Assembly: GCA_001600635.1 (NCBI GenBank)
Contig: BCKL01000023.1
Coordinates: forward strand, 251,852-315,851
From: Leucosporidium creatinivorum
Lineage: Eukaryota > Basidiomycota > Microbotryomycetes > Leucosporidiales > Leucosporidiaceae
DNA: 64,000 nucleotides
Direction of reading: 5' to 3'
The stretch's first letter is position 1. Each line of letters opens with the position of its first letter. The translations under genes were made by a program, and so were the position numbers. The notes beneath the pieces are model-generated. The model had not been told where the DNA came from and did no database searches. It was given only the letters and a program-made list of their open reading frames with translations. Shown here piece by piece: positions 1 to 64,000 of this stretch.

Positions 1-185
1 CGGTCGGCGCTGGAGGAGGTGGAGTCGGAGGAGGCGCCTTCGCGGGGACGGGTCACTCGCTTAACGGCGCGCCGGCGACGAACGGCACGGTTGGAAAGAT
101 GGATTTGATCAAGGAGTTTGAGGATCGCTTGAAGGTCGTTGATAAGTGGAGGAGTGAGGCGTGGTTGAGGGAGTTCCTCGATTAA
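1..185 (+). CDS. 3' end of an unidentified gene (partial)
   Basis: The window opens inside an open frame (first full codon at base 3) that ends with TAA at 183-185. The visible tail is about 60 residues: a glycine-rich stretch, then a charged, probably helical end (KMDLIKEFEDRLKVVDKW and an end in WLREFLD). No intron is visible in this part. I do not recognise the family; the glycine-rich linker followed by a short amphipathic helix is all that can be seen. It runs convergently toward the SET-domain gene, leaving about 80 bases between the two stop codons. Confidence 0.6.
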   Translation, partial: VGAGGGGVGGGAFAGTGHSLNGAPATNGTVGKMDLIKEFEDRLKVVDKWRSEAWLREFLD

Positions 186-268
186 GGAGAAGCGAGGTTG
201 ACAGGTATTTGCTCGTACAGTGACTCGGCTTGATAGTGCAATACTTGCTTTTCGACTCGACGATTCGA

Positions 269-2445
269 CTACTGAAGGCCCCTCGCCATCCTCGTCATCT
301 TCAAGCCCTCCTCCGTCTGGCGAACGAGATCCCTCAGCTCGCCTTCGAGCACCCCGCCGCGCCCGAAGCTCGCTGTCACCTCCTTCAACCCTTCCACCAA
401 CACACTCACCGTCTCCTGCAGCCCCGCTTCGTCCCTCCAGTACCGCTCCTCATCTCCCGAGTTCGTACCGACGATGCGAAGCTTTCCAACAGCGGCGAGG
501 GCGATGGCTCGGGCGGGATGGCCATGAGGATGGAGGGTGCAGAGGGAGGTGTAGACGAGCTGGGCGGTGGGAAGAGCTTGGACGAAGGATTGAGAGTGGA
601 GAAGGGCGGCGAGGAGAGTTTGCAGGGTCGGGAGGTAGGGATGCGAGGTCGGCGCGAAGGAGGCGGCTTGCAGGGAGGCGACCGAGGTGAAGAGGCTTGC
701 TGTAGCTCCTTCGGGGTCTAGGCGAAGGAAAAGAGATCAGTTGTGTTCCAAGCGCAGCGACCGAAGCAACTCACCCGAGTACTGCAATGCTTCGGCGGAC
801 GTGAGCTCGGCCTCGGCTTTCTCAATCGTGCTCTTGAGCTGCCCAAGGTTGGTGCTCGAGGGCGAGCCGCACACCTCACATGTAGCTTCAACATCTCCAG
901 TGTCCAGCTCGACATCTAGATCATGCGAAGAGTCAGCAAGTCGGCGGTGAGGCGAGGAAGATAACGAGAGCTCACCTGGCATCCTCAATAGCCCAACACA
1001 CTTGCCCTTCCCGCACCTGAGCGCCTCCCTCGGATCAACCCACTCCTTCCTTCTCCGGAAGCAAAGCGCGCAAGTGCACTCAAAGTGGTAACTCGCCCTC
1101 AGCTCTGCCTTTCGTCGTCGAAGGGGCAAGCCGAGGTCGACGTAAGAAGTGAGGAGCTCCTCCCCTGGCTTGATGTCGCGGATGGCAACTACTCGCATGG
1201 GCTTTAAGTTGGAGGAGGAGTGATAGGAGGGGAAGACGACGACGGCGTTGGGCGTGCAGGAGTGGTTGATGAGGGCCACAAGAGGGGAGATGGACACGCC
1301 GATGTTGGACAGATGAGGGGAGGTGAGGGAGAAAGAGTTGGAGGTGAACTACGGGGGAGAAGAGAGTAAGCACACGCGAGAGGGAGAGAACGCTGCGACT
1401 TGCTCGTGAGCACAAGTCGATGACGGCAGCCGCCGAAGAGCAAGAGGCGCCGAGCGTCTGCTGCCCAACGTAGGAAGCCACAGAGACTGAGAGCTGGAAG
1501 AACTGCTCTTGCTGCTCGGGTGTAAGTTCTGCTCCGTCTGAAGAAGGAGGAGCGAAGTCAGCGAGGCGACGAGCTACCAAAAAGCGGAGACGAACGAGAT
1601 TGGAGCGAGTCGACTTGAGCTCGCTGTAGGGTAGGTCATGGTCAGCTGGCAGCCCGACGAAGTAGCACGGAGCCCAAACATACATATGGATCTCCGCCCT
1701 TCTCCATGGCCCACAACAATCGTCCAAGCGCTCGAATCGGCGTATCGGGCACGGGTCCCTCGTGTTTCGCTGCCTTGCGGAACGCGATGAGGGACTTGCA
1801 CTCGTTCTTGTGCGCCGCCCAGTCGCTTCGTTGACAGTTCTGTCGGCGAGAAGATCAGCCAAGATCTCATGCCGGGGAGGAGAAGAGCTTACGGCCGAGC
1901 AGTAGCGAAGCGAGTGGCAGAGCGAGCACTGCGAGAGTAGCTTGCCTGGCGTGAGGTCGTCCTCAGCAATGAAGCAGGCGCTGCAGCGACTGAAGATGTT
2001 GTTGTTGTCGAGTACGGATACGAGAGGGCTGGTCGATAACGCCGAGGATCCTGCAAGGGGCGAAGAGAGCCGAACGGAGTCAGAATTGCCTCGAGCAAAC
2101 AGGTCGACTGCTGCAGGGCATACCGGCAATGATAGGTGTTTTGGTAAAGACACCTCGTCCGCGTCCAGCGACCTCGCGAACCTCCAGCGACGACGGCAGA
2201 TCGGCGTGTTGAACGAGTTTTGATGAGGAGGCTACAGGCGGCGCAGGAGAGGGTTCTGTAGAACCATGGGTGAGCTTGAAACGTATTGAGATGGTCTCAG
2301 AATGCTCACCAGCAGCGGGAAACCCTCCCTCGGCGATGCTCTCCGGCGCAGAGGCAGCGACCTCTTCCTCCTTGGTCACGGTTGTGCTGGACAGCAGGGG
2401 GCCCTTCTGAGCTCTGCGCTCCTTCAATGCCTTCCAATCGCTCAT
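269..2445 (-). CDS. MYND-SET (SMYD-like) protein methyltransferase
   Basis: Predicted lysine methyltransferase of the SMYD type, using S-adenosylmethionine. It starts at MSDWKALKERR (ATG 2445-2443) and is split by several short introns. In order: N-terminal SET segment (VAGRGRGVFTKTPIIAG), an inserted MYND zinc finger (CSACF...CSLCHSLRYCS, then WAAHKNECK), the SET core with NHSCTPNAVVVF near base 1265 and the GEELLTSYVDL segment, then the post-SET cysteines (FECTCALCF, plus a CEVC pair further on). The C-terminal helical region contains LYTSLCTLHPHGHPARAI-type residues typical of the TPR-like end of SMYD proteins, and stops at 269-271. The intron after KTPIIAG has donor GTATGC, branch CTGAC and acceptor TTGCAG. 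Whether the target is a histone or another protein cannot be told. It is head-to-head with S-formylglutathione hydrolase, 153 bases apart. Confidence 0.88.
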
Positions 2446-2598
2446 GAGGTGAAACAGCAAGCAGAATCGAGTCGAAGGGAAAGCCCCAGAATCGGCTTGC
2501 TCTTGCTCCTCCGCTCAAGCTCGGACCACACTTTCTCGCTCGTCACTCGTCGCCCTTCGAGCCGACCTGGCTCTCCCTCCAACCTCATCGTCTCAATC
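2446..2598. promoter_or_regulatory. divergent promoter between SMYD-like gene and S-formylglutathione hydrolase
   Basis: Only 153 bases separate the two start codons, so both 5' UTRs and core promoters must lie here or overlap. The plus-strand half is pyrimidine-rich just before the hydrolase ATG, as is usual for fungal transcription starts. I see no clear TATA box. Confidence 0.5.
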
Positions 2599-3892
2599 AT
2601 GCCTCTCGAACAAGTCTCGTCCAACGCTAGCTTCAGCGGAACCCTGACCAAGTACAAGGCTACATCCCAGTCGCTCGGAGGCCTTGAGACCCAGTTCAAC
2701 GTCTTCCTGCCCGCTGAGGCAGCCAAGGGCCCCGTTCCGTGAGTTCTGCAGCGCTTGTGCGAGCAGGCGGAAGCTCACAATCGATCCACAGTGTCCTCTA
2801 CTACCTCGCCGGACTCACCTGCACCGAGGATACTGGGTAAGAGCTGACGACAGGAATCGCGAGTGCGCGGCTAATCGAATCGTCCTCCCTAGGGCTCAGA
2901 AGGGAGGCTTCTTGCGCGATGCTGCTGCTGAGGGTAAGTATATCTTAGCTGAGAGCTAGACCGAATGCTCTGGCTGACCGAACGAGCTACAGGAATCGCC
3001 CTCGTCTTCCCCGATACCTCACCTCGCGGCGCTGGAATCGAGGGCGAGGACAAGGACTGGGACTTCGGCACCGGCGCTGGATTCTATGTGGATGCTACGG
3101 CCGATAAGTTCTCGAAGCACTACAACATGTGAGTCGGAATGAGCTGTCGCCTCTGCTTCCGCGCTCGAGCTGACCCCACATCGCTTCCGCAGGGTGAGCT
3201 GCTCTTCTACAGTCGAGTGAAGACCCTCATAAACAGCCCCACTGACCTCTGTACTATCCTCCAGTACGACTTTGTCGTCAAAGAGCTCCCTTCGCTGCTC
3301 TCTGAGCTCCCTATCAACACCGCTCGCGCATCCATCATGGGCCACTCGATGGGAGGACACGGAGCTCTCACCATCTACCTCCGCACCCTCGGCGACAAGA
3401 AGTACGCCTCGGCCTCTGCTTTCGCTCCCATCGCCAACCCTGTCAAGGCGCCTTGGGGAGAGAAGGCCTTCGGCGGCTACCTGGCCGGCGGAGTTGAGGA
3501 GGGCAAGGAGTACGATGCGACCGAGCTGATCAAGAAGGCAAAGGGAGATCTCAAGATCTTGGTTGATGTTGGAACGGGTGACCAGTTCTACCAGCAGAAG
3601 CAGCGTGAGTTCTCCCTCTTCGCCGAGGTGCCGACTCGAGCTGACCTGCTTCTGCACTTGCAGTGCTACCGGAGAACTTGATGGAGGCTGCCAAGGGTGC
3701 TGGCTTCTCAGAGAGTCAAGTCCAGGTCAACCTTCACGAGAAGTACGACCACTCGTACTGGTTCATCTCGACCTTCGGACCAGGTGAGCTAGTTTGCTCA
3801 TACTCGCACAAAGCTAAGACTGACTCCCCGCGAATCGTACAGCACACATCAAGTTCCACGCCAACATCCTGAAGAGCGAACCCAAGCTGTAG
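2599..3892 (+). CDS. S-formylglutathione hydrolase (esterase D family)
   Basis: Hydrolyses S-formylglutathione to formate and glutathione, the last step of glutathione-dependent formaldehyde removal. It starts at [16 protein letters not shown] and is spread over about seven exons. Visible hallmarks: the GLTCTED segment, [20 protein letters not shown], the nucleophile elbow [13 protein letters not shown] (Ser in GHSMG), the [17 protein letters not shown] segment, a DVGTGDQFY acid region and the catalytic His in EKYDHSYWF. The order and the roughly 280-residue length match the family. The protein ends in SEPKL; the tripeptide PKL resembles a weak peroxisomal PTS1, of interest because homologues in methylotrophic yeasts carry a PTS1 and because PEX5, PEX11 and an amine oxidase gene lie within 10 kb. 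Localisation is inference. Confidence 0.95.
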
Positions 3893-4236
3893 ATGAGCCG
3901 CCGTATTATCGAAGTCTGAAGTGCCCCGCCAAACGCCGACGAGCCAGAGCGAGCCAGATTACGCTCTACACGAGGTCTTCACATCTCTCTCACGCTGGCT
4001 GTACCTCATCAAGGTGCTCCTGTGGAACAACTCCTATCCTTGTCGATGCGTCTCCTCTCCTCGCCGCGGGAAACGAGTCCTTTCGTCTATCGTTCGAAGC
4101 AACTCTTCATCTCTTGATGGCTCCTTGACGTCACTTCGACTACCCGAGTACAGCGAGTGACTCGACGGACAGTCCTCAGCAGAGCGGATCAAGTCGACCG
4201 CTCGGCGTTCGGGAGGGGAAGGGGCCCGGGAGGGCG
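3893..4236. other. intergenic, no gene seen
   Basis: A 344-base gap between the hydrolase stop and the next start. Short open frames on both strands have no recognisable content. It presumably holds the hydrolase 3' UTR and the promoter of the DPBB gene. Confidence 0.5.
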
Positions 4237-5402
4237 ATGACTGGCGACAGCAGGCGATATCGGTCGCTGTCGAAGCAAGGCGAAGGAAGAGACGACTCGT
4301 ACTCGAGCGACGGAGACAGCGACGACACGCCAATCACCTCACCGCCACCGCCAGCTCAAAGCCGAAGCAATGGACCGCTCATCGCCGGCGGCGTCGTCGT
4401 CCTCATCCTCCTCACTCTCAGTGGGCTGGCTCTCATCTCATACTACAACAACAAGTCAAGCTCGCCAAGCCCGACCAGGACCTCCCTTTCTTCCTCGAAC
4501 GCCGGAGCCTCGCCTTCCTTTCCCTCGACATCGCCGACTTCGAAGGCTTCCACCCCCGCTTCGCAGCCGGCTTCCACCCCCGCTTCGCAGCCGGCTACAA
4601 GACCAGAATCCTCTCCAGCTCGATCCGCGCCCCCTGATGGTGCCTCATCTTCTCCCATTGCACCGGCCGCCGATCCAGTCAGCTCCACCTCCGGCGCTGG
4701 CGACCTTTCGCTGCTCAAGACTCTGGGAGTCACAGGCTTCCAGGGAGAGAATAGTGGAATAGGAAGCTGGTTCCGCACAGACTCGAAGCAGGATAGCACG
4801 AATGGTGAGAATTCCCGCTGGTACGTCAAGCCGAAGCGAGCTCGGCTGACCTCCTTCGGCGCTCGCAGGTAACTCGTGGTGCGGCTGTCCTTACAACGTA
4901 GTTCACTTCTGCTGTTCCTACACCTTTCCGCTCTCCTGTACACTCTGCTGACCACCCTCACGTCACAGGACTCGGTCCCCGGCTTCGCCCCCTCGGTCGG
5001 CACGATGCTCAAGAACTTCCACGGCGTCTACGAGGCCGCTGGGAAAGCGTACTGCGGCCTCGAGGCTCGATTTACTGCTCCGAATGGCAAGACCGAGCTG
5101 CTTGTCATTGGAGATGGGTTCGACGATAAGTGGGTCTTGACGCCGGGGAGCGTCGACATCATTTGGGGATCTGTAAGCCGTCTCTCAACTCTCAGTAAAA
5201 CGGGAGCTGACTGATAACCGTTACCCGTAGTTTGGCAAGCTGTATGGAAGTGAGACGACGAACAAGAACGACGTGATCAAGGATGTGAGTCTGCGCCGAG
5301 CGCCGAAGCTCGTCGCCTTCGCTAATTGCTCCGCCTTAACAGCTCAAGTGGGAGTTCACCGGAATCCAGAGAAAAGAATATACATTCGAGGTCTGCAGGT
5401 AG
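4237..5402 (+). CDS. membrane-anchored double-psi beta-barrel (expansin-like) protein
   Basis: Likely a type II membrane or wall-facing protein. From the start MTGDSRRYRSLSKQ there is a hydrophilic, Ser/Asp-rich cytosolic tail, one hydrophobic segment near residues 46-68 (GGVVVLILLTLSGLALISYY), a Ser/Thr/Pro linker with an exact tandem repeat of ASTPASQP (bases about 4549-4590), then a small Cys-bearing domain: SWCGCPYN, GFAPSVGTMLKNFHGVYEA, AYCGLEARF, LLVIGDGFDDKWV, SVDIIWGSFGKLYG and LKWEFTGIQRKEYTF. The GDGFDD and SVDI segments fit the double-psi beta-barrel fold of expansin-like and RlpA-like proteins. Five exons; stop at 5400-5402. Enzymatic activity is not implied. It converges on PEX11 with only 45 bases between stop codons. 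Confidence 0.7.
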
Positions 5403-5447
5403 ATGTAACAAGGGTGTATTATATGCTCTTCCAGCCGTCCGAGTCCC

Positions 5448-6932
5448 TCAAGCCGTCTCCCGCCAGCCCTTGCTGATGCCAAACAACGCTGAGATTGTAC
5501 CGAGAATGCCGACGTAGGCGGAGCCTGCTGGAAAGAGCGTCTCGCCCATTGACCTGTTCAAGACGAAGGAGAGGTCAGCTGGCGCGCGATGGGGTGGGAG
5601 AAGGACGCTCGGCGCCGAGCTCGTTAAATCAAACGCCAGGAGATGTGAGGGGGAGAAAGGGTGTGGAGAGGGGGATGAGTAGATGTGACTCACCAGTGTA
5701 GCGTCAACGGGAAGATGCCCATCTGCTCTCCCAGCCCATCCCTGAGGTTCTTCCGCCTCGTCGTAAACTCAGCCATCGTCGCCTCGAACTCGGTCGACGG
5801 CACCTGGCCCGTGCTCTGTCCTACTCGCTCCTCGAGCTCTCCCTCTGCCACCTCGACGACCTCCACTCTTCCCGTCTCCTTCCCCTTGACCTTCTCCGTC
5901 TCGCCCTCCTCGGCGCTCATCAACCCCACTCCCGAATCGCTCGATGCGCTGCTCATGGGGTCCGACAATGTTGTTGAGTGGCTTGAGCTCAAAGAAGGAG
6001 AGAGGAGGGTAATGAGAGGTGCTGTGCGGGTAAAGTTGGCCTTCTCTTCGCGACGCAGGAGGTGCCGCGCGCGGAGGGAGTGGAGCATTTGGCTGAGGTG
6101 GGACGAGCAAGTGAGGAGAGAGGAGGCGGTAGGTGTTGCAGAGCGAGTTGAGTTGAAATAGTCGAGAGAGTGGGGTCGTATTGAGAGTGCGAAATGCGAG
6201 AGAGGTGGAAGGAGGAGGAGAGATCAGCGGGCGCCGAGAACGGGCGGATCGCGGGAGAGCGCCTCACAACGCTGTAAAGAGCGCCCAAAACCGCGCTGAC
6301 CATTCCATGATAGCATTTGCACGTCGCTCTTTGATCCGCAGCGAGCCGATCAGACCCAGGTAAGCTGGTTCGGCGAGTCAGCGAAAGGTCAGCGCCGAAT
6401 GCCGGGGGTTTGCGCCTCCTCTGAAGCCCGCGTAGACTCACCGGGAAACTCCAGTAGTGCGCAACATAACATACTCCACGCCTGGCCCTTCTCGAGCTTG
6501 AGCAAGCTCCCATCGTCCTCGCTCGGCGATGCCTCCTCTCCGCCCAAGGTTTTGTCGGCGCTTGGAGTGGCGTAAAGGGAGTTCAACCAGTCAATCATGA
6601 CGAGAGTATCCATCATGCGATATCTGTAGCGTTGCATGGGTCAGCTTTCACCTTGTCGGCGGAGAAACAGGCGCGCTGAAGCGAAAGAGGGGGAGGGGGG
6701 TCCAGTCGGCTTACAGCACTCGGGCGGTAGAGATGGCCAGTCCAAGCTTCTGAAGCTGTTCACCTATGCGATTCCTCCTCCCTGCTTTGCCGCCGAACCG
6801 CTTGGACAGCAGCGCGACGCTCGAAGCCTCCAGCGAGTACTCGAGGAGCATGTAGACTTTGTCGGCGCCGAGGGGGGTTGCTGTGGTGCGCAGGAAGTGC
6901 GAGAGATGTTCTGCTGCTGTTGGTCGAGCCAT
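5448..6932 (-). CDS. PEX11: peroxisomal membrane division protein Pex11-like
   Basis: PEX11-family proteins bend and divide the peroxisomal membrane. Start MARPTAAEHLSHFLRTT (6932). Family-typical segments in order: GADKVYMLLEYSLEASSVALL, an RIGEQLQKLGLAISTARVL amphipathic helix, YRMMDTLVMIDWLNSLY, LLEFPGL with IGSLRIKER, then a long acidic insert rich in E/V/K, FTTRRKNLRDGLGEQMGIFPLTLHW, and the last exon ending SAYVGILGTISALFGISKGW, a hydrophobic tail typical of the family. Four exons; stop 5448-5450. The charged insert (residues about 190-290) is longer than in yeast Pex11. It shares a 132-base divergent promoter with the metallothionein gene. The PEX11 versus PEX11C subtype is not resolved. 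Confidence 0.85.
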
Positions 6933-7064
6933 TGGAATGAAAGCGAAGGAAGATGTAAGAAAGAGAGCCTCAGATACCGCGAGCCGACTCGAACGCCGCC
7001 GTCGCGCCTCTTGCCTTCTGCCTCCACTCCCCGCTTTCCGCTTAATCTGAGAATCCGCTACAGA
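6933..7064. promoter_or_regulatory. divergent promoter between PEX11 and metallothionein
   Basis: 132 bases between two start codons on opposite strands. It includes a purine/pyrimidine-rich part and no obvious TATA box. Any metal-response element would have to be here or overlap the neighbouring reading frames; I did not identify one with confidence. Confidence 0.45.
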
Positions 7065-7556
7065 ATGTCTGTGAGTATTCTCCAGCTGCTCCTGCTCTGG
7101 CATAGCTCATCGCTCTCCCCTCCCCTCAGTGCTGCTCCTCCTCATCGCGCTCCTCCACCTCCGCTCCTGCCTCCAAGTCCCCCGCAACGGCTTCCGCCAG
7201 CAGCGGCAGGTGCGCAACATCTTCACCATAGCTCAATATCCATCCCAAGCTCACCTGAACCCCCCAACAGGTGCAAATGCGCCTCAGGAGCTTGCAAGTG
7301 CGGCTCAACTTCGAGCTGCTCGTCGAGCAAGGATAAGCCGTCACCTACACTGAAGAAGAGCGGATGCTGTGGATGTGCTTCAACGTGAGTCCGAGATCCT
7401 CCTCCCGCCCTCTCACCGCCGACGCTGACCCTCTCGCTGATATCTCGACCCAGCTCGGCGAAGGAGGGAGGCGGTTGCAGGTGCCCGGCTGGAAAGTGCC
7501 AGTGCTTGGATTGCAAGTCGTGCGTCAAGAAGCCCGTTAGTATCTCTAGGATCTAG
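7065..7556 (+). CDS. metallothionein-like Cys-rich protein
   Basis: Small metal-binding protein of about 100 residues after splicing. The first coding exon is only ATG TCT before a donor GTGAGT. It resumes with CCSSSSRSS, an S/A/P-rich spacer, then cysteine clusters: RCKCASGACKCG, SSC, SGCCGC, and after the last intron GGGCRCPAGKCQCLDCKSC, ending VKKPVSISRI with stop 7554-7556. I count 16 cysteines, many as C-x-C, with no His or aromatic residue in the clusters, which fits Cu(I)- or Zn/Cd-binding metallothioneins. Three introns for so short a gene is heavy. Start choice: the upstream sequence has no better ATG and the ATG sits just after CTACAGA. It shares its promoter with PEX11. The metal is not predictable from sequence. 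Confidence 0.8.
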
Positions 7557-7826
7557 AACCGAGGCGTTGTAATGCTGTACTTGGACACAATATGGCGCTT
7601 GGGCGAGCCAGAGGCCTTCGCCGAGCAGCCGATCGGCTGGCTTCGAGAGTGCGAAGTTGGTGCTTTGTGGCGCTCAGACGAAGCAGCTGCTTTCTTTCTC
7701 GCTTTCGCTCTCAACCTCGCAGCGACAAACGCCAAGATCACTGCAGAACTTCAGGACTTCATTTTCGACCGCTCGGCGGCTATCAAGCAAGGGGACAAGC
7801 TCCGGGGGAGGTACAAGCCTAAGGCT

Positions 7827-8791
7827 CTAGACCTTGGGGGGCTCAGTTCCGGGCATAGTCCAAGCCTGAGCGGCTCCCTCAGTGGCGGCGATGCCGGTCC
7901 AGCGGCTCTTGGTGAAGAGCTCGGTCGAGACGGGGAGCGAGGAGAAGCCGGAGAGAGCGCCGGTTTGGACGGCCATGGCGTCGCCGAAGACCACAGACTA
8001 AGGTGAAAGGGAGGGAGAAAGGCAGTCAGCTCGGCATTGTCAAAGGCGGCAGAGGGAGAGAGGCCGAGCTCACCTTGTGCGCGACGGCGTAGCCACAGTT
8101 TCCGCAGAAGAGACGGGAGACGGTGTTGCCGCTAGCAGCCTTTGGTGGAAACAAGCACGGAAAGGAGGATGAGGAGAGGCAGCAGAGAGGAAGAGGGAGG
8201 GGAGAGGAGTAGGATAGAGGGTCAGCTTGAGTCGCTCGGCGATGGTTTGGGCGCTCGGACTTGACGTCGAACGCACCTTGGAGTCGTACTGCTTGACAGC
8301 GCCGGTGATCTCTGATGAAGGAGGTATGTCAGAGAGGCGCTTGGAAGGTGGATCACGCCCTACAGCGACTCACCGACGTCGGACTGCTTGGGGAGAATGT
8401 TGGTCGAGAAAGCCGAGCCCGAGGTGAGCTTGCAGTCGTCGCCTGTTGAAATAGCGTGATGATGAATTCGAGAAAATGGGGTTCGGCGGCGATGACGTAG
8501 TGAAGGTGAGATTGGCGGCATAGGCGAAGAGGGTTGCGGTTCGATGTGGGGCGTCGTCGGCGAGGAAGTCAGCGATTCGTGTAGCTTGCTAAGCTCAGCA
8601 GGGGAAAACATACAGTGGCAGATGATCTGATCCTCATGAGTCGACTTGACCGAGATCTTGGTTTGGCCACAGAGGCAGGATCCTGTAGGAGGGGATGAGC
8701 GAGAGCAAGAGGCAGTGAGCAAGAGCAAGAGGTGCAGCGAGTGTAGGCTGATAGGGTGCAGCAGGACTTGAGACTTACCAGTGTGAGGCAT
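7827..8791 (-). CDS. GFA/CENP-V domain protein (glutathione-dependent formaldehyde-activating-like)
   Basis: Zinc-binding Mss4-like fold protein. Start MPHTG (8791), then exons giving SCLCGQTKISVKSTHEDQ, IICHC joined to DDCKLTSGSAFSTNILPK, ITGAVKQYDSK, NTVSRLFCGNCGYAVAHK and SVVFGDAMAVQTGALSGF, ending TMPGTEPPKV with stop 7827-7829. The C-x-C, C-x-C..C and C-x2-C sets are the zinc ligands of the GFA family. The bacterial founder was described as joining formaldehyde to glutathione, but most fungal members have unknown substrates, so formaldehyde activation here is only suggested by its neighbours (S-formylglutathione hydrolase, amine oxidase). Six exons. It converges with metallothionein, leaving 270 bases of 3' sequence, and is divergent from PEX5. 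Confidence 0.85.
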
Positions 8792-9115
8792 GATGAGTTT
8801 GAAGTGTGTAGTTGAGGTGTTGGGAGAGAGAAGGAGTGAGATTTAGGAGAACAAGAGGCATTCGTAGGTCATCGCCGCTCTTTGAACTCGAACGTCGAGA
8901 CCCCTCGAGACGAGCTCGGTCGAGAGCTTATTAGCGGGGTGATGCTGTCTTACGATACGCCAATCTCGCAATCCTTCGTAGTCCTTGCCGCCCGACCGAC
9001 TTCGGCGATCAACGCGGCGCGTGCAGCACCTCCGGTCGCTTAACGGCGCGCTGTCTCTTGCTTCTCTCCGTCATTCGTCGCGGGAGCAGGAGCAGAACCT
9101 CCTACAGATCAAGAC
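8792..9115. promoter_or_regulatory. divergent promoter between GFA-like gene and PEX5
   Basis: 324 bases between opposite start codons. The PEX5 side is rich in C/T tracts before its ATG. No gene, no clear TATA box and no repeat is seen. Confidence 0.45.
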
Positions 9116-11604
9116 ATGCTGTCTGCTTTCACTACCAGCGGCGCAGGCTGCAGCAGTAGCTCTCATCCCTTCTCCCAGTTATCGCGAGCGTATGCTGGAG
9201 CGGGAGCTGCTCAGGTGCGTCTTTCCACCGCTCTAGGGGTAGGCAGAGCTGACCGAGAGCACAACAGGACCATTTCGGAGCATCCACCTACATCTCAGCT
9301 TCGGTGAGTAGCAAGCTGTGCTGCTTCGGCGCTTGGGGCAGGTCGCTGAGCCTCACTCCCTTGCAGCAGGCCTTCCGACAGCAGTCGACCGCCTACACTG
9401 CACCAGATCATCTCGCCAGCTTCCTCGCCTCTCCTAGCATCCAGCTACCAGCCCCCTTCGACTTCCATGCCCTCCGCAAGGCCCTCGCTCCCCATCCCGT
9501 TCAGCAATTACCGCCGGCCGAGCTACAGGCGCGCTCTCGAACTCCCGCTCTGCCTCCAGCAGACAACAGCTGGGCGGGCGACTTTGTGCTCGACACACGA
9601 CTAGCCAGCAAAGGGAAAGCGCGGATGCAAGACTCGGAGATGGACCAGGTCGAGGAGATTCAAAGTCTGCTCGCCGAGACTCAGATGCATAGCTGGCGAG
9701 GCGGTGGAGGGATGATGAAGATACGGTCTGGGATGGGAATGGGTAGCTCTATGCACTTCCTTGGCCAAGGTGAGTCAACGGCCTTTCGACTCGCTCTAGA
9801 AGCGCCGAAACTCATGCTCGGCGAACCCATATCCCCCGAGCAGCTCCCGCTTTGCACCAGGGCCATACCGACACCCACTCGAATACTTCCCCCAAAGCCC
9901 ACGCTTCCAACGACGTCGCCCTCGAAGCCACCGCAGCCGACTGGGAGGCGGCCTTCTCCTTCGCTCATGAGTCCCGAGCCGCTACGCCTGAGCTGGACAC
10001 GGCTTCCGTAGTCGACTACACCCTCGACGCTACCGAAAGCAGCATCAACCTCGGCTCCTCTTCCTCCTACTCGCAGTCGACCGCCACCTCATCCTCTCAC
10101 ACCCACCCCGTCATCTCGCAAGCCCTCGCCGCAGAACCAGCTATCGCCGGAACGCCCACCCTCCCCAGGATCACCGCTCGCCAGCACCTCGAATCAGGTC
10201 TCCGCTCCCAAACCCTCGAACGTGACCTCTCAGCCATCTTTTCCCTCCTCCTCGCCATCGAACTCGATCCCTCGCTCGGCGAAGTTTGGTTCGCCCTCGG
10301 AGTAAGCTACGCTAATGAGAGGCGATGGGAAGAAGCTGTTGGATGTTGGGAGAGGTGGGTCGAGTGCCTAGGTACGGGGGGTGGTGGAGAGGATGGGAGG
10401 GATGGGCAGGTGAAAGGCGAGTGGGTCAGCGGGAGAGGAGATGGCCTCGGCGTTGGAGAGGTGGAGTGGTATTCTATCACCTCAGGCGCCTTCCATTCGC
10501 TCGATCTCCCTCCACCTCACGCGCAATCGACATCCTACGCCTCCATCATCTCTCGCTGGAAGTCGACTCGCTCGGCTCGGGCGAAGGAGCAGGCCATCAC
10601 TGGCGGCAACCCCCCGCTTACAGTCGAGGATCGGAGGAGCGAGTTGATCAGCGTGTTGTTGGAGATGGCACAGGCGAGAGGGACGGGGGAGGTGGATCCA
10701 GAGGTGCAGACGGGCCTCGGCGTGATGCTCAACGCGAGCTCGGCTTATAAGAAGGCGGCGGATTGCTTCGCTGCGGCTTTGGAGGTTCGGCCGGAGGTGC
10801 GTTGTGACACTGCTCTACCCTTAGCCTTTGTCGCTGACCTCATACTGGCTCTCCTCTCTCTTCATTTCCCACCTTCTCCTCTGCTCGCCACCCTCTTTCG
10901 CGACATGCCCTTCGGTGTTCGCCTTCACCTCTCTTCGCCCTTCGAAATCCACTACCATACTTCGTCTTTACCACCTCCGACTTTCACTTGCGCCCAACCC
11001 GACCTCTAGGACCCGCTCCTCCTCAATCGACTCGGCGCAGCACTCGCCAACAGCAACGACACCCATCTCGCCATCCACTACTATTCGGAGGCACTGCGAG
11101 TCAACCCTAACTTCGTACGAGCTCGTTACAACCTCTCCATGGCCGAGATGACGATGGAGGTGAGCTACGCGAGGCAGTCGACTCGATTCGGTTGAACAGC
11201 TCGGAGCTGATCTCAGATTTACTACTCGACAGCGCCACAAGGACGCCGTGAGCGAGCTGTTGACGTGTATCATGATACAGCAGGACGAGCCCGAACCTGA
11301 AGGTCAGCTTGTTGAGGCCCGCATCGCCTATCTCTCGAGGCTAACTTATCTTTCCCCTTCGGCAGTCGCGCAAGATCCCTCGGTTACGGTCGACGCCACC
11401 TCGCCATCGCATCGCCTGACCACACATGCACTGTGGCATGCTCTCGCATCTTCCTTCGCATCGTATGTCCTTTCTCCGATCTTTCAGCTCGATCGAGCTG
11501 ACCTCTTCTCTCTTCGCAGGATCCACCGACACGATTTGGCTCAACTCGCAGGCGCCGAAGATTTGCATGGAGTGATTAACCTCTTAGATAGAGTCGAGTT
11601 GTAA
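9116..11604 (+). CDS. PEX5: peroxisomal PTS1 import receptor Pex5
   Basis: Cytosolic receptor that carries PTS1 proteins to the peroxisome. The N-terminus MLSAFTTSGAGCSSSSHPF has a Cys at residue 12, the position of the conserved export/ubiquitination cysteine. Two WxxxF motifs for Pex14/Pex13 binding are visible: NSWAGDF and DWEAAF. The C-terminal half has TPR units: ARQHLESGLRSQTLERDLSA, LDPSLGEVWFALGVSYANER, then after a long loop (WYSITSGAFHSLDLP) VQTGLGVMLNASSAYKKAAD, LLLNRLGAALANSNDTHLAI and LRVNPNFVRARYNLSM, ending near HRHDLAQLAGAEDLHGV. About eight exons; stop 11602-11604. The loop between TPR blocks is long and Gly-rich (near base 10380). The N-terminal exon borders are read by eye and one (near 9835) has more than one possible acceptor. 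Confidence 0.9.
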
Positions 11605-12066
11605 TCGTAGAGCGGCGGCTCGCTTGCCATATTCCCCCTTCAGCCCACCTCGAAAAGCGAAAGAGATTACCTGGCGTATACCCCGCCTTTTCCTGGCGAT
11701 TGTCTGGCGGTTGCAATCCGCCAGGTTGGTCTACTGAGCTACATGATAGCCTGAGCGAGCAGCGAGGGCTGCAAGGCTTTCCAAGCTCCTGAAAACCATC
11801 GCCGAGACAGTCAGGGGTCAACCGCGTCGCGGCTCGCCTACAGAAATGACATCGCGTCCTCGTTTCCCTGCGCTCTGTGGCTGGAGTCGTCTACAGGCGG
11901 CTATAGGCGCGCTTTTACGCGCTCGCCTCGATCTCTCCCCCTCCCCGCCTTCAAAAGAGCGGGAGCCTCTCGCTTCTCTCTCTCCTCACGCACACTCGAC
12001 CGCACACGGTTCGAGCACAGCACAACTCAGCTACAACTCAGCTACACCTACAACCACCTGCACAAC
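11605..12066. other. intergenic, structured 3' region and amine oxidase promoter
   Basis: 462 bases. Near 11670-11730 (minus strand) the word TGGCG/CGCCA recurs and a perfect 7-bp stem with a 7-base loop forms around 11703-11723. The right half is C/T-rich with a repeated word CTACAACTCAGCTACA just before the amine oxidase ATG. No coding region is supported. Confidence 0.4.
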
Positions 12067-14929
12067 ATGTCTTTCGCCCCTTCAGCCGCCACGGCCAACA
12101 ACCAGTCGTTCGGAGTCTCTCACCTCGACGCCGCTCTTCCTACCACCGGCACTTGGCACCCTCTCGACCCTCTCTCGCCTCAGGAGATCCGAATCGCCTC
12201 TGCTGCTTTCCGTACCGAGCTCCTTCGCCGAGGCGTTCGCAGCGTCAAGTCGACCTACGTTGACCTTATCGAGCGTGCGTTTCCTTTCTCTCGCTCTTCC
12301 CCCGATCGCTCGTGTTGACCTACAGCTTCTCCCACAGCTCCCAAGGCCGAAGTCATCGCCTACCTCGGACTTGCTACCAGCCCCACCGACCTCAACCCCA
12401 AGTCGAACGGCATCAAGCCCAAGCGCCGCGCCGAAGCTTCACTCATCGACACCCTCAGCGGTCAGGTCTACGTCCTCGCTTGCGAGATCAAGAATGGCCA
12501 AGGACACATTGATTCATTCGAGGAGATGCCCGAGGGAATCCAGCCTGCCATCACCATGGAGGAGCTCGTCGAGTCGGAGGAAGTCGTTCGCAACGACCCC
12601 GAGGTGATCAGGCTTTGCGCCGAGGTCGGTGAGTAGCTTTTGGACACTCTCGGGACGATAAGAGAACTAGCGCCGACCGTCTCTCATTCCCTCAGGCGTG
12701 TCCCAGGACCAGATCATGTGCGATTGCTGGTCCATCGGCTACGAGCACCGCTTCGGCAAGAACCGTCGTCTGCAGCAGGCCTTCATTTACGCTCGCACTC
12801 AAGATCACGACCACCTGTAGGTCTTTTTGTATTCTTTCGCGCCGAACGAGCTCCAGGCTGACCTCGGCGTTCCTACTTCCTCAGCTACGCCCACCCCATG
12901 GACTTCAACGTTGTCGTCGACTCGAACGCCAAGGAGGTCCTCAAGATCGACTTCGCATCCCACCGCACCACCCCCGGCGGCCTTTCTGGCTCCACCATCC
13001 CTCACACCGTCGAGGGCGACTCGCTCAAGGATTCCGGCCGTGCTCGTATCCCCCCTCCTCTCGAGTCCCACGACTACCTTCCCGACCTCATCGCCGACAA
13101 GGCTCAGAAGGAGGGCAAGACCTGGGATGTTCGTCGTGACCTCAAGCCTCTTCATGTTCAGCAGCCTCTCGGCGTTTCCTTCTCGTGAGTTTCCGGCTCC
13201 GGTCTGGCTCTCCGGCGAGGGCAGGTAGCTAACGGCGGCTCTCACTCTTACAGCATGGACGGCAACCGCCTCAAGTGGCAGAACTGGGACATGCACATCG
13301 GCTACAACGTGAGTTCTGAGCCGCCTCAACGATCTCGGCGGAGGCTGACCTCTCTTGTCGCTCTCTCAGTACCGCGAGGGTATCGTCCTTAACGCCATTC
13401 AGTACTTTGACAAGGACCAGCAGCGCTACCGTCCCATCATGTACCGCGCCTCGTTCGCCGAGATGGTAGTTCCATACTCCGCACCCGAGTGGCCTCATCC
13501 TCGCAAATTCGCGTTCGACGTCGGCGAGTACGGACTCGGAATGATGGCCAACTCTCTTGCCTTGGGATGTGACTGCCTCGGCGCAATTCACTGCGAGTAT
13601 TCTGCCCTCACGCTTCGCCGAACTCAATCTGACCCTTTCGCCTCGCCCTCTCGCAGACCTCGACGCGACCATGTCCGACCACTCCGGCCAGCCCACCACT
13701 CTCGCTCGCTGCGTCTGCATCCACGAGGAGGATGACGGTCTTCTCTGGAAGCACACCGACTTCCGCCCCAACGGCCGCGCCCACTCGGTTCGCTCGCGCA
13801 AGCTCATCATCCAGTTCATCGCCACCGTCGCCAACTACGAGTACCTGTTCGCCTGGGCCTTCAAGCAGGACGGCACCATGGAGCTCGAGATCAAGCTCAC
13901 CGGTATCCTCAACACCTACCTCCTCGCCGAGGGAGAGAAGTGCGCCGAGTACGGAACCGAGGTCGCCCCCCGCATCCAGGCTCACCACCACCAGCACATC
14001 TTCTGCCTTCGTCTCGACCCCATGATCGACGGAGTCACCAACTCGGTCACCGAGACCGAGATCATCCCCGACGCCGCCCCTACCGGATCCGCCGAGAACT
14101 GGGCAGGCAACGGCTTCCACTCGACCAAGAAGTACCTCGACAACACCCTCGAGGGCTCTCGGGACGCCAACGCGGTCACTGGCAGGATGTGGTCGATGGT
14201 CAATGAAGAGAATCTTCACTACAGCTCCGGCGCACCAGCAGGATACAAGGTGAGCGTCTTTCTCACTTCGCCGAGCATCCATCTCGGCTCGCTCTCTTCC
14301 CCTTCGAGGCTCCTCTCCCTTTCAGTCGCTCCTCTAGGCTCTTACTCTTACTGATCTCTCCATCTCTTGCCCTCACTGCAGATCATGTGCAAGGACTTCC
14401 CTCCCCTCCTCGCCAAGCCCGACTCGCTCATCGGTCGCCGCGCCACTTTCGCAAAGAAGAATCTCTGGGTCACCCCCTACCTCGACGGACAGCTCTTCCC
14501 GTAAGTTTGACGACTCTCTTCGCTTTGGAGACTCGCGCTGACTCTTCTCCTACGCTACAGCGCTGGAAAGTTCCCCACTCAAACCTGGGAGGCGCCCGAG
14601 GACTCGCTTGAGGGCTGGATGGCCAAGGGCAGCAACATTCGCAAAACCGACGTCGTCACCTGGATCTCCTTCGGTGTTACTCACCTTCCCCGACCTGAGG
14701 ACTTCCCTGTACGTCTCGATTTCCTTCGACCCGTCTCCGCCTCGAGATCTCGGCGCTGACCAAACTGCCTTTCCTCACTCTTCAGGTCATGCCCTACGAG
14801 CACGTCACCATTCAGTTCAAGCCTACCAACTTCTTCAAGTCGAACCCTTCCCTCGACGTTCCCTCTGGCACCGACGTTCGCTCCGTCTCGGCGTTCGAGA
14901 AGAAGGACACATGCTGTGGCAAGCTATGA
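12067..14929 (+). CDS. copper-containing primary amine oxidase
   Basis: Oxidises primary amines to aldehyde, ammonia and H2O2 with Cu(II) and topaquinone. Start MSFAPSAATANNQSFGV, followed by HPLDPLSPQEI at the usual N-terminal position. Visible family marks: IGYEHRFGKNRRLQQA, YREGIVLNAIQYFD, RASFAEMVVPY, FDVGEYGLGMMANSLALGCD, CIHEEDDGLLWKHTDFR, and the topaquinone motif ANYEYLFAW (first Tyr is the cofactor precursor). Copper ligands are HQHIFCLRLDPMIDG (His-x-His) and the distal His in FGVTHLPRPEDFPVMPYEH. It ends in DTCCGKL, close to the CCGK end I recall for yeast peroxisomal amine oxidase, with an added Leu that makes a weak PTS1-like GKL. About nine exons, roughly 690 residues. Overall similarity is to the yeast methylamine/ethylamine oxidase type rather than secreted enzymes; there is no signal peptide. 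Confidence 0.95.
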
Positions 14930-15767
14930 GCGTGGTCGGCAGGCAGGAGATAGACAGAGATAGAAGTTTAGTAGTAGCAGTTCAGGTTGTAAATAGGGTC
15001 CTCATTAGCTCCACACGAGCGATCCGACTTGAGACTTTCGCGAATCGCGAGCTTGTTCGACCCGAACTTCGACTGTGCTTCGTTCTTTCAAGCAGTCTAT
15101 CAGCAAGATAAGCGCCTACATAAGCTGGTGATAGTGGTACAGTGCGCTGAACAGCTACCAGCCTGCGTTCGCGGGAAGATGAGCTGCTGCTTCCCGCCAG
15201 AGCCACCGCCGAGCCGAGCGGGAACGTGGACTTGAAACTGCAGGAACATGGGCGGCAGGGAGGGGATAGGTTACTGATTTGAGAGGCGGCTCTGAACGAC
15301 GCCGAACGAGCATCGGAGCGCCTCCCTCGACGACTTCTGAGACCAGCGCCGGAACGTGGCATCGCCGAGCTGGTCTTGTATGCGGTTCTGCTGGTCAACG
15401 AAGACCTCTGCAGCAGCCAAAACTCGATAGATCTATAGCTGTACACTGCTTGCTGTGCCACGGCCGCTCAGACCAACCTACAGACATGTCAACAAGCCGC
15501 TGAGGCGAAAAGGAGGCCTTGACTTCGGCGCCGGAGCTACCGAGGAGCATGTCGCCTTACTGCACTTTTATTGGCTGTAGGATAGTATTTGATTGTCGCG
15601 TGTAATCCCCGCGTTATGGCAAGCTCAGCCGCGAAGTCCAGACCCTCCTCGGTTCGGCGCTCCAGTACAGCCTTTGCTCTCCCCCCTTCCCGTTCCCGCT
15701 CTCCCTTCTCTTCTGTGCTGGACGCAGACTTGATTGATCCCACTCCGACATCCTCCTCCTGCTCAGC
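14930..15767. other. intergenic, no gene seen
   Basis: 838 bases between amine oxidase and the GDSL gene. The sequence is of ordinary composition with scattered short frames and a small hairpin (CGGGAAG/CTTCCCG near 15170-15196). I see no RNA gene or coding exon. Confidence 0.5.
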
Positions 15768-17406
15768 ATGCCCTCCCCACTCACCCTCCGGCTCGTATCT
15801 CTCGCTTTCCTTCTCTCGCTGGCCTCGCCCCTCGTCTGCGCTCTTCCGACCTTGCTGCCGCGTGATGGAGCATCCGAAGCTTCATCTATCCTTGCTGCCG
15901 TATCAGAGGAGCTCGTACAAGCCGTCAACACTACGACGCAGCTCAAGTTGAGCCAGAACTCCACCTCCCTCTCGCGCAAGGTCTCCTTGCCGGCCTACTA
16001 CTCTGCTCTGGTGGCAGTCGGTGCAAGCTACACGTGAGTATCTCAACATCTACCTGCTGTACGAACTGCTGACAAGCTCTTCTACAGCGACAACGGCCAC
16101 TGGCGAGCTCCCAAGTACTCCTCTTCGCTCCGGCAATTCTATCCCTACAACAAGTTCGGCGGTCAATACACCAACGGACAGGTCGCTGTTGAATGGATGG
16201 TCGACGAGTCTAGCTCTCCTGCGTTGAAGCGCGCCAAGTCGAAGCCGGTGAACTTGCTGGATTGTGAGTTGGAAGAAGGAAGGGGTCGCCGAAGGAGCTA
16301 TGAGGGAGTCTTCGAAGACGTGGCGAGCGACCGCTGACCCGTCTGATAAAACAGACGCCTATGGTGGATCTGTAGTGCAGAACGGCCTGTCTGGTACAGG
16401 CTCGGCGTCTCCCGCTGCCGTCGACCAAATCACGGCCTACCTCTCGGACGTCAAGTCGGGGTCTGCTGCCCTCGGTTCGGGTCGCGTGTTGCACTACTTC
16501 AACAGTGGTACGTCTCTACTCCGCCCTCTTCCTCTGACTCGACTCAGACCTCAGCGACGAGGCTCTCTTCGGCGCTTCCCTTTGCTCGACCACCGACTCA
16601 CTCATCGCTCCCTACAGGCATCAACAGCCAGTTCCAAATCTGGAATGCTGCTCTCTCAGCTGGCCTGAGTGACTCTTCCATCGAGAACGCCAAGTCGGCT
16701 ACCTCGGCGCAGGTTTGGGCGTTAGCCGCCGGAATCAAGACGCTCAAGGAGAGCAGTGCTCTCGCTTCGTGAGTCTGCGAACGAATCCACTGTCTCCGCT
16801 GTACATTTGGCTGACATCCAACCGTCTGCGCCACACAGGAAAACGCACGGCGTCGACTACCTCATCGTCGGCCTTCCCGCCCTCGAGCTCGTCCCTACTT
16901 CCACCTACCAAGTCCCATCCCACTTCTCCGATGACAAGAAGTCCAAAGCTCTCAACCTGCTCAAGACCATCACCGCTCAGTACAATGATGGACTGAAGTC
17001 ATTCGCCGATGAGCTCGAGACGGAGGTCAAGGGTCGTGTCTACTTTTACGATCTGGCGTCTTTGGTGCGTTGCGGCTGCGAGCACGGACATTTCAAGGGC
17101 TAACCTCTAACCTCTATCCCTGAACAGTGGCGCGACATGCACCAAAACCCCAAGAGCTACGGAATCACCATCTCGCCGGTGACCAAGACCTGCTTCGACT
17201 CGAAGACCGGCTCGCTCTGCAGCAACCCCTCCTCCTACCTCTACTTTGACACCCTGCACCCCGTCACCTCGGTGCACGCCATCATCGCCAAGAAGGTCAA
17301 CGCTCTCGTTCTCGGGCTGTCGAAGGGCGGCGACTCGGATTTGTTAGGTTTAGATTTTGTAGAACGGTTTGTAGAGCTAGATAGGACGTGTAGATCATGG
17401 GCTTAA
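15768..17406 (+). CDS. secreted GDSL/SGNH-type esterase
   Basis: Likely extracellular acyl- or acetyl-esterase. Start MPSPLTLRLVSLAFLLSLASP is a clear signal peptide with probable cleavage after VCALP. SGNH blocks: block I is GASYTDNGHW (Ser of G-x-S followed by x2-DN), a middle DYAYGGSVVQNG segment, an oxyanion/Asn region HYFNSGINSQF, and block V with the catalytic dyad in YFDTLHPVTSVHAI (Asp and His). Seven exons, about 430 residues, stop 17404-17406. The classical first-block text FGDSL is replaced by GASYT, common in fungal CE16-like and related esterases. Two possible N-glycosylation sites (NTTT, NSTS) lie near residues 55-70. Its substrate cannot be assigned. Confidence 0.8.
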
Positions 17407-18225
17407 TCTGCAACTCGAAAGAGGTTGGTACAGGGATTTGACGTCGGTGGCGGGGAGTCGAGACTTGAGCTGCTCGGCGAAGGCTCTCCGTTGGACGTGA
17501 GGGCGGCTGGGGCTCCCGCCATGCCACGCGAGTGCTTCGCGGGCCTTTCAACAGCATTAGGCGCTACTCTGATGTTGTCTGAAGCTCGATCGGGGACACA
17601 GGACTCGTTGCAGACCATCGAGTTCAGGCTCGGCGAACGGTTCGGCGAAGTCTGCTTCTAATCTTTGCCACTTGCGCTATCCGCCCCTCCACCCTCAGTC
17701 GCAGCAAGATACCAGCCGACGCTCGTAATTGTACGATGTCACTCCCTCGTCGCATCGCTCTTTAGCGAGGTGCCCAATACATCTGGCCCTCCCAAATAAC
17801 ACCCTTACACTTCGCCGAAACTTGGCTCTTCTCCTTCTGCCGTCGTTTGCCCGCCATTTATTTGCCTTTCTGCTCGCTCTTGCTGCTCTACATGGTCTTG
17901 CACCTCCTGATACTCGAGATCAATCGGCGACCGGAGGGCGATGTGTGGCCCCCCTCGCTCAGCGACGGCCTGTTCAGACTTGCGAGAGTGCGAGCTTCGT
18001 TCGCTTTCACCACATCTTGCTTGATTCGCTTCTTCGCCACTACTCGACTACTCGCCTGCAGCTCCCCCCCAAGCGCTCTACCGCCCTCCCAAGGCATCCT
18101 TACGCTCCACCCCCACAGCCAGATCATCGGTCGACTCTCAGCAGGTGCGTTTCAACTTTTGGCAGAGGCGAAGCAGCCAGCGCGGGAAGCTGCGCAGAGC
18201 ACTGACTATCAGCAACCTACAGATA
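17407..18225. promoter_or_regulatory. bZIP gene upstream region with a 5' UTR intron
   Basis: 819 bases before the bZIP ATG. A good intron lies at 18145-18222 (donor GTGCGT, branch ACTGAC, acceptor CTACAG) and ends just four bases before the ATG, so the gene probably has a spliced leader. The remainder shows C/T tracts but no coding content. Confidence 0.55.
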
Positions 18226-19628
18226 ATGACCAACGTGCTCACTCCCAACTCGTCCGCCAACTCGCCTTGGTCCACCTTCATTTCGTTCCCCGCCGACTCG
18301 CCCAAGCCAGCAGCGACTGCTACTCGTACAGCTTCTCCCCGACCTTCAACTCTCCACCATCGGGAAATCAACCCATTTGAAGACTCTTTCGCCCCCGACA
18401 AGGTCGCTGCTTCGAACATTGCGCGTGATGGGAGGTCGATTCGGCCCAGCACCAAGCGTCCCAGTCCGGAGGAAATCGAGGAGGAGCATCAGAGGAGGGC
18501 ATCGAGGGATGCAAAGAGGCCCAAGTTGAGGTTGGGATTGCATGCAGCAGTCAGTGGGAGCAGTTCGGCGGATTCGACCGCCTCCTCCTTCTGCAAGACC
18601 ACCTCGGACATCTCTCGGTCCAAGTCGACGACCATCTCGCCCAACTCTTCGGTCGCGCCGTCACCCGTTTTGGAGGAGCTCAAGGCCGATACTGGAAGCC
18701 TCATCGGCCAGCTAGCCGTCTCGGCGGCATTGGCCGGACCCGCTCCATTCCATTACCAGCCCGCTCCCCTTCCCATCACCCTCAACGCCGCTCGGTCGGA
18801 GTATGTCCAGCCTTTCCACGCCTCTATGGCACCCTCAACCACCTTTATCCCTCCCGTGCTCTCCTGCTCGGCCCCCTTTGCCGCCTTCGCTCCCGACAAC
18901 CTCATCTTCGATCCCTACGCCTCGCTCCCGCCCGCTCTTCTACAACCGGTCGCCCTTCCCGAGCTCCCCGTACCTCCTCCTCTCGACCTCGCCTCTCCTC
19001 TCCTCTACGATGTCGACGAGGCACCTCGACCAGCTGGCAAGAAGCGAGGGAGGAAGCCGAAGAACGCTCCCACGGTCAGCCAGGCCGAACTCGAGCAGGA
19101 GCGCAAGGAGGCATTGGATCGGAACCGTATTGCGGCGAGTCGCAGTAGGCAGCGCAAGAAGGAGCGAGTCGGCAACTTGGAGTCCAGTGAGTCCTCCTTC
19201 GCCTGCTCGGCGCTCGGTCCTCGACCTTTAAGTCGCATGACTAACTCTCCTCTCCCTTCGCAGCCGCTCAAACCCTCGCCAACAACAACCTTGCCCTTCA
19301 AGCCGACTGCCTCCAACTCCGCGCCGACGTCGACTCTCTCCGAGCCCTCCTCGAGCAAATCCACCCGCAGCCCTCCTGCTCCTGCGAGCACGTCCAAGGC
19401 TATCTCGCTCGCGAGCGGGATGGAGGAGGAATCCCTACGATCGAGAGGATTGCAGGCGAGGTGTTGACGAAGGATTATGGGAGGATGCCGAGTAGTGGGA
19501 GTCAGGTTGGTGGGGAGGAGGCGAGGAACCGGGAGGAGGACATGGAAAGGAGAATGGAGATGATGGAGGAGGAGGAGGAGCAGAGGGTGGTGGTGCAGAA
19601 CGCTATCCCTTTGAGGAAGAGGGCTTGA
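18226..19628 (+). CDS. ATF/CREB-like bZIP transcription factor (first of three)
   Basis: Start MTNVLTPNSSANSPWSTFI, chosen because the in-frame region upstream is a 5' UTR intron. An N-terminal HHREINPFEDSFA motif recalls the NPF motif of fungal Atf1-type factors. There is a long S/P-rich middle, then AGKKRGRKPKNAP (AT-hook-like basic), and the bZIP basic region DRNRIAASRSRQRKKERV. One intron follows; the leucine zipper exon begins TAQTLANNNLALQADCLQL and continues to a Cys motif PSCSCEHVQGYLARE, GGGIPTIERIAGEVLTKDYG, and an acidic Met/Glu-rich end with stop 19626-19628. Nuclear DNA-binding dimer. The same Cys motif and NPF motif recur in the genes at 40.5 and 43.0 kb, so these are paralogues. 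Confidence 0.88.
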
Positions 19629-19890
19629 GGAGCGGTCGAGCCGAGCTTGACGACGTACACTTTTCGCTTTCGCTGTGCTAGTTTGTTGGGCTTAGTGACG
19701 CCCTGGTCTTGATACCGTATGTTGTGTACCATTCATAGCTTTTCCCCCGCTCCACATTCCCACGCAATAATATACAGACACTTGCGATAACTCGTTCGGC
19801 AGGGGCGAGAATGGACGATGAGACGATGGCTTGCACCTAATACGATGCATGTCTATGCCAAGTCCTCTACGAATCTGTAGCTCTATGATT

Positions 19891-22568
19891 CTATGCAGAC
19901 GACAGCTTCCTCCCGACCTTCTGTATCCGCTCCTTCTCCTTCACAATCTCCTCGACCCTCCGTCTCCTCCGATCTCGGTTGTCCTCTTCAGCCTTCTTCA
20001 TCTTCTTACGCGCCACATTCCAGCGCCGCACCGTATCCTCCGGCTCAGCCCCCTCTCTCCTCCTGCGAGCCTCGGCGCCGAACCCGCCTCCTCCTTCCTC
20101 GACGACGACCTCCCGCTTCGCTTGCGCTCGAGTCGAGTTGCCATCGTGGTGAATAGCCTGACGGACCATGTTGTGGAGAATCGGGAGACCGATGGCATGC
20201 TTGAGCTCATTGGCGGAGCTGTTGACCGGGCTGTGGAGAGGGGGAAGGAGGGTCAGCGCTGGCAGCTTGCTCGCCGAGATCTCGCAAACTCACGATCCTG
20301 CTCCAACGAAGATGCACACGTCGTAGGCGAAGCATCCGATGAGAGATCCGAATGTTGTACCGGCAATGGGCTGCGAAGGTGAGTCAGCGACCGCGCCGAG
20401 AAATGATGAAGAAAGAAGCACTCACTCCTACGATCCACCACCAGTCGTCGTGGGTCCAGAGTAGCTTGGTGTATCCTAGGCACCACAATGCGAGGCGCGG
20501 TCCAAAGTCGCGGGCGGGGTTGATGGCGTAGCTCGAGATCCAGCCCTGTAGGAGAGGCGAAAGGTGAGCTGGCTGCCAGCGCCGAGAAGGAATCCGGGGA
20601 GAAGTGAACGTACCATGCTCATACCTAGAGGGACGGGAAGAGTAGTGAAAGATGAGGAGAGAGTGCGATCGGGGTTGGAGGGGTAGGTTGAGACGGAGGG
20701 GGAAGCAAGAGTCAGTGCCGAGTCTCGAGCTTCGCCGAACAAGCTTGAAGGAGCTCACCGATCGAGATGACGACGAGACCCAGGATGAGGGCTCCGAGTC
20801 CTGCTCCTGGTGGAGCGTTGTTCTGCAACGAGCGGACGGTCAGCAACAGCGAGAAAGAATGAAGCGAGTGACGAACCTCGTCTCCGAGAGCGAGCACAAC
20901 GACGGAGAGGACGGCCGACGCGAGGATCTCCCTGTAGGTCGAAGCTGAATCAGCACTTGCACAGACTCGAGGTTCCCTAGTCGAGCATCAGCGCACTGGA
21001 AGAAGCCTTGAAGCGCTCCACCGGCTTGCTGGTTCGGCAGGGTGATGAAGAGCGAGGCGCTGGTGTTCTGACCCGTCTCCGAGTAGATAAGCTTCTCGGG
21101 GTCAAAGGTGTGTAGTGCCGTTTTGTAGCTGTTGTCGGCGAAAAAGTCAGCTTGATGGACCAGAGAATCGGCGACCGAGAAGCGAACTGACTTGGCGTAG
21201 ATGATGAGAGCTCCGCAGAACGCTCCGAGCAGTTGAGCGATGATGTAGCGTGGTACCATGCGCCAGGGGAAGCCTCGGAAGATGGCCAGGCTCTGCGAGG
21301 TGGAGGTGTGAGCGGAAAGTCGGCGAGGGATGAATGCGAGCCGAAGGGCTTACGATCGTGACGGAGGGGTTGAGGTGGCCTCCAGAGATACCTCCGGCGA
21401 CGTCTGTAGGTAGGGTGGAGTCAATAGCTGCGTCACAGAGAGCAGTGGGAAGGTGGACTAACAAATGCCGACCATCACGGCCATACCCCAAACGAAGTTC
21501 ATGTTCGAGTAAGTGCCAGCCTGCGGTGAGAACGGGATGGGGAGGTAAGAGACCGATGTAGGAGGCGAACGGAAGAGGTGAGGAGGAGAGGTGAGAGGTG
21601 AGAAAGTCAGCTCGGCGATCGTCTAAGGTTCGGAAGTCGAGCAAAGAGCCATCAAGTAGGCGAGCTGTCAAACTCACGTTATCCTGACTCAGCTGCACCT
21701 GACAGTTGGCGCCGAGACCAAGCAACATGACGAGGAGCATGCCGAGAAACTCGGCGAGCGGCTCCCTCAAAGCGAAGCGCACCGAGCCCCACCACGTCGA
21801 GACTGGTGGGTCTCCATCCTGCTTGTCCATCTCATCCTCCCATTCTCCATCCTGCGGTAGCTCTCCTCCGACCTGTCCCTGGTCGTCGTCCTCCTTGTCG
21901 CCCGAGTTCTTGCCCTCCTGCCGAGGCTGATCATGCTCGGGCTCCTCGCAGGCGGTGTCGGCCTCGGAATGTGGTGTCGAGTCGGCGCTGGTGGGAGAGT
22001 CGGCTTCCTCCTCCTCCTCTTCTTGTGGGTCTGGTGCCGTGGTCGAGGCGGAGAAGGGATCTGCTCGCTCCGAAGCCGACCACTCCATCTCGGCGGGGGC
22101 AGAGACCTTCTGTTCCTCGTCACCCTGGGCGGTCTGCTTCTCCTTTTCCTTCTTATGTACGCCTCGCTTCTCCTCCCGCTGCGGAAACACTCCTCCTACA
22201 CCCCAAACCGCCGCCTTGCCCGAATCGCCCTTCTTCTTCTCGATTTGCTCCTCTGATACGGTCTCGGAGGTATTCTGTCGAGTCGCGTTCGGTGGTGGCC
22301 GTGTATACGAGTTGGGTCCAGCGATGTTGACTGTCGGCGGCTTGCGTTGTGTTGTTCCCCGCTGCGAAGGAGCTGGACGCTGGGAGGCAGCTCTTGTTGC
22401 TCCTGCGCCCGGTCCTGCTATCGATGGTGAATCCTTCTTATCCGTCACGGGGCGTCTAGTAGTGGTCGAGTAGAGCGCAAAAGCAGCTTCGAACGAGAAA
22501 GTAAGAGCGAAAGAGGCGGTCGCGTCGCGAGCGAAGTAAAGCCCGTCGCCGTGAGGCGAGATCGTCAT
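19891..22568 (-). CDS. aquaglyceroporin with long acidic N-terminal tail
   Basis: MIP-family channel for water/glycerol in the plasma membrane. Start MTISPHGDGLYFARD (22568). About 280 hydrophilic residues precede the channel, including a poly-Glu run and many S/T/P. Channel landmarks: ALREPLAEFLGMLLVMLLG (TM1), NMNFVWGMAVMVGI, first box GGHLNPSVTI (NPS), YIIAQLLGAFCGALIIYAK, EILASAVLSVVVLALGDE, GALILGLVVISIGMSMGW, second box YAINPARDFGPRLALW (the Asp after NPAR marks the glycerol-type subgroup), then GTTFGSLIGCFAYDVCIF. The C-terminal tail is strongly basic (RRRRRVEEIVKEKERIQK) and stops at 19891. One exon is only 11 nt (20614-20624). The first box is NPS rather than NPA, as in yeast Fps1. 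Long regulatory tails on both sides also resemble Fps1-like osmoregulated channels. Confidence 0.9.
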
Positions 22569-22912
22569 GGCGAGGCGAGGGAAAAGGCCATACTTGCTCT
22601 TTAGGGACTCGCGAGCGAGTACAAAAGCTCACCAGCATCTCAAGCTTAGTATTTCCCTGTGCCCTCTGCTCTCGCGCCCGAATTCGACATCCCTGCTGGC
22701 AGGAGGTTCGCTTACCCCGCAAAGTCTGCGGGCGAAGCGAAAGCTGAGGCAAAGAAGATCATCCTCAATTACAAGCAAACCGATTCGGAGAGCCAGCTAT
22801 CGTACAAAGTCTGAGGTCGGCGGAGAGAAGAGCGAAAGCGAGGTCAGCGCCGAGCCGAGCACCCATGGAGAAGAGCTCCAAGACGACTCACCGAGAGCAA
22901 GCCTGTCAAGCT
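22569..22912. other. intergenic between phytochrome 1 stop and aquaglyceroporin start
   Basis: 344 bases holding the aquaglyceroporin promoter and the phytochrome 3' UTR (both genes on the minus strand). No coding content is recognised. Confidence 0.4.
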
Positions 22913-25900
22913 TCAAGCAGTAGTAGCGGAACCCTCGAACCAACCTCCGCTGATCCACTCGGGGGCGCTGGACATAGCACGGTCAGCCTCGAGATCAACC
23001 AAGACTGCGCCGAGCTCCCATCCCGAACTCACAGAGCGCCTTCCTTCCTACAGACAGGGTCGAGCACTCCAGCCATGATGACACCAAGTCTCTTCATGGT
23101 GATGGGCTTCCTAAGCACGCCGTCGAAGCCGGCCTCGCTGATTTCGCGCCTCTGCTCCGGTTCGATCTGCGCCGAGCAGGCAAAGATGGGCAGGTGGCCG
23201 TTGATGATGATGCTGGCGCGATCGGAGTAGGGCATGAGGGTCTCGCGGAGGCGGATGGCGCGAGTAGTCTCGACTCCGTTCATGTGCTGTGGGGCGAAGG
23301 CAGAGGTAGGTCCATTGTCTTGTCGTCGCCGAAGTCAGGCGAATAGACGGGCGAGGGAGTGACGTACGGGCATCTGCGTAAGACAGATTAGCTCTCTGAT
23401 CCCGATACAAGATGCTGAGATGACACCCTACTCACCTGCAAGTCGAGGAGGACGGCATCCCACTCGCCATCGGCGTCGAGCAGACGAAGGACTTCTTTGC
23501 CATTCTCGCAGGTGCCGACCTGGTGTCCATCTCGGGTGAGGATCTTCTCGAGGAGGTGACGATTAATGGGCTCGTCCTGCTCGAGGGACACACGAAGATC
23601 AGCTTGATGCTCGGCCGAGGGGACTCTGGTCGAACAGCTCACATCGACGACCAGGATCTTCATAGGAGTGGCTTGAGGACTTGAGCGCTCCTTCTTGGTC
23701 GATCTCGAGTCAAGAGGGAACGGCGAAGAAACACTGCGCGGCGCCGACGACCTCGAAGAGCCAACGCCGAGGTCGCCAGGCGCGGGCGTCGCCTTCTCGG
23801 CAGGTTCCTCGGGCGGAGCCATGTGCGAGGAAGTGATGGCGGAGAGGAGGGTGTCCATCTCCCAGCTCTCCCTAGGCGTAGCGGGACGGGGAGGCGCATC
23901 AGGGCGCGACCTCGGCGCCGAGGTCTGAGGCAGGCGCAGAGGGACGTTGATGCTGAAGCTGGTGCCGCTGCCGGGCTTCGACTCGACGCGGAGTTGTCCG
24001 TTGAGACTCTTGATGATGCTGGAGACGACGGCGAAACCGAGTCCGATGGAAGGGGCTTGCTCCTCCTCCTCGCCGTTGGCGGCGCTGACCTCCTCGAGCT
24101 GCCTGAAGATGGCCTCGAGAGTAGTCGACGACATACCGCAGCCCGTATCGGTACTGTTCGAGTGTGGAGTAGTCAGTTTTGCTCGATGCCGGATATGAGG
24201 AAAGGTAACGGCGCACATCTTGAAGACGACGGCGAGTTCGTTGCTCGCCTCGCTGACCGCTGCCTCCTCACCTTCCATCGCAAGCTTCTCCTCCAGACCC
24301 CACTCGACACGCACACCTCCATGCTCGGTGTACTGGACGGCGTTGGCGCAGAGGTTGGAGATGATCTTGCGGAGCTGCGAAGAGTCGCCGAGCAGGAAGC
24401 GAGGGGCGGGTGCGAGTTGGGAAGGAGAGACGTCGAAACGCAAACCCTTGTGGATCGCTTCTTGACGATGCATGGCGGTAGCTTCTTCGAGCATCTCCTC
24501 CAAGTCGAAGAGCTCCTCGATCGTCGACGGCTCGCCCTTTTGCACCTTTGAGAGGCTCAGAAGGTCGTCGACGACGCGGATGAGCGACTTGGATGCGGTA
24601 GCCGAGCTAGTGAGGCTGTCGCGAAGGTCATCGTCCAGTCCCTCTTCTTGGAGCGCGACGTCGAGGTAGCTGCGGAAGGAGAGGTCGACTTTGAGCGAGG
24701 ATCTCGAGTCTCATGCTCGGCGAAGACCTACTTGACGATCTGGTTGAGCGGACTGCGCGCCTCGTGAGCGGCGTTGCCCATGAGAAGCTTGTTGAGGCGT
24801 CCACTCTGAGCGTGGCCTTCCGACTCGCGCCAGAGCTTGATGAAGCGACCTGCGAGAGCGAGCCGAAGCCGAATCAGCTGGGAACTGGCCGGCGAGAAGA
24901 GGTCAAGGCGACGAACCGTAGACAAAGCTGATCGTCGCCGCATGCTGCTGCTCGGCTTCCGTCCAAGGGTCGCACTTGCCGGAGACGAGCTCGCGCCAGA
25001 GCTGAAGGGGACAGGAAGGTCAGCGCGAGCCAAGTTCTTCGACGCCGAGCGACGAACCTTGAACGAGCTACGAGGCTCCAGGGTCTGGGTATCGTGACCT
25101 GGGAAAGGGTTGCCCGCCCAGTTGACGATCTGATCTTGACCTTTGCGGAAGAAGACGATCTGCTCTCGCGAGTTGAAGGAGAGCGGGACAGCGAGGAAAC
25201 CGGCAAGGTCCTTGACGCCAGCTTCGGCGAGCTCGGGGAAGTCGGTCTTGATGTCGTTGGTGCTGATGATCTCGCTGGAAAGCAGACTTTGGTCAGTTCG
25301 ACTTCGGGAGCGGCGAGGATGATGGCAAGCTCACTTGAGCTCCTTCGAGCGGAGGTAGTTGACGATGGTGAGCATCTCGCTCGAGTCGTCGACCTTGCCG
25401 ATGAGCTGTAGGGATACAATGTGAGCTGATCGATTCGCTGATACGAAGGGGGGACGGCGCACCTTGGTAGAGCCGCTGATGGTCAGACAGCCGTTCTCGG
25501 CGCTCATGATGTCGAGGAGATCCGGCGGGCTGGCGATGGAAGGCGACTGCTCGTGGATCTTGGCGTTGATAACTTGTCTGTTATGCGGCGGTTCGAAGGT
25601 CAGCTATGCCCCTCGCTGCAAACAATCGACTGACTTGGCCTCCAACTGCTCGCGCAAGATGAGACTCTCGAGGTTGATCGACACCGAGTCAGCGATGAGG
25701 ACGCAGAGACGGCGAATGGGAGGGGCCACTCGTCTTCCGTGCTCGCCGTAGTCGTGCAATGCTACGAGAGCATACAGACGGCCGAAGAGGTGGAGTGCGA
25801 CTGCGCCGAGGCCCGAAGTCAGCTCGGCGAGAGCCACTCATCGCATATCGGTGCTCACCGGACATGCTGCTCTTGACATTCATGTTCTTGAGGTAGCGGA

Positions 25901-27609
25901 TGTGAATAGGCGACATCGCGCGGAGGTAGCAGTGCGTCATGTCCAGCGGCGTTTCGACCTCAGCGATGTCGCGACAGCAGAGGCGAGCGGTAGGCTGGTC
26001 TCCATCGTAAAGGAGGCGAATCTTGTTCATCTTGTAGAGGTCGCGGGCTTGAGGAGGGATGTTTGTGGGCGAGGTGAGTTCAGTCAGTGGCGATTGAAGG
26101 CAGGGCGCAGCGCCGAGAACGGCCACAGCAACAGAGAGAGATACAGGGGACCTATGAGATGCAATGGCGAAGTAAAGTGATCATCACTCACCCGAGGCTG
26201 GCCACACGAGACCCCTGAAGACGTCCTTGAGCTTCCAGACATCGGCCTGCTCGGCGACGACATGGCCGTTATTCGCCTCGTCGAAGTGGTAGATCATCAC
26301 TCGAGCGAAGGAGCAGATCTCCTTGTAGATGCGAGCGACCATCTTCGAATGTAGCGAAGGTCAGCAGTATGCCGGAAAGAGCGTGCTCGGCGAGGAACTC
26401 ACGTTGAGGAAGACATCTTGAGTAGCGTGCTGACTCGCCAGACTGAGCTGCTCTTGGATGTCGGCGAGCAAGCGCAAGTAGTCCATCTCGCCCTTGCCAC
26501 CTCGCGCCTTCCTCTTCTTCCACCTTCCCAGCTCGTGAAGCGGTTCGAGCGCCGACTCGGTCGCCGCGTCGAGCTCTTCTTGGGTGCGCTCCAGCTCCTC
26601 CGAGGTGGCCAGACCCAGCTTGGAGATGCGAACGGTCTCGGACGAGGGCGGAGGCGAAGGAGGGGGAGCGAGTGGGTTCTGCTCATCGTCGACAAGCTCG
26701 AGCTCGAGGACGGCGCGGCGAGGCTGATGGATGGGGCTCGGGCGATGAATGGCGCAGTGACGCTCCTTCTCGCTGCCTTCTTCTCCCCACGACATGATGA
26801 AGGGGTGAGGGTTACGCTCCCGACCAGGCGAGAGCGGGCGGTCGTAGATGTCGAGCGCATCGGCTACATCGAGGATACTCTCTTCGGGGAGGAGGGCGGA
26901 GAGTGAGTCGGCGCCGAGGACCTCGTGCGGTGGGTAGCTGAGGATGCTCTCCGAGTTCTGTGCGAGAGAGCAATCGTTATCAGCTAACACCCCATCGCCG
27001 AGAACGCCGAGCTAAGTCACCTCGCTGATCTGCATGACCGGGAGACGTCCATCTTCGAGCTGGTCGAAGGCGAGGAGGCATCCGTAGGCTTGTACGGCTC
27101 CGGGGAGGTGGATGGGCTGCAGAGTTCGTGTGGAGGTCAGCTTTTTGCTCTTCTTTTCAGCCGATTCGACTCACCTCGTCCTCGCACCGCGCCAGCTTGC
27201 CCTCCCGACCCGTCAGGATGTAGTGACCGTCGTCGCGCTTGACGTAGCTGAACCTCTCCGTCTTGACTCCCCAATCATGTCTCTCCTGATCGCGACTGAG
27301 CACCGTAGGCGAGGAGAGGCCGCCGAACGAAGAGATGGAAGCGATGGAGACACGCGAGCTCGGCGCGAGTCGAGGGCGACTGGGGAGGGAGGAAGGGGTG
27401 TCTCCTGGTGCCGAATGAGCTCCCAGGAGCGAGCTAGAGCTGCTCGGCGACGAGAAGGCGCTCTTGGGCTGAGGGCGAACGAGAGGCGAGCTCGAAGCTG
27501 ACTCTAGGCCGCCAGAAGAGCGACGAGGCGTGAGGATGGGGTAGATGCGTTGCGTTGAGGTGCTTTCCTGCTGCTGCTGTTGAGCAGGAGTGTCTGTGGG
27601 AAGCGACAT
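22913..27609 (-). CDS. fungal phytochrome hybrid histidine kinase 1 (downstream copy)
   Basis: Red/far-red photoreceptor of the PAS-GAF-PHY-kinase-receiver type, from MSLPTDTPAQQQQQEST (27609). After an S/P-rich tail comes the bilin-attachment Cys in ARCEDE, spliced to PIHLPGAVQAYGCLLAFDQ. The GAF has ARVMIYHFDEANNGHVVAE, VFRGLVWPAS, then ARDLYKMNKIRLLYDGDQPT and MSPIHIRYLKNMNV. The PHY tongue keeps VNWAGNPF and EPRSSFKLW. Kinase: H-box NAAHEARSPLNQI, N-box SNLCANAVQYTEHGG, DTGCGMSS, GLGFAVVSSIIK. Receiver: DEPINRHLLEKIL, phospho-Asp in LLDLQMP, Lys in VLRKPI. A last intron leads to APEWISGGWFEG; stop 22913-22915 (without that splice it ends at 23029). Oddity: the intron between VWPAS and the DIPPQ codons ends in AA, not AG. 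Other departures from copy 2 are NMNV for NMGV and AR for DR. Confidence 0.88.
26063..26191 (-). other. phytochrome 1 intron lacking the expected AG acceptor
   Basis: Reading on the minus strand, the donor at 26191 is a normal GTGAGT. By comparison with the second phytochrome (acceptor CTCCAG before ACATCCCT), the exon should resume at 26062 with ACATCCCTCC, but the two bases before it (26064-26063) are AA. No AG lies between the CATAG far upstream (which would give a stop) and CTCAAG at 26048. Splicing at 26048 would stay in frame but drop 15 nt coding DIPPQ. Confidence 0.7.
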
Positions 27610-28057
27610 GCTGCTGCGAGCGAGAATCGCTCTCGCGAGATGAGCTGGGGGAGTCGAGGTTGGAAGGTGGTGAAGGTGTTGAGGGAAGCTGGAGGTAAAG
27701 TAGAAGAGGGAGAGAGGCGAGAAGAGGCCTTGAGCGAGCTGTATCGAGGTCGAGCGAGAAAGTAGGAGGGAGATTGAGAAAGTAGGAGGGAGAGAAGGAG
27801 CTCGGGCAGTCCCGAGAAGGTTATCTCTTTGATCTCCGGCGCAGAGAGGTCGATTAGCGAGCTACAGATCGAGTAGGAGAAACATCGTGGATGCTTGTAT
27901 TTCTACTCAGCTCCTCCTTCAGCTTGAACCTGTACTGTCCCAATACAACACCTCTTGACCTCGCGCCATGAAACCCTTTACACCCAGCGAGGCCGCCCTG
28001 ATGCTATACAAACGCATGCGCGCAATAAGAGAGCCTAATGTGAATCGTCGCGTCGGA
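27610..28057. other. intergenic between the two phytochromes, with an 18-bp direct repeat
   Basis: 448 bases. It contains the phytochrome 1 promoter and the phytochrome 2 3' end. The word GAGAAAGTAGGAGGGAGA occurs at 27756-27773 and, but for small changes at the edge, again at 27776-27793. No gene is seen. Confidence 0.5.
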
Positions 28058-31000
28058 TTAGAGAGCAGGAGAATCTGGCTGCTGAGGGGGCGCAGGGGGT
28101 CGGAAGCTCGGCGCGCCTTCTAGCCAGCCGCCTTGCTCCCACACGCCGCGTCTGCAGGTCAAGCGCGATTAGCGAGGAGAACGGATACATCTAAGAAAAC
28201 AAAGCCGCTTACCTGTAGACCTCGGCTCCACGCGTAGCTCGGTCGATGGCTCCTCGCATGAGCCCTCGGAGCCGCTTGAAGTCGACGGGCTTGAGGGACC
28301 AGCCGTCTGCAGAGGGGGGAGAAGTGGGGTCAGAAGGGGCACAGGAGGCTTCAGACGTCGCGCAGCACTTACCGAAGCCAGAGTCGACCAAGCGGGGCTG
28401 CTCCTTTTCGGGGAGAGAGGCCGAGACGGCGATGATGGGAAGACGACCGTTGAGAATGGTGGAAGGTCGTAGCTCGGCGTGCGGGAGAGGAGCCTCCGCC
28501 TCCAGCGCACGGATGGCCTCGGTCGCTTCGAATCCACCCATTATCTGCAGGAGAGGAGGGTCAGCTTCGGCGATCTCGGCGGTGAGGGGAAGAAACAGTC
28601 GCAACGCACTGGCATCATGAGGTCCTGTGGGACGGCGGAAGAAGGGTGTCAACATGGTTCTTCGGTTCGTGAAGCTTGAGCCGACCCACCATCAAGATCA
28701 GATCAAAAGCGAAATCCTTCTTGAGCAAACGAAGGGCTTCCCCTCCATGCACAGCGATGACGACCTCGTGTCCATCTTTGGCGAGTCGCTTCTGCAGTAT
28801 CATCCGATTGACGAGCTCGTCCTGCGCCGAAAAGAGAAGCGGGACGAGAAGGGTCAGCTTTGGCGACGACTCGGAGTCGAGGTCAAGCTGCACTCACCTC
28901 GACCACCAACACCCTCAACGGCGAAATCTTGTCTGCCACCCCATCCCCGACCATCTTGTACTCGGAAATATGCGACGGGCTCTGCTTCGCCGCCGCCGAG
29001 TCTGCGACGTCGTTCCGACTCGCCGAACTCTGCCTGCGGAGACCGCTCGTCGTCGGCGGTGAACGAGGCTTGACGCCGTTGGAACTTGTACGCGACGAGT
29101 CGGGAGAGACGGGTCGAGAGGTGGCAGTTGAGGAAGGCTGAGGACTGGAGGGTTGAGGACTGGCGGAGTCAGGGTGGGGACTGGAGGGGACGGGATCGAT
29201 CTTGACAGCTCGGAGGGGAACGTTGGAGCCTGGAAGGTCGACGCTGCCTTGTGTAGCCGATTGCTGAGGTCTGCCGGAGCCAAAGCGACCGAGACCGCTC
29301 TTCTGGCCTCGTGATCCGCCGCCCGAGGAGGTGTGCGAGCGAGCGGAGCGTGGCGGCTGAGGATCGAGGATGGAGGTCGAGAGGCTGGTGATGAGGGAGT
29401 CGATGGAGCCTTTGTCCGAGCCGGCGCTTCCTTTCCCAGCCGAGTTACGGCTATCGGATCGAGCGAGAGTCGTCGCGCCTGTCGCGGTGCTTGCTCCTCG
29501 ACTGGTGCCGAGAGCGCTGATGGTGCGGGAGGAGCCAGTCCCTGAGCCGCCGGGCGTGGTGTCGTCCGAGCTATCCATATTGGGGCGGAGGGAGTCTTGG
29601 AAGGGTAGCCGGAAGGGGAGGATGAAGGTGAAGCTGCTGCCGCTCTTGCCCTCCGCGACGCTCGACTCGACGCGGAGCTGGCCCTCGAGGTTTCTGTAGA
29701 TCGTGAGGTGTCAGAACGAGCTCTGGAAAACGTTTGTGAGAAGCGAGATGATCTCACTTGACGACACGAGCGACGACAGCAAGGCCGAGGCCGACAGCGC
29801 CTGTCGTCGAAGCAGGGCTCTGCGCACCGTCAGCCGAGACCTGCTCAAACTCGCGGAAGATGGCCTCGAGACGCTCCTCCGAGATGCCGACTCCACTGTC
29901 GCGGCTGCAGGCGAGCGGGAAGATGAGAGGTCAGGCTCGGTCGTGTCGCTCGCGCAGCGCGGAAGACGTACATGGAGATGCCGATACGAATGCTATCCTG
30001 CTTCTTGTCGATGGCGTCTTCGATATCCTACACCACAGCATTAGGGTCAGCTCTCCTCCCTCTGCCCTCACCTCGGCCGAAACTCACCACATCGGCCAAC
30101 TCTCCCCACTCGACCAAGATCCCTCCCGTCTTCGTATGCTCCACCGCATTCCCCACCACATTCGTAATGATCGTCTTAATCTTGCTCCGATCCCCCAACA
30201 ACGTCGAAGGTGTCCCACTCGGATTCTCAATCACCTCCAACGTCAACCCTCTCTGCTCGACCTCCGTTCGATAGACGCTGATGGCTTCCTCGATGGTGCC
30301 CGGTAGGTCGAAGGGATCTTGGGAGAAGAGGTCTTGGCCTGGTTCGGAGGCTTGCGTGAGCTCGAGGAGATCGTTGACGACGTGGACGAGGGAGCGGGAG
30401 GCGGCGTGCGAGTTGGAGAGGTTGCGTCGGACTTCGGGGGTTAGGTCGTCGTCTAGAGCGAGTTGGAGGTAGCCGATGATCTAGTGGTGTAGGTGGGGTT
30501 AGCTGAAGCTCCTCGCCTGAGGAGAGAAGCAAGACGACTTGCCTGGTGAAGAGGCGTCCGAACCTGATGCGAAGCGTTCTGCAGCAACAGCGTCTTCAAC
30601 CTCGACTGCCTCAACGCATCCTCCTTCTCCCTCCACACCGAGATGAACCTTCCATACACCAACGCCAACGTCCCTGCCGTCTCCCTCTGCTCATCCGTCC
30701 ACTCTCGACACCGACCGACGACCATCTCGGACCAAGCTTTGAAGCTCTGCCTCGGCTCCAAGGGGTTGTAGTCCGCTCCTTGCCGTTTGTTGGCGTAGGG
30801 GTTGCCCGCCCATTTGACTTCTTGCAGCTGGCCTTTGCGGAAGAAGGCGATGAAGTCTTTGCCTTCGGCCGAGAGACTGCGAGAGGATGAGGTCAGCGCC
30901 GAGCGAGTGTAAAGTGGCCAAGGAGGACGCACGGAACACTCAGTACACCGGCGATCAAGTCGAAGGAGGCGTAGTCAACACCTGGCCAGTCGGCGTGGAT

Positions 31001-33442
31001 GTTCTGAGTCGCCTCGGTCGTTCTGGAAGGGGGGAGAGAAGGCGAGTTAGCGTGAGCTCGTCAATGAACGCAGAGAGATGCGACTCACGTAAAGCGCCGG
31101 CCGCGAAGGTAGTTGAGGACGACGAGAAGCTCTTGCGAGTTGCTGACGGCGCCGAGGATCTGCTCGAGCAAGAGAGGGTCAGCAGCGCTCCGCGAAGACT
31201 GAATCTCGGCGCTCGTCTCGCTGGCTGAGGGAGAACTCACCTTGGCTTCCTCGCCAATGCTGAGCACTCCAAAGTCGGCGTCGAACAGAGACTAGAGAAA
31301 GAACGGTCGACGTCAGTTCAGAATCTCCGCCGCGCCGAGTCGCCCTCAAGCTTCGAGCCAAACTCACCAGCAAATCATCCCCATTGGCCACGATATATCC
31401 GCTCGGATTGCTAGCCGTCGGCGTCGTATTGATGAGCTTCCTCGAGTGGATCCTCCTCGCGTAGCTGAGCCGTTCGATATTGCGCGAGATGGAATCGCCG
31501 AGGAGCTTGCACAGTCTATCGAGCGTCGAGGACGGTCAGCTCCCACCTCGACGAACAGAAGAAGGAAGCGACTCACTCTCGGACCGGAAAGTTGACCCTC
31601 TTGCCGTATCGTCCATAGTTGTGGAGCGCGACGAGCCCCCACAGTCCTCCAAACGCGCAAATCGAGATGCTCATGCTGGACCTGACGCCCATATTGCTCA
31701 GATACTTGAGATGAATGGGGGACATGGCCCTCAGATGCGCATGAGTCATATTGAGCGGATTGTCCACCTCGGCGGCATTGCGACAGCAGAGCCGAGCGGT
31801 CGGTTGGTCGCGGTCGTAGAGGAGCCGGACTTTGTTGATCTTGTAGAGCTCGCGGGCTTGGGCAGGGATGTCTGGAGAGGCCGGCGGAGGGTCAGTAAGA
31901 GGTTCAGCGAAGGAGAGAGAGAAGACGAACCGCTGGCGGGAAAGTTGAGGCCCGCGAAGAGATCCTTGGTGGCGGACCAGTCGGCGAGCTCGGCGACGAC
32001 GCGGCCGTTCCAGCCTTCGTCGAATTGCTGTAGAATACACGCCGAGGTCAGTGAAGGTCGCTGAGCAGCAAAGAGGGGCGCAAACCGTACGTAGATCATA
32101 CAACGGTCGAACTCGGAGATGTCCTTGATGATGGCGGCGACGGTCTGCGCTCGCAAGGAGAGGTCAGCTCCTGTAGCCTAGTCGATAGGCGGAACAACAC
32201 ACCTTGAGGAAAGCCTGCAGATCCTGCGCCCTGTCCAACTGCTCATTGATCTGCGCCAGCAGGGCAATCAAATCCACATCTGCCCTCCCCGTCCTCTTGG
32301 CACTATTAGTCCTAACCCTCGCCAAAGCCCTCAACGGCTTGATCAACGTCACAGTGCTCTCCCTCAACTCGGCCTCAGTAGGGTTGGTCGCAGTATCCCC
32401 CGCGGCCATGCCTCCTCGTTCGTCTTCGGCGATGGGCTCGGAGGAGACGGTGCTCGTCGGGTTGATCGTGTCGTCCACCAGCTCGAGTTCGAGTACCGCG
32501 CGATTGGGCTGCCTGATCCGGTCGGGACGATGTAGCGCGCAATGCGCTTGCCATGCGAGTCGTCCTTCGCCGTCGCGCGAATTGGCCGTCCCCGGCTGCC
32601 CTTGTCCCGAGATGGTGAAAGTGACGGGCCCACGATCCATGTCGTTGGGGTCGGCATCTCGTTCGTCGAGGGTATCGAGCGCCTCGAGGAGGACGTCCAT
32701 CTCGTCGTCTTCGAAGATTGCCGTGAGGGAGGGGAGGCGGAAGAGGGTCGATGGGGAGAGGCCGATGATGAATTTGGAGTTCTCCGAGACTTGCTGCACG
32801 ACGAGACGTTCTCGGTCGAGTTGGTCGAAGGCGATGAGGCAGCCGAAGGATTGGATGGCGCCGGGAGCGTGGATGGCCTGGTGAAGACCGAGGTTCGGAG
32901 CCGAGCGGCGGAAGAGATTAGTCGGGCGAAGGCAGCTGGATCGGAGCAGAGCTACATACCTCGTCTTCACAGCGCTGCAGCTCTCCCTCCTTGCCCGTCA
33001 GAACGAGGTGTTCTCCGTCTTCGCCGACGGCATGCTCGAACCGAGTCGTCAAGTACTGGAGGCTCTTGATGCTGCCCGTTCCACTGAGGATCGCTGAAGC
33101 AGGGCCCTGCTGATTGACTCCACCATTCGCGAGCTCCTCCTGTAGCATCTTGGCGTGAGTTGTAGGTTCCGGCAGGACATCGTCGAGGGATTGTGAAACG
33201 ACAGAGTGGGCGACGTTGGGCGGGGCGACGTTTGCTGCCGAAGAGCTGGCCGAAGGGTCTGGAGGTACTTCGGCTTTGCGTAGTGATCCCGAGAGACTGC
33301 GACCGGCAGCGCTGGGACGCTTGAAGGAGGGATGGCGGACGGAGCGTGTGGGATAGAGGCGAGGTTGCGTCGAAGAGAGCTGGGAGGTTCGAGAGGAGAA
33401 GTTGTTGGGCTCTTCTCCTGCTTGGGAAGAGTCGGCTGACAT
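28058..33442 (-). CDS. fungal phytochrome hybrid histidine kinase 2 (upstream copy)
   Basis: Second complete phytochrome, same order as copy 1. Start MSADSSQAGEEPNNFSSR (33442). Bilin Cys in LQRCEDE, spliced to AIHAPGAIQSFGCLIAFDQ. GAF: FDRCMIY joined to QFDEGWNGRVVAELADW, NFPAS and, across a normal intron with CTCCAG acceptor, DIPAQARELYKINKVRLLYD, then MSPIHLKYLSNMGVRSSMS. PHY tongue: VKWAGNPYANK and EPRQSFKAW. Kinase: H-box NASHQVRTPLHQ, N-box TNVVGNAVEHTKTGG, DSGVGIS and GLGLAVVARVVK. An S/T/P-rich linker of about 200 residues precedes the receiver (VLVVE, DELVNRMILQKRL, phospho-Asp in DLMMP spliced to IMGGFEATEAIR, Lys in WSLKPVDF). The last exon gives RGVWEQGGWLEGAPSFR; stop 28058-28060. 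All key residues appear intact, so this copy should be photoactive and kinase-competent. Confidence 0.92.
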
Positions 33443-33794
33443 GCTGTAGCTTCCTATGCCCCTGCTATTGGCTCGGCGGAAGGCAAAACTGGGCGAAGAT
33501 CTCGCTCTCTGCCGAAGTGAGGCTGGTCCCGCTGCTCCCGCTGTTTAGAGCGGTTGACGGCGCGCCCAAGGATCGGCGGTGAGGCTCTCCTACTGCACCT
33601 TGACGTGTACGAGAGTGTAGCGCTGACTATCGTGCTGCAGAGTCGAACGGGCTGAGACGAGGTAGAAGTTGGAGCGAGAGAGCTCCTCCTGCCGGCCTCG
33701 AACGAGCGGTCCAGATTGAATTCAAGGTAAGACTATCTTTCTGTTTCTTACCTCATTTCTTACTTCGGCTTTCGATACAACTACAGCGTACGGA
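33443..33794. promoter_or_regulatory. divergent promoter between phytochrome 2 and Zn2Cys6 factor
   Basis: 352 bases between opposite start codons. The right part carries C/T-rich runs (CTTTCTGTTTCTTACC) just before the transcription factor ATG. No element is identified with confidence. Confidence 0.45.
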
Positions 33795-36700
33795 ATGAAC
33801 GACGACAGGGACTCTAGCCAACAGGCTACACCTCGAGGGTCCAACATGCCCCTCTACCAACCTTACCGCCTCGGCGCCGATTACTCGTCGATGCAGCAGC
33901 CTCAGCAGCCTCTACAGCAGCAGCAGCAGCAAGGACGACCTTATATACACCCTTTCCCTTCCACCGAGCAAACCGACGCCTTCCCACCCGTCCCCAGCGG
34001 TAGCGGGAGCCGCTCCAACTCGAACGACAGCCCAGCTCAAACCCAGCCTGCTAGTAACCACTCGGACAGCTCGGGCAGCAACAGGAAAGCTTCCAGCTCG
34101 CAAGCTGTACCAGGTCCGATCCCCGGCAACTCGTACTCGAATCGCAGCTGTGGTCCTTGTCGGTCAGTTCGATTCGCTCAGCTCTGAGAAGCTGAGCTCT
34201 CCGCTAACGTCGTCTCTCTGCCTTTACAGCGACCGCCGAGTCCGCTGCGATCGTCTACATCCTACCTGCGATCGCTGCAAGAAGCGCGGCGAGGAGTGCA
34301 TTTACCCTGCGCTCGCCAATGTGTGCGTTTCAGCTCCCTCTCCCTTGCTTTTGCGCTTCGGCGTAGCCTCTCCTTGTCGTGCAGCTTGCTAATCGGACTT
34401 ATCGAACAACAGGGAGGTCAAGACGGAATCACCTGCAGACCCTCGTGTACTCGAACTCGAGGCGAAACTTGGTACGGCTCGATTCTAGCGCGTGACGTCG
34501 GTTCAGGTCTTCTGAGCTAATTCTCTCGTACCGTTCAACAGCTTCTGTACAAGAGCAGCTCCGCACCACTACCCAAACACATTCCTCCACCCTCCCCACT
34601 CCCCAACCACCAGCCCTCTCCGCCCTCACCTCACAACAATCGCCGACGACCACCTCCTTCCCCTCCTCCGCTTCTCTCGCTCAGAAGATCCACTCTTCCG
34701 TCGTCCCCAACCTCTCGCATTCCGAAGCAGAAGTACTCAAGAACTTCCTACTCGGCGATCAGTCCCTGCAGCAGCAGTATGGGCATCAGATTGGCCAACA
34801 GGCCTTGGATTGGAGGTTGATGCAGCCGAATATGGCCGAGGCGTTGACGCAGAGTTTGTTGGATGGTGAGTGCTTTCTCTCCCGTCTCCACTACCGACGA
34901 GCAGCAGACAGCTGACCCCCTTCGGAATCGTACAGCGAGCGCCCGAGCCTGCTGCTCCCGCCTTCCCGCCCTCAAATGCCTCGTCGACCGAGTACCAATG
35001 TACAAAGCCTCACTCCATTCCCTCGACCCGGCCGGCCAGGTACGCTCTCTCTTCCCTTCCCATCCTCCTCCCTCACTAACCCCCTCCTCCCCTACAGCTC
35101 GCCGTAGCAGTCCTAACCTCCCTCGGCGCTCGCGCCGCCCCGCACTCCGCCATCCTCGGCGTCCCTACTGAAGCATTATCAGATGGGAGCGCCACCCCGG
35201 CGTTGTATTTGACGGCGGGGGAGAGGAGGGAGAAGGCGTGTAGAGCTTTGGAGGCGAGGGCGAATGAGGTCGCTTGGGCGGGGAGAGTATTGCAGGAGGA
35301 TCGGTGGGAGAATTTACAGAGTCTGGCGGGGTTGACCCAGTTGTTGATTTGTGAGTCGTCGTTGCCGCGGCTCTCCCCCGAGTGGGCCATGTGCTCGGCG
35401 CCGAGTTGAGGATTGGCGAGGACGAGGCTGACCTTCCGCGTTTACACACAGTCGAGGAACAACGAGCGAAGCAAAGTCGCATGTTTTTGAGGAATGCTGT
35501 TGGGATGTACATCGACCTCGTGCTGCAGAAGGGAGGGCAAGAGGACCCAGGGTTCGATTTGAGGAAGAGCGTGGGAACGAGCCTCTTTGTACGTCTTCCT
35601 TCGAGCGCTACATATCCGTATAGGCTTCACGAGCCATTCGCTGACCTCCCTGTCATCCGCAGGCCGACGACACGACCATCGCCCCTCGTTTCAACAAGCC
35701 CTGCATCATCGCCACCTCGGAGCTGGACGACTTCTTCGAGCCGAGCGGCGTGCAGATGCCCGACTTTGTCGACACCCGTCTCGGCCCCATCGTCGATGAG
35801 ATCCTACGCTCTCCTGCGCTCGTCACGAAGGAGCAGCTGCAAGAGGCGCTGACAACCACGGCGCTCTGGGTCTGCGGCTGCCAGAGGGTCTTCTCAAAGC
35901 TATCGACCGGTCGGTTCCCCTTTACTTGTAGCTCATCGAACTCTCGTTGAGAGTCCACTCTGACGCTAACGCCCCTCCTCCTCAAACAGCACCGAAACCC
36001 GGCCAGCCCTCCATCCTCCCGCAAATCCACTCCCTCTACGCCCTCATCGACGAAGTTCACTCCTCCATCCAACGTCTTCAACAATTCCTCGTCTCCATCT
36101 CGCACATCCCACCAGGCTGCGAAGGCGATCTCTTCGCGCTCGATCATTTCGTCCTCCTCGGCGTGAGGGCTGATACTTATCTCATCGACCTCGTCAATAT
36201 GATTCACACGTGGTTGATGAAGGATCGGAGTGGGAAGGATGGGAGCGGGATGGAGGAGTGGCCTGAGGCGGAGGGGGACGAGAGGTTGGGGAAGTTGAGG
36301 TGGGAGAGTACGTTGAGGGTGCGCAAGTGCTTGAAGTTGGTCGCGTGAGTTCTTGCTTTTCCCCTCTTCCTGTTCCTGCCTCTCGGTCTTACTCCCTCGA
36401 CCGCCGAGCTGACCCCTTCTCCCTCTTCGCAGCTTCTACTCGCAGCTCTACCTCGCCTCCTCCGACAAGCACGTCGTCCACCACCTGACCATCCAACTCG
36501 AGCTTCTCCCCAACTGGACCGTCCTCGCTTCCCAACGTGTAGGACAACCCGGCGGACCTTTGACCGCCGAGTTTGAACTCACCGAGGATGAGCTCGATTG
36601 GTGAGTCGCCTCGTCTCCGTCCTGAAGCCTCTGCAGCAGCGTGCTGATCTGCCATTTGCGTCGAATAGGCTTCGACAAGCCATGGAGCTCGCTTGCTACT

Positions 36701-37185
36701 TCACCCCCGTCGCCGGTCGCCGCTTGCAAGAGCTCTGCTCCGAACGGGCCAAGCACGCTTCTCGTTCGTCCTGCCTCACTTCTCCCTACTCCCTTGAATT
36801 CGCTCACACCTCCTCCACTCCTACAGAAGCCCCACCCCCCAACCCTCTCGAGCACCACTCTCCGCCCGACCCTTCCCCCTCCTCCTCCTCCTCATCCGGA
36901 GGCAACCCCTTCGGCGACGCCGCTGCCTCCTCAACCTCTCCCTTCCTTTTCGACTCTTACGGCGTCGTCTCCTCCGCCTCTGGAGGATCCCAACAGCCCC
37001 TCCTACGGGGTTTCGGCGCGGTGGACGCTCTCGGCTCGATGGATGCGAGCTATGGAGGCGATGGAGGCCAGCAGCAGCATGAGACGATGGCGAGCTTTGG
37101 GGGCGAGAGTTGGATGGATGTTACCCTGGGAGGATTGTGGAGTGATAGTGAGGATCCGGCGGGGCAGGATTTGTGGATGGGCTGA
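33795..37185 (+). CDS. Zn2Cys6 fungal transcription factor
   Basis: Nuclear DNA-binding regulator. Start MNDDRDSSQQATPRGSNMP; a Gln-rich run (QQPLQQQQQQG) near residue 40; the zinc cluster SCGPCR spliced to DRRVRCDRLHPTCDRCKK and GEECIYP, with the six cysteines in C-x2-C-x6-C-x6-C-x2-C-x6-C spacing; a short coiled stretch (VLELEAKL, VQEQLR), then a long helical middle region (RLPALKCLVDRVPMYKASLH, LLLGVRADTYLIDLVNMI, LACYFTPVAGRRLQELC) as in fungal-specific transcription factor domains, though I cannot match the exact Pfam domain. The end is S/P-rich and acidic (ESWMDVTLGGLWSDSEDP), a plausible activation region; stop 37183-37185. About a dozen exons. It is head-to-head with phytochrome 2, so shared or light-linked control is possible but unproven. 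Confidence 0.85.
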
Positions 37186-37560
37186 GAGTAGGCTTGAGGT
37201 CGATGTCGAGCGTCGGAAAGCTACTGAGACACGAAGCTGGCTTTCATAACGGACGCGAAGATCGGTGTGCTGGCGAATGTACGAGACTGCGAGAAGCGAG
37301 CAGCGAAGATGTAGCGCAAGCTCGAGCGACTTCAGAGCATTCGCCGAGCCGAGCTTCGGCGGTAGCAAAGGTCTGGTCGCCGTTACTACAATTGTTTTGA
37401 AGGTTCGAACACTCTGAGAGGCAGTAGCGCCGCCTTCGCTTAACCTATAACAGCGTACAAGCCGACTCAATTGGAGTCAGTAATCTCGACTTCACTCGCT
37501 TGAAAGCTCGAATTGCGATTCGGGTCCCTCTCTTCCTCCTCCACTTCACCTCGCTGCAAC
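37186..37560. other. intergenic, promoter of KHDC4-like gene
   Basis: 375 bases of mixed composition, C/T-rich next to the ATG. No coding or RNA signal is seen. Confidence 0.4.
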
Positions 37561-39956
37561 ATGTCGGCACCACCGCCAACGGAGAAGAAGCGCAAGTGGG
37601 ATGAGCCCGCCGAGGGAGCTTCTGCTGCAGAAGGCTCGCCGGCTGCAAAGGTCGTCAAGACGGAGGATGCTGGCGCAGAGGCTATGGACGCTGCTGGTGA
37701 GTGGTCGTCGCCATTCCAGGGTGTAGCAGGAAGCAGTCTGAGCGTACGGGGAGCTGGTGAGGTGTAGGAAGGCTGTTCGAGCTGGCCTGAGCCGGCGCGC
37801 TGGAGGAGCTGGTCAAGCGCGCGCTGGGAGGCCGCGAGGAGAGCGGAGGGATCACTACAGAAGGGCCTAGGATGTCTGCTAACTTTGTGTCTACCTACAG
37901 CCGAGGTCGCCGCTCGCCTTGCTGCTCAGTACGCTCCCAAGCCCGTCACAGCTTCCACCGACAAGTATGTGGCCGATGCTCGCGAACAGAGCGACCCCGA
38001 GTAAGCTGGGCACCTTTCGCATCCTCGTGTAGCATGTAACTGACCCTGGCACCCTACAGATTCGTCAAGGACATCGAGATCAACGACCTGAGGAACCGCT
38101 ACGTTCTCACCAAGGGCTCAACGCAACAACAGGTGAGTCGGGCGCTCCAGCTCTGTAGGCCGGTAGTCGTGAGGCGCAGTAAGGGGAGAGAACCGGAGGA
38201 GCGAGACGCTCCACATGCTGCATGACGGCGAGATCCCCAGCTTATGCTTTCCGCGTTCCGCTCGCGCACCCTGTAGTCGTCCAGGCGCCCACGATACTCA
38301 TCCTCCTTCTTGTCCCTCTGGTCGCTCTAGGTCAGCTACGCTCTACAGTGCCTATCGGTAACCCAACGCCCGCAGGAACGGCTCGACTAACTCGCCTGCT
38401 CGGCTTTCCCCTCTGCTCGCAGATCTTCGCCGACACTGGCGCCAACGTCATCACCAAGGGTGTCTGGTACCCCGACAAGTCCATGCACACCGAGAAGGAC
38501 CCGCCCCTTTACCTCCACATCACTGCTGTAAGCGTGGCTCTGCATTCGGCGCCCGTATCCAGCTGATCCAGTCCCCTTCGCGCCATCAGGACAACGCCGA
38601 GAAGCTCGAGAAGGGTATCAGTGCTGTGCAAGCGCTCATCGACCAAGAGCTCGGTCCTCTGATCGATCAACGTCGCTTCCAGAACCGTGACGAGCCGAGG
38701 GAGAGGGTGAGTGGTCGAGGTCAAGGCCTTCCCGAGGGTTTAGCCGCTGACTCGTCTCGACGTCCGCAGAGGAAGTGGCCGGAAGAGAAGGTCTTCATCA
38801 CCATCGAGCCCCTTCGCAACTTCAACGTTCGCGCCAAGGTCGTCGGCCCTGGAGTGAGTTCTCAACGTCGCTTGCGAGAAGGCGACGCGAAGCTGACTCT
38901 GCTACTCTTCGTCTTCAGGGTCTCTTCGTCAAGTACATCCAGCAGGAGACTCAGACCCGAGTGCAGATCAAGGGACAGGGCTCGGGCTTCGTCGAGACCG
39001 ATACTGGACGGGAAGGAGAGGATCCCATTCACATCCACGTTACGTGAGTCGTCGATCACTAGCCTCCTTCATCATTTGAGCCGCCTGCTCACCCTGTTGT
39101 TGCTCTATCAACTCTGCCCAATGCTCTTCGTTCTCCCTCGCTTCATCACGTCGTCGTCCCCTCGTCCTTCTCGCACTACAGCGGACCCGACCAAATCATG
39201 GTCGACAAGGCTACCGAGATGGCCAAGGATCTTCTCGAGGTCGTCACCGAGGAGCACGGCAAGGCTCGCGCTGTTCTCGAGCAAGGCTTCCAACAGCCAC
39301 CGATGGGCGGCCCAGGAGGACCCCAGGGCTTCAACGGCATGCAGCCTGGTCAAGGATGGGGACCTCAGCATGCTCAGCAAGGGCAGCAGGGTCAGCAAGG
39401 TGGCTACGGCGGTCAGCAGCAGCCTTACCAAGGCGGATACCAGGTGAGCTCTCTTGTCTGCCCTCGCCGAAGGTCATCGCTGACCCGTCACTGTCCCTAC
39501 AGCAATCTCCTTACGGCGCAGGCGTCACCGCTCCTTTGCCTACCGGCGAAGCTCCCCCTCCTCCCCCTTCCGACGCTGGACCTCAACCTCCCGCCGCCGC
39601 TGGTGGTGTTCCTCCTCAGCAAGCTGGCGGAACCGCTACTGCCGAGCAATGGGCCGCCTACTGGAACTCGCTCGACCCCGCCAGTCAAGCTTACTACACC
39701 CAGTACGCTCCCGCGTTCTCATTTCTGACCTCGGCGCCCTCGCTAACTCTCTTCCTCGTCTCTCAGATACTACGCTCAAGCTTACGCTCAACCTGGCGCA
39801 CAAGGTTCGCCCGCTGGTGCTCAAGGATCGCCTTATGGTGCCGCTGCCCAAGCTCCTGCTCCTCCGACTTCGGCGCCGCCGCCTCCTCCCCCCTCTGAGG
39901 GTCCCAAGGGCGGCAGCGGCCAGTTTGGAGCGGTTCCTCCTCCTCCTGGACTGTAG
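37561..39956 (+). CDS. KH-domain RNA-binding protein, KHDC4/BLOM7-like
   Basis: Probable splicing-linked RNA-binding protein. Start MSAPPPTEKKRKWDEPAEG. After KYVADAREQSDPEFVKDIEI comes a KH-like block: NDLRNRYVLTKGSTQQQI, TGANVITKGVWYPDKSM, PPLYLHITADNAEKLEKGI; then a second part RKWPEEKVFITIEPLRNFNV, RAKVVGPGGLFVKYIQQET and RVQIKGQGSGFVE with IHIHVTGPDQIMVDKATEMA. The GPGG loop identifies the KH core. The C-terminus is low-complexity Gly/Gln/Pro (GGPGGPQGFNGMQPGQGWGP, repeated YAQAYAQPGAQGSP) with AAYWNSLDPASQAYYTQY, a motif type common in KHDC4 and SF1-like tails, and ends PPPPGL; stop 39954-39956. Nine or so exons. KHDC4 helps place 3' splice sites in animals; the fungal role is assumed from homology. 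Confidence 0.85.
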
Positions 39957-40460
39957 TGTAGCATACCCGAAGCTGAAAAAGTACAAGTTTGACCTCTTAT
40001 TAGGCTGGTAGAGGAGAGAAAGCGAGACTCGGCGTTGACCGCTGCGAAGCGCGATGCGAGAAGCTGTTTCTTGATTGTGGGCACCCGAGTCGAAGCAGAC
40101 AACATCTCGTAGAGCGAACGAAGGTTGATTAGCGAGCTGGACCTTTCCGGTCTCTCGCTTGAGCAATAATCAGCCCGCCTACGTTGTCGTTTGGCAAGGG
40201 CTCGGCGAAAGATCGCCTGAGGTGGTTGCGGAGCTTCAGGTCGCTGCAAAGAGCTCGTCGTTCGACTTGGACGGCGTTGCAGTGATGCTGAATGCTCTAC
40301 GATGGTCGGGTATAGCGCTACCGGCTCATCTGCACCGCGATTCTGCTGGGAGAAGGCGAGGAGACAGCGATGATGCACCGCTGGTCTTAGTCTTGACGTC
40401 GTCTATTGAGCGAAAGCACGCGCTCTCCCTCCTTCCACACCTTCCATGGACTCTCCCTAG
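39957..40460. other. intergenic, no gene seen
   Basis: 504 bases with the KHDC4 3' end and the bZIP 2 promoter. An in-frame stop lies directly before the bZIP ATG. No other coding signal is seen. Confidence 0.4.
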
Positions 40461-42282
40461 ATGGCTACAGTACTCAGCTTGACACCTACAGGGGTGTTGT
40501 CCCGTCGAGGTGAGTCCCTTCGCGATTCGAAGGCTGTCCTGGCTCCCCCTGGCCGAGCATAAGCGAGGAGAGCTGACGTGCTGCAACTTGGGCCGCATCG
40601 CAGGTCGACCAGTTCCAACACATCCAACAGGACCAAGGTCTCCCTTTCTATCTCCTTCCATCTTCTCTGTACATCACTCGACCTCCGCCCTCCGCTCCAC
40701 CTCGCCGAACATCCTCGTTGGCTCTGCAGGCGCGTTGCCTTCCTCCGCGGCCGTCTCTCACGACTTCGAAATCAACCCGTGGGAGATCGCGCTGGCGGAT
40801 CATTCAGCAGAAGGTGGGGGCGAGTCATTTGCTGCACGGAGCGTTGAGGACGGAGTTGGCGAGGTCGAGCTGAGGAGGGGGCTGTCGCCGAGATCAACTT
40901 GGGAGCAACATGCAGGTCTCGGGAAGCGAGGTCTGCCCTCCCCAGCTCTGGTGGTAGTACAAGACGGAGGTATTGAATCGATGGAGGAGCGTCAGTTGAG
41001 GAGGGCGAGGATGGAGGGAGGCTCAGAGGGCGCCGAGGGAACGGCGGATCGCTCTCGGCGCTTGTCAACCGCTTCGCGTATCGCATATCTGTCGCCGCCG
41101 CCGCTGGAACCCACGACATCAACGGACAGCTCCAGCAGCGACAATTCGCCTCGCCTGTCCCAGCCCAGCCTCACTTCGAGACCTTCGCCGAGGAAGACGA
41201 AACCCCTCTCAGCCTCTCCCTCGTTCACCATCCCTTCAATTCCCATCGCTCCTTCGCCCGAATCATCGGATCTCTTCTCCCGCGCCCAGCTGCAGCAAGA
41301 ACTACGACCCACCCCGTCGGAGCTTCGCATCCAAACCTACGACATTCGGCCGAGGCCCATCGACCTTGTACCCTCTCCTCGCCTCGATAATCTTCCCCCG
41401 CCGACCTTCTACTCGACTGCACCCCATTCCTTCTCTCCTCCCTCCGAACCTGCGCCTTCATCAACGTTCATCCCCCAGCCCGAGAGCCACGCAGCGCCAT
41501 CGCCGAACCTCCCACCCCGCCCTCAAGCCATCTTCCTTCCTCCTCTTTCACAAACTCCAACTCTCACACCATCCGCCCGCGCTCTGAAGGCCGCCGGGAC
41601 TCCTCCAACGCCTTACCAACCGCCACCTCAGACGGCTCTGGCGCCGAAGGAGGTGAAGACCGAGGCCGTTTCGGCAGCTCCCACCACCACCGCACCCTCG
41701 GAGAAGACTACTGCTTCGAAGAGGGGCAAGAAGGCGGCGGAGAAGGGCAAAGGCAAGGCGGCGGAGCCGGTGTTGGATGCGTTGGAGAGGAATCGGATCG
41801 CAGCGCAGAAGTGCCGAGCGAAGAAGAAGGAGAAGGTGCAGGGGCTCGCAGAGAGTGAGTAGCTACATCACTGGATCTCTTTTGCTAGTCGTCACTGACT
41901 CGTACCCTTGCCCTACACAGCCGAGGCAGCCCTCTCTCAAGCCAACACCTCCCTACACGACCAAGTCTCCTCCTTGCAAGCCGACCTTGCTCTCCTTCGC
42001 GCCGAAGTAGAGCAGCGACACCCTCGAGGCGGGTGTGGGTGTGGCGAGGTGCAATGGTGGAGGGCTCAGACGGAAGCGCACGATGCCGTAAAAGCCGAGG
42101 AGGCGCATTGGGAGGCCGAAGGGAAGGAGCTGAGAGGGCAACAGGATGTGGAGGAGGAGTTGGATGAGTTAGATGAGGATGATGAGCTGGACTCGCAGAA
42201 AGGTGTTGAACAGGCTCGAGGAAGGGAAGGAGAAGAAGTGGAGGATCCTGCTCGGCCGGCACGGAAGAGGGCGAGGAACTAG
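40461..42282 (+). CDS. ATF/CREB-like bZIP transcription factor (second of three)
   Basis: The start is in a short first exon: ATG 40461 gives MATVLSLTPTGVLSRR, preceded directly by an in-frame TAG, spliced (donor GTGAGT at 40510, acceptor CGCAG) to GRPVPTHPTGPRSPFLSP. A long open frame beginning at the donor GTG is therefore not the true start. The motif SHDFEINPWEIALAD matches the NPF-type motif of the other two genes. A long S/P-rich middle follows, then GKKAAEKGKGKA and the basic region LERNRIAAQKCRAKKKEKVQ, an intron, the zipper TEAALSQANTSLHDQVSSLQ, and HPRGGCGCGEVQWW in the place of the Cys motif. The tail is acidic (EEELDELDEDDELD) and ends in a basic RPARKRARN; stop 42280-42282. The zipper is short, which suggests heterodimerisation. 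Confidence 0.85.
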
Positions 42283-43013
42283 GAAGGGTGTGATGTACAT
42301 TTACTGTCACTGTTGATAGATTTGAGCAAGCTGCAACTGCCACTGATACCACTACGTCTTCCGCCGAGCTGTCCAGTTGAGAGAAACGGATCGCCGAAGG
42401 GTGAGTTTCCGTCACGCTGGACCAGTTTTAGATGAGCGCTCAGCGCTCGAAGCTCGCTTCTCTTCCAACGACGACCACTTGCTTCTGTTCTCCAAAGGCG
42501 TACGCGATAATATTCCTGTAACCTTGCGCACATTGCCGAGCAGCACGAGGAATTGGATTGGCGGCGCAGGCGTGGCCGGGATACGGAAGGGGGGGAGGTG
42601 TGAAAGCGGCTCAGGGAGAATCGCACGATCGTGCCACAGGTGCTTTTGCAGATCTCATGGGCCGATCTCAGCCTGGCGGCGGCGAACTCGGTTCGCTCGG
42701 CGCTGAGCTTCGGGAGTGCTGGTCCTTCTTCCTCGCTCTGATCTGTTCACCACCACTTCGTCAGGGAAGAAGTCGTCCAGCAACACGATCTGTGCTCCAC
42801 GTCGGCTGCTGCTTGCCCGCTGTAGGACTTGTTCTCGGTCTCTCAGAGCCTCGAGGTCTAGACTGCTCGGCTGCCCTTTCCAGGGGAACGATCGCTCGAA
42901 CGGGTTCCACTCTCTCTGCATCCGCCTGTCCAGCAAGAGCTTACGCTCCGCTCCTACGCGAGCACTAACACCTAGCAGTTCACCACCAGCATACGTCCCC
43001 GTCGAGGGCCAAT
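42283..43013. other. intergenic, promoter region of bZIP 3
   Basis: 731 bases with no supported gene. Short frames on both strands lack recognisable content. It probably holds a long 5' leader for the third bZIP gene. Confidence 0.4.
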
Positions 43014-44816
43014 ATGAGCACCGGAGCTGGAGTCCCGCCTTCCTTCGCCTCCTTCACTTTCGCCAATAGAGGTGAGATGCGGGACCCAAGGGCGCGTGCT
43101 CTTCTGCGGCAACAGCTACTGACGACTCTCCCTCTGCTCCTGCTCCCTCTCTGATGCTGCACAGGCGAGCCATCTCCTCGTACTCCAGGCTCCGCCGGCA
43201 ACTCTCCCTGGTCGAGCTTCTTGAGGAGCAGTCCCGGTCTTTGGACGACTGGCGTGCGTTCCAACTCGCTGCCGCCGACGCCTTCAGAGCTTCGTAGCAG
43301 TCTGGGACGCGAGGAGAACCCCTTCTCGGCCGCCTTTTCCGTCAACGCCCTTCCCTCAGCTCATCTCGACCTCGACGCGGCTGGCGACAACGAGCAAGAA
43401 GGCGAAGATCCGGCCACCGACGATGACCCGGTGGGGAGGGGCAACGTGCGAGGAGGGAAGAAACGGGCACATTCACTACCGGCGGAGGATGCATCGACAG
43501 AGCAGAGGCTCGGCGCAGGCGAGAAGGAGGTCCAAGCCCCGCCGAGCAAGCGTCCAGCGTTCGCAGCGGGCGCGTTCGGCGGTGAAGTGCTCCAGAGACC
43601 AGCATCAGAACATCGGATGAGCTTCAACAGCATCTCGGACCACACCTCCGGCAGCGACGGCACCAAGCCTACCCCCAGCACCTCGGTCGAGCCTTCGCCG
43701 AAAGCCTCCCTCTTCGACCAGCTCAACGCTTCCATGCCCTCGGACCGCTCCACGCACAACTACTACCAACCCGCACCACGCCCCTTCGCCTACCACGGCG
43801 ATGCGAGCCTCGGCAGTCACCCTCCGGCGGTCGCCTCCCCTCCCCTTCTGCGACCGCCTCCCTACGCCGCGCATCCGACCTTCAGCCTTGACACCTACAG
43901 TCTCCAGCGCTCATCTCCGGGTCCTCTACCCTCACCCCCCGTACCTCAGGCAGCACAAGAGCACCGCCGTTCCTCGGCCCAGCCTCGCGCGACACTCGCA
44001 ACCTCCACCGAAACGGCGGCAACGCGACCTCCACCCCCTACGCAAGCTCTCCCGCCGCATAACCCCGTACCTCAACCACCGCCTGCATCTCCCTCAGCCA
44101 TCACCGTTGTGCCGGGACCGAAGAAGCGAGGACGAAAGCCGAAGGACCCCAATGCGCCTGTAGACCAAGAGCAGGCGGCCAAGGCTCGTCTCTCGGCTTT
44201 GGAGCGTAATCGGTGAGTCTCCATCTTTTATATGCCGAGTCTTCGGCCGTTCGAGCGAGTCGGAGCTGACCTTGCTTCTCGCCTTCTCAGCATCGCTGCC
44301 AGCAAAAGCCGAGCTAAGAAGAAGGAGAAGGCCGCCAACGCTGAGTCTGGTGAGTGTCTGATACTGCCGCTCAGCTATTCTACTCGCTTCTCTGCGCTTC
44401 GCTGACCCGAACTGCGCCCACTCGCAGCCGTCACCGACCTGTCCCACTCCAACGCTCAACTACAAGCCACAGCCCTCGCCCTCCGCGCCGAACTCCTCGC
44501 CCTTCGCCAACAAATCGACTACGAGCACCCCGACCAATCGCGCTGCACCTGCGAGCACATCAAGGGCTATCTCCATCGCGAGGCGACAGGCGGAGGGATC
44601 CCGACGCTCGACCGATTGGCGGGAGAGACGTTGTCGAGGGATTACGCGACTGCTGTCGACTTGGGTCCGGAGCCACGGGAGTTTGACGGTGTAGCAAGGA
44701 GCGAGAGTGGAGAGGTGGAGGAGGAGATGGAGGGACCGGCGCCGCGCTCGGCGGTGGTTCAGGCGCCGCCGGTGGAGGGAAGGATAGCCATCCCGATCAG
44801 GAGGTCGGTGAGGTGA
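43014..44816 (+). CDS. ATF/CREB-like bZIP transcription factor (third of three)
   Basis: Start MSTGAGVPPSFASFTFANR in a short exon, spliced to GEPSPRTPGSAGNSPWSSFL. The N-terminal motif LGREENPFSAAFS corresponds to the NPF motif of the other two. Middle part S/P/Q-rich; then PGPKKRGRKPKDPNAPVD and the basic region split by an intron (LERNR, then IAASKSRAKKKEKAANAES), then zipper AVTDLSHSNAQLQATALALR and the Cys motif RCTCEHIKGYLHREATGGG with PTLDRLAGETLSRDYA, nearly the same as in the 18 kb gene. Stop 44814-44816. Four exons. It lies in tandem with bZIP 2 (732 bases apart), suggesting local duplication followed by divergence. A decayed piece of its second exon is present near 62.9-63.1 kb. 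Confidence 0.88.
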
Positions 44817-44963
44817 GGTCTTGTAGAGGGTGGAGGATTGTGGAGGGTATCCCGCCATCGTCAGTTGTTGTGCTTTAGTCTCTTGCTCTCACGAGTTTCG
44901 GTCATTTAAACAGAACTTCGTGCCATTCGACAAGCGTGTTCGATGTTTGCTAGACGAGTACAG

Positions 44964-46266
44964 CTACGGCATGTTGACCTCGAAGCCCTCCAGCAGCGCC
45001 AACACCGCTCCCTCGTCCTCGACGCCGACCAACTCGCTCACGCCGACCTCGGCGATGATCCTCGTCAAGCTCTCCATCGCCCTTTGACTGATCTGTCCTG
45101 GCTCATCACGACTGAAACAGAGCTCCAGAGCGTGTACGAGTGATAGCATCCTCTCTTGACTGTCCGGAAGCTGGTTGGCGCCGGTTGAGAGCGTTTGGAC
45201 GAGCTGCGCGAAGGAGGAGAGGGCTTGCTTGACGAGGGTGGGGAGGAGGGAGGTCGCGGTACTGGGAGGGAGCCGCGTAAGGGCGTGCTGTATGATGATG
45301 GGGAGAGCGGTAGGCGGGATGGCGGTGGCGGAGCAGACGCTGGCAACGAGGTCCGAAAAGAGGTCACCGAGCTGTGGAGGAAGGCGGCAGAGTGTCAGCT
45401 GGTGGACAATTTACTGAGCTCAAGAGGGAAATTAAACTCGATTCACAGCACTATCGACTCCGCCGTCGACCTCAGTACTCTTTCCCAACCGCTCAACGAC
45501 CCACATCGACAGTCTGACCGCGCCGACGATGGCCTCCTCCCGCTCTCTCCACGCGCGAGACTCCTCGTTCGAGCTGCTGCTGCCTTCAATCACCGTAGCG
45601 ACTAGCTTGAGTATCTCCGAGACGACGAAGGGTAGCGTTGCCGGCGACTGAACGAGGAGCGAGACGATTTGAGCGGCGGTGGGCGAGACTGGAGAACGAT
45701 AGGTTAGCTTCNGTACTCAGGGCCGANNCCAGCTACTANANTCACTCNTCTCNGCNANCTTCACAGCCTCGGAATNNGTAGGAACGACGAGGTAGTCCTC
45801 AGNACGANCGTCGGCCGAGCGANNGCCGNNNGANGAAGCCTCTGTTCGNCTGCAGGTCAGCTCTGACTGATCCCCAAGCCTCGGAAGACTCACTGCTGCC
45901 TTCTCCGCCCCTTCCCTCCATCGTAGAGCCCTCACTCGGCCTCCCATCTTCCNCACTCGCTCGCGCTNNCANAGGCTCCTTCGAATGTGCCCCGGTCGAT
46001 GGTCCACNATTCGCTCCAATCGCTTGTATACACTCTCGAAGCTGAGCGATNTACTCTGTGGTGATGTAGGTGAGTGATTGGCCTGCTCGCGGGGTCAGCG
46101 TGCTCGCAACTCGCCTGAGATGGAGAGGTGAGGCGGCCGGGTTTCGAGCAGCACGAGGGCCTGTAGGAGAGCAGCGGTCAGTGNCTGTAGCCTTACAGAG
46201 ACGCTTCAGACTCACCACTGCAATNCTGATGCGGTGAGCTGCTGTAGGNGTGACGTGCGAATCCAT
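44964..46266 (-). CDS. unidentified helical-repeat-like protein (sequence has ambiguous bases)
   Basis: Model from MDSHV (46266) to stop 44964-44966. Readable pieces, in order: PTAAHRI, ALVLLETRPPHLSIS, GQSLTYITTE.IAQLRECIQA, an S/E/G-rich linker, SPTAAQIVSLLVQSPATLPF, VSEILKLVATVIEGSSSSNE, AIVGAVRLSMWVVERLGK, then LGDLFSDLVASVCSATAIPP, IIIQHALTRLPPSTATSLLP, QALSSFAQLVQTLSTGANQL, MLSLVHALELCFSRDEPGQI and AMESLTRIIAEVGVSELVGV. The regular amphipathic helices resemble HEAT/ARM-type solenoids. At least five exons. Many N calls between about 45,713 and 46,266 fall in its first half, so exon borders there are uncertain. I do not recognise the family. Its stop is only 147 bases from that of bZIP 3, to which it is convergent. 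Confidence 0.6.
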
Positions 46267-46411
46267 CGAGATGAAGAGCTGGAAGCGAAAAGAGGCTCGG
46301 CTTTCGCTCTCCTTCTCCTTCTCCNTGTCCTTGTCTCTNCTACTTCCTCTCTCCTCGTCAAGCTCTCNCTCTCACTACTCTGCTANNTCATCAGCTCANC
46401 TGCAGCTTCGG
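45713..46411. other. low-quality stretch with scattered N bases
   Basis: Isolated and paired N calls are scattered over about 700 bases. This is sequence uncertainty, not a scaffold gap, and it covers the first exons of the minus-strand helical protein and the likely first exon of the membrane protein gene. Confidence 0.9.
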
Positions 46412-46533
46412 ACGTCCGCTGCTTTCCTTCGCACGGACGCTTCGGCGGTGCTCCTCGGGGTCGCTGAGCTTGAGTCCTTTCCTCTGCAGCTCGTCTCGCT
46501 CTTCGTTCACCTCGGCTGCACTCGAGTACCGAA

Positions 46534-47921
46534 ATGCTCGTTCCCACTCCTGCATCTCGACCCGAATGGCATCACCTACAGCACCGAGCTGAAGCAGCAG
46601 AAGCCACGCCAGTCGCCTCGCTCGTTGGCAAGCTCTCAGGATCGGGTACGCAGGTCTTCGCAGAGGACACCGTCGTAGTCCCACTTTCCAAACTCACTTT
46701 CGAGTGCCCTGCTGGGGAGAAGAAGACCTGGGCCTTGGGAACGCTCAACGGTGTCGACGCTCAAAGTGCAGCGGGGAACGGCTGTTATGTATCTTATACG
46801 GGCACCTTCACACAGGGTGAGCTGGCTCACACACTCGCTGGGTCTTCTGCTCACCCTCCCTCTGTCGACAGCCTGGTTTCGAGGCGGCGCCGGCTCGGAC
46901 GCCTTCGGGCAGGAAGGCCAGTTCGGCTGCATGTCCGTTCTTCGACTTATCCTGAGGCCTGGAGCTGACCTCCAAGTCGAACAGAGACGTAGATGCAAAT
47001 AAGGTTGTCTCGAAGAAAGCCTTCTTGCCTTCTGGTGGTGTCAATCTGGTCCTGTGAGTTTCGCCTCGTCGTTGACAGTCGATCGGCGCTGACTTCCCGC
47101 TTCGACATAGATGCCAATGGAACGTCCTGGACGGGGCTATGGAGCACACATTACGGGTCACAAACCCTGCTGCTGGCTCGATTAACGTCGGAAGGCTGCT
47201 GATCACCGGTGAGCTTCAAGGGCGCTCCCTCGGCGAACGAAGCTGACGGCTTTGCACCTGCAGACCTTGTCTACACGACGAGCAATAAGGTACATATTGA
47301 TACTAAGTAAGATCTTGCTTTTCTCTCGCACCTGTGCAAAGCTCAGACACCTCTGCGCACAGGACAAGGTCCGATCCGACCATCACCTTCGATCCCATCA
47401 CCTTCTCCGACGGATCTGGATCCGATGACACCACTACGACTGCAGAAAGCGATGAAGCTACAACATCTTCTCCTACGCGCACCTCCTCACCCATCTCGAC
47501 CACGTCTTCCTCGTCCTCAGCTTCCTCCTCGTTGGCGCCGAGCTCCCCTTCTTCAACTCCCGCCTCGTTCGCTCAGGAAGCAGCCACCACCTCGGCAGCA
47601 CCTACCTCCACCTCAGGAAACGCTGTGTCATCCGCTTTAGGTCTCACTACCAACCAGCTGTACCTGGTCGGCGGAGGCCTAGCGCTTCTCGCCCTCGGTC
47701 TCGTTGCCGCTTGCTTCTTCGCCAGTCGGAACCGGAAGACAGTGCAGACTGCGCCAGCGTCTGCTCCACCACTGGAGCAGAAGAGTCTGAGGAAGGGTAG
47801 GAGAAGGAGACAAGCAGTCGAGACGGAGAGTGAGACTGATTCGAGTGGGAGCGAGGAGCAGGGATGGGATCGCCGAGGGAGAGCAGAGGGCGGCGAGGAG
47901 ACACGCAGGATGCTGGGGTAG
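46534..47921 (+). CDS. single-pass membrane protein with Ser/Thr-rich stalk (copy A)
   Basis: The first supported ATG is 46534, but MLVPTPASRPEWHH is no signal peptide, so an upstream signal exon in the N-containing stretch is likely. The outer domain reads GTQVFAEDTVVVPLSKLTFE, CPAGEKKTWALGTLNGVD, GCYVSYTGTFTQ, then across introns DVDANKVVSKKAFLPSGGVN, LCQWNVLDGAMEHTLRVTN and GRLLITDLVYTTSNK, a beta-rich fold of the kind seen in basidiomycete surface proteins. A long S/T linker follows (likely O-mannosylated), then one membrane helix LYLVGGGLALLALGLVAACF, a basic stop-transfer (ASRNRK) and a charged tail ending TRRMLG; stop 47919-47921. Several exons. A nearly identical inverted copy starts at 63137. 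Function unknown; a wall sensor or adhesion role is only a guess. Confidence 0.7.
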
Positions 47922-48264
47922 GGAGGGAAGCGTGTCAAGATATATCGCTACATATGAGAAGCGTTCAGCATGCAGCTCAGAGCGAATCACGACACTGCTC
48001 GACGAGTGCTCCGAGAGCACCTGGCGAAACGAAAGGGCGGAGCGGTGTACAGCAGCCGACGATGCCTTCAGCCTGACGATCTGAAGCCTCTAGTAGCTGC
48101 TCAACGCATCGCACTCGACCTGTACTGAGCCGGGTTGAGGGGACGGAGAGTTCGGAGCCATTCGAGAGCGAGAGTTGGAGCCGAGCAAAGGCCAGCCGTC
48201 TCTTTTTCTTCCTCCTCCCACATCTCTGCTCGTTTGTTCTCGTCTCCCTCAACGCTCGGAAAGG
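47922..48264. other. intergenic between membrane protein and Hsp70-like gene
   Basis: 343 bases. The similarity with the 63-kb copy stops at the stop codon, so this 3' flank is unique in the window. C/T-rich before the next ATG. Nothing else is seen. Confidence 0.4.
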
Positions 48265-50942
48265 ATGACCACCGCATCAGAGAAGCTGTATGAAGGACTC
48301 GAGAAGCTAGTCATAGGTATCGACATCGGCACGACGACTTGTGAGTGGGAGCGAGCGGCTCGACTCTCTGAAGCCTCTGCTGACCCTCAGATCGACCTAC
48401 AGCGGCCGTCTCGATCATTCACGCCATCCCTGGAAAGGTCGCCGAGGTGGTCCACGTCAAGTCGTGGCCTGCAGCTCGCTCCAACGAAGCCAAGGTGCCC
48501 TCGCTCGCTCTCTTCGACTCGAACGGCAAGCCCGTCGCCTTCGGAGCTGAGTGCCTCACTCCCGCGATGAAGAGGAGGACTCAGAAGGAGCAGTTCTACC
48601 TCGCGAAGCACTGGAAGCTGCGCCTGCACCCACTCTCGATGCGATTCGACCCCGAGGCGACTCTGGTCACACCCGTCGGCGAGGTCAAGCTCCACAGGAA
48701 GGGGGAGAAGGGCGACTTGGACGAGAAGGGATCGCTCGAGAAAGAGAACCAGACCCAACAGCAGATCATCATCCCCGAGCTCGCTCCTCTCCCTCTCCCT
48801 CCCTCGGTCACCACCGAGCGCCTCTACTCGGCCTTCCTCGACTACCTCCTCCAGCACACCAAGCAGTCGTTCAAGCAGATGGGCGGCAGCTCCAAGATCT
48901 GGAAGAAACTCATCCCCTCCGCCGAGTTCGTCATGGCCATCCCCGACGGCTGGGAGGACGAGCAGCAGGCCGTTCTCAGGCGAGCGTTCGTCTCGGCGGG
49001 GCTTCTCGACGACAAGGGCGCTCAAGAGAGGCTCGACTTCTTGCGCGAGGCGGAGGCTACAGTTCACGCTACGTTGAAGTCCAGTGAGGCTCACGACTGG
49101 CTCAAGGTGCGTTCCAAGGTCGTGTTTGGGCGAGAGAGAGGACGAGCTGACCTCGAGCTCGGCGCGCTTCTCAGCCCGGCGCGATCTTCACCGTCGCCGA
49201 TCTCGGTGGCTCCACCGTCGACGTCTGCATGTGTAAGTCACTAAACTCCTCTGCTCTCCGCTTCTCAGCTCACGCCCTCCTCTCGCAGACCGCTGCCTCG
49301 AGATCTCGCCTGCTCTCAAGCTCGAGGAGGTCAAGCCTTCCGACTGTGAGCTTCCCTCACCTTCCCCGCCTCTTCCTCGTACTGACACCCTTTCTCGTCC
49401 GAAGGCGTCCCCGCTGGAGGAGTCTTCGTCGACCGCGCCGCTGAGATCCTCGTCAAAGCCAAGCTCGCCGGCTGCCGCTTCGAGAAAGCCGAGACGGTGG
49501 ACCGCATCGTCTCGCTCTTCGAGGAGCAGACCAAGCGAGGCTTCGCTGCGACGGATGAGATCTCCCACATCAAGTTCGGAGGACTCCTCGACATTTCCTG
49601 GCGTCGTGACGTCAGCATGGGCTCGCTTCGTCTCTCCGGGTGAGTCTGACTTCGCCGAGCAGCCTTTCGGACCTCGAAGGCTGACCTCCTTCTTCTTTGC
49701 TGAAGCGCCGAGATGGAAAAGAGCTTCACCTTCTGCGCCAACGAGATCCTCGCCGCTATCCTCCGTCAGCTTCGTGATGGGAGCGACAAGTCCTCGGTGA
49801 GCTCGGCCGCTCTTTCGTCCTGCCGATACCTCTTGCTCATCCTCTGCTCGCCCCCACAGCACGTCATCATCACTGGAGTACGCCTCAACTCTCCTGGGCC
49901 CCTCCATCAACTCGACTGACTCGCTGGTCATCTCTGCAGGGATTCGGCGCCAGCCCCTACCTTCGTGCTCGTCTTCGCTCCTTCCTTGAACCCTACGGCT
50001 TCAAGCTGGTCACCCCGCTCGGTCAAGGGTGAGTGAAGAGATCTCTCTCCAGCTTCGTAGCCGGCTCACCTTTCTCCACAACAGCACGAAGCCCGTCGCC
50101 GAGGGATGCGCTGTCTGGCGCCTCAACCAGTCTGTGGCCAACCGAGCTCTTCGTGCCAGCTTTGGCATCGAGACGACGAAAATCTACAAGACGGACGCAC
50201 CCACGCACCAGGGTCGTACCGTCCACAAGGCGCTGTGCGGACGAGACCTGCTCCACGGCGTGTGGTTTCTCCAGCTCTCAAAGGCGAGTCGAGCAATCTT
50301 TTTCGCCTACTCGCCCCTGACTCGCCGCCCCACAGGGCGAAGTAATGGCCTCCGACTTTGCTTTCGTCAGCGAGCGTCGTCACCAGCAGCTCGACTCGTT
50401 GAGCCAGTTCGCCAAAGTCTCCATCTCCGTCGTCGTCTTCACCGGCGAGCCAGAGATGTGTCCTGAGTTCTTCTACGACACTCAAAGTAAGCTAGTGCCG
50501 CTGTTGTGCCTTTTGGATAGCGAGAGGAGAAGCTGACAGCTCGCTCCTGCAGACCAGCTGCTGCCCGACTTTGCTCGTCGCGCGACCGTTGTCGCCGACT
50601 TGTCGGCGTTGAGCTCGGAAGTGAAGCCCATCAAGCGAGGAACCCACGAGGAGGCTGCTACATATCCCGACGTCAAAGCGGGCGAGGCGTACTGGCGTGT
50701 CTACTACGACGTCCACCTCTTCGTCGCCGAGACCAGCCTCAAGGCCAAGATCACCTGGAAGGACAAGGCGGTGTGTTGTTGCATTGTGCTCAATCTCGCG
50801 TGAGGTAACTGACAGCCCCTCTCCTATCCAGGGAACGCTGCACGAAGGACCCGCGACCGTCATCCCCGTCGAGACGAGTTCGGCGATCAAGGGAGGAGCC
50901 GGCCGCCGTTTGCCTGCTACCGAGGTGCCCGAGCATGCTTGA
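48265..50942 (+). CDS. HSPA12-like Hsp70-family ATPase
   Basis: Actin-fold ATPase of the divergent Hsp70 type common in fungi. Start MTTASEKLYEGLEKLVIGID with phosphate-1 motif GIDIGTTTSAVS (the last residues come across an intron). Further marks: VKSWPAARSNEAKVPSLALF, VMAIPDGWEDEQQAVLRRAF, phosphate-2 VADLGGSTVDVCMY, CVPAGGVFVDRAAE, FGGLLDISWRRDVSM, the adenosine motif HVIITGGFGASPYLRARLRS, and VAEGCAVWRLNQSVANRALR. No canonical Hsp70 substrate-binding domain follows; instead there is a beta-rich end (RRHQQLDSLSQFAKVSISVV, WRVYYDVHLFVAETSLKAKI) finishing TEVPEHA; stop 50940-50942. About ten exons. Cytosolic, partners unknown. It is more like HSPA12 than DnaK because the linker and lid are absent. 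Confidence 0.88.
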
Positions 50943-51682
50943 AAAGCTTCACCAGTACTCTCAAAACTTCGTAGCTTTCGGTCTGTGCCATCCTTGATCT
51001 CCCTTTCAGCCAAAAGTCGCCCGCTGGCGAAAGCCGAGCTCGAGCGCTGAGCCTCTGTAAGCGCGAGCTACTCGATCGCTGCCCCACGCAGAGGTCGTTC
51101 AAGATCTTAAGTAACAATCCCATGGCGACTTAGCCCCACTCTGTACCTCTTTGAGCCTTTGCGCGCCCGCAGAGGCTTATCGGACCCTTCACGGCCGAGC
51201 TCTCTAGGGGGGAGGCAGACCAGATCGAGGGCTTGCTGGGGCAGACGGGAGCTTTTTAGAGTGATGATTTTCAACTGAAGCGCCTCTTCGCCCCCCAACT
51301 CGCTCCAGACTGCTCAGAATCAGCGTTCGACCAAGAAGCGCCGAAGCGCTCGTTTTCCCTTGTTTTCGCCGAGGTCGGTTCTGGAGACCTCGATCGTCGC
51401 CCAAGTGACTGTCTCGTCCCTTGTCTGCTCTGCTACAGCCTACAGAGGCTGCGTTGCGCCTCTCCCAAGCTCCTTATCGACAACTTGCCCGATCGAGCTC
51501 CCTCAGAGCTTGGCCCTGCCCTGCTCTCTCTCTTGCCTGTCGCTCGACCCTGCACTCTTTCGTCGACTCCACACGTTCAAGCTACAGCAGAGCTCTCGCC
51601 TAGCTAGACAGTAGCCCTCTGCACCTCTACAAACTCGCTAGCCGCCCGCGTTCACCGCTCTCAACTCCGTCACTCGCTCTCC
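50943..51682. other. intergenic, no gene seen
   Basis: 740 bases. The right third is strongly C/T-rich and leads into the DUF3602 gene ATG. Several short frames on both strands are without recognisable content. Confidence 0.4.
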
Positions 51683-52397
51683 ATGGGACTGCTCGACAAG
51701 ATCAAGGGTGCTGTCACCCCCAACGCTCACGAGGGAGAGAATGGTAAGATATATGCTACTGCCGGGCACGAGCGCGCCGATGTCTGTAGCTCTGCAGCGC
51801 GAGCAGCAGCTCACAACCCATCCGCTGTTATCAGAGCTCCGATTGCGAATCAAGCTGACTTTAACCCTCCTCGTACAGTTCCCGAGAGGGGCAGGGAGCA
51901 TGCGCCATCTCATCCTTCGCACTTGAACCCCGCCAACGCCGACAAGGAGCGCTCCGAATCTCGCGGTCGCGGCATGGTCGGAACCGGACGAGGTGAGCTC
52001 TTTCACCCTCTTATCGCTTCGACGAGAAGAGCACCAGCTGATGCTGCATGCTTAACACCCCCTCCGAACTGCAGGAGGAGCCGGCAACATGTCCCGCTCG
52101 CGCGTTCGCGACGCTGACGCCGAGGAATCGGCCGAGGTCGTTGCTGAGGCTCGCTCGCGCTCTCGTTCCCGCACTCGCGCCGCCCATCACGGACACGATC
52201 TCGCCGTCCCTGCTGGTCGTGGAGGAGCTGGCAACGTCCGCTCGCCTTCGAAGGACCCTGGATCCAAGGAGAGCGAGCGCAAGCTTGATGCGGAGGATAA
52301 GATTATCGAGGAGAAGTACGAGGAGCAGCACGCCAACGATGAGCATGCGGCTGGAAGGGGTGGATTCGGCAACATCATCCACGGCGCCAAGGCGTAG
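51683..52397 (+). CDS. DUF3602-type protein with GRGGAGN repeats (A)
   Basis: Small hydrophilic protein of about 160 residues. Start MGLLDKIKGAVTPNAHEGEN; three exons joined at VPERGREHAPSHPSHLNP and, at the second intron, exactly within the first repeat. The motif occurs as GTGRGGAGNMSRSR, AGRGGAGNVRSPS and AGRGGFGNIIHGA at the end (stop 52395-52397), with charged R/S/E-rich spacers between. This GRGGAGN pattern defines a fungal family I know as DUF3602, with no established function. The protein looks disordered. A second family member lies at 61.6-62.5 kb on the other strand, with the same intron position inside a repeat. Confidence 0.85.
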
Positions 52398-52716
52398 AAC
52401 GGCGATGTTGAAGCCGAGATGGCAAGGAGAGCCGTCGTCGTCTGGAGCTCACCGCAGTGCAGTATGTAGATCCCCCCAAATCTCTCTCAAGTCTTTTCCC
52501 ACCATCTTGGTTATAATTTGTTCGCGCCTAATGGAATCTGTGTTCTCGGTCTCTCGGATTCGATCAACGCCGAGAAGGACAGAGTCGCTCGCTGCTCGTC
52601 GAGGAGGGGAGTGCTTCCAGATGTTCCTTGTTGCACGATATATGATGCTTTTCTTGCTGATGCGAGGGGTACAAGTAGAGGAGGGGGGTTACGGGCGACC
52701 TGGCGCTAGTCCAGGG
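52398..52716. other. intergenic between two convergent genes
   Basis: 319 bases of shared 3' sequence. If the last possible HMG-CoA reductase intron is used, that coding region ends about 28 bases further into this gap (52689). No other signal is seen. Confidence 0.4.
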
Positions 52717-55700
52717 TTAATTGGCTGGGAAAGGGAGGTGGGGATTAGCTCCCGTCGAGTCGGGAGGCAGGAGACGAGAACTCACTGTAGACGCTGACAG
52801 TACTGTCCGTCCAATGGAAGAAACGAAGGCTTGAGGAGCGCCGTTGGCCGCGGGAGTCGTTGGCCGAGAATTGGCGGGAGTCTGCAGAGCAGGCGTTCCG
52901 GGGGCTGTAGGCGTGGAGAAGAAGTCAGCGACGAGCTCGGAAAGATGCGGTCATGACCAAGGCTCACCACTTCGGTTGAGAGCAAGATGAGACTTGACCA
53001 GAGTACCAGCGGCGAGGGAAGCCATGAGCGAGAGCTCTCCAGCGAGAACGGCCGCGCAGATGACTCGGGCGAGGCGCTGGGCGTTCTCTCCTGGGTTGGT
53101 CGGGTGGGGACCCTTGACACCGAGAAGATTGAGCATGGCGCCTTGCGGTAGGAGAACTGCGAAGGGAAGCGGAGCGTCAGCAAGGCGTCGGGGAGAGCTG
53201 CAAGAAACGTACTCGTTCCTCCACCGACAGTGCCGACCTCGATCGAGGGCATGCTGCAGGTGATGAGAAGATCCTCGCCGCCGTTGGCTGCAGAGGGGGG
53301 AGAGTCAGCGCCAGAACCGACAAGGAAAGCACGAGGAGAACGTACTGGCTTCCATAAGAGTGATACAGTTGGCCGACTCGACGGTCTGGGCGATATCCTG
53401 ACCGGTAGCAAGGAACATGGCCTGCAGGGAGACGAAGGGTCAGCTCATGCTGTCATCAAGGCCGAAAGGCGGACGCACGGCGAGGATGTTGGCGGCATGG
53501 GCGTTGTTGCCTCCCATTGTTCCAGCCATGGCCGATCCGACGAGGTTCTTGGTGATGTTGAGCTTGACGATATCGTCGACGGTGGTCTTGAGCACGCTCT
53601 TGACGGCGTGACCGGGGATGACACCCTCGGCGACGACGCTCTTGCCGCGACCCTCGATCCAGTTGATGGCAGCGGGCTTCTTGTCGGTGCAGTAGTTGCC
53701 AGAGAGGGCTGAGATGCGCATCTCGGGGAAGTGGTCCGTCTGCATCGTGTCGAGAGCCCGCTCGGTTCCCTTGGAGATCATGTTCATGCCCATCGCATCT
53801 CCAGTCTGCGAGCAGCGAGAGGGTTAGCTATGTCGTCTCGGGAGCTGCAGTCGAGTAGAGGAGACTCACCTGAGTGGCGAAGCGAACGTAGAGAGTACGT
53901 CCAGCCATAGTCGACTTGAGGCTCTTGAGACGAGCGAAGCGACTGGTCGAGTTGAAGCTGGCCTTCATGATGTCGGAGCCCTCGACCGAGTCGATCCACC
54001 GCTTGGCGGCGGCACAGAGGGTGATGTTGGGGAAAGTAAGAGCGGGTCCACGAGTCATGGCGTCCTGAGTGACGACGGTGGTGACTCCGCCGAGGATGTT
54101 GAGCGCCTTGCATCCACGCGAGGCGGAGGCGACGAGCGCTCCCTCGACGGTGGCCATGGGAAGAGGGACGACCTCGTTGTCGATACGGAGGGGTCCGGCA
54201 ATACCGACGGGGACGGGCATGTAGCCGACGACGTTCTCGCAGCACTGGCCCATCACTCGCGAGTAGTCGAAGTGCTGGAAGGGGAGATCCGAGTCCTCGA
54301 GGTTCTTGCGAGCCGAGGCGCGGGCTGTAGGAGCGAGAGGTCAGCGAGCTGCACGAAGACGAGCGAGTCATTACAGCTCACAGATGAGAGCCCTGCGGAT
54401 GGAGACAGCCCGCTCGTAGTCCTTGAGGATCTTCTCGAGAGCGTAGGCGGCGATCTTGCCCTTCTGAACGAGCATGATGATCTCCTCGTCGTTGAGCAAG
54501 AGAGCGCCCTCTCCTCCATCGTAGATTTTGAAGCAAACCTCGAGATCACGAGGAGTCTCGGGGACCTGTCCAAGGGGAACGAGGGCGACGGTGGAAGGCG
54601 AAAGCTTGATGGTGCGCTCGGCGCCGGGCTGGGCAGAGGCCGAGGTAGGGGTCGAAGAGGCGGACGACTCGGGGAGCGAGAGCGCAGGGACGGAGGCGGT
54701 GCTGGTGGAGTCGGACTTGGTCTTGCGGGGCTTGGTGCGGATGAGGATGGGCGAAGGAGGGGGCGAGTCCTCGCTCGAGTCGTCGGCCGAGTCGGTACGA
54801 GTAGCCTTCTTGAGCGAAACCTTGACAAGTTCGGGAGCGGCCTTGTGCGCCTGCTTCTCGGCGATCTTCTCCTCGCGACGGTGCTCCCGGGTCATGGCGT
54901 GAGCGTCGCGGGCGGTCCACTCGTTCTGCAAGTCGTCCTTGAGCAGGCTGAAGCTCTGCCTGAGCCTCCTGGTAGCGGCGGCGTCGTCTCCATCCTCGAG
55001 CGCACTGCCCGTGGTCGAGGCGAGGAGGATCCTAGCAGCGGCCTCGGCGGCCGAGCCGGCTTGGAAGCCCGAGTCGGTGGACGCGATGCCCTTGAGGAGG
55101 TAGCCGTTGAGGAAGACCGAGATACCGAGGGCGATGACGATCCACTTGGAGATGATGGGATCTCCAACGAGGCGAGACCAGCGGCTCATGAAGCGCTCGA
55201 GGTTGGCGAGCGAGCCGGTGGCAGTCGAGAGGTGCTCCTCGTAGTGCTTCTGCGCGAGGTAGGCAGCAGCGGGAGCGGCCGAAGGAGCGGTAGGGTCGAT
55301 GGCGTGGTACTGGAGAGCCGGGGCGATGTGGACGAGCATCTCGGTGTTGCGGTCGTGCGCCGAGACGAGCTGGGCCAGAGCGGTCGAGTAGAGGGGCAGG
55401 GTGGTGTCGACGAAGGGGGCGTGGGGAGTCGAAGGAGCGTGCTCGCGACTGCGACCGAGAGCCGTCTCGCGGGTGAGGGTGGTGACGAGATTGAGGGCGT
55501 GGAGGGTGAGGAAGGCGGCGATCTGGGGAGAAGCAAGTCAGCTACGGTCCTCGTGTGCGCGCTGAAGTACACCTCACGAGCAGAACCTTGAGCCTAGCGG
55601 TAGGGCTATCGCTCTTGGCCTTCTGTCCCGGAGCCGTTCCAGTGACGAGCTTGACGATCTTCTCGCGGAGGGTCAGCTTTGGCTCCTCCTCGTCGTCCTC

Positions 55701-57982
55701 GGATCCAGAGCCAGTCTCGGCATCGTCGGGGAGGGGAGTAGGGTCATCGAGAAGACGAGCGAGGTCGGCCGAAGAGTCGGTGCGCTGGAGGTGACGGATG
55801 ACCTTGATGCGGTGGATCTGTAGGGGCGAGAAGGGTCAGCGATGGCGCCCTGGCTCGAGCAAGCTGGAGACCTCACCTCGACCATGATGGTAAGGACAGC
55901 GACATAGAATCCCATCAACATGAGGCAGTCGAACACGAGGATAAGGGCAGCGAGGTGGCAGAACTCCTTGAGTCCGGCCACTCCACTCATGGCCCCCACG
56001 ACGAGGACGGCAACTTCAATGGCGTAGTCGCGAACGATGGGCACACCTGTCTTGGCGACGGCCTGGAGGATGATCTCGCGACTGGGCACGGGAGGGGCGA
56101 AGCGAAGGCCGAACCTCGAAGCTCCGGGGAAGGGCGCTCCACCACCGTTGGAGAACGAGGGACGCTCGGAAGGAGGGGAGAGTCCATCACGCGAGGGAGT
56201 GAGGGTTCCGCGCGATCCAGCCGAGTAAGCGCCGGAGGGTCCAATCGAGGGGTTGCTGAAGACGGCGCGGGTGAGGACGAAGGGCTTCTCGAATCCGACG
56301 GTAATGACGAGGAAGGGGAGGGCCTCGCCGAGGAGGACGGGGTTGACGGTGATCTCGAGGTACCAGGCGGTGAGGAGGGCGAAGAGGAAGGCAAGGCAGC
56401 TCGAGACGAGGGCCGAGGAGGCGAGCCACATGCCTGACGAGCGCGACTGAGGGCGCAGTGAGAGGGAGAGACGACGCATGTTGAGGAAGAGGGAGACGAA
56501 GGTCGAGTGCATGAGGAGGTAGGCGATGAGCATGACGAAGATGTCGGCCGAGTCGGCTTTCTGGATATCGGCGGAAAGTAAAGGTCAGCGCTGCTCGTCT
56601 TCTACGCCTCCCTAGATCGTCACACCCACCTTGGCGAGTCCATAGAACCTCATCACGAAAGCGCGAGCAGCGAACAGCATCCACTTGACGCTCTTCATGT
56701 CCTCCAAGCTCCTCTCGAACTCCCAATCCCCAAGCTCCTCCTCGCCATCGTCCTGGTCCTCAGCACTAGCGCGCGAGAAGAAGGAAGCGTAGTTCCTCGT
56801 TCCCCTCCTCCTCCTGGGGAGCGCCTTGAGCTCCAAAGTCTCGCTCTTGAGCGCCGGGAGGGTCGAAAATGCCGAGCCGAACGCCTTGGCCGATTCGGGG
56901 GAGGTGAAGGCGAAGCTGCGGGCCGTGCGGTTGAGAGTGGGCTGCGTCTCTACGGCCCAGCAGGTAGGGGATCCAGCGACCTTGTAGCACTCGACGCCAG
57001 GGGCGGCGAGAGCGGCTTGAGTGCCGGCAGTGACGGTCTTCTTGAGCTCGAGGGTGCGGGCGAGGGCGAGGTTGCTAGGTACTTCGACTACGAGCTGCTT
57101 GAGCCAGAGCTCGATGGGCGCGGAGGTGGTATCATCGGTGGTGAGGGCGGTAGGGACGGTGGACCAGAGACCGGTTGACGGGGTGTAGGCGACCGAAGGG
57201 TACCGAGGCGAGGACAGGGAGGATGATGGTGAATCGTCGTAAAGTAGGAAGTCCGATGTGCGAACGACCTGTTAATGCAGTGGGGTTATTAGCGAGGGTT
57301 CAGGAGGTGGAGGTGTGCTGGTAGACGCCGAGGTGGAAGGTGAGGTCTGTCGGAGCTCTTGAAAGATGCACAGAGTGACTCCTCTGTAACCTGCGCTGCA
57401 GTCGAGCACCTGTATCCTCACAGCAGCTACTACGATCCACGCGAGCAGCCCAACGCGCGGGGCCATGCGGCTCGCGCCCTCGGCTCATCAGCTACATCCC
57501 CGAGCATCGCAGCCTCCGGAGTGTATCCTGATCGCTCCCAAGCTCGAGATCCACACAATATCGTACGCGCCAGCCACCCTCGTAGCGCTAGAAGCTGGGG
57601 AAAAAATCCCGGCTTAATTCGGCGAGGCGGGAGGACGGTGCCATGGCACTCGAGCTGGGTGAAGCACCATGATGCGGCAGCTGTCGAGCCGAGCTCTGTG
57701 CCGCCCTGCACCTCTGTAATCTCGGAACACGCTCCTTCACGCCTCCCATTCGATTTCCCATCTCGTCGCGTCCTGAGCTCGTTCCGCGCTGTTCATGCAC
57801 CTGCAGTCTGATAGCGGCAGGAGGAAATGAGAGCGTACCTTTAGTAGTTGAAAGTAGACGAGCGTAACAGCGCAAAAGACTGTAACGATGAGCTCGATAG
57901 GGTAGGATGCTCCCAGCCTGGCGAGACGGAGCACGAGAGGCCGGAGCGAGGAGAAGGAGGAAGGCGAGGTTGCAAAGACCAT
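52717..57982 (-). CDS. HMG1: HMG-CoA reductase with sterol-sensing domain
   Basis: ER membrane enzyme making mevalonate, the committed step of sterol and isoprenoid (including carotenoid) synthesis. First exon [20 protein letters not shown] with TM1 [20 protein letters not shown]; after an unusually long intron (57269-57838, 570 nt) the luminal part [16 protein letters not shown] follows. Sterol-sensing segments include [13 protein letters not shown] and [20 protein letters not shown]. Catalytic domain: [34 protein letters not shown] (Glu), [12 protein letters not shown] (Asp), [17 protein letters not shown] (Lys), [29 protein letters not shown], and [11 protein letters not shown] (His). All four catalytic residues are present. 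The C-terminal extension [18 protein letters not shown] ends at stop 52717-52719 unless one more intron is removed. About 11 exons, roughly 1,350 residues. Confidence 0.95.
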
Positions 57983-59808
57983 TGTTGCGGTGGTCTGTAG
58001 AGAGCTACAGCGAGCTTTTGAAAGCTGGCCGAGCTGTTGAGGCGTGTGAAGCGGGGGGGGCGAGAGAAACGAGGTGGGTCGACGCGCTTGGGAGAGGGCA
58101 GGAGTTGAGTCCTGTAGGCTGGTAGGAAAGTGACGCCTCTTGCTTGGGTGTGCTCCTCCTGTTCTTGTCCTGTACAAGAGCGAGCGCTGTAAGACGAGAG
58201 GTGGCGACGAGCTCTGGCAAGGGCTGAAGCGCCGAAAGGGAGAGAGCATCGAAGAGGCCCCGGCGCAGGATCCTTTGTTCCCTATCTTTCCAAAGCCCTC
58301 GGTCTTCACTTAAAGAGTCAGCCGACTGGGATCCGAGAATGATGTGGCATACTACCCTGCTGACCTACAGGTGCGAGAGTCGACCCAGCTTTCCCCCTTT
58401 AGAGCACCGCTCGCTCGCCTGACCTTTCTCGCTCGACCCACTCTTTCGCCGAGGTCGGATGGCCTTTCGCCGAGGTCGGATGGCGAGCGATGTGGACTCG
58501 GTCAGAGTCTCTTACGTGCAGCGCAACCTGCTTTGCTGCCCTCAGTGCTCCTGCACCCCAGCGCGCTGCCTGTTTCGCAATTCCAATACCGCCGGCGGCT
58601 CGAGCTTCGGCGCAGGACTGACGATGGCCACCGAGAGGCAGAGCTGCGCTGATGCTTCAAGGAGCGGTGTCGCAAAAGGCAATTTAACTACAGATCAAGT
58701 TGCACTCGCGCTCGCAGGTCAGCTGCTTGTGAGAAGGCGACGGGATAGGGTCACAGAGCGAAGCGAGCACAGCGGAACGAGCAGGGACGTTATACAGGGA
58801 GGCGATGGGACTCAAATTGAAACGCAAAGTAAAGAAGGGCCAGACCCTCAGATTCCCAGCAGGTCTCCAAACGCCACCGCTCGGCGCGGCCGCTTCGGAC
58901 TTGGCCTCGAGGGTGCGCTGAGGCTCAGCAGACAGCATCTGATTAGCTGAACATGAGCAGTTTCTTATTTCCTACTTCTGCTCCCACCTACACCACTCCC
59001 GGTATCGCTCGGGTCATTGCAGCGGAACTCGACCTCCGACCGTACCGAGCCAGTTCGGTCACGGCAGGCGAGAACTCGGCTCATCCAATGCACGGTCTTA
59101 GCGCGTCAAATTGGGCAGGGTGATAGCTTCAGCATAATAAACGCTCTCCCGACTGTGCCTGCATCTGTATGAGCTACAGCAGCTCGGCCAGACAAGCCGG
59201 CGGCGCCGCTATCTAGGATCGGTTCGCCGTTCTCCAGCTCATTACCACCACTTCCTTTCAAGTCGGGGTAAAGCGGATGCTCTCGAGAGGTACTTTGACT
59301 ACAACTCTGCCAGCCAAGTCATCCCAGGAAGAGTTGAGGGGGGCGTGCCAGTGAGTGCAAAAGGACAGCACCTCTTTGAGCGTCCATTGTCGCGCAGGGT
59401 GATGCTGCTCGCTCCTCTTGTAGGGCGTTTGGTGAGCCGGCAGCTCGCAGAGAGGGTCTCAAGATATGCAGCTATCGAATGCGGCCGTTTTCGTTGACTA
59501 AGATGCAGTATAGCCATCGCCGAAGCGCGAAACGACCCCATGAGCTCAAAGCTCGGCTCTTGAAAGTCAGAGAATGAGACGGGCGAAAGCTCCAGGCGCG
59601 ACGAAGCTGGGATTGGTCACGTCTCATATGCCTCGACTTAGGGCGTACAGGCAACAAAGCTCAAGAATGGCCGGCAGGGAGAGCTTGAAAATATCTCGTA
59701 CCCTCGCTCGCCTCGCGACCTCAAGTCATCCCAGATCCCCCAAACGTCTCTTTCCTTCCTACACTTCACTGCTCCTCTCACCCTCCGTACTCCTCACAAA
59801 CCGTTCAG
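57983..59808. other. longest gene-free stretch of the window, with a small tandem repeat
   Basis: 1,826 bases between HMG-CoA reductase and histone H3 (divergent). At about 58447-58486 a 21-bp unit (TTTCGCCGAGGTCGGATGGC plus one base) is repeated twice. A 163-codon frame at 58459-58950 has no family features and starts inside the repeat, so I do not call it a gene. C/T-rich sequence precedes the H3 ATG. Otherwise nothing is recognised. Confidence 0.5.
58447..58486. repeat. 21-bp direct tandem repeat, two units
   Basis: Two adjacent copies of TTTCGCCGAGGTCGGATGGC, identical except at the edges. The core TTTCGCCGAGGTCGG also occurs near 51365. It lies in the intergenic region between HMG-CoA reductase and histone H3. 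Confidence 0.7.
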
Positions 59809-60738
<930 letters not shown>

Positions 60739-61590
60739 ATGCTGCCGCCTTTGATGGACACTTGCTTGACGATGATGACGATGATGCCTGTTTCGCCTTT
60801 CCTACCCGCCCGACCTCCATAGCTGTGCTGTACCTTCCCCTCTCCCCCTCCCTTTTCACTACCACTCTTTGAACCCCCCACGCTTGTCGTTCACCTCACC
60901 TTCTGCTCGATCGTCGAGGGAGCCTAGCAATTGATTTGTTTTGCCATACACCTCCACCGTGAGAGCGAGCAAGCGAAGGCGAGAGCAATCGAGAACAGCA
61001 AAGCGAAAAGTGCTAATGAGCCGAGGCAGGCATTGCCGAGAAGCCGTCGAGGTCAAGGGAACGAAGCTGTACCCAAGCATGTGAGGTCGTGAAGTGAGCG
61101 AGGCTGCGTTCTACTACAGCTGTGGCCTAGCAGCTCGCTTGAGACGCTTGTCTTTCCAGCAGCGAGCGCTGCTTGACGAAAGCCGAAACCGAGCAGAGCT
61201 TCTCCGCATCGAAGGCTCGGCTGCTGTGGAGTGGGCGATGAGACTTTGTTGAGAGGTATGAAGTCACCGATACACCGGTACAACACCCTGCGGCGTGCTC
61301 CTGCTATGTCTAACGAGCCAACGAAGCTGAAGCTGACCTTCGGCGCTGGCCTTAGCACTGCTCTCATTGGGGCGTTGCTCCCGACATCCCACGGCGCGAG
61401 TACTGCGTCTGAGCTAAAGACTCTCTGCTCGGTGGCGCCATCCGGCAGAGCTTTCGAGCGAACGAAGCTGGTCGAAGGCGAAAGGCCACAGCCGAGATTC
61501 AAGCACAAAACGAGTTGAGAGTTGCAAAGGAGGGTATGAGGCTGTACAAAATCGACACTAGCAAGCACAACAGTAGAGATGGACGGGTCC
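60739..61590. other. intergenic between convergent H3 and DUF3602 B
   Basis: 852 bases of shared 3' sequence, long for convergent genes here. Long frames on the minus strand (about 61053-61676) show no family features. No RNA gene is recognised. Confidence 0.4.
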
Positions 61591-62531
61591 TTAGCGAGTC
61601 TTGGAGGCGCCACGGATGTTGCCGGCTCCGCCTGCGAAGGGAGATGACGAGGGATCAGCTTCGGCTCGGCGGTCACAAGCTAGACAGCGGGAAGCTCACC
61701 TCGTCCAGTCGAGTACGTTCGGTTGTTCTCTGCATTCTTGAGATGCGCCTCGAGGACCTGCCGCTCCCTCTCGAGCTCGGTCAAGACCTGCACCCTCTCC
61801 TGCTCCTCCTGCACCGTCGGCACCCTTCCCAAATCCAGCTCCCTCCCCCTACTCGAGCTCCTGATGTTGCCCCTCCCTCCCCTCCCACTACCGACCATCT
61901 CATCCCTCCCCGTTCGTTCCCTACTCTCACTTCGCTCGCGTTCCACCTCCTCCCTAGCAGCTTTCATCACCTCCTCGGGCTCCTCCCCATCCGCTTCGCC
62001 GGCTTCTTCCACTCCTTTCATGTTGCCTGCTCCGCCGCGACCGGTGGAGAGGACAGCGCGACCCCGTGAAGTCGAGCGAGTGGTCGTTGCGTGCAGAGTT
62101 GCGCCGTCGGTGAGGGAAGGGATGGTCGTCAAGCCGGTGCGGCCGCGCGGTTCGTCGGTGAAGTTGGCTGTTCATGCGATCCGAATCAGATCAGCTACCT
62201 ACCCCACGCAGAACGAGAAAGAAGACGTACTGTCGACGGACTCTCTCCTTCCCCTCGAGCCAGCGCGGTATGAGTCTCCGCCCGAGCTACTGCGTTCCCT
62301 ACTAGCGCTCATAGCCCTCTTGACCTTGTCCATGATTCCTCCCACTCCTCTCGACAGGCTCGCCCTCCTCGTTGTGCTGGGCGAGCGCGAATCCGTCCTC
62401 GCGTCGCTGTACTGAGCCGCCTGAGCAGCGGGGAAAGGCGTAGGGACTGCTGATTGAGAGGGGTCGTTCGAGAGCTTGTCGCCCATGTATTGAGCTCGCT
62501 CGGCGGAGCGGCCGCGCTCGAGTGTCGCCAT
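61591..62531 (-). CDS. DUF3602-type protein with GRGGAGN repeats (B)
   Basis: Start MATLERGRSAERAQYMGDKL (62531). Three exons: the first holds SRGVGGIMDKVKRAMSASRE and a Ser/Arg-rich part, the second begins near NFTDEPRGRTGLTTIPSLTD and contains STGRGGAGNMKG and GSGRGGRGNIRSSSRGREL plus a charged, probably coiled stretch (VQVLTELERERQVLEAHLKN), and the last joins within the third repeat to read YSTGRGGAGNIRGASKTR; stop 61591-61593. Same family as the protein at 51.7 kb, with more charged helix and no obvious membrane or enzyme features. Function unknown. It is divergent from the bZIP relic at the right end. Confidence 0.83.
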
Positions 62532-62889
62532 GTTGGTGTGAAGGAGTTGAGAAGGAGGAGCGAAAGAGGCTGCTGGGCTGTGGGGCGGAAAGAGGCGGGG
62601 TCAGCTCAGGCTGATCAGGAGGGGTGTAGGTTGGTACAAAACCTACCGTTGTAACTGTATAAGCGTAGTGCTGCTGTGCGAAGAGCGGCGAGGTGGATGG
62701 GAGAAGCAAAACCGGCGGATCACGAGCTCTGCTCGGGGCAAGGCCTTCGTCGTCAGGTGATGCCTTGGCGGAGGGTCGTGACTTCTTGTAGAGAGCTACA
62801 GAGGCAAGAAATGGTGCATTAGTGATGCAGAGTAGATTCTCAGGGTGCAAAGCGATCAAAAATTTGCGCCGAGCGGATAGGAGCCCTCT
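62532..62889. other. upstream region of DUF3602 B
   Basis: 358 bases before the first clear similarity to the bZIP 3 gene. Promoter of the minus-strand DUF3602 gene; no coding region is supported. Confidence 0.4.
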
Positions 62890-63112
62890 CAAGGCTCGCC
62901 CGGCAACTCTCCCTGAAGCTCTTTTCTGAAATCGAGCCCTAGGCTGTGGAAAATTGGTGTGCGTCCCAATTCGCTCCGGCCAACGTCTTCAGAGCTTCGC
63001 AGCACTTTGGGGCGCGAAGAGAACCCCTTCTCGGTCCTCTCGACTTTCGGCGCACTCAGCGCCGGCCGCTTTCACTCGATTTCAGCTTTCAGCAGCACGT
63101 CTATTGCATCTT
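62890..63112 (+). pseudogene. decayed fragment of the third bZIP gene (second exon start)
   Basis: By eye the sequence follows bZIP 3 bases about 43187-43390: GGCAACTCTCCCTG, then TGTGCGTCCCAATTCGCTCC against GTGCGTTCCAACTCGCTGCC, CTTCAGAGCTTCGCAGCA against CTTCAGAGCTTCGTAGCA, and the shared word GAGAACCCCTTCTCGG. The frame still reads VRPNSLRPTSSELRSTLGRE, NPFSVLSTFGALSAG, so the NPF motif survives, but an early segment has diverged and the frame closes at 63121 with no basic region or zipper. It is a partial gene copy or relic. It ends about 25 bases before the stop codon of the inverted membrane-protein copy. Confidence 0.7.
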
Positions 63113-63136
63113 ATGTCACCTGACTGCCCTTGAGGC

Positions 63137-64000
63137 CTACCCCAGCATCCTCCTGCTTTCCTCATCGCTCTCTGCTCTCCCTCGGCGATCCCATCCCTGC
63201 TCCTCGCTCCCACTCCAATCAGTCTCACTCTCCGTCTCGACTGCTTGTCTCCTTCTCCTACCCTTCCTCAGACTCTTCTGCTCCAGTGGTGGAGCAGACG
63301 CTGGCGCAGTCTGCACTGTCTTCCGGTTCCGACTGGCGAAGAAGCAAGCGGCAACGAGACCGAGGGCGAGAAGCGCTAGGCCTCCGCCGACCAGGTACAG
63401 CTGGTTGGTAGTGAGACCTAAAGCGGATGACACAGCGTTTCCTGAGGTGGAGGTAGGTGCTGCCGAGGTGGTGGCTGCTTCCTGAGCGAACGAGGCGGGA
63501 GTTGAAGAAGGGGAGCTCGGCGCCAACGAGGAGGAAGCTGAGGACGAGGAAGACGTGGTCGAGATGGGTGAGGAGGTGCGCGTAGGAGAAGATGTTGTAG
63601 CTTCATCGCTTTCTGCAGTCGTAGTGGTGTCATCGGATCCAGATCCGTCGGAGAAGGTGATGGGATCGAAGGTGATGGTCGGATCGGACCTTGTCCTGTG
63701 CGCAGAGGTGTCTGAGCTTTGCACAGGTGCGAGAGAAAAGCAAGATCTTACTTAGTATCAATATGTACCTTATTGCTCGTCGTGTAGACAAGGTCTGCAG
63801 GTGCAAAGCCGTCAGCTTCGTTCGCCGAGGGAGCGCCCTTGAAGCTCACCGGTGATCAGCAGCCTTCCGACGTTAATCGAGCCAGCAGCAGGGTTTGTGA
63901 CCCGTAATGTGTGCTCCATAGCCCCGTCCAGGACGTTCCATTGGCATCTATGTCGAAGCGGGAAGTCAGCGCCGATCGACTGTCAACGACGAGGCGAAAC
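63137..64000 (-). CDS. single-pass membrane protein, copy B (inverted, runs off the window)
   Basis: The 3' part of a second copy of the 46.5-kb gene, in opposite orientation. Exons and introns from 64000 back to about 63217 look identical to 47057-47841 wherever I compared them (CQWNVLDGAMEHTLRVTN exon, GRLLITDLVYTT exon, the S/T stalk and the LYLVGGGLALLALGLVAACF helix). In the last 80 nt of coding sequence about nine differences appear (DSSGSEE becomes DWSGSEE; AEGGEETRR becomes AESDEESRR), and similarity ends at the stop codon. The frame is intact to the window edge. It could be a real paralogue, an allele-like duplication or an assembly effect. Confidence 0.8.

What the first reader, a model, noticed from the sequence alone, without database searches (positions are those of the whole stretch)
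26048..26191. Phytochrome 1 lacks an AG acceptor exactly at the PASDIP chromophore-pocket codon
In phytochrome 2 the intron splits the Asp codon of PASDIP and ends in AG. In phytochrome 1 the donor is normal but the matching acceptor reads AA. The only nearby in-frame AG (26048) would delete DIPPQ, removing the Asp that contacts the bilin pyrroles in bacteriophytochrome structures. So the copy either uses a non-canonical acceptor, makes a pocket-shortened protein, or is losing photochemistry while kinase and receiver stay intact.
Basis: partly seen in the sequence, partly recalled or inferred. Interest (0 to 1): 0.78.

Follow-up and report, generated by a model that had tools for sequence, protein, structure and literature searches.

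The report
Fungal phytochrome missing one splice signal
One of two neighbouring light-sensor genes in a fungus reads AA instead of AG at the end of one intron, right at the codon for the key light-sensing residue; if real, this would probably blind the sensor, but a sequencing error or a rare variant is not excluded.

Summary
Two tandem fungal phytochrome genes lie on the minus strand. In my two gene models 33 of 34 introns end in AG. The exception is phytochrome 1 intron 4 (26191-26063), which ends in AA at the same position and phase as a CAG-ending intron of phytochrome 2, inside the codon of the PASDIP aspartate. Donor, branch-point motif (CTGAC, 21 nt upstream) and reading frame beyond the intron are normal. 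The first AG after the branch point ends at 26048, is in frame, and would delete DIPPQ.

The 15 nt that would be lost still spell DIPPQ and match phytochrome 2 at 13 of 15 bases. The defect is therefore very recent, or only apparent (base-call error, minor allele), or tolerated (AA used, or edited).

One new result bears on loss of light sensing: the phytochrome 1 GAF domain has evolved faster than its twin's, while PHY and kinase have not. Yet every bilin-contact residue checked is intact.

Best reading: a recent acceptor loss that shifts splicing 15 nt and makes a light-blind phytochrome kinase. No reads, fungal relatives or transcripts could be examined, so an error cannot be excluded. The kinds involved are known; interest is modest.

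The parts
22913..27609 (-). Phytochrome 1 gene, 17 exons, 16 introns, 1210 aa if intron 4 is cut at AA: PAS_2, GAF, PHY, HisKA, HATPase_c, Response_reg
   Evidence: Gene model (drawn by eye); Pfam
28058..33442 (-). Phytochrome 2 gene, 19 exons, 18 introns, 1398 aa, same domain order; head-to-tail upstream of phytochrome 1
   Evidence: Gene model (drawn by eye); Pfam
26063..26191 (-). Phytochrome 1 intron 4, 129 nt, GTGAGT...CACAA: the only intron of 34 in the two models without AG
26063..26064 (-). AA where the acceptor AG is expected, 21 nt after the CTGAC branch-point motif
26048..26049 (-). First AG after the branch-point motif (36 nt); in frame (intron would be 144 nt); would remove DIPPQ
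26048..26062 (-). The 15 nt at stake; with the last base of exon 4 they encode DIPPQ (GAC ATC CCT CCT CAA), 13 of 15 bases identical to phytochrome 2
31872..31930 (-). Phytochrome 2 intron 4, 59 nt, same position and phase, ends in CAG
25635..26342 (-). Phytochrome 1 exons 4-6, most of the GAF domain, with introns 4 and 5; the GAF is faster-evolving than in phytochrome 2

Best explanation
Phytochrome 1 carries a recent single-base loss of the acceptor AG of an old intron shared with phytochrome 2 (AA in the DNA: shown; recency: inferred from the intact codons). Branch point and donor are still there, so lariat formation should proceed and the spliceosome take the next AG, 15 nt downstream at 26048, possibly with some intron retention, which stops after PAS-Gly-Glu (inferred). 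The main protein would keep PAS, PHY, kinase and receiver but lack Asp-Ile-Pro-Pro-Gln of the GAF pocket. By analogy with Asp-substituted phytochromes it could not complete the Pr-to-Pfr cycle and may load bilin poorly (inferred). The domain-specific acceleration of its GAF domain suggests that light sensing by this copy was already under weaker constraint than in its twin (statistical, moderate).
For: AA at 26064-26063 while 33 of 34 introns in the two gene models end in AG. Homologous intron in phytochrome 2 ends in CAG at the same column and phase. Branch-point motif CTGAC 21 nt before the AA; 34 of 38 introns with such a motif have it 13-32 nt before the end. The first AG after the motif is the acceptor in 31 of the 37 AG-ending introns that have one; the other 6 skip only AGs 5-19 nt away; 26048 lies 36 nt away. 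Splicing there is in frame. Asp is 67 of 68 and 37 of 38 in two partly overlapping bacterial sets, and D-to-L substitution blocks Pfr formation (passages of PMC11035067, PMC4658570). GAF branch of phytochrome 1 longer than that of phytochrome 2 (0.58 v 0.12; 0.46 v 0.19; phytochrome 1 longer in 58 of 59 bootstraps, and 93 of 100), with no consistent contrast for PHY or kinase.
Against: DIPPQ is still encoded intact. The bilin-contact positions looked at are intact in phytochrome 1. D199N in IsPadC keeps some function, so loss of the Asp need not be total loss, though here five residues would go. The relative-rate signal is modest: the simple chi-square passes 3.84 for only 14 of 68 and 8 of 38 outgroups, which are not independent. 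Among 53 strongly conserved GAF columns phytochrome 1 alone deviates at 4 and phytochrome 2 alone at 2. The outgroups are bacterial and distant. No transcript, read, strain or fungal relative could be examined, so the AA may be an error.
Confidence: 0.43

Rival explanations
1. The AA is a base-call or consensus error, or a rare allele of the sequenced strain; phytochrome 1 is an ordinary phytochrome with a normal CAG acceptor.
For: Everything else looked at around the site is intact: donor, branch-point motif, frame, DIPPQ codons, all six domains. It is a one-base transition. The window does contain poorly resolved sequence elsewhere: 35 scattered N at 45712-46399, close to a near-perfect inverted repeat.
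Against: No other frame, stop or acceptor anomaly was met in about 7.8 kb of phytochrome coding sequence and 33 other introns, so the local error rate looks low. The N cluster is about 19.6 kb away.
Confidence: 0.32
2. AA is real and still used: a non-canonical GT-AA acceptor, or an A-to-I edited acceptor, so that the mRNA keeps Asp and the protein is normal.
For: Would explain why DIPPQ and the pocket residues are conserved. 3' splice sites are reported as more flexible than 5' sites, and editing of GT-AA to GT-AG is mentioned as possible (PMC7072748, passages). A-to-I exchanges are reported in some basidiomycetes (PMC7306014, passages).
Against: A usable AG lies only 15 nt further on. Combinations other than the three main ones are 0.257% of annotated fungal introns. 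The 2020 review passage says basidiomycete editing had been studied only in Polyporales; a 2023 title on Coprinopsis appears in the listing. No unusual RNA fold is found around the site (z 1.12; 177 of 200 shuffles fold at least as well).
Confidence: 0.15
3. Phytochrome 1 is on the way to being a pseudogene: the intron is mostly retained, giving a protein that stops after PAS-Gly-Glu and an mRNA open to decay.
For: Retention gives an immediate in-frame TGA (read from the sequence). The GAF domain is faster-evolving.
Against: Kinase shows no faster evolution than in phytochrome 2 (the receiver was not tested); no other disabling change in the model.
Confidence: 0.1

Closest known systems
Fungal phytochromes (PAS-GAF-PHY-HisKA-HATPase-receiver hybrid kinases, such as Aspergillus FphA; the name FphA is recalled)
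   Same: Domain order and all six Pfam domains over their cut-offs in both genes; N-terminal Cys aligned with that of solved bacteriophytochromes
   Different: Two tandem copies, one without an acceptor AG at the PASDIP codon. The one paper looked at on this (PMC4422448, passages) describes basidiomycete phytochromes as a single subgroup, one ancestral type having been lost
Asp-substituted phytochromes such as DrBphP D207L/H and IsPadC D199L/N (engineered)
   Same: The same Asp of the DIP motif would be missing; D-to-L is reported to abolish Pfr formation, D199N to keep some function (passages)
   Different: Here five residues would be deleted by splicing in nature, not one substituted
Minor non-canonical GT-NN introns of fungi
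   Same: GT donor with a non-AG end (passages)
   Different: Usage not shown here; no RNA data

Membership tests
Fungal phytochrome hybrid histidine kinase | PAS_2-GAF-PHY-HisKA-HATPase_c-Response_reg in this order | tested here: met
   Both proteins (phytochrome 1 with DIPPQ kept), all six domains over the curated cut-off; GAF of phytochrome 1 only just, 22.6 v 22.4
Fungal phytochrome hybrid histidine kinase | Bilin-binding Cys before the PAS domain | tested here: met
   RCEDEPIH aligns with the Cys of solved bacteriophytochromes; RCEDE also in phytochrome 2
Fungal phytochrome hybrid histidine kinase | Asp of the DIP motif in the protein | tested here: inconclusive
   Encoded in the DNA, but its presence in the mRNA depends on an AA acceptor
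Fungal phytochrome hybrid histidine kinase | Other pocket residues and PRxSF tongue motif | tested here: met
   Tyr, Arg, His, Ser positions and PRxSF in phytochrome 1 agree with the majority of 68 bacterial relatives; the DrBphP position labels used are recalled
Fungal phytochrome hybrid histidine kinase | Bilin binding and red/far-red photocycle | not testable with these tools
   Needs protein and spectra
U2-type GT-AG intron | GT donor, branch-point motif, AG acceptor | tested here: not met
   GTGAGT and CTGAC present, acceptor AA; met if the intron ends at 26048
Stwintron (nested twin introns; definition from the abstract start in the listing) | An internal intron whose removal rebuilds the missing acceptor | tested here: not met
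   None of the five AGs between the AA and 25990 (26048, 26031, 26022, 26000, 25995) is followed by a base that would rebuild an outer AG; read by eye
U12-type intron | U12 donor and branch-point consensus (recalled) | tested here: not met
   Donor GTGAGT and CTGAC branch-point motif are of the kind seen in the other introns

The most novel reading that the evidence does not exclude
Phytochrome 1 has become, by one acceptor change, a natural light-blind phytochrome kinase that lacks DIPPQ, or a splice-switched receptor in which AA use versus the AG at 26048 sets the ratio of light-sensing to blind kinase, beside an intact tandem twin that keeps the photocycle.
Probability: 0.1. Interest if true: 0.6.

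Novelty: new member of a known kind. Interest (0 to 1): 0.3.

Why it matters
If the change is real and 26048 is used, it is a natural experiment on what a phytochrome kinase does without the residue at the centre of its photocycle, with an intact twin in the same locus for comparison. It would also show splice-site loss as a one-step way to blind a photoreceptor while keeping its kinase. If it is an error, it is a caution for annotation: gene finders that insist on AG would silently drop the key Asp.

Tried and rejected
Own genome: none is held for the window, so no strain or read check was possible. Viral contigs: 180 pattern matches, none encoding a relative. Bacterial genomes gave relatives usable only as outgroups. 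No fungal orthologue was reached, so the age of the AA cannot be dated.

Rejected: a stwintron with the acceptor rebuilt by an inner intron (no fitting AG down to 25990); a U12 intron; use of the AG at 26152 (40 nt intron, shorter than the 54-157 nt of the 44 introns read; out of frame and meets TGA); intron 4 as an oddity of length (129 nt is longest in the two phytochromes, whose others are 56-82, but the aquaporin-like gene has introns of 134 and 157 nt); an inserted repeat in intron 4 (longest other match in the window 15 nt); an RNA hairpin at the site (z 1.12).

Literature: no paper on such a phytochrome splice variant was seen in the listings (10 of 10 papers listed; 20 of 86; 20 of 28; 5 of 5; 15 of 210); these cover only the open PMC library. 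I saw passages of PMC7072748, PMC4422448, PMC11035067, PMC4658570 and PMC7306014; the stwintron papers and the Coprinopsis editing paper were seen only in search listings.

Rows left out of counts: of the 68 loci, all 68 entered the GAF comparison, 32 the PHY and 58 the kinase comparison; of the 41 loci did. The rest had no match passing the E-value and 60%-of-domain limits of the scripts.

Full report
What is there. The minus strand from 33442 to 22913 holds two phytochrome genes head to tail. I drew gene models by reading frame and homology. Phytochrome 1 has 17 exons and 1210 aa; phytochrome 2 has 19 exons and 1398 aa. Both have PAS_2, GAF, PHY, HisKA, HATPase_c and Response_reg over the Pfam cut-offs, the GAF of phytochrome 1 only just (22.6 against 22.4 bits; phytochrome 2 has 47.3). 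Short introns at high density and a fungal Zn2-Cys6 domain beside phytochrome 2 point to a fungus; the GC content of about 60% and intron style suggest a basidiomycete yeast, which is inference. No genome is held for the window.

The observation. Phytochrome 1 intron 4 runs from GTGAGT at 26191 to ...CCCACAA at 26063, where the last two bases are AA. The matching intron of phytochrome 2 lies in the same alignment column and phase and ends CCTCTCCAG before the same ACATCCC. Nine of the 16 introns of phytochrome 1, this one included, sit at exactly the same column and phase as one of phytochrome 2, so the position is old. Among 34 introns, 33 end in AG; with ten introns of the aquaporin-like neighbour it is 43 of 44. 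The models prefer AG by design, so the 43 are not an independent census. The point is that for intron 4 no AG allows the conserved protein.

How it would splice. A CTGAC branch-point motif lies 21 nt before the AA. Of 38 introns with a CTRAY motif, 34 have it 13-32 nt before the intron end; the other four lie at 40, 48, 86 and 87 nt. Six of the 44 introns have no such motif. The first AG downstream of the motif in intron 4 ends at 26048, 36 nt away. Of the 37 AG-ending introns with the motif, the first AG after it is the acceptor in 31; in the other 6 the skipped AG is only 5-19 nt from the motif. The 26048 site scores 6.2 on a small acceptor profile, where 13 of 33 real acceptors score lower in leave-one-out; the AA site scores 0.3. 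Use of 26048 keeps the frame and removes D-I-P-P-Q. Retention stops at once (PAS-Gly-Glu-stop, read). The 26031 and 26022 AGs are out of frame; 26000 is in frame and would remove 21 residues (positions).

What would be lost. In 68 bacterial relatives found with the GAF pair, the Asp is present in 67, Ile in 66, Pro in 67 and Gln in 62; the Gln count is biased because one search pattern contained it. In 38 relatives gathered by the PHY domain instead (of 41 loci fetched), Asp is in 37, Ile in 36, Pro in 36, Gln in 19. The two sets overlap in part, since some genomes are the same. Passages of PMC11035067 call the Asp nearly invariant and report a completely impaired photocycle for D199L in IsPadC, while D199N kept some function. 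Passages of PMC4658570 report essentially no steady-state photoconversion for full-length DrBphP D207L.

Evidence on age. The 15 nt at stake still encode D-I-P-P-Q and agree with phytochrome 2 at 13 of 15 bases, although third codon positions differ at 53% over the GAF domain. A stretch that had been intronic for long would not be expected to look like this. So the acceptor loss is very recent, absent in the cell (error, minor allele), or harmless (AA used).

Evidence on constraint. I compared the two copies against bacterial outgroups. For GAF the branch from their common node is 0.58 for phytochrome 1 and 0.12 for phytochrome 2 with 68 outgroups; with 12 of these, 58 of 59 bootstraps agree in direction. 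With outgroups gathered by PHY rather than GAF, 14 used in the tree, the lengths are 0.46 and 0.19, and 93 of 100 bootstraps agree. For PHY the lengths are 0.53 v 0.67 and 0.76 v 0.59, phytochrome 1 longer in 16 of 59 and 63 of 100 bootstraps; for the kinase 0.73 v 0.56 and 0.60 v 0.65, 24 of 59 and 47 of 99: no consistent difference. Phytochrome 1 alone has changed a W-G pair that is W-G in 68 of 68 and nearly so in the second set (35 and 37 of 38). Against this, the Tajima-type chi-square passes 3.84 for only 14 of 68 and 8 of 38 outgroups; among 53 strongly conserved GAF columns phytochrome 1 alone deviates at 4 and phytochrome 2 alone at 2; and the bilin-contact positions looked at are kept. 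I read this as weaker or different constraint on the GAF of phytochrome 1, moderately supported, and independent of the acceptor.

Verdict. The AA is really in the sequence as given and is unusual for a given gene pair (0.257% of annotated fungal introns fall outside the three main classes; PMC7072748, passages), but at that rate a whole genome would hold many such cases. The most likely story is a recent acceptor loss with slip to 26048 and a light-blind kinase. An error or rare allele is not far behind, and a used or edited AA acceptor is possible. Only reads, relatives or cDNA can decide.

Noticed in passing
47058-47922 and 63136-64000: Inverted repeat of 865 nt, 9 mismatches, all in the last 81 bases of the first arm; the second arm reaches the window end, so it may be longer. 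Each arm holds a 204-aa Ser/Thr-rich ORF with a hydrophobic stretch; the one scanned (first arm) has no Pfam match. Recent inverted duplication or assembly artefact.
   Followed up: partly
45712-46399: 35 N bases, scattered singly or in runs of two or three, about 0.7 kb before the first inverted repeat arm: locally poor assembly.
   Followed up: partly
23368-23373 and 28610-28624: Micro-exons of 6 nt (phytochrome 1) and 15 nt (phytochrome 2) in the receiver domain, encoding MP and DLMMP.
   Followed up: no
30481-30542: Phytochrome 2 intron 10 has a GC donor (GCAAGT...TAG), the only non-GT donor of 34.
   Followed up: no
18025-19467, 40483-41862, 43155-44216: Three ORFs on the plus strand, within about 26 kb, that look by eye to end in or near bZIP-like basic regions; Pfam finds weak bZIP in the first (below cut-off) and second (at cut-off) and nothing in the third.
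   Followed up: partly
GAF domain of phytochrome 1, about 25645-26342: Domain-specific faster evolution of the GAF in phytochrome 1, with LWGL changed to LYAL, not seen in PHY or kinase.
   Followed up: yes
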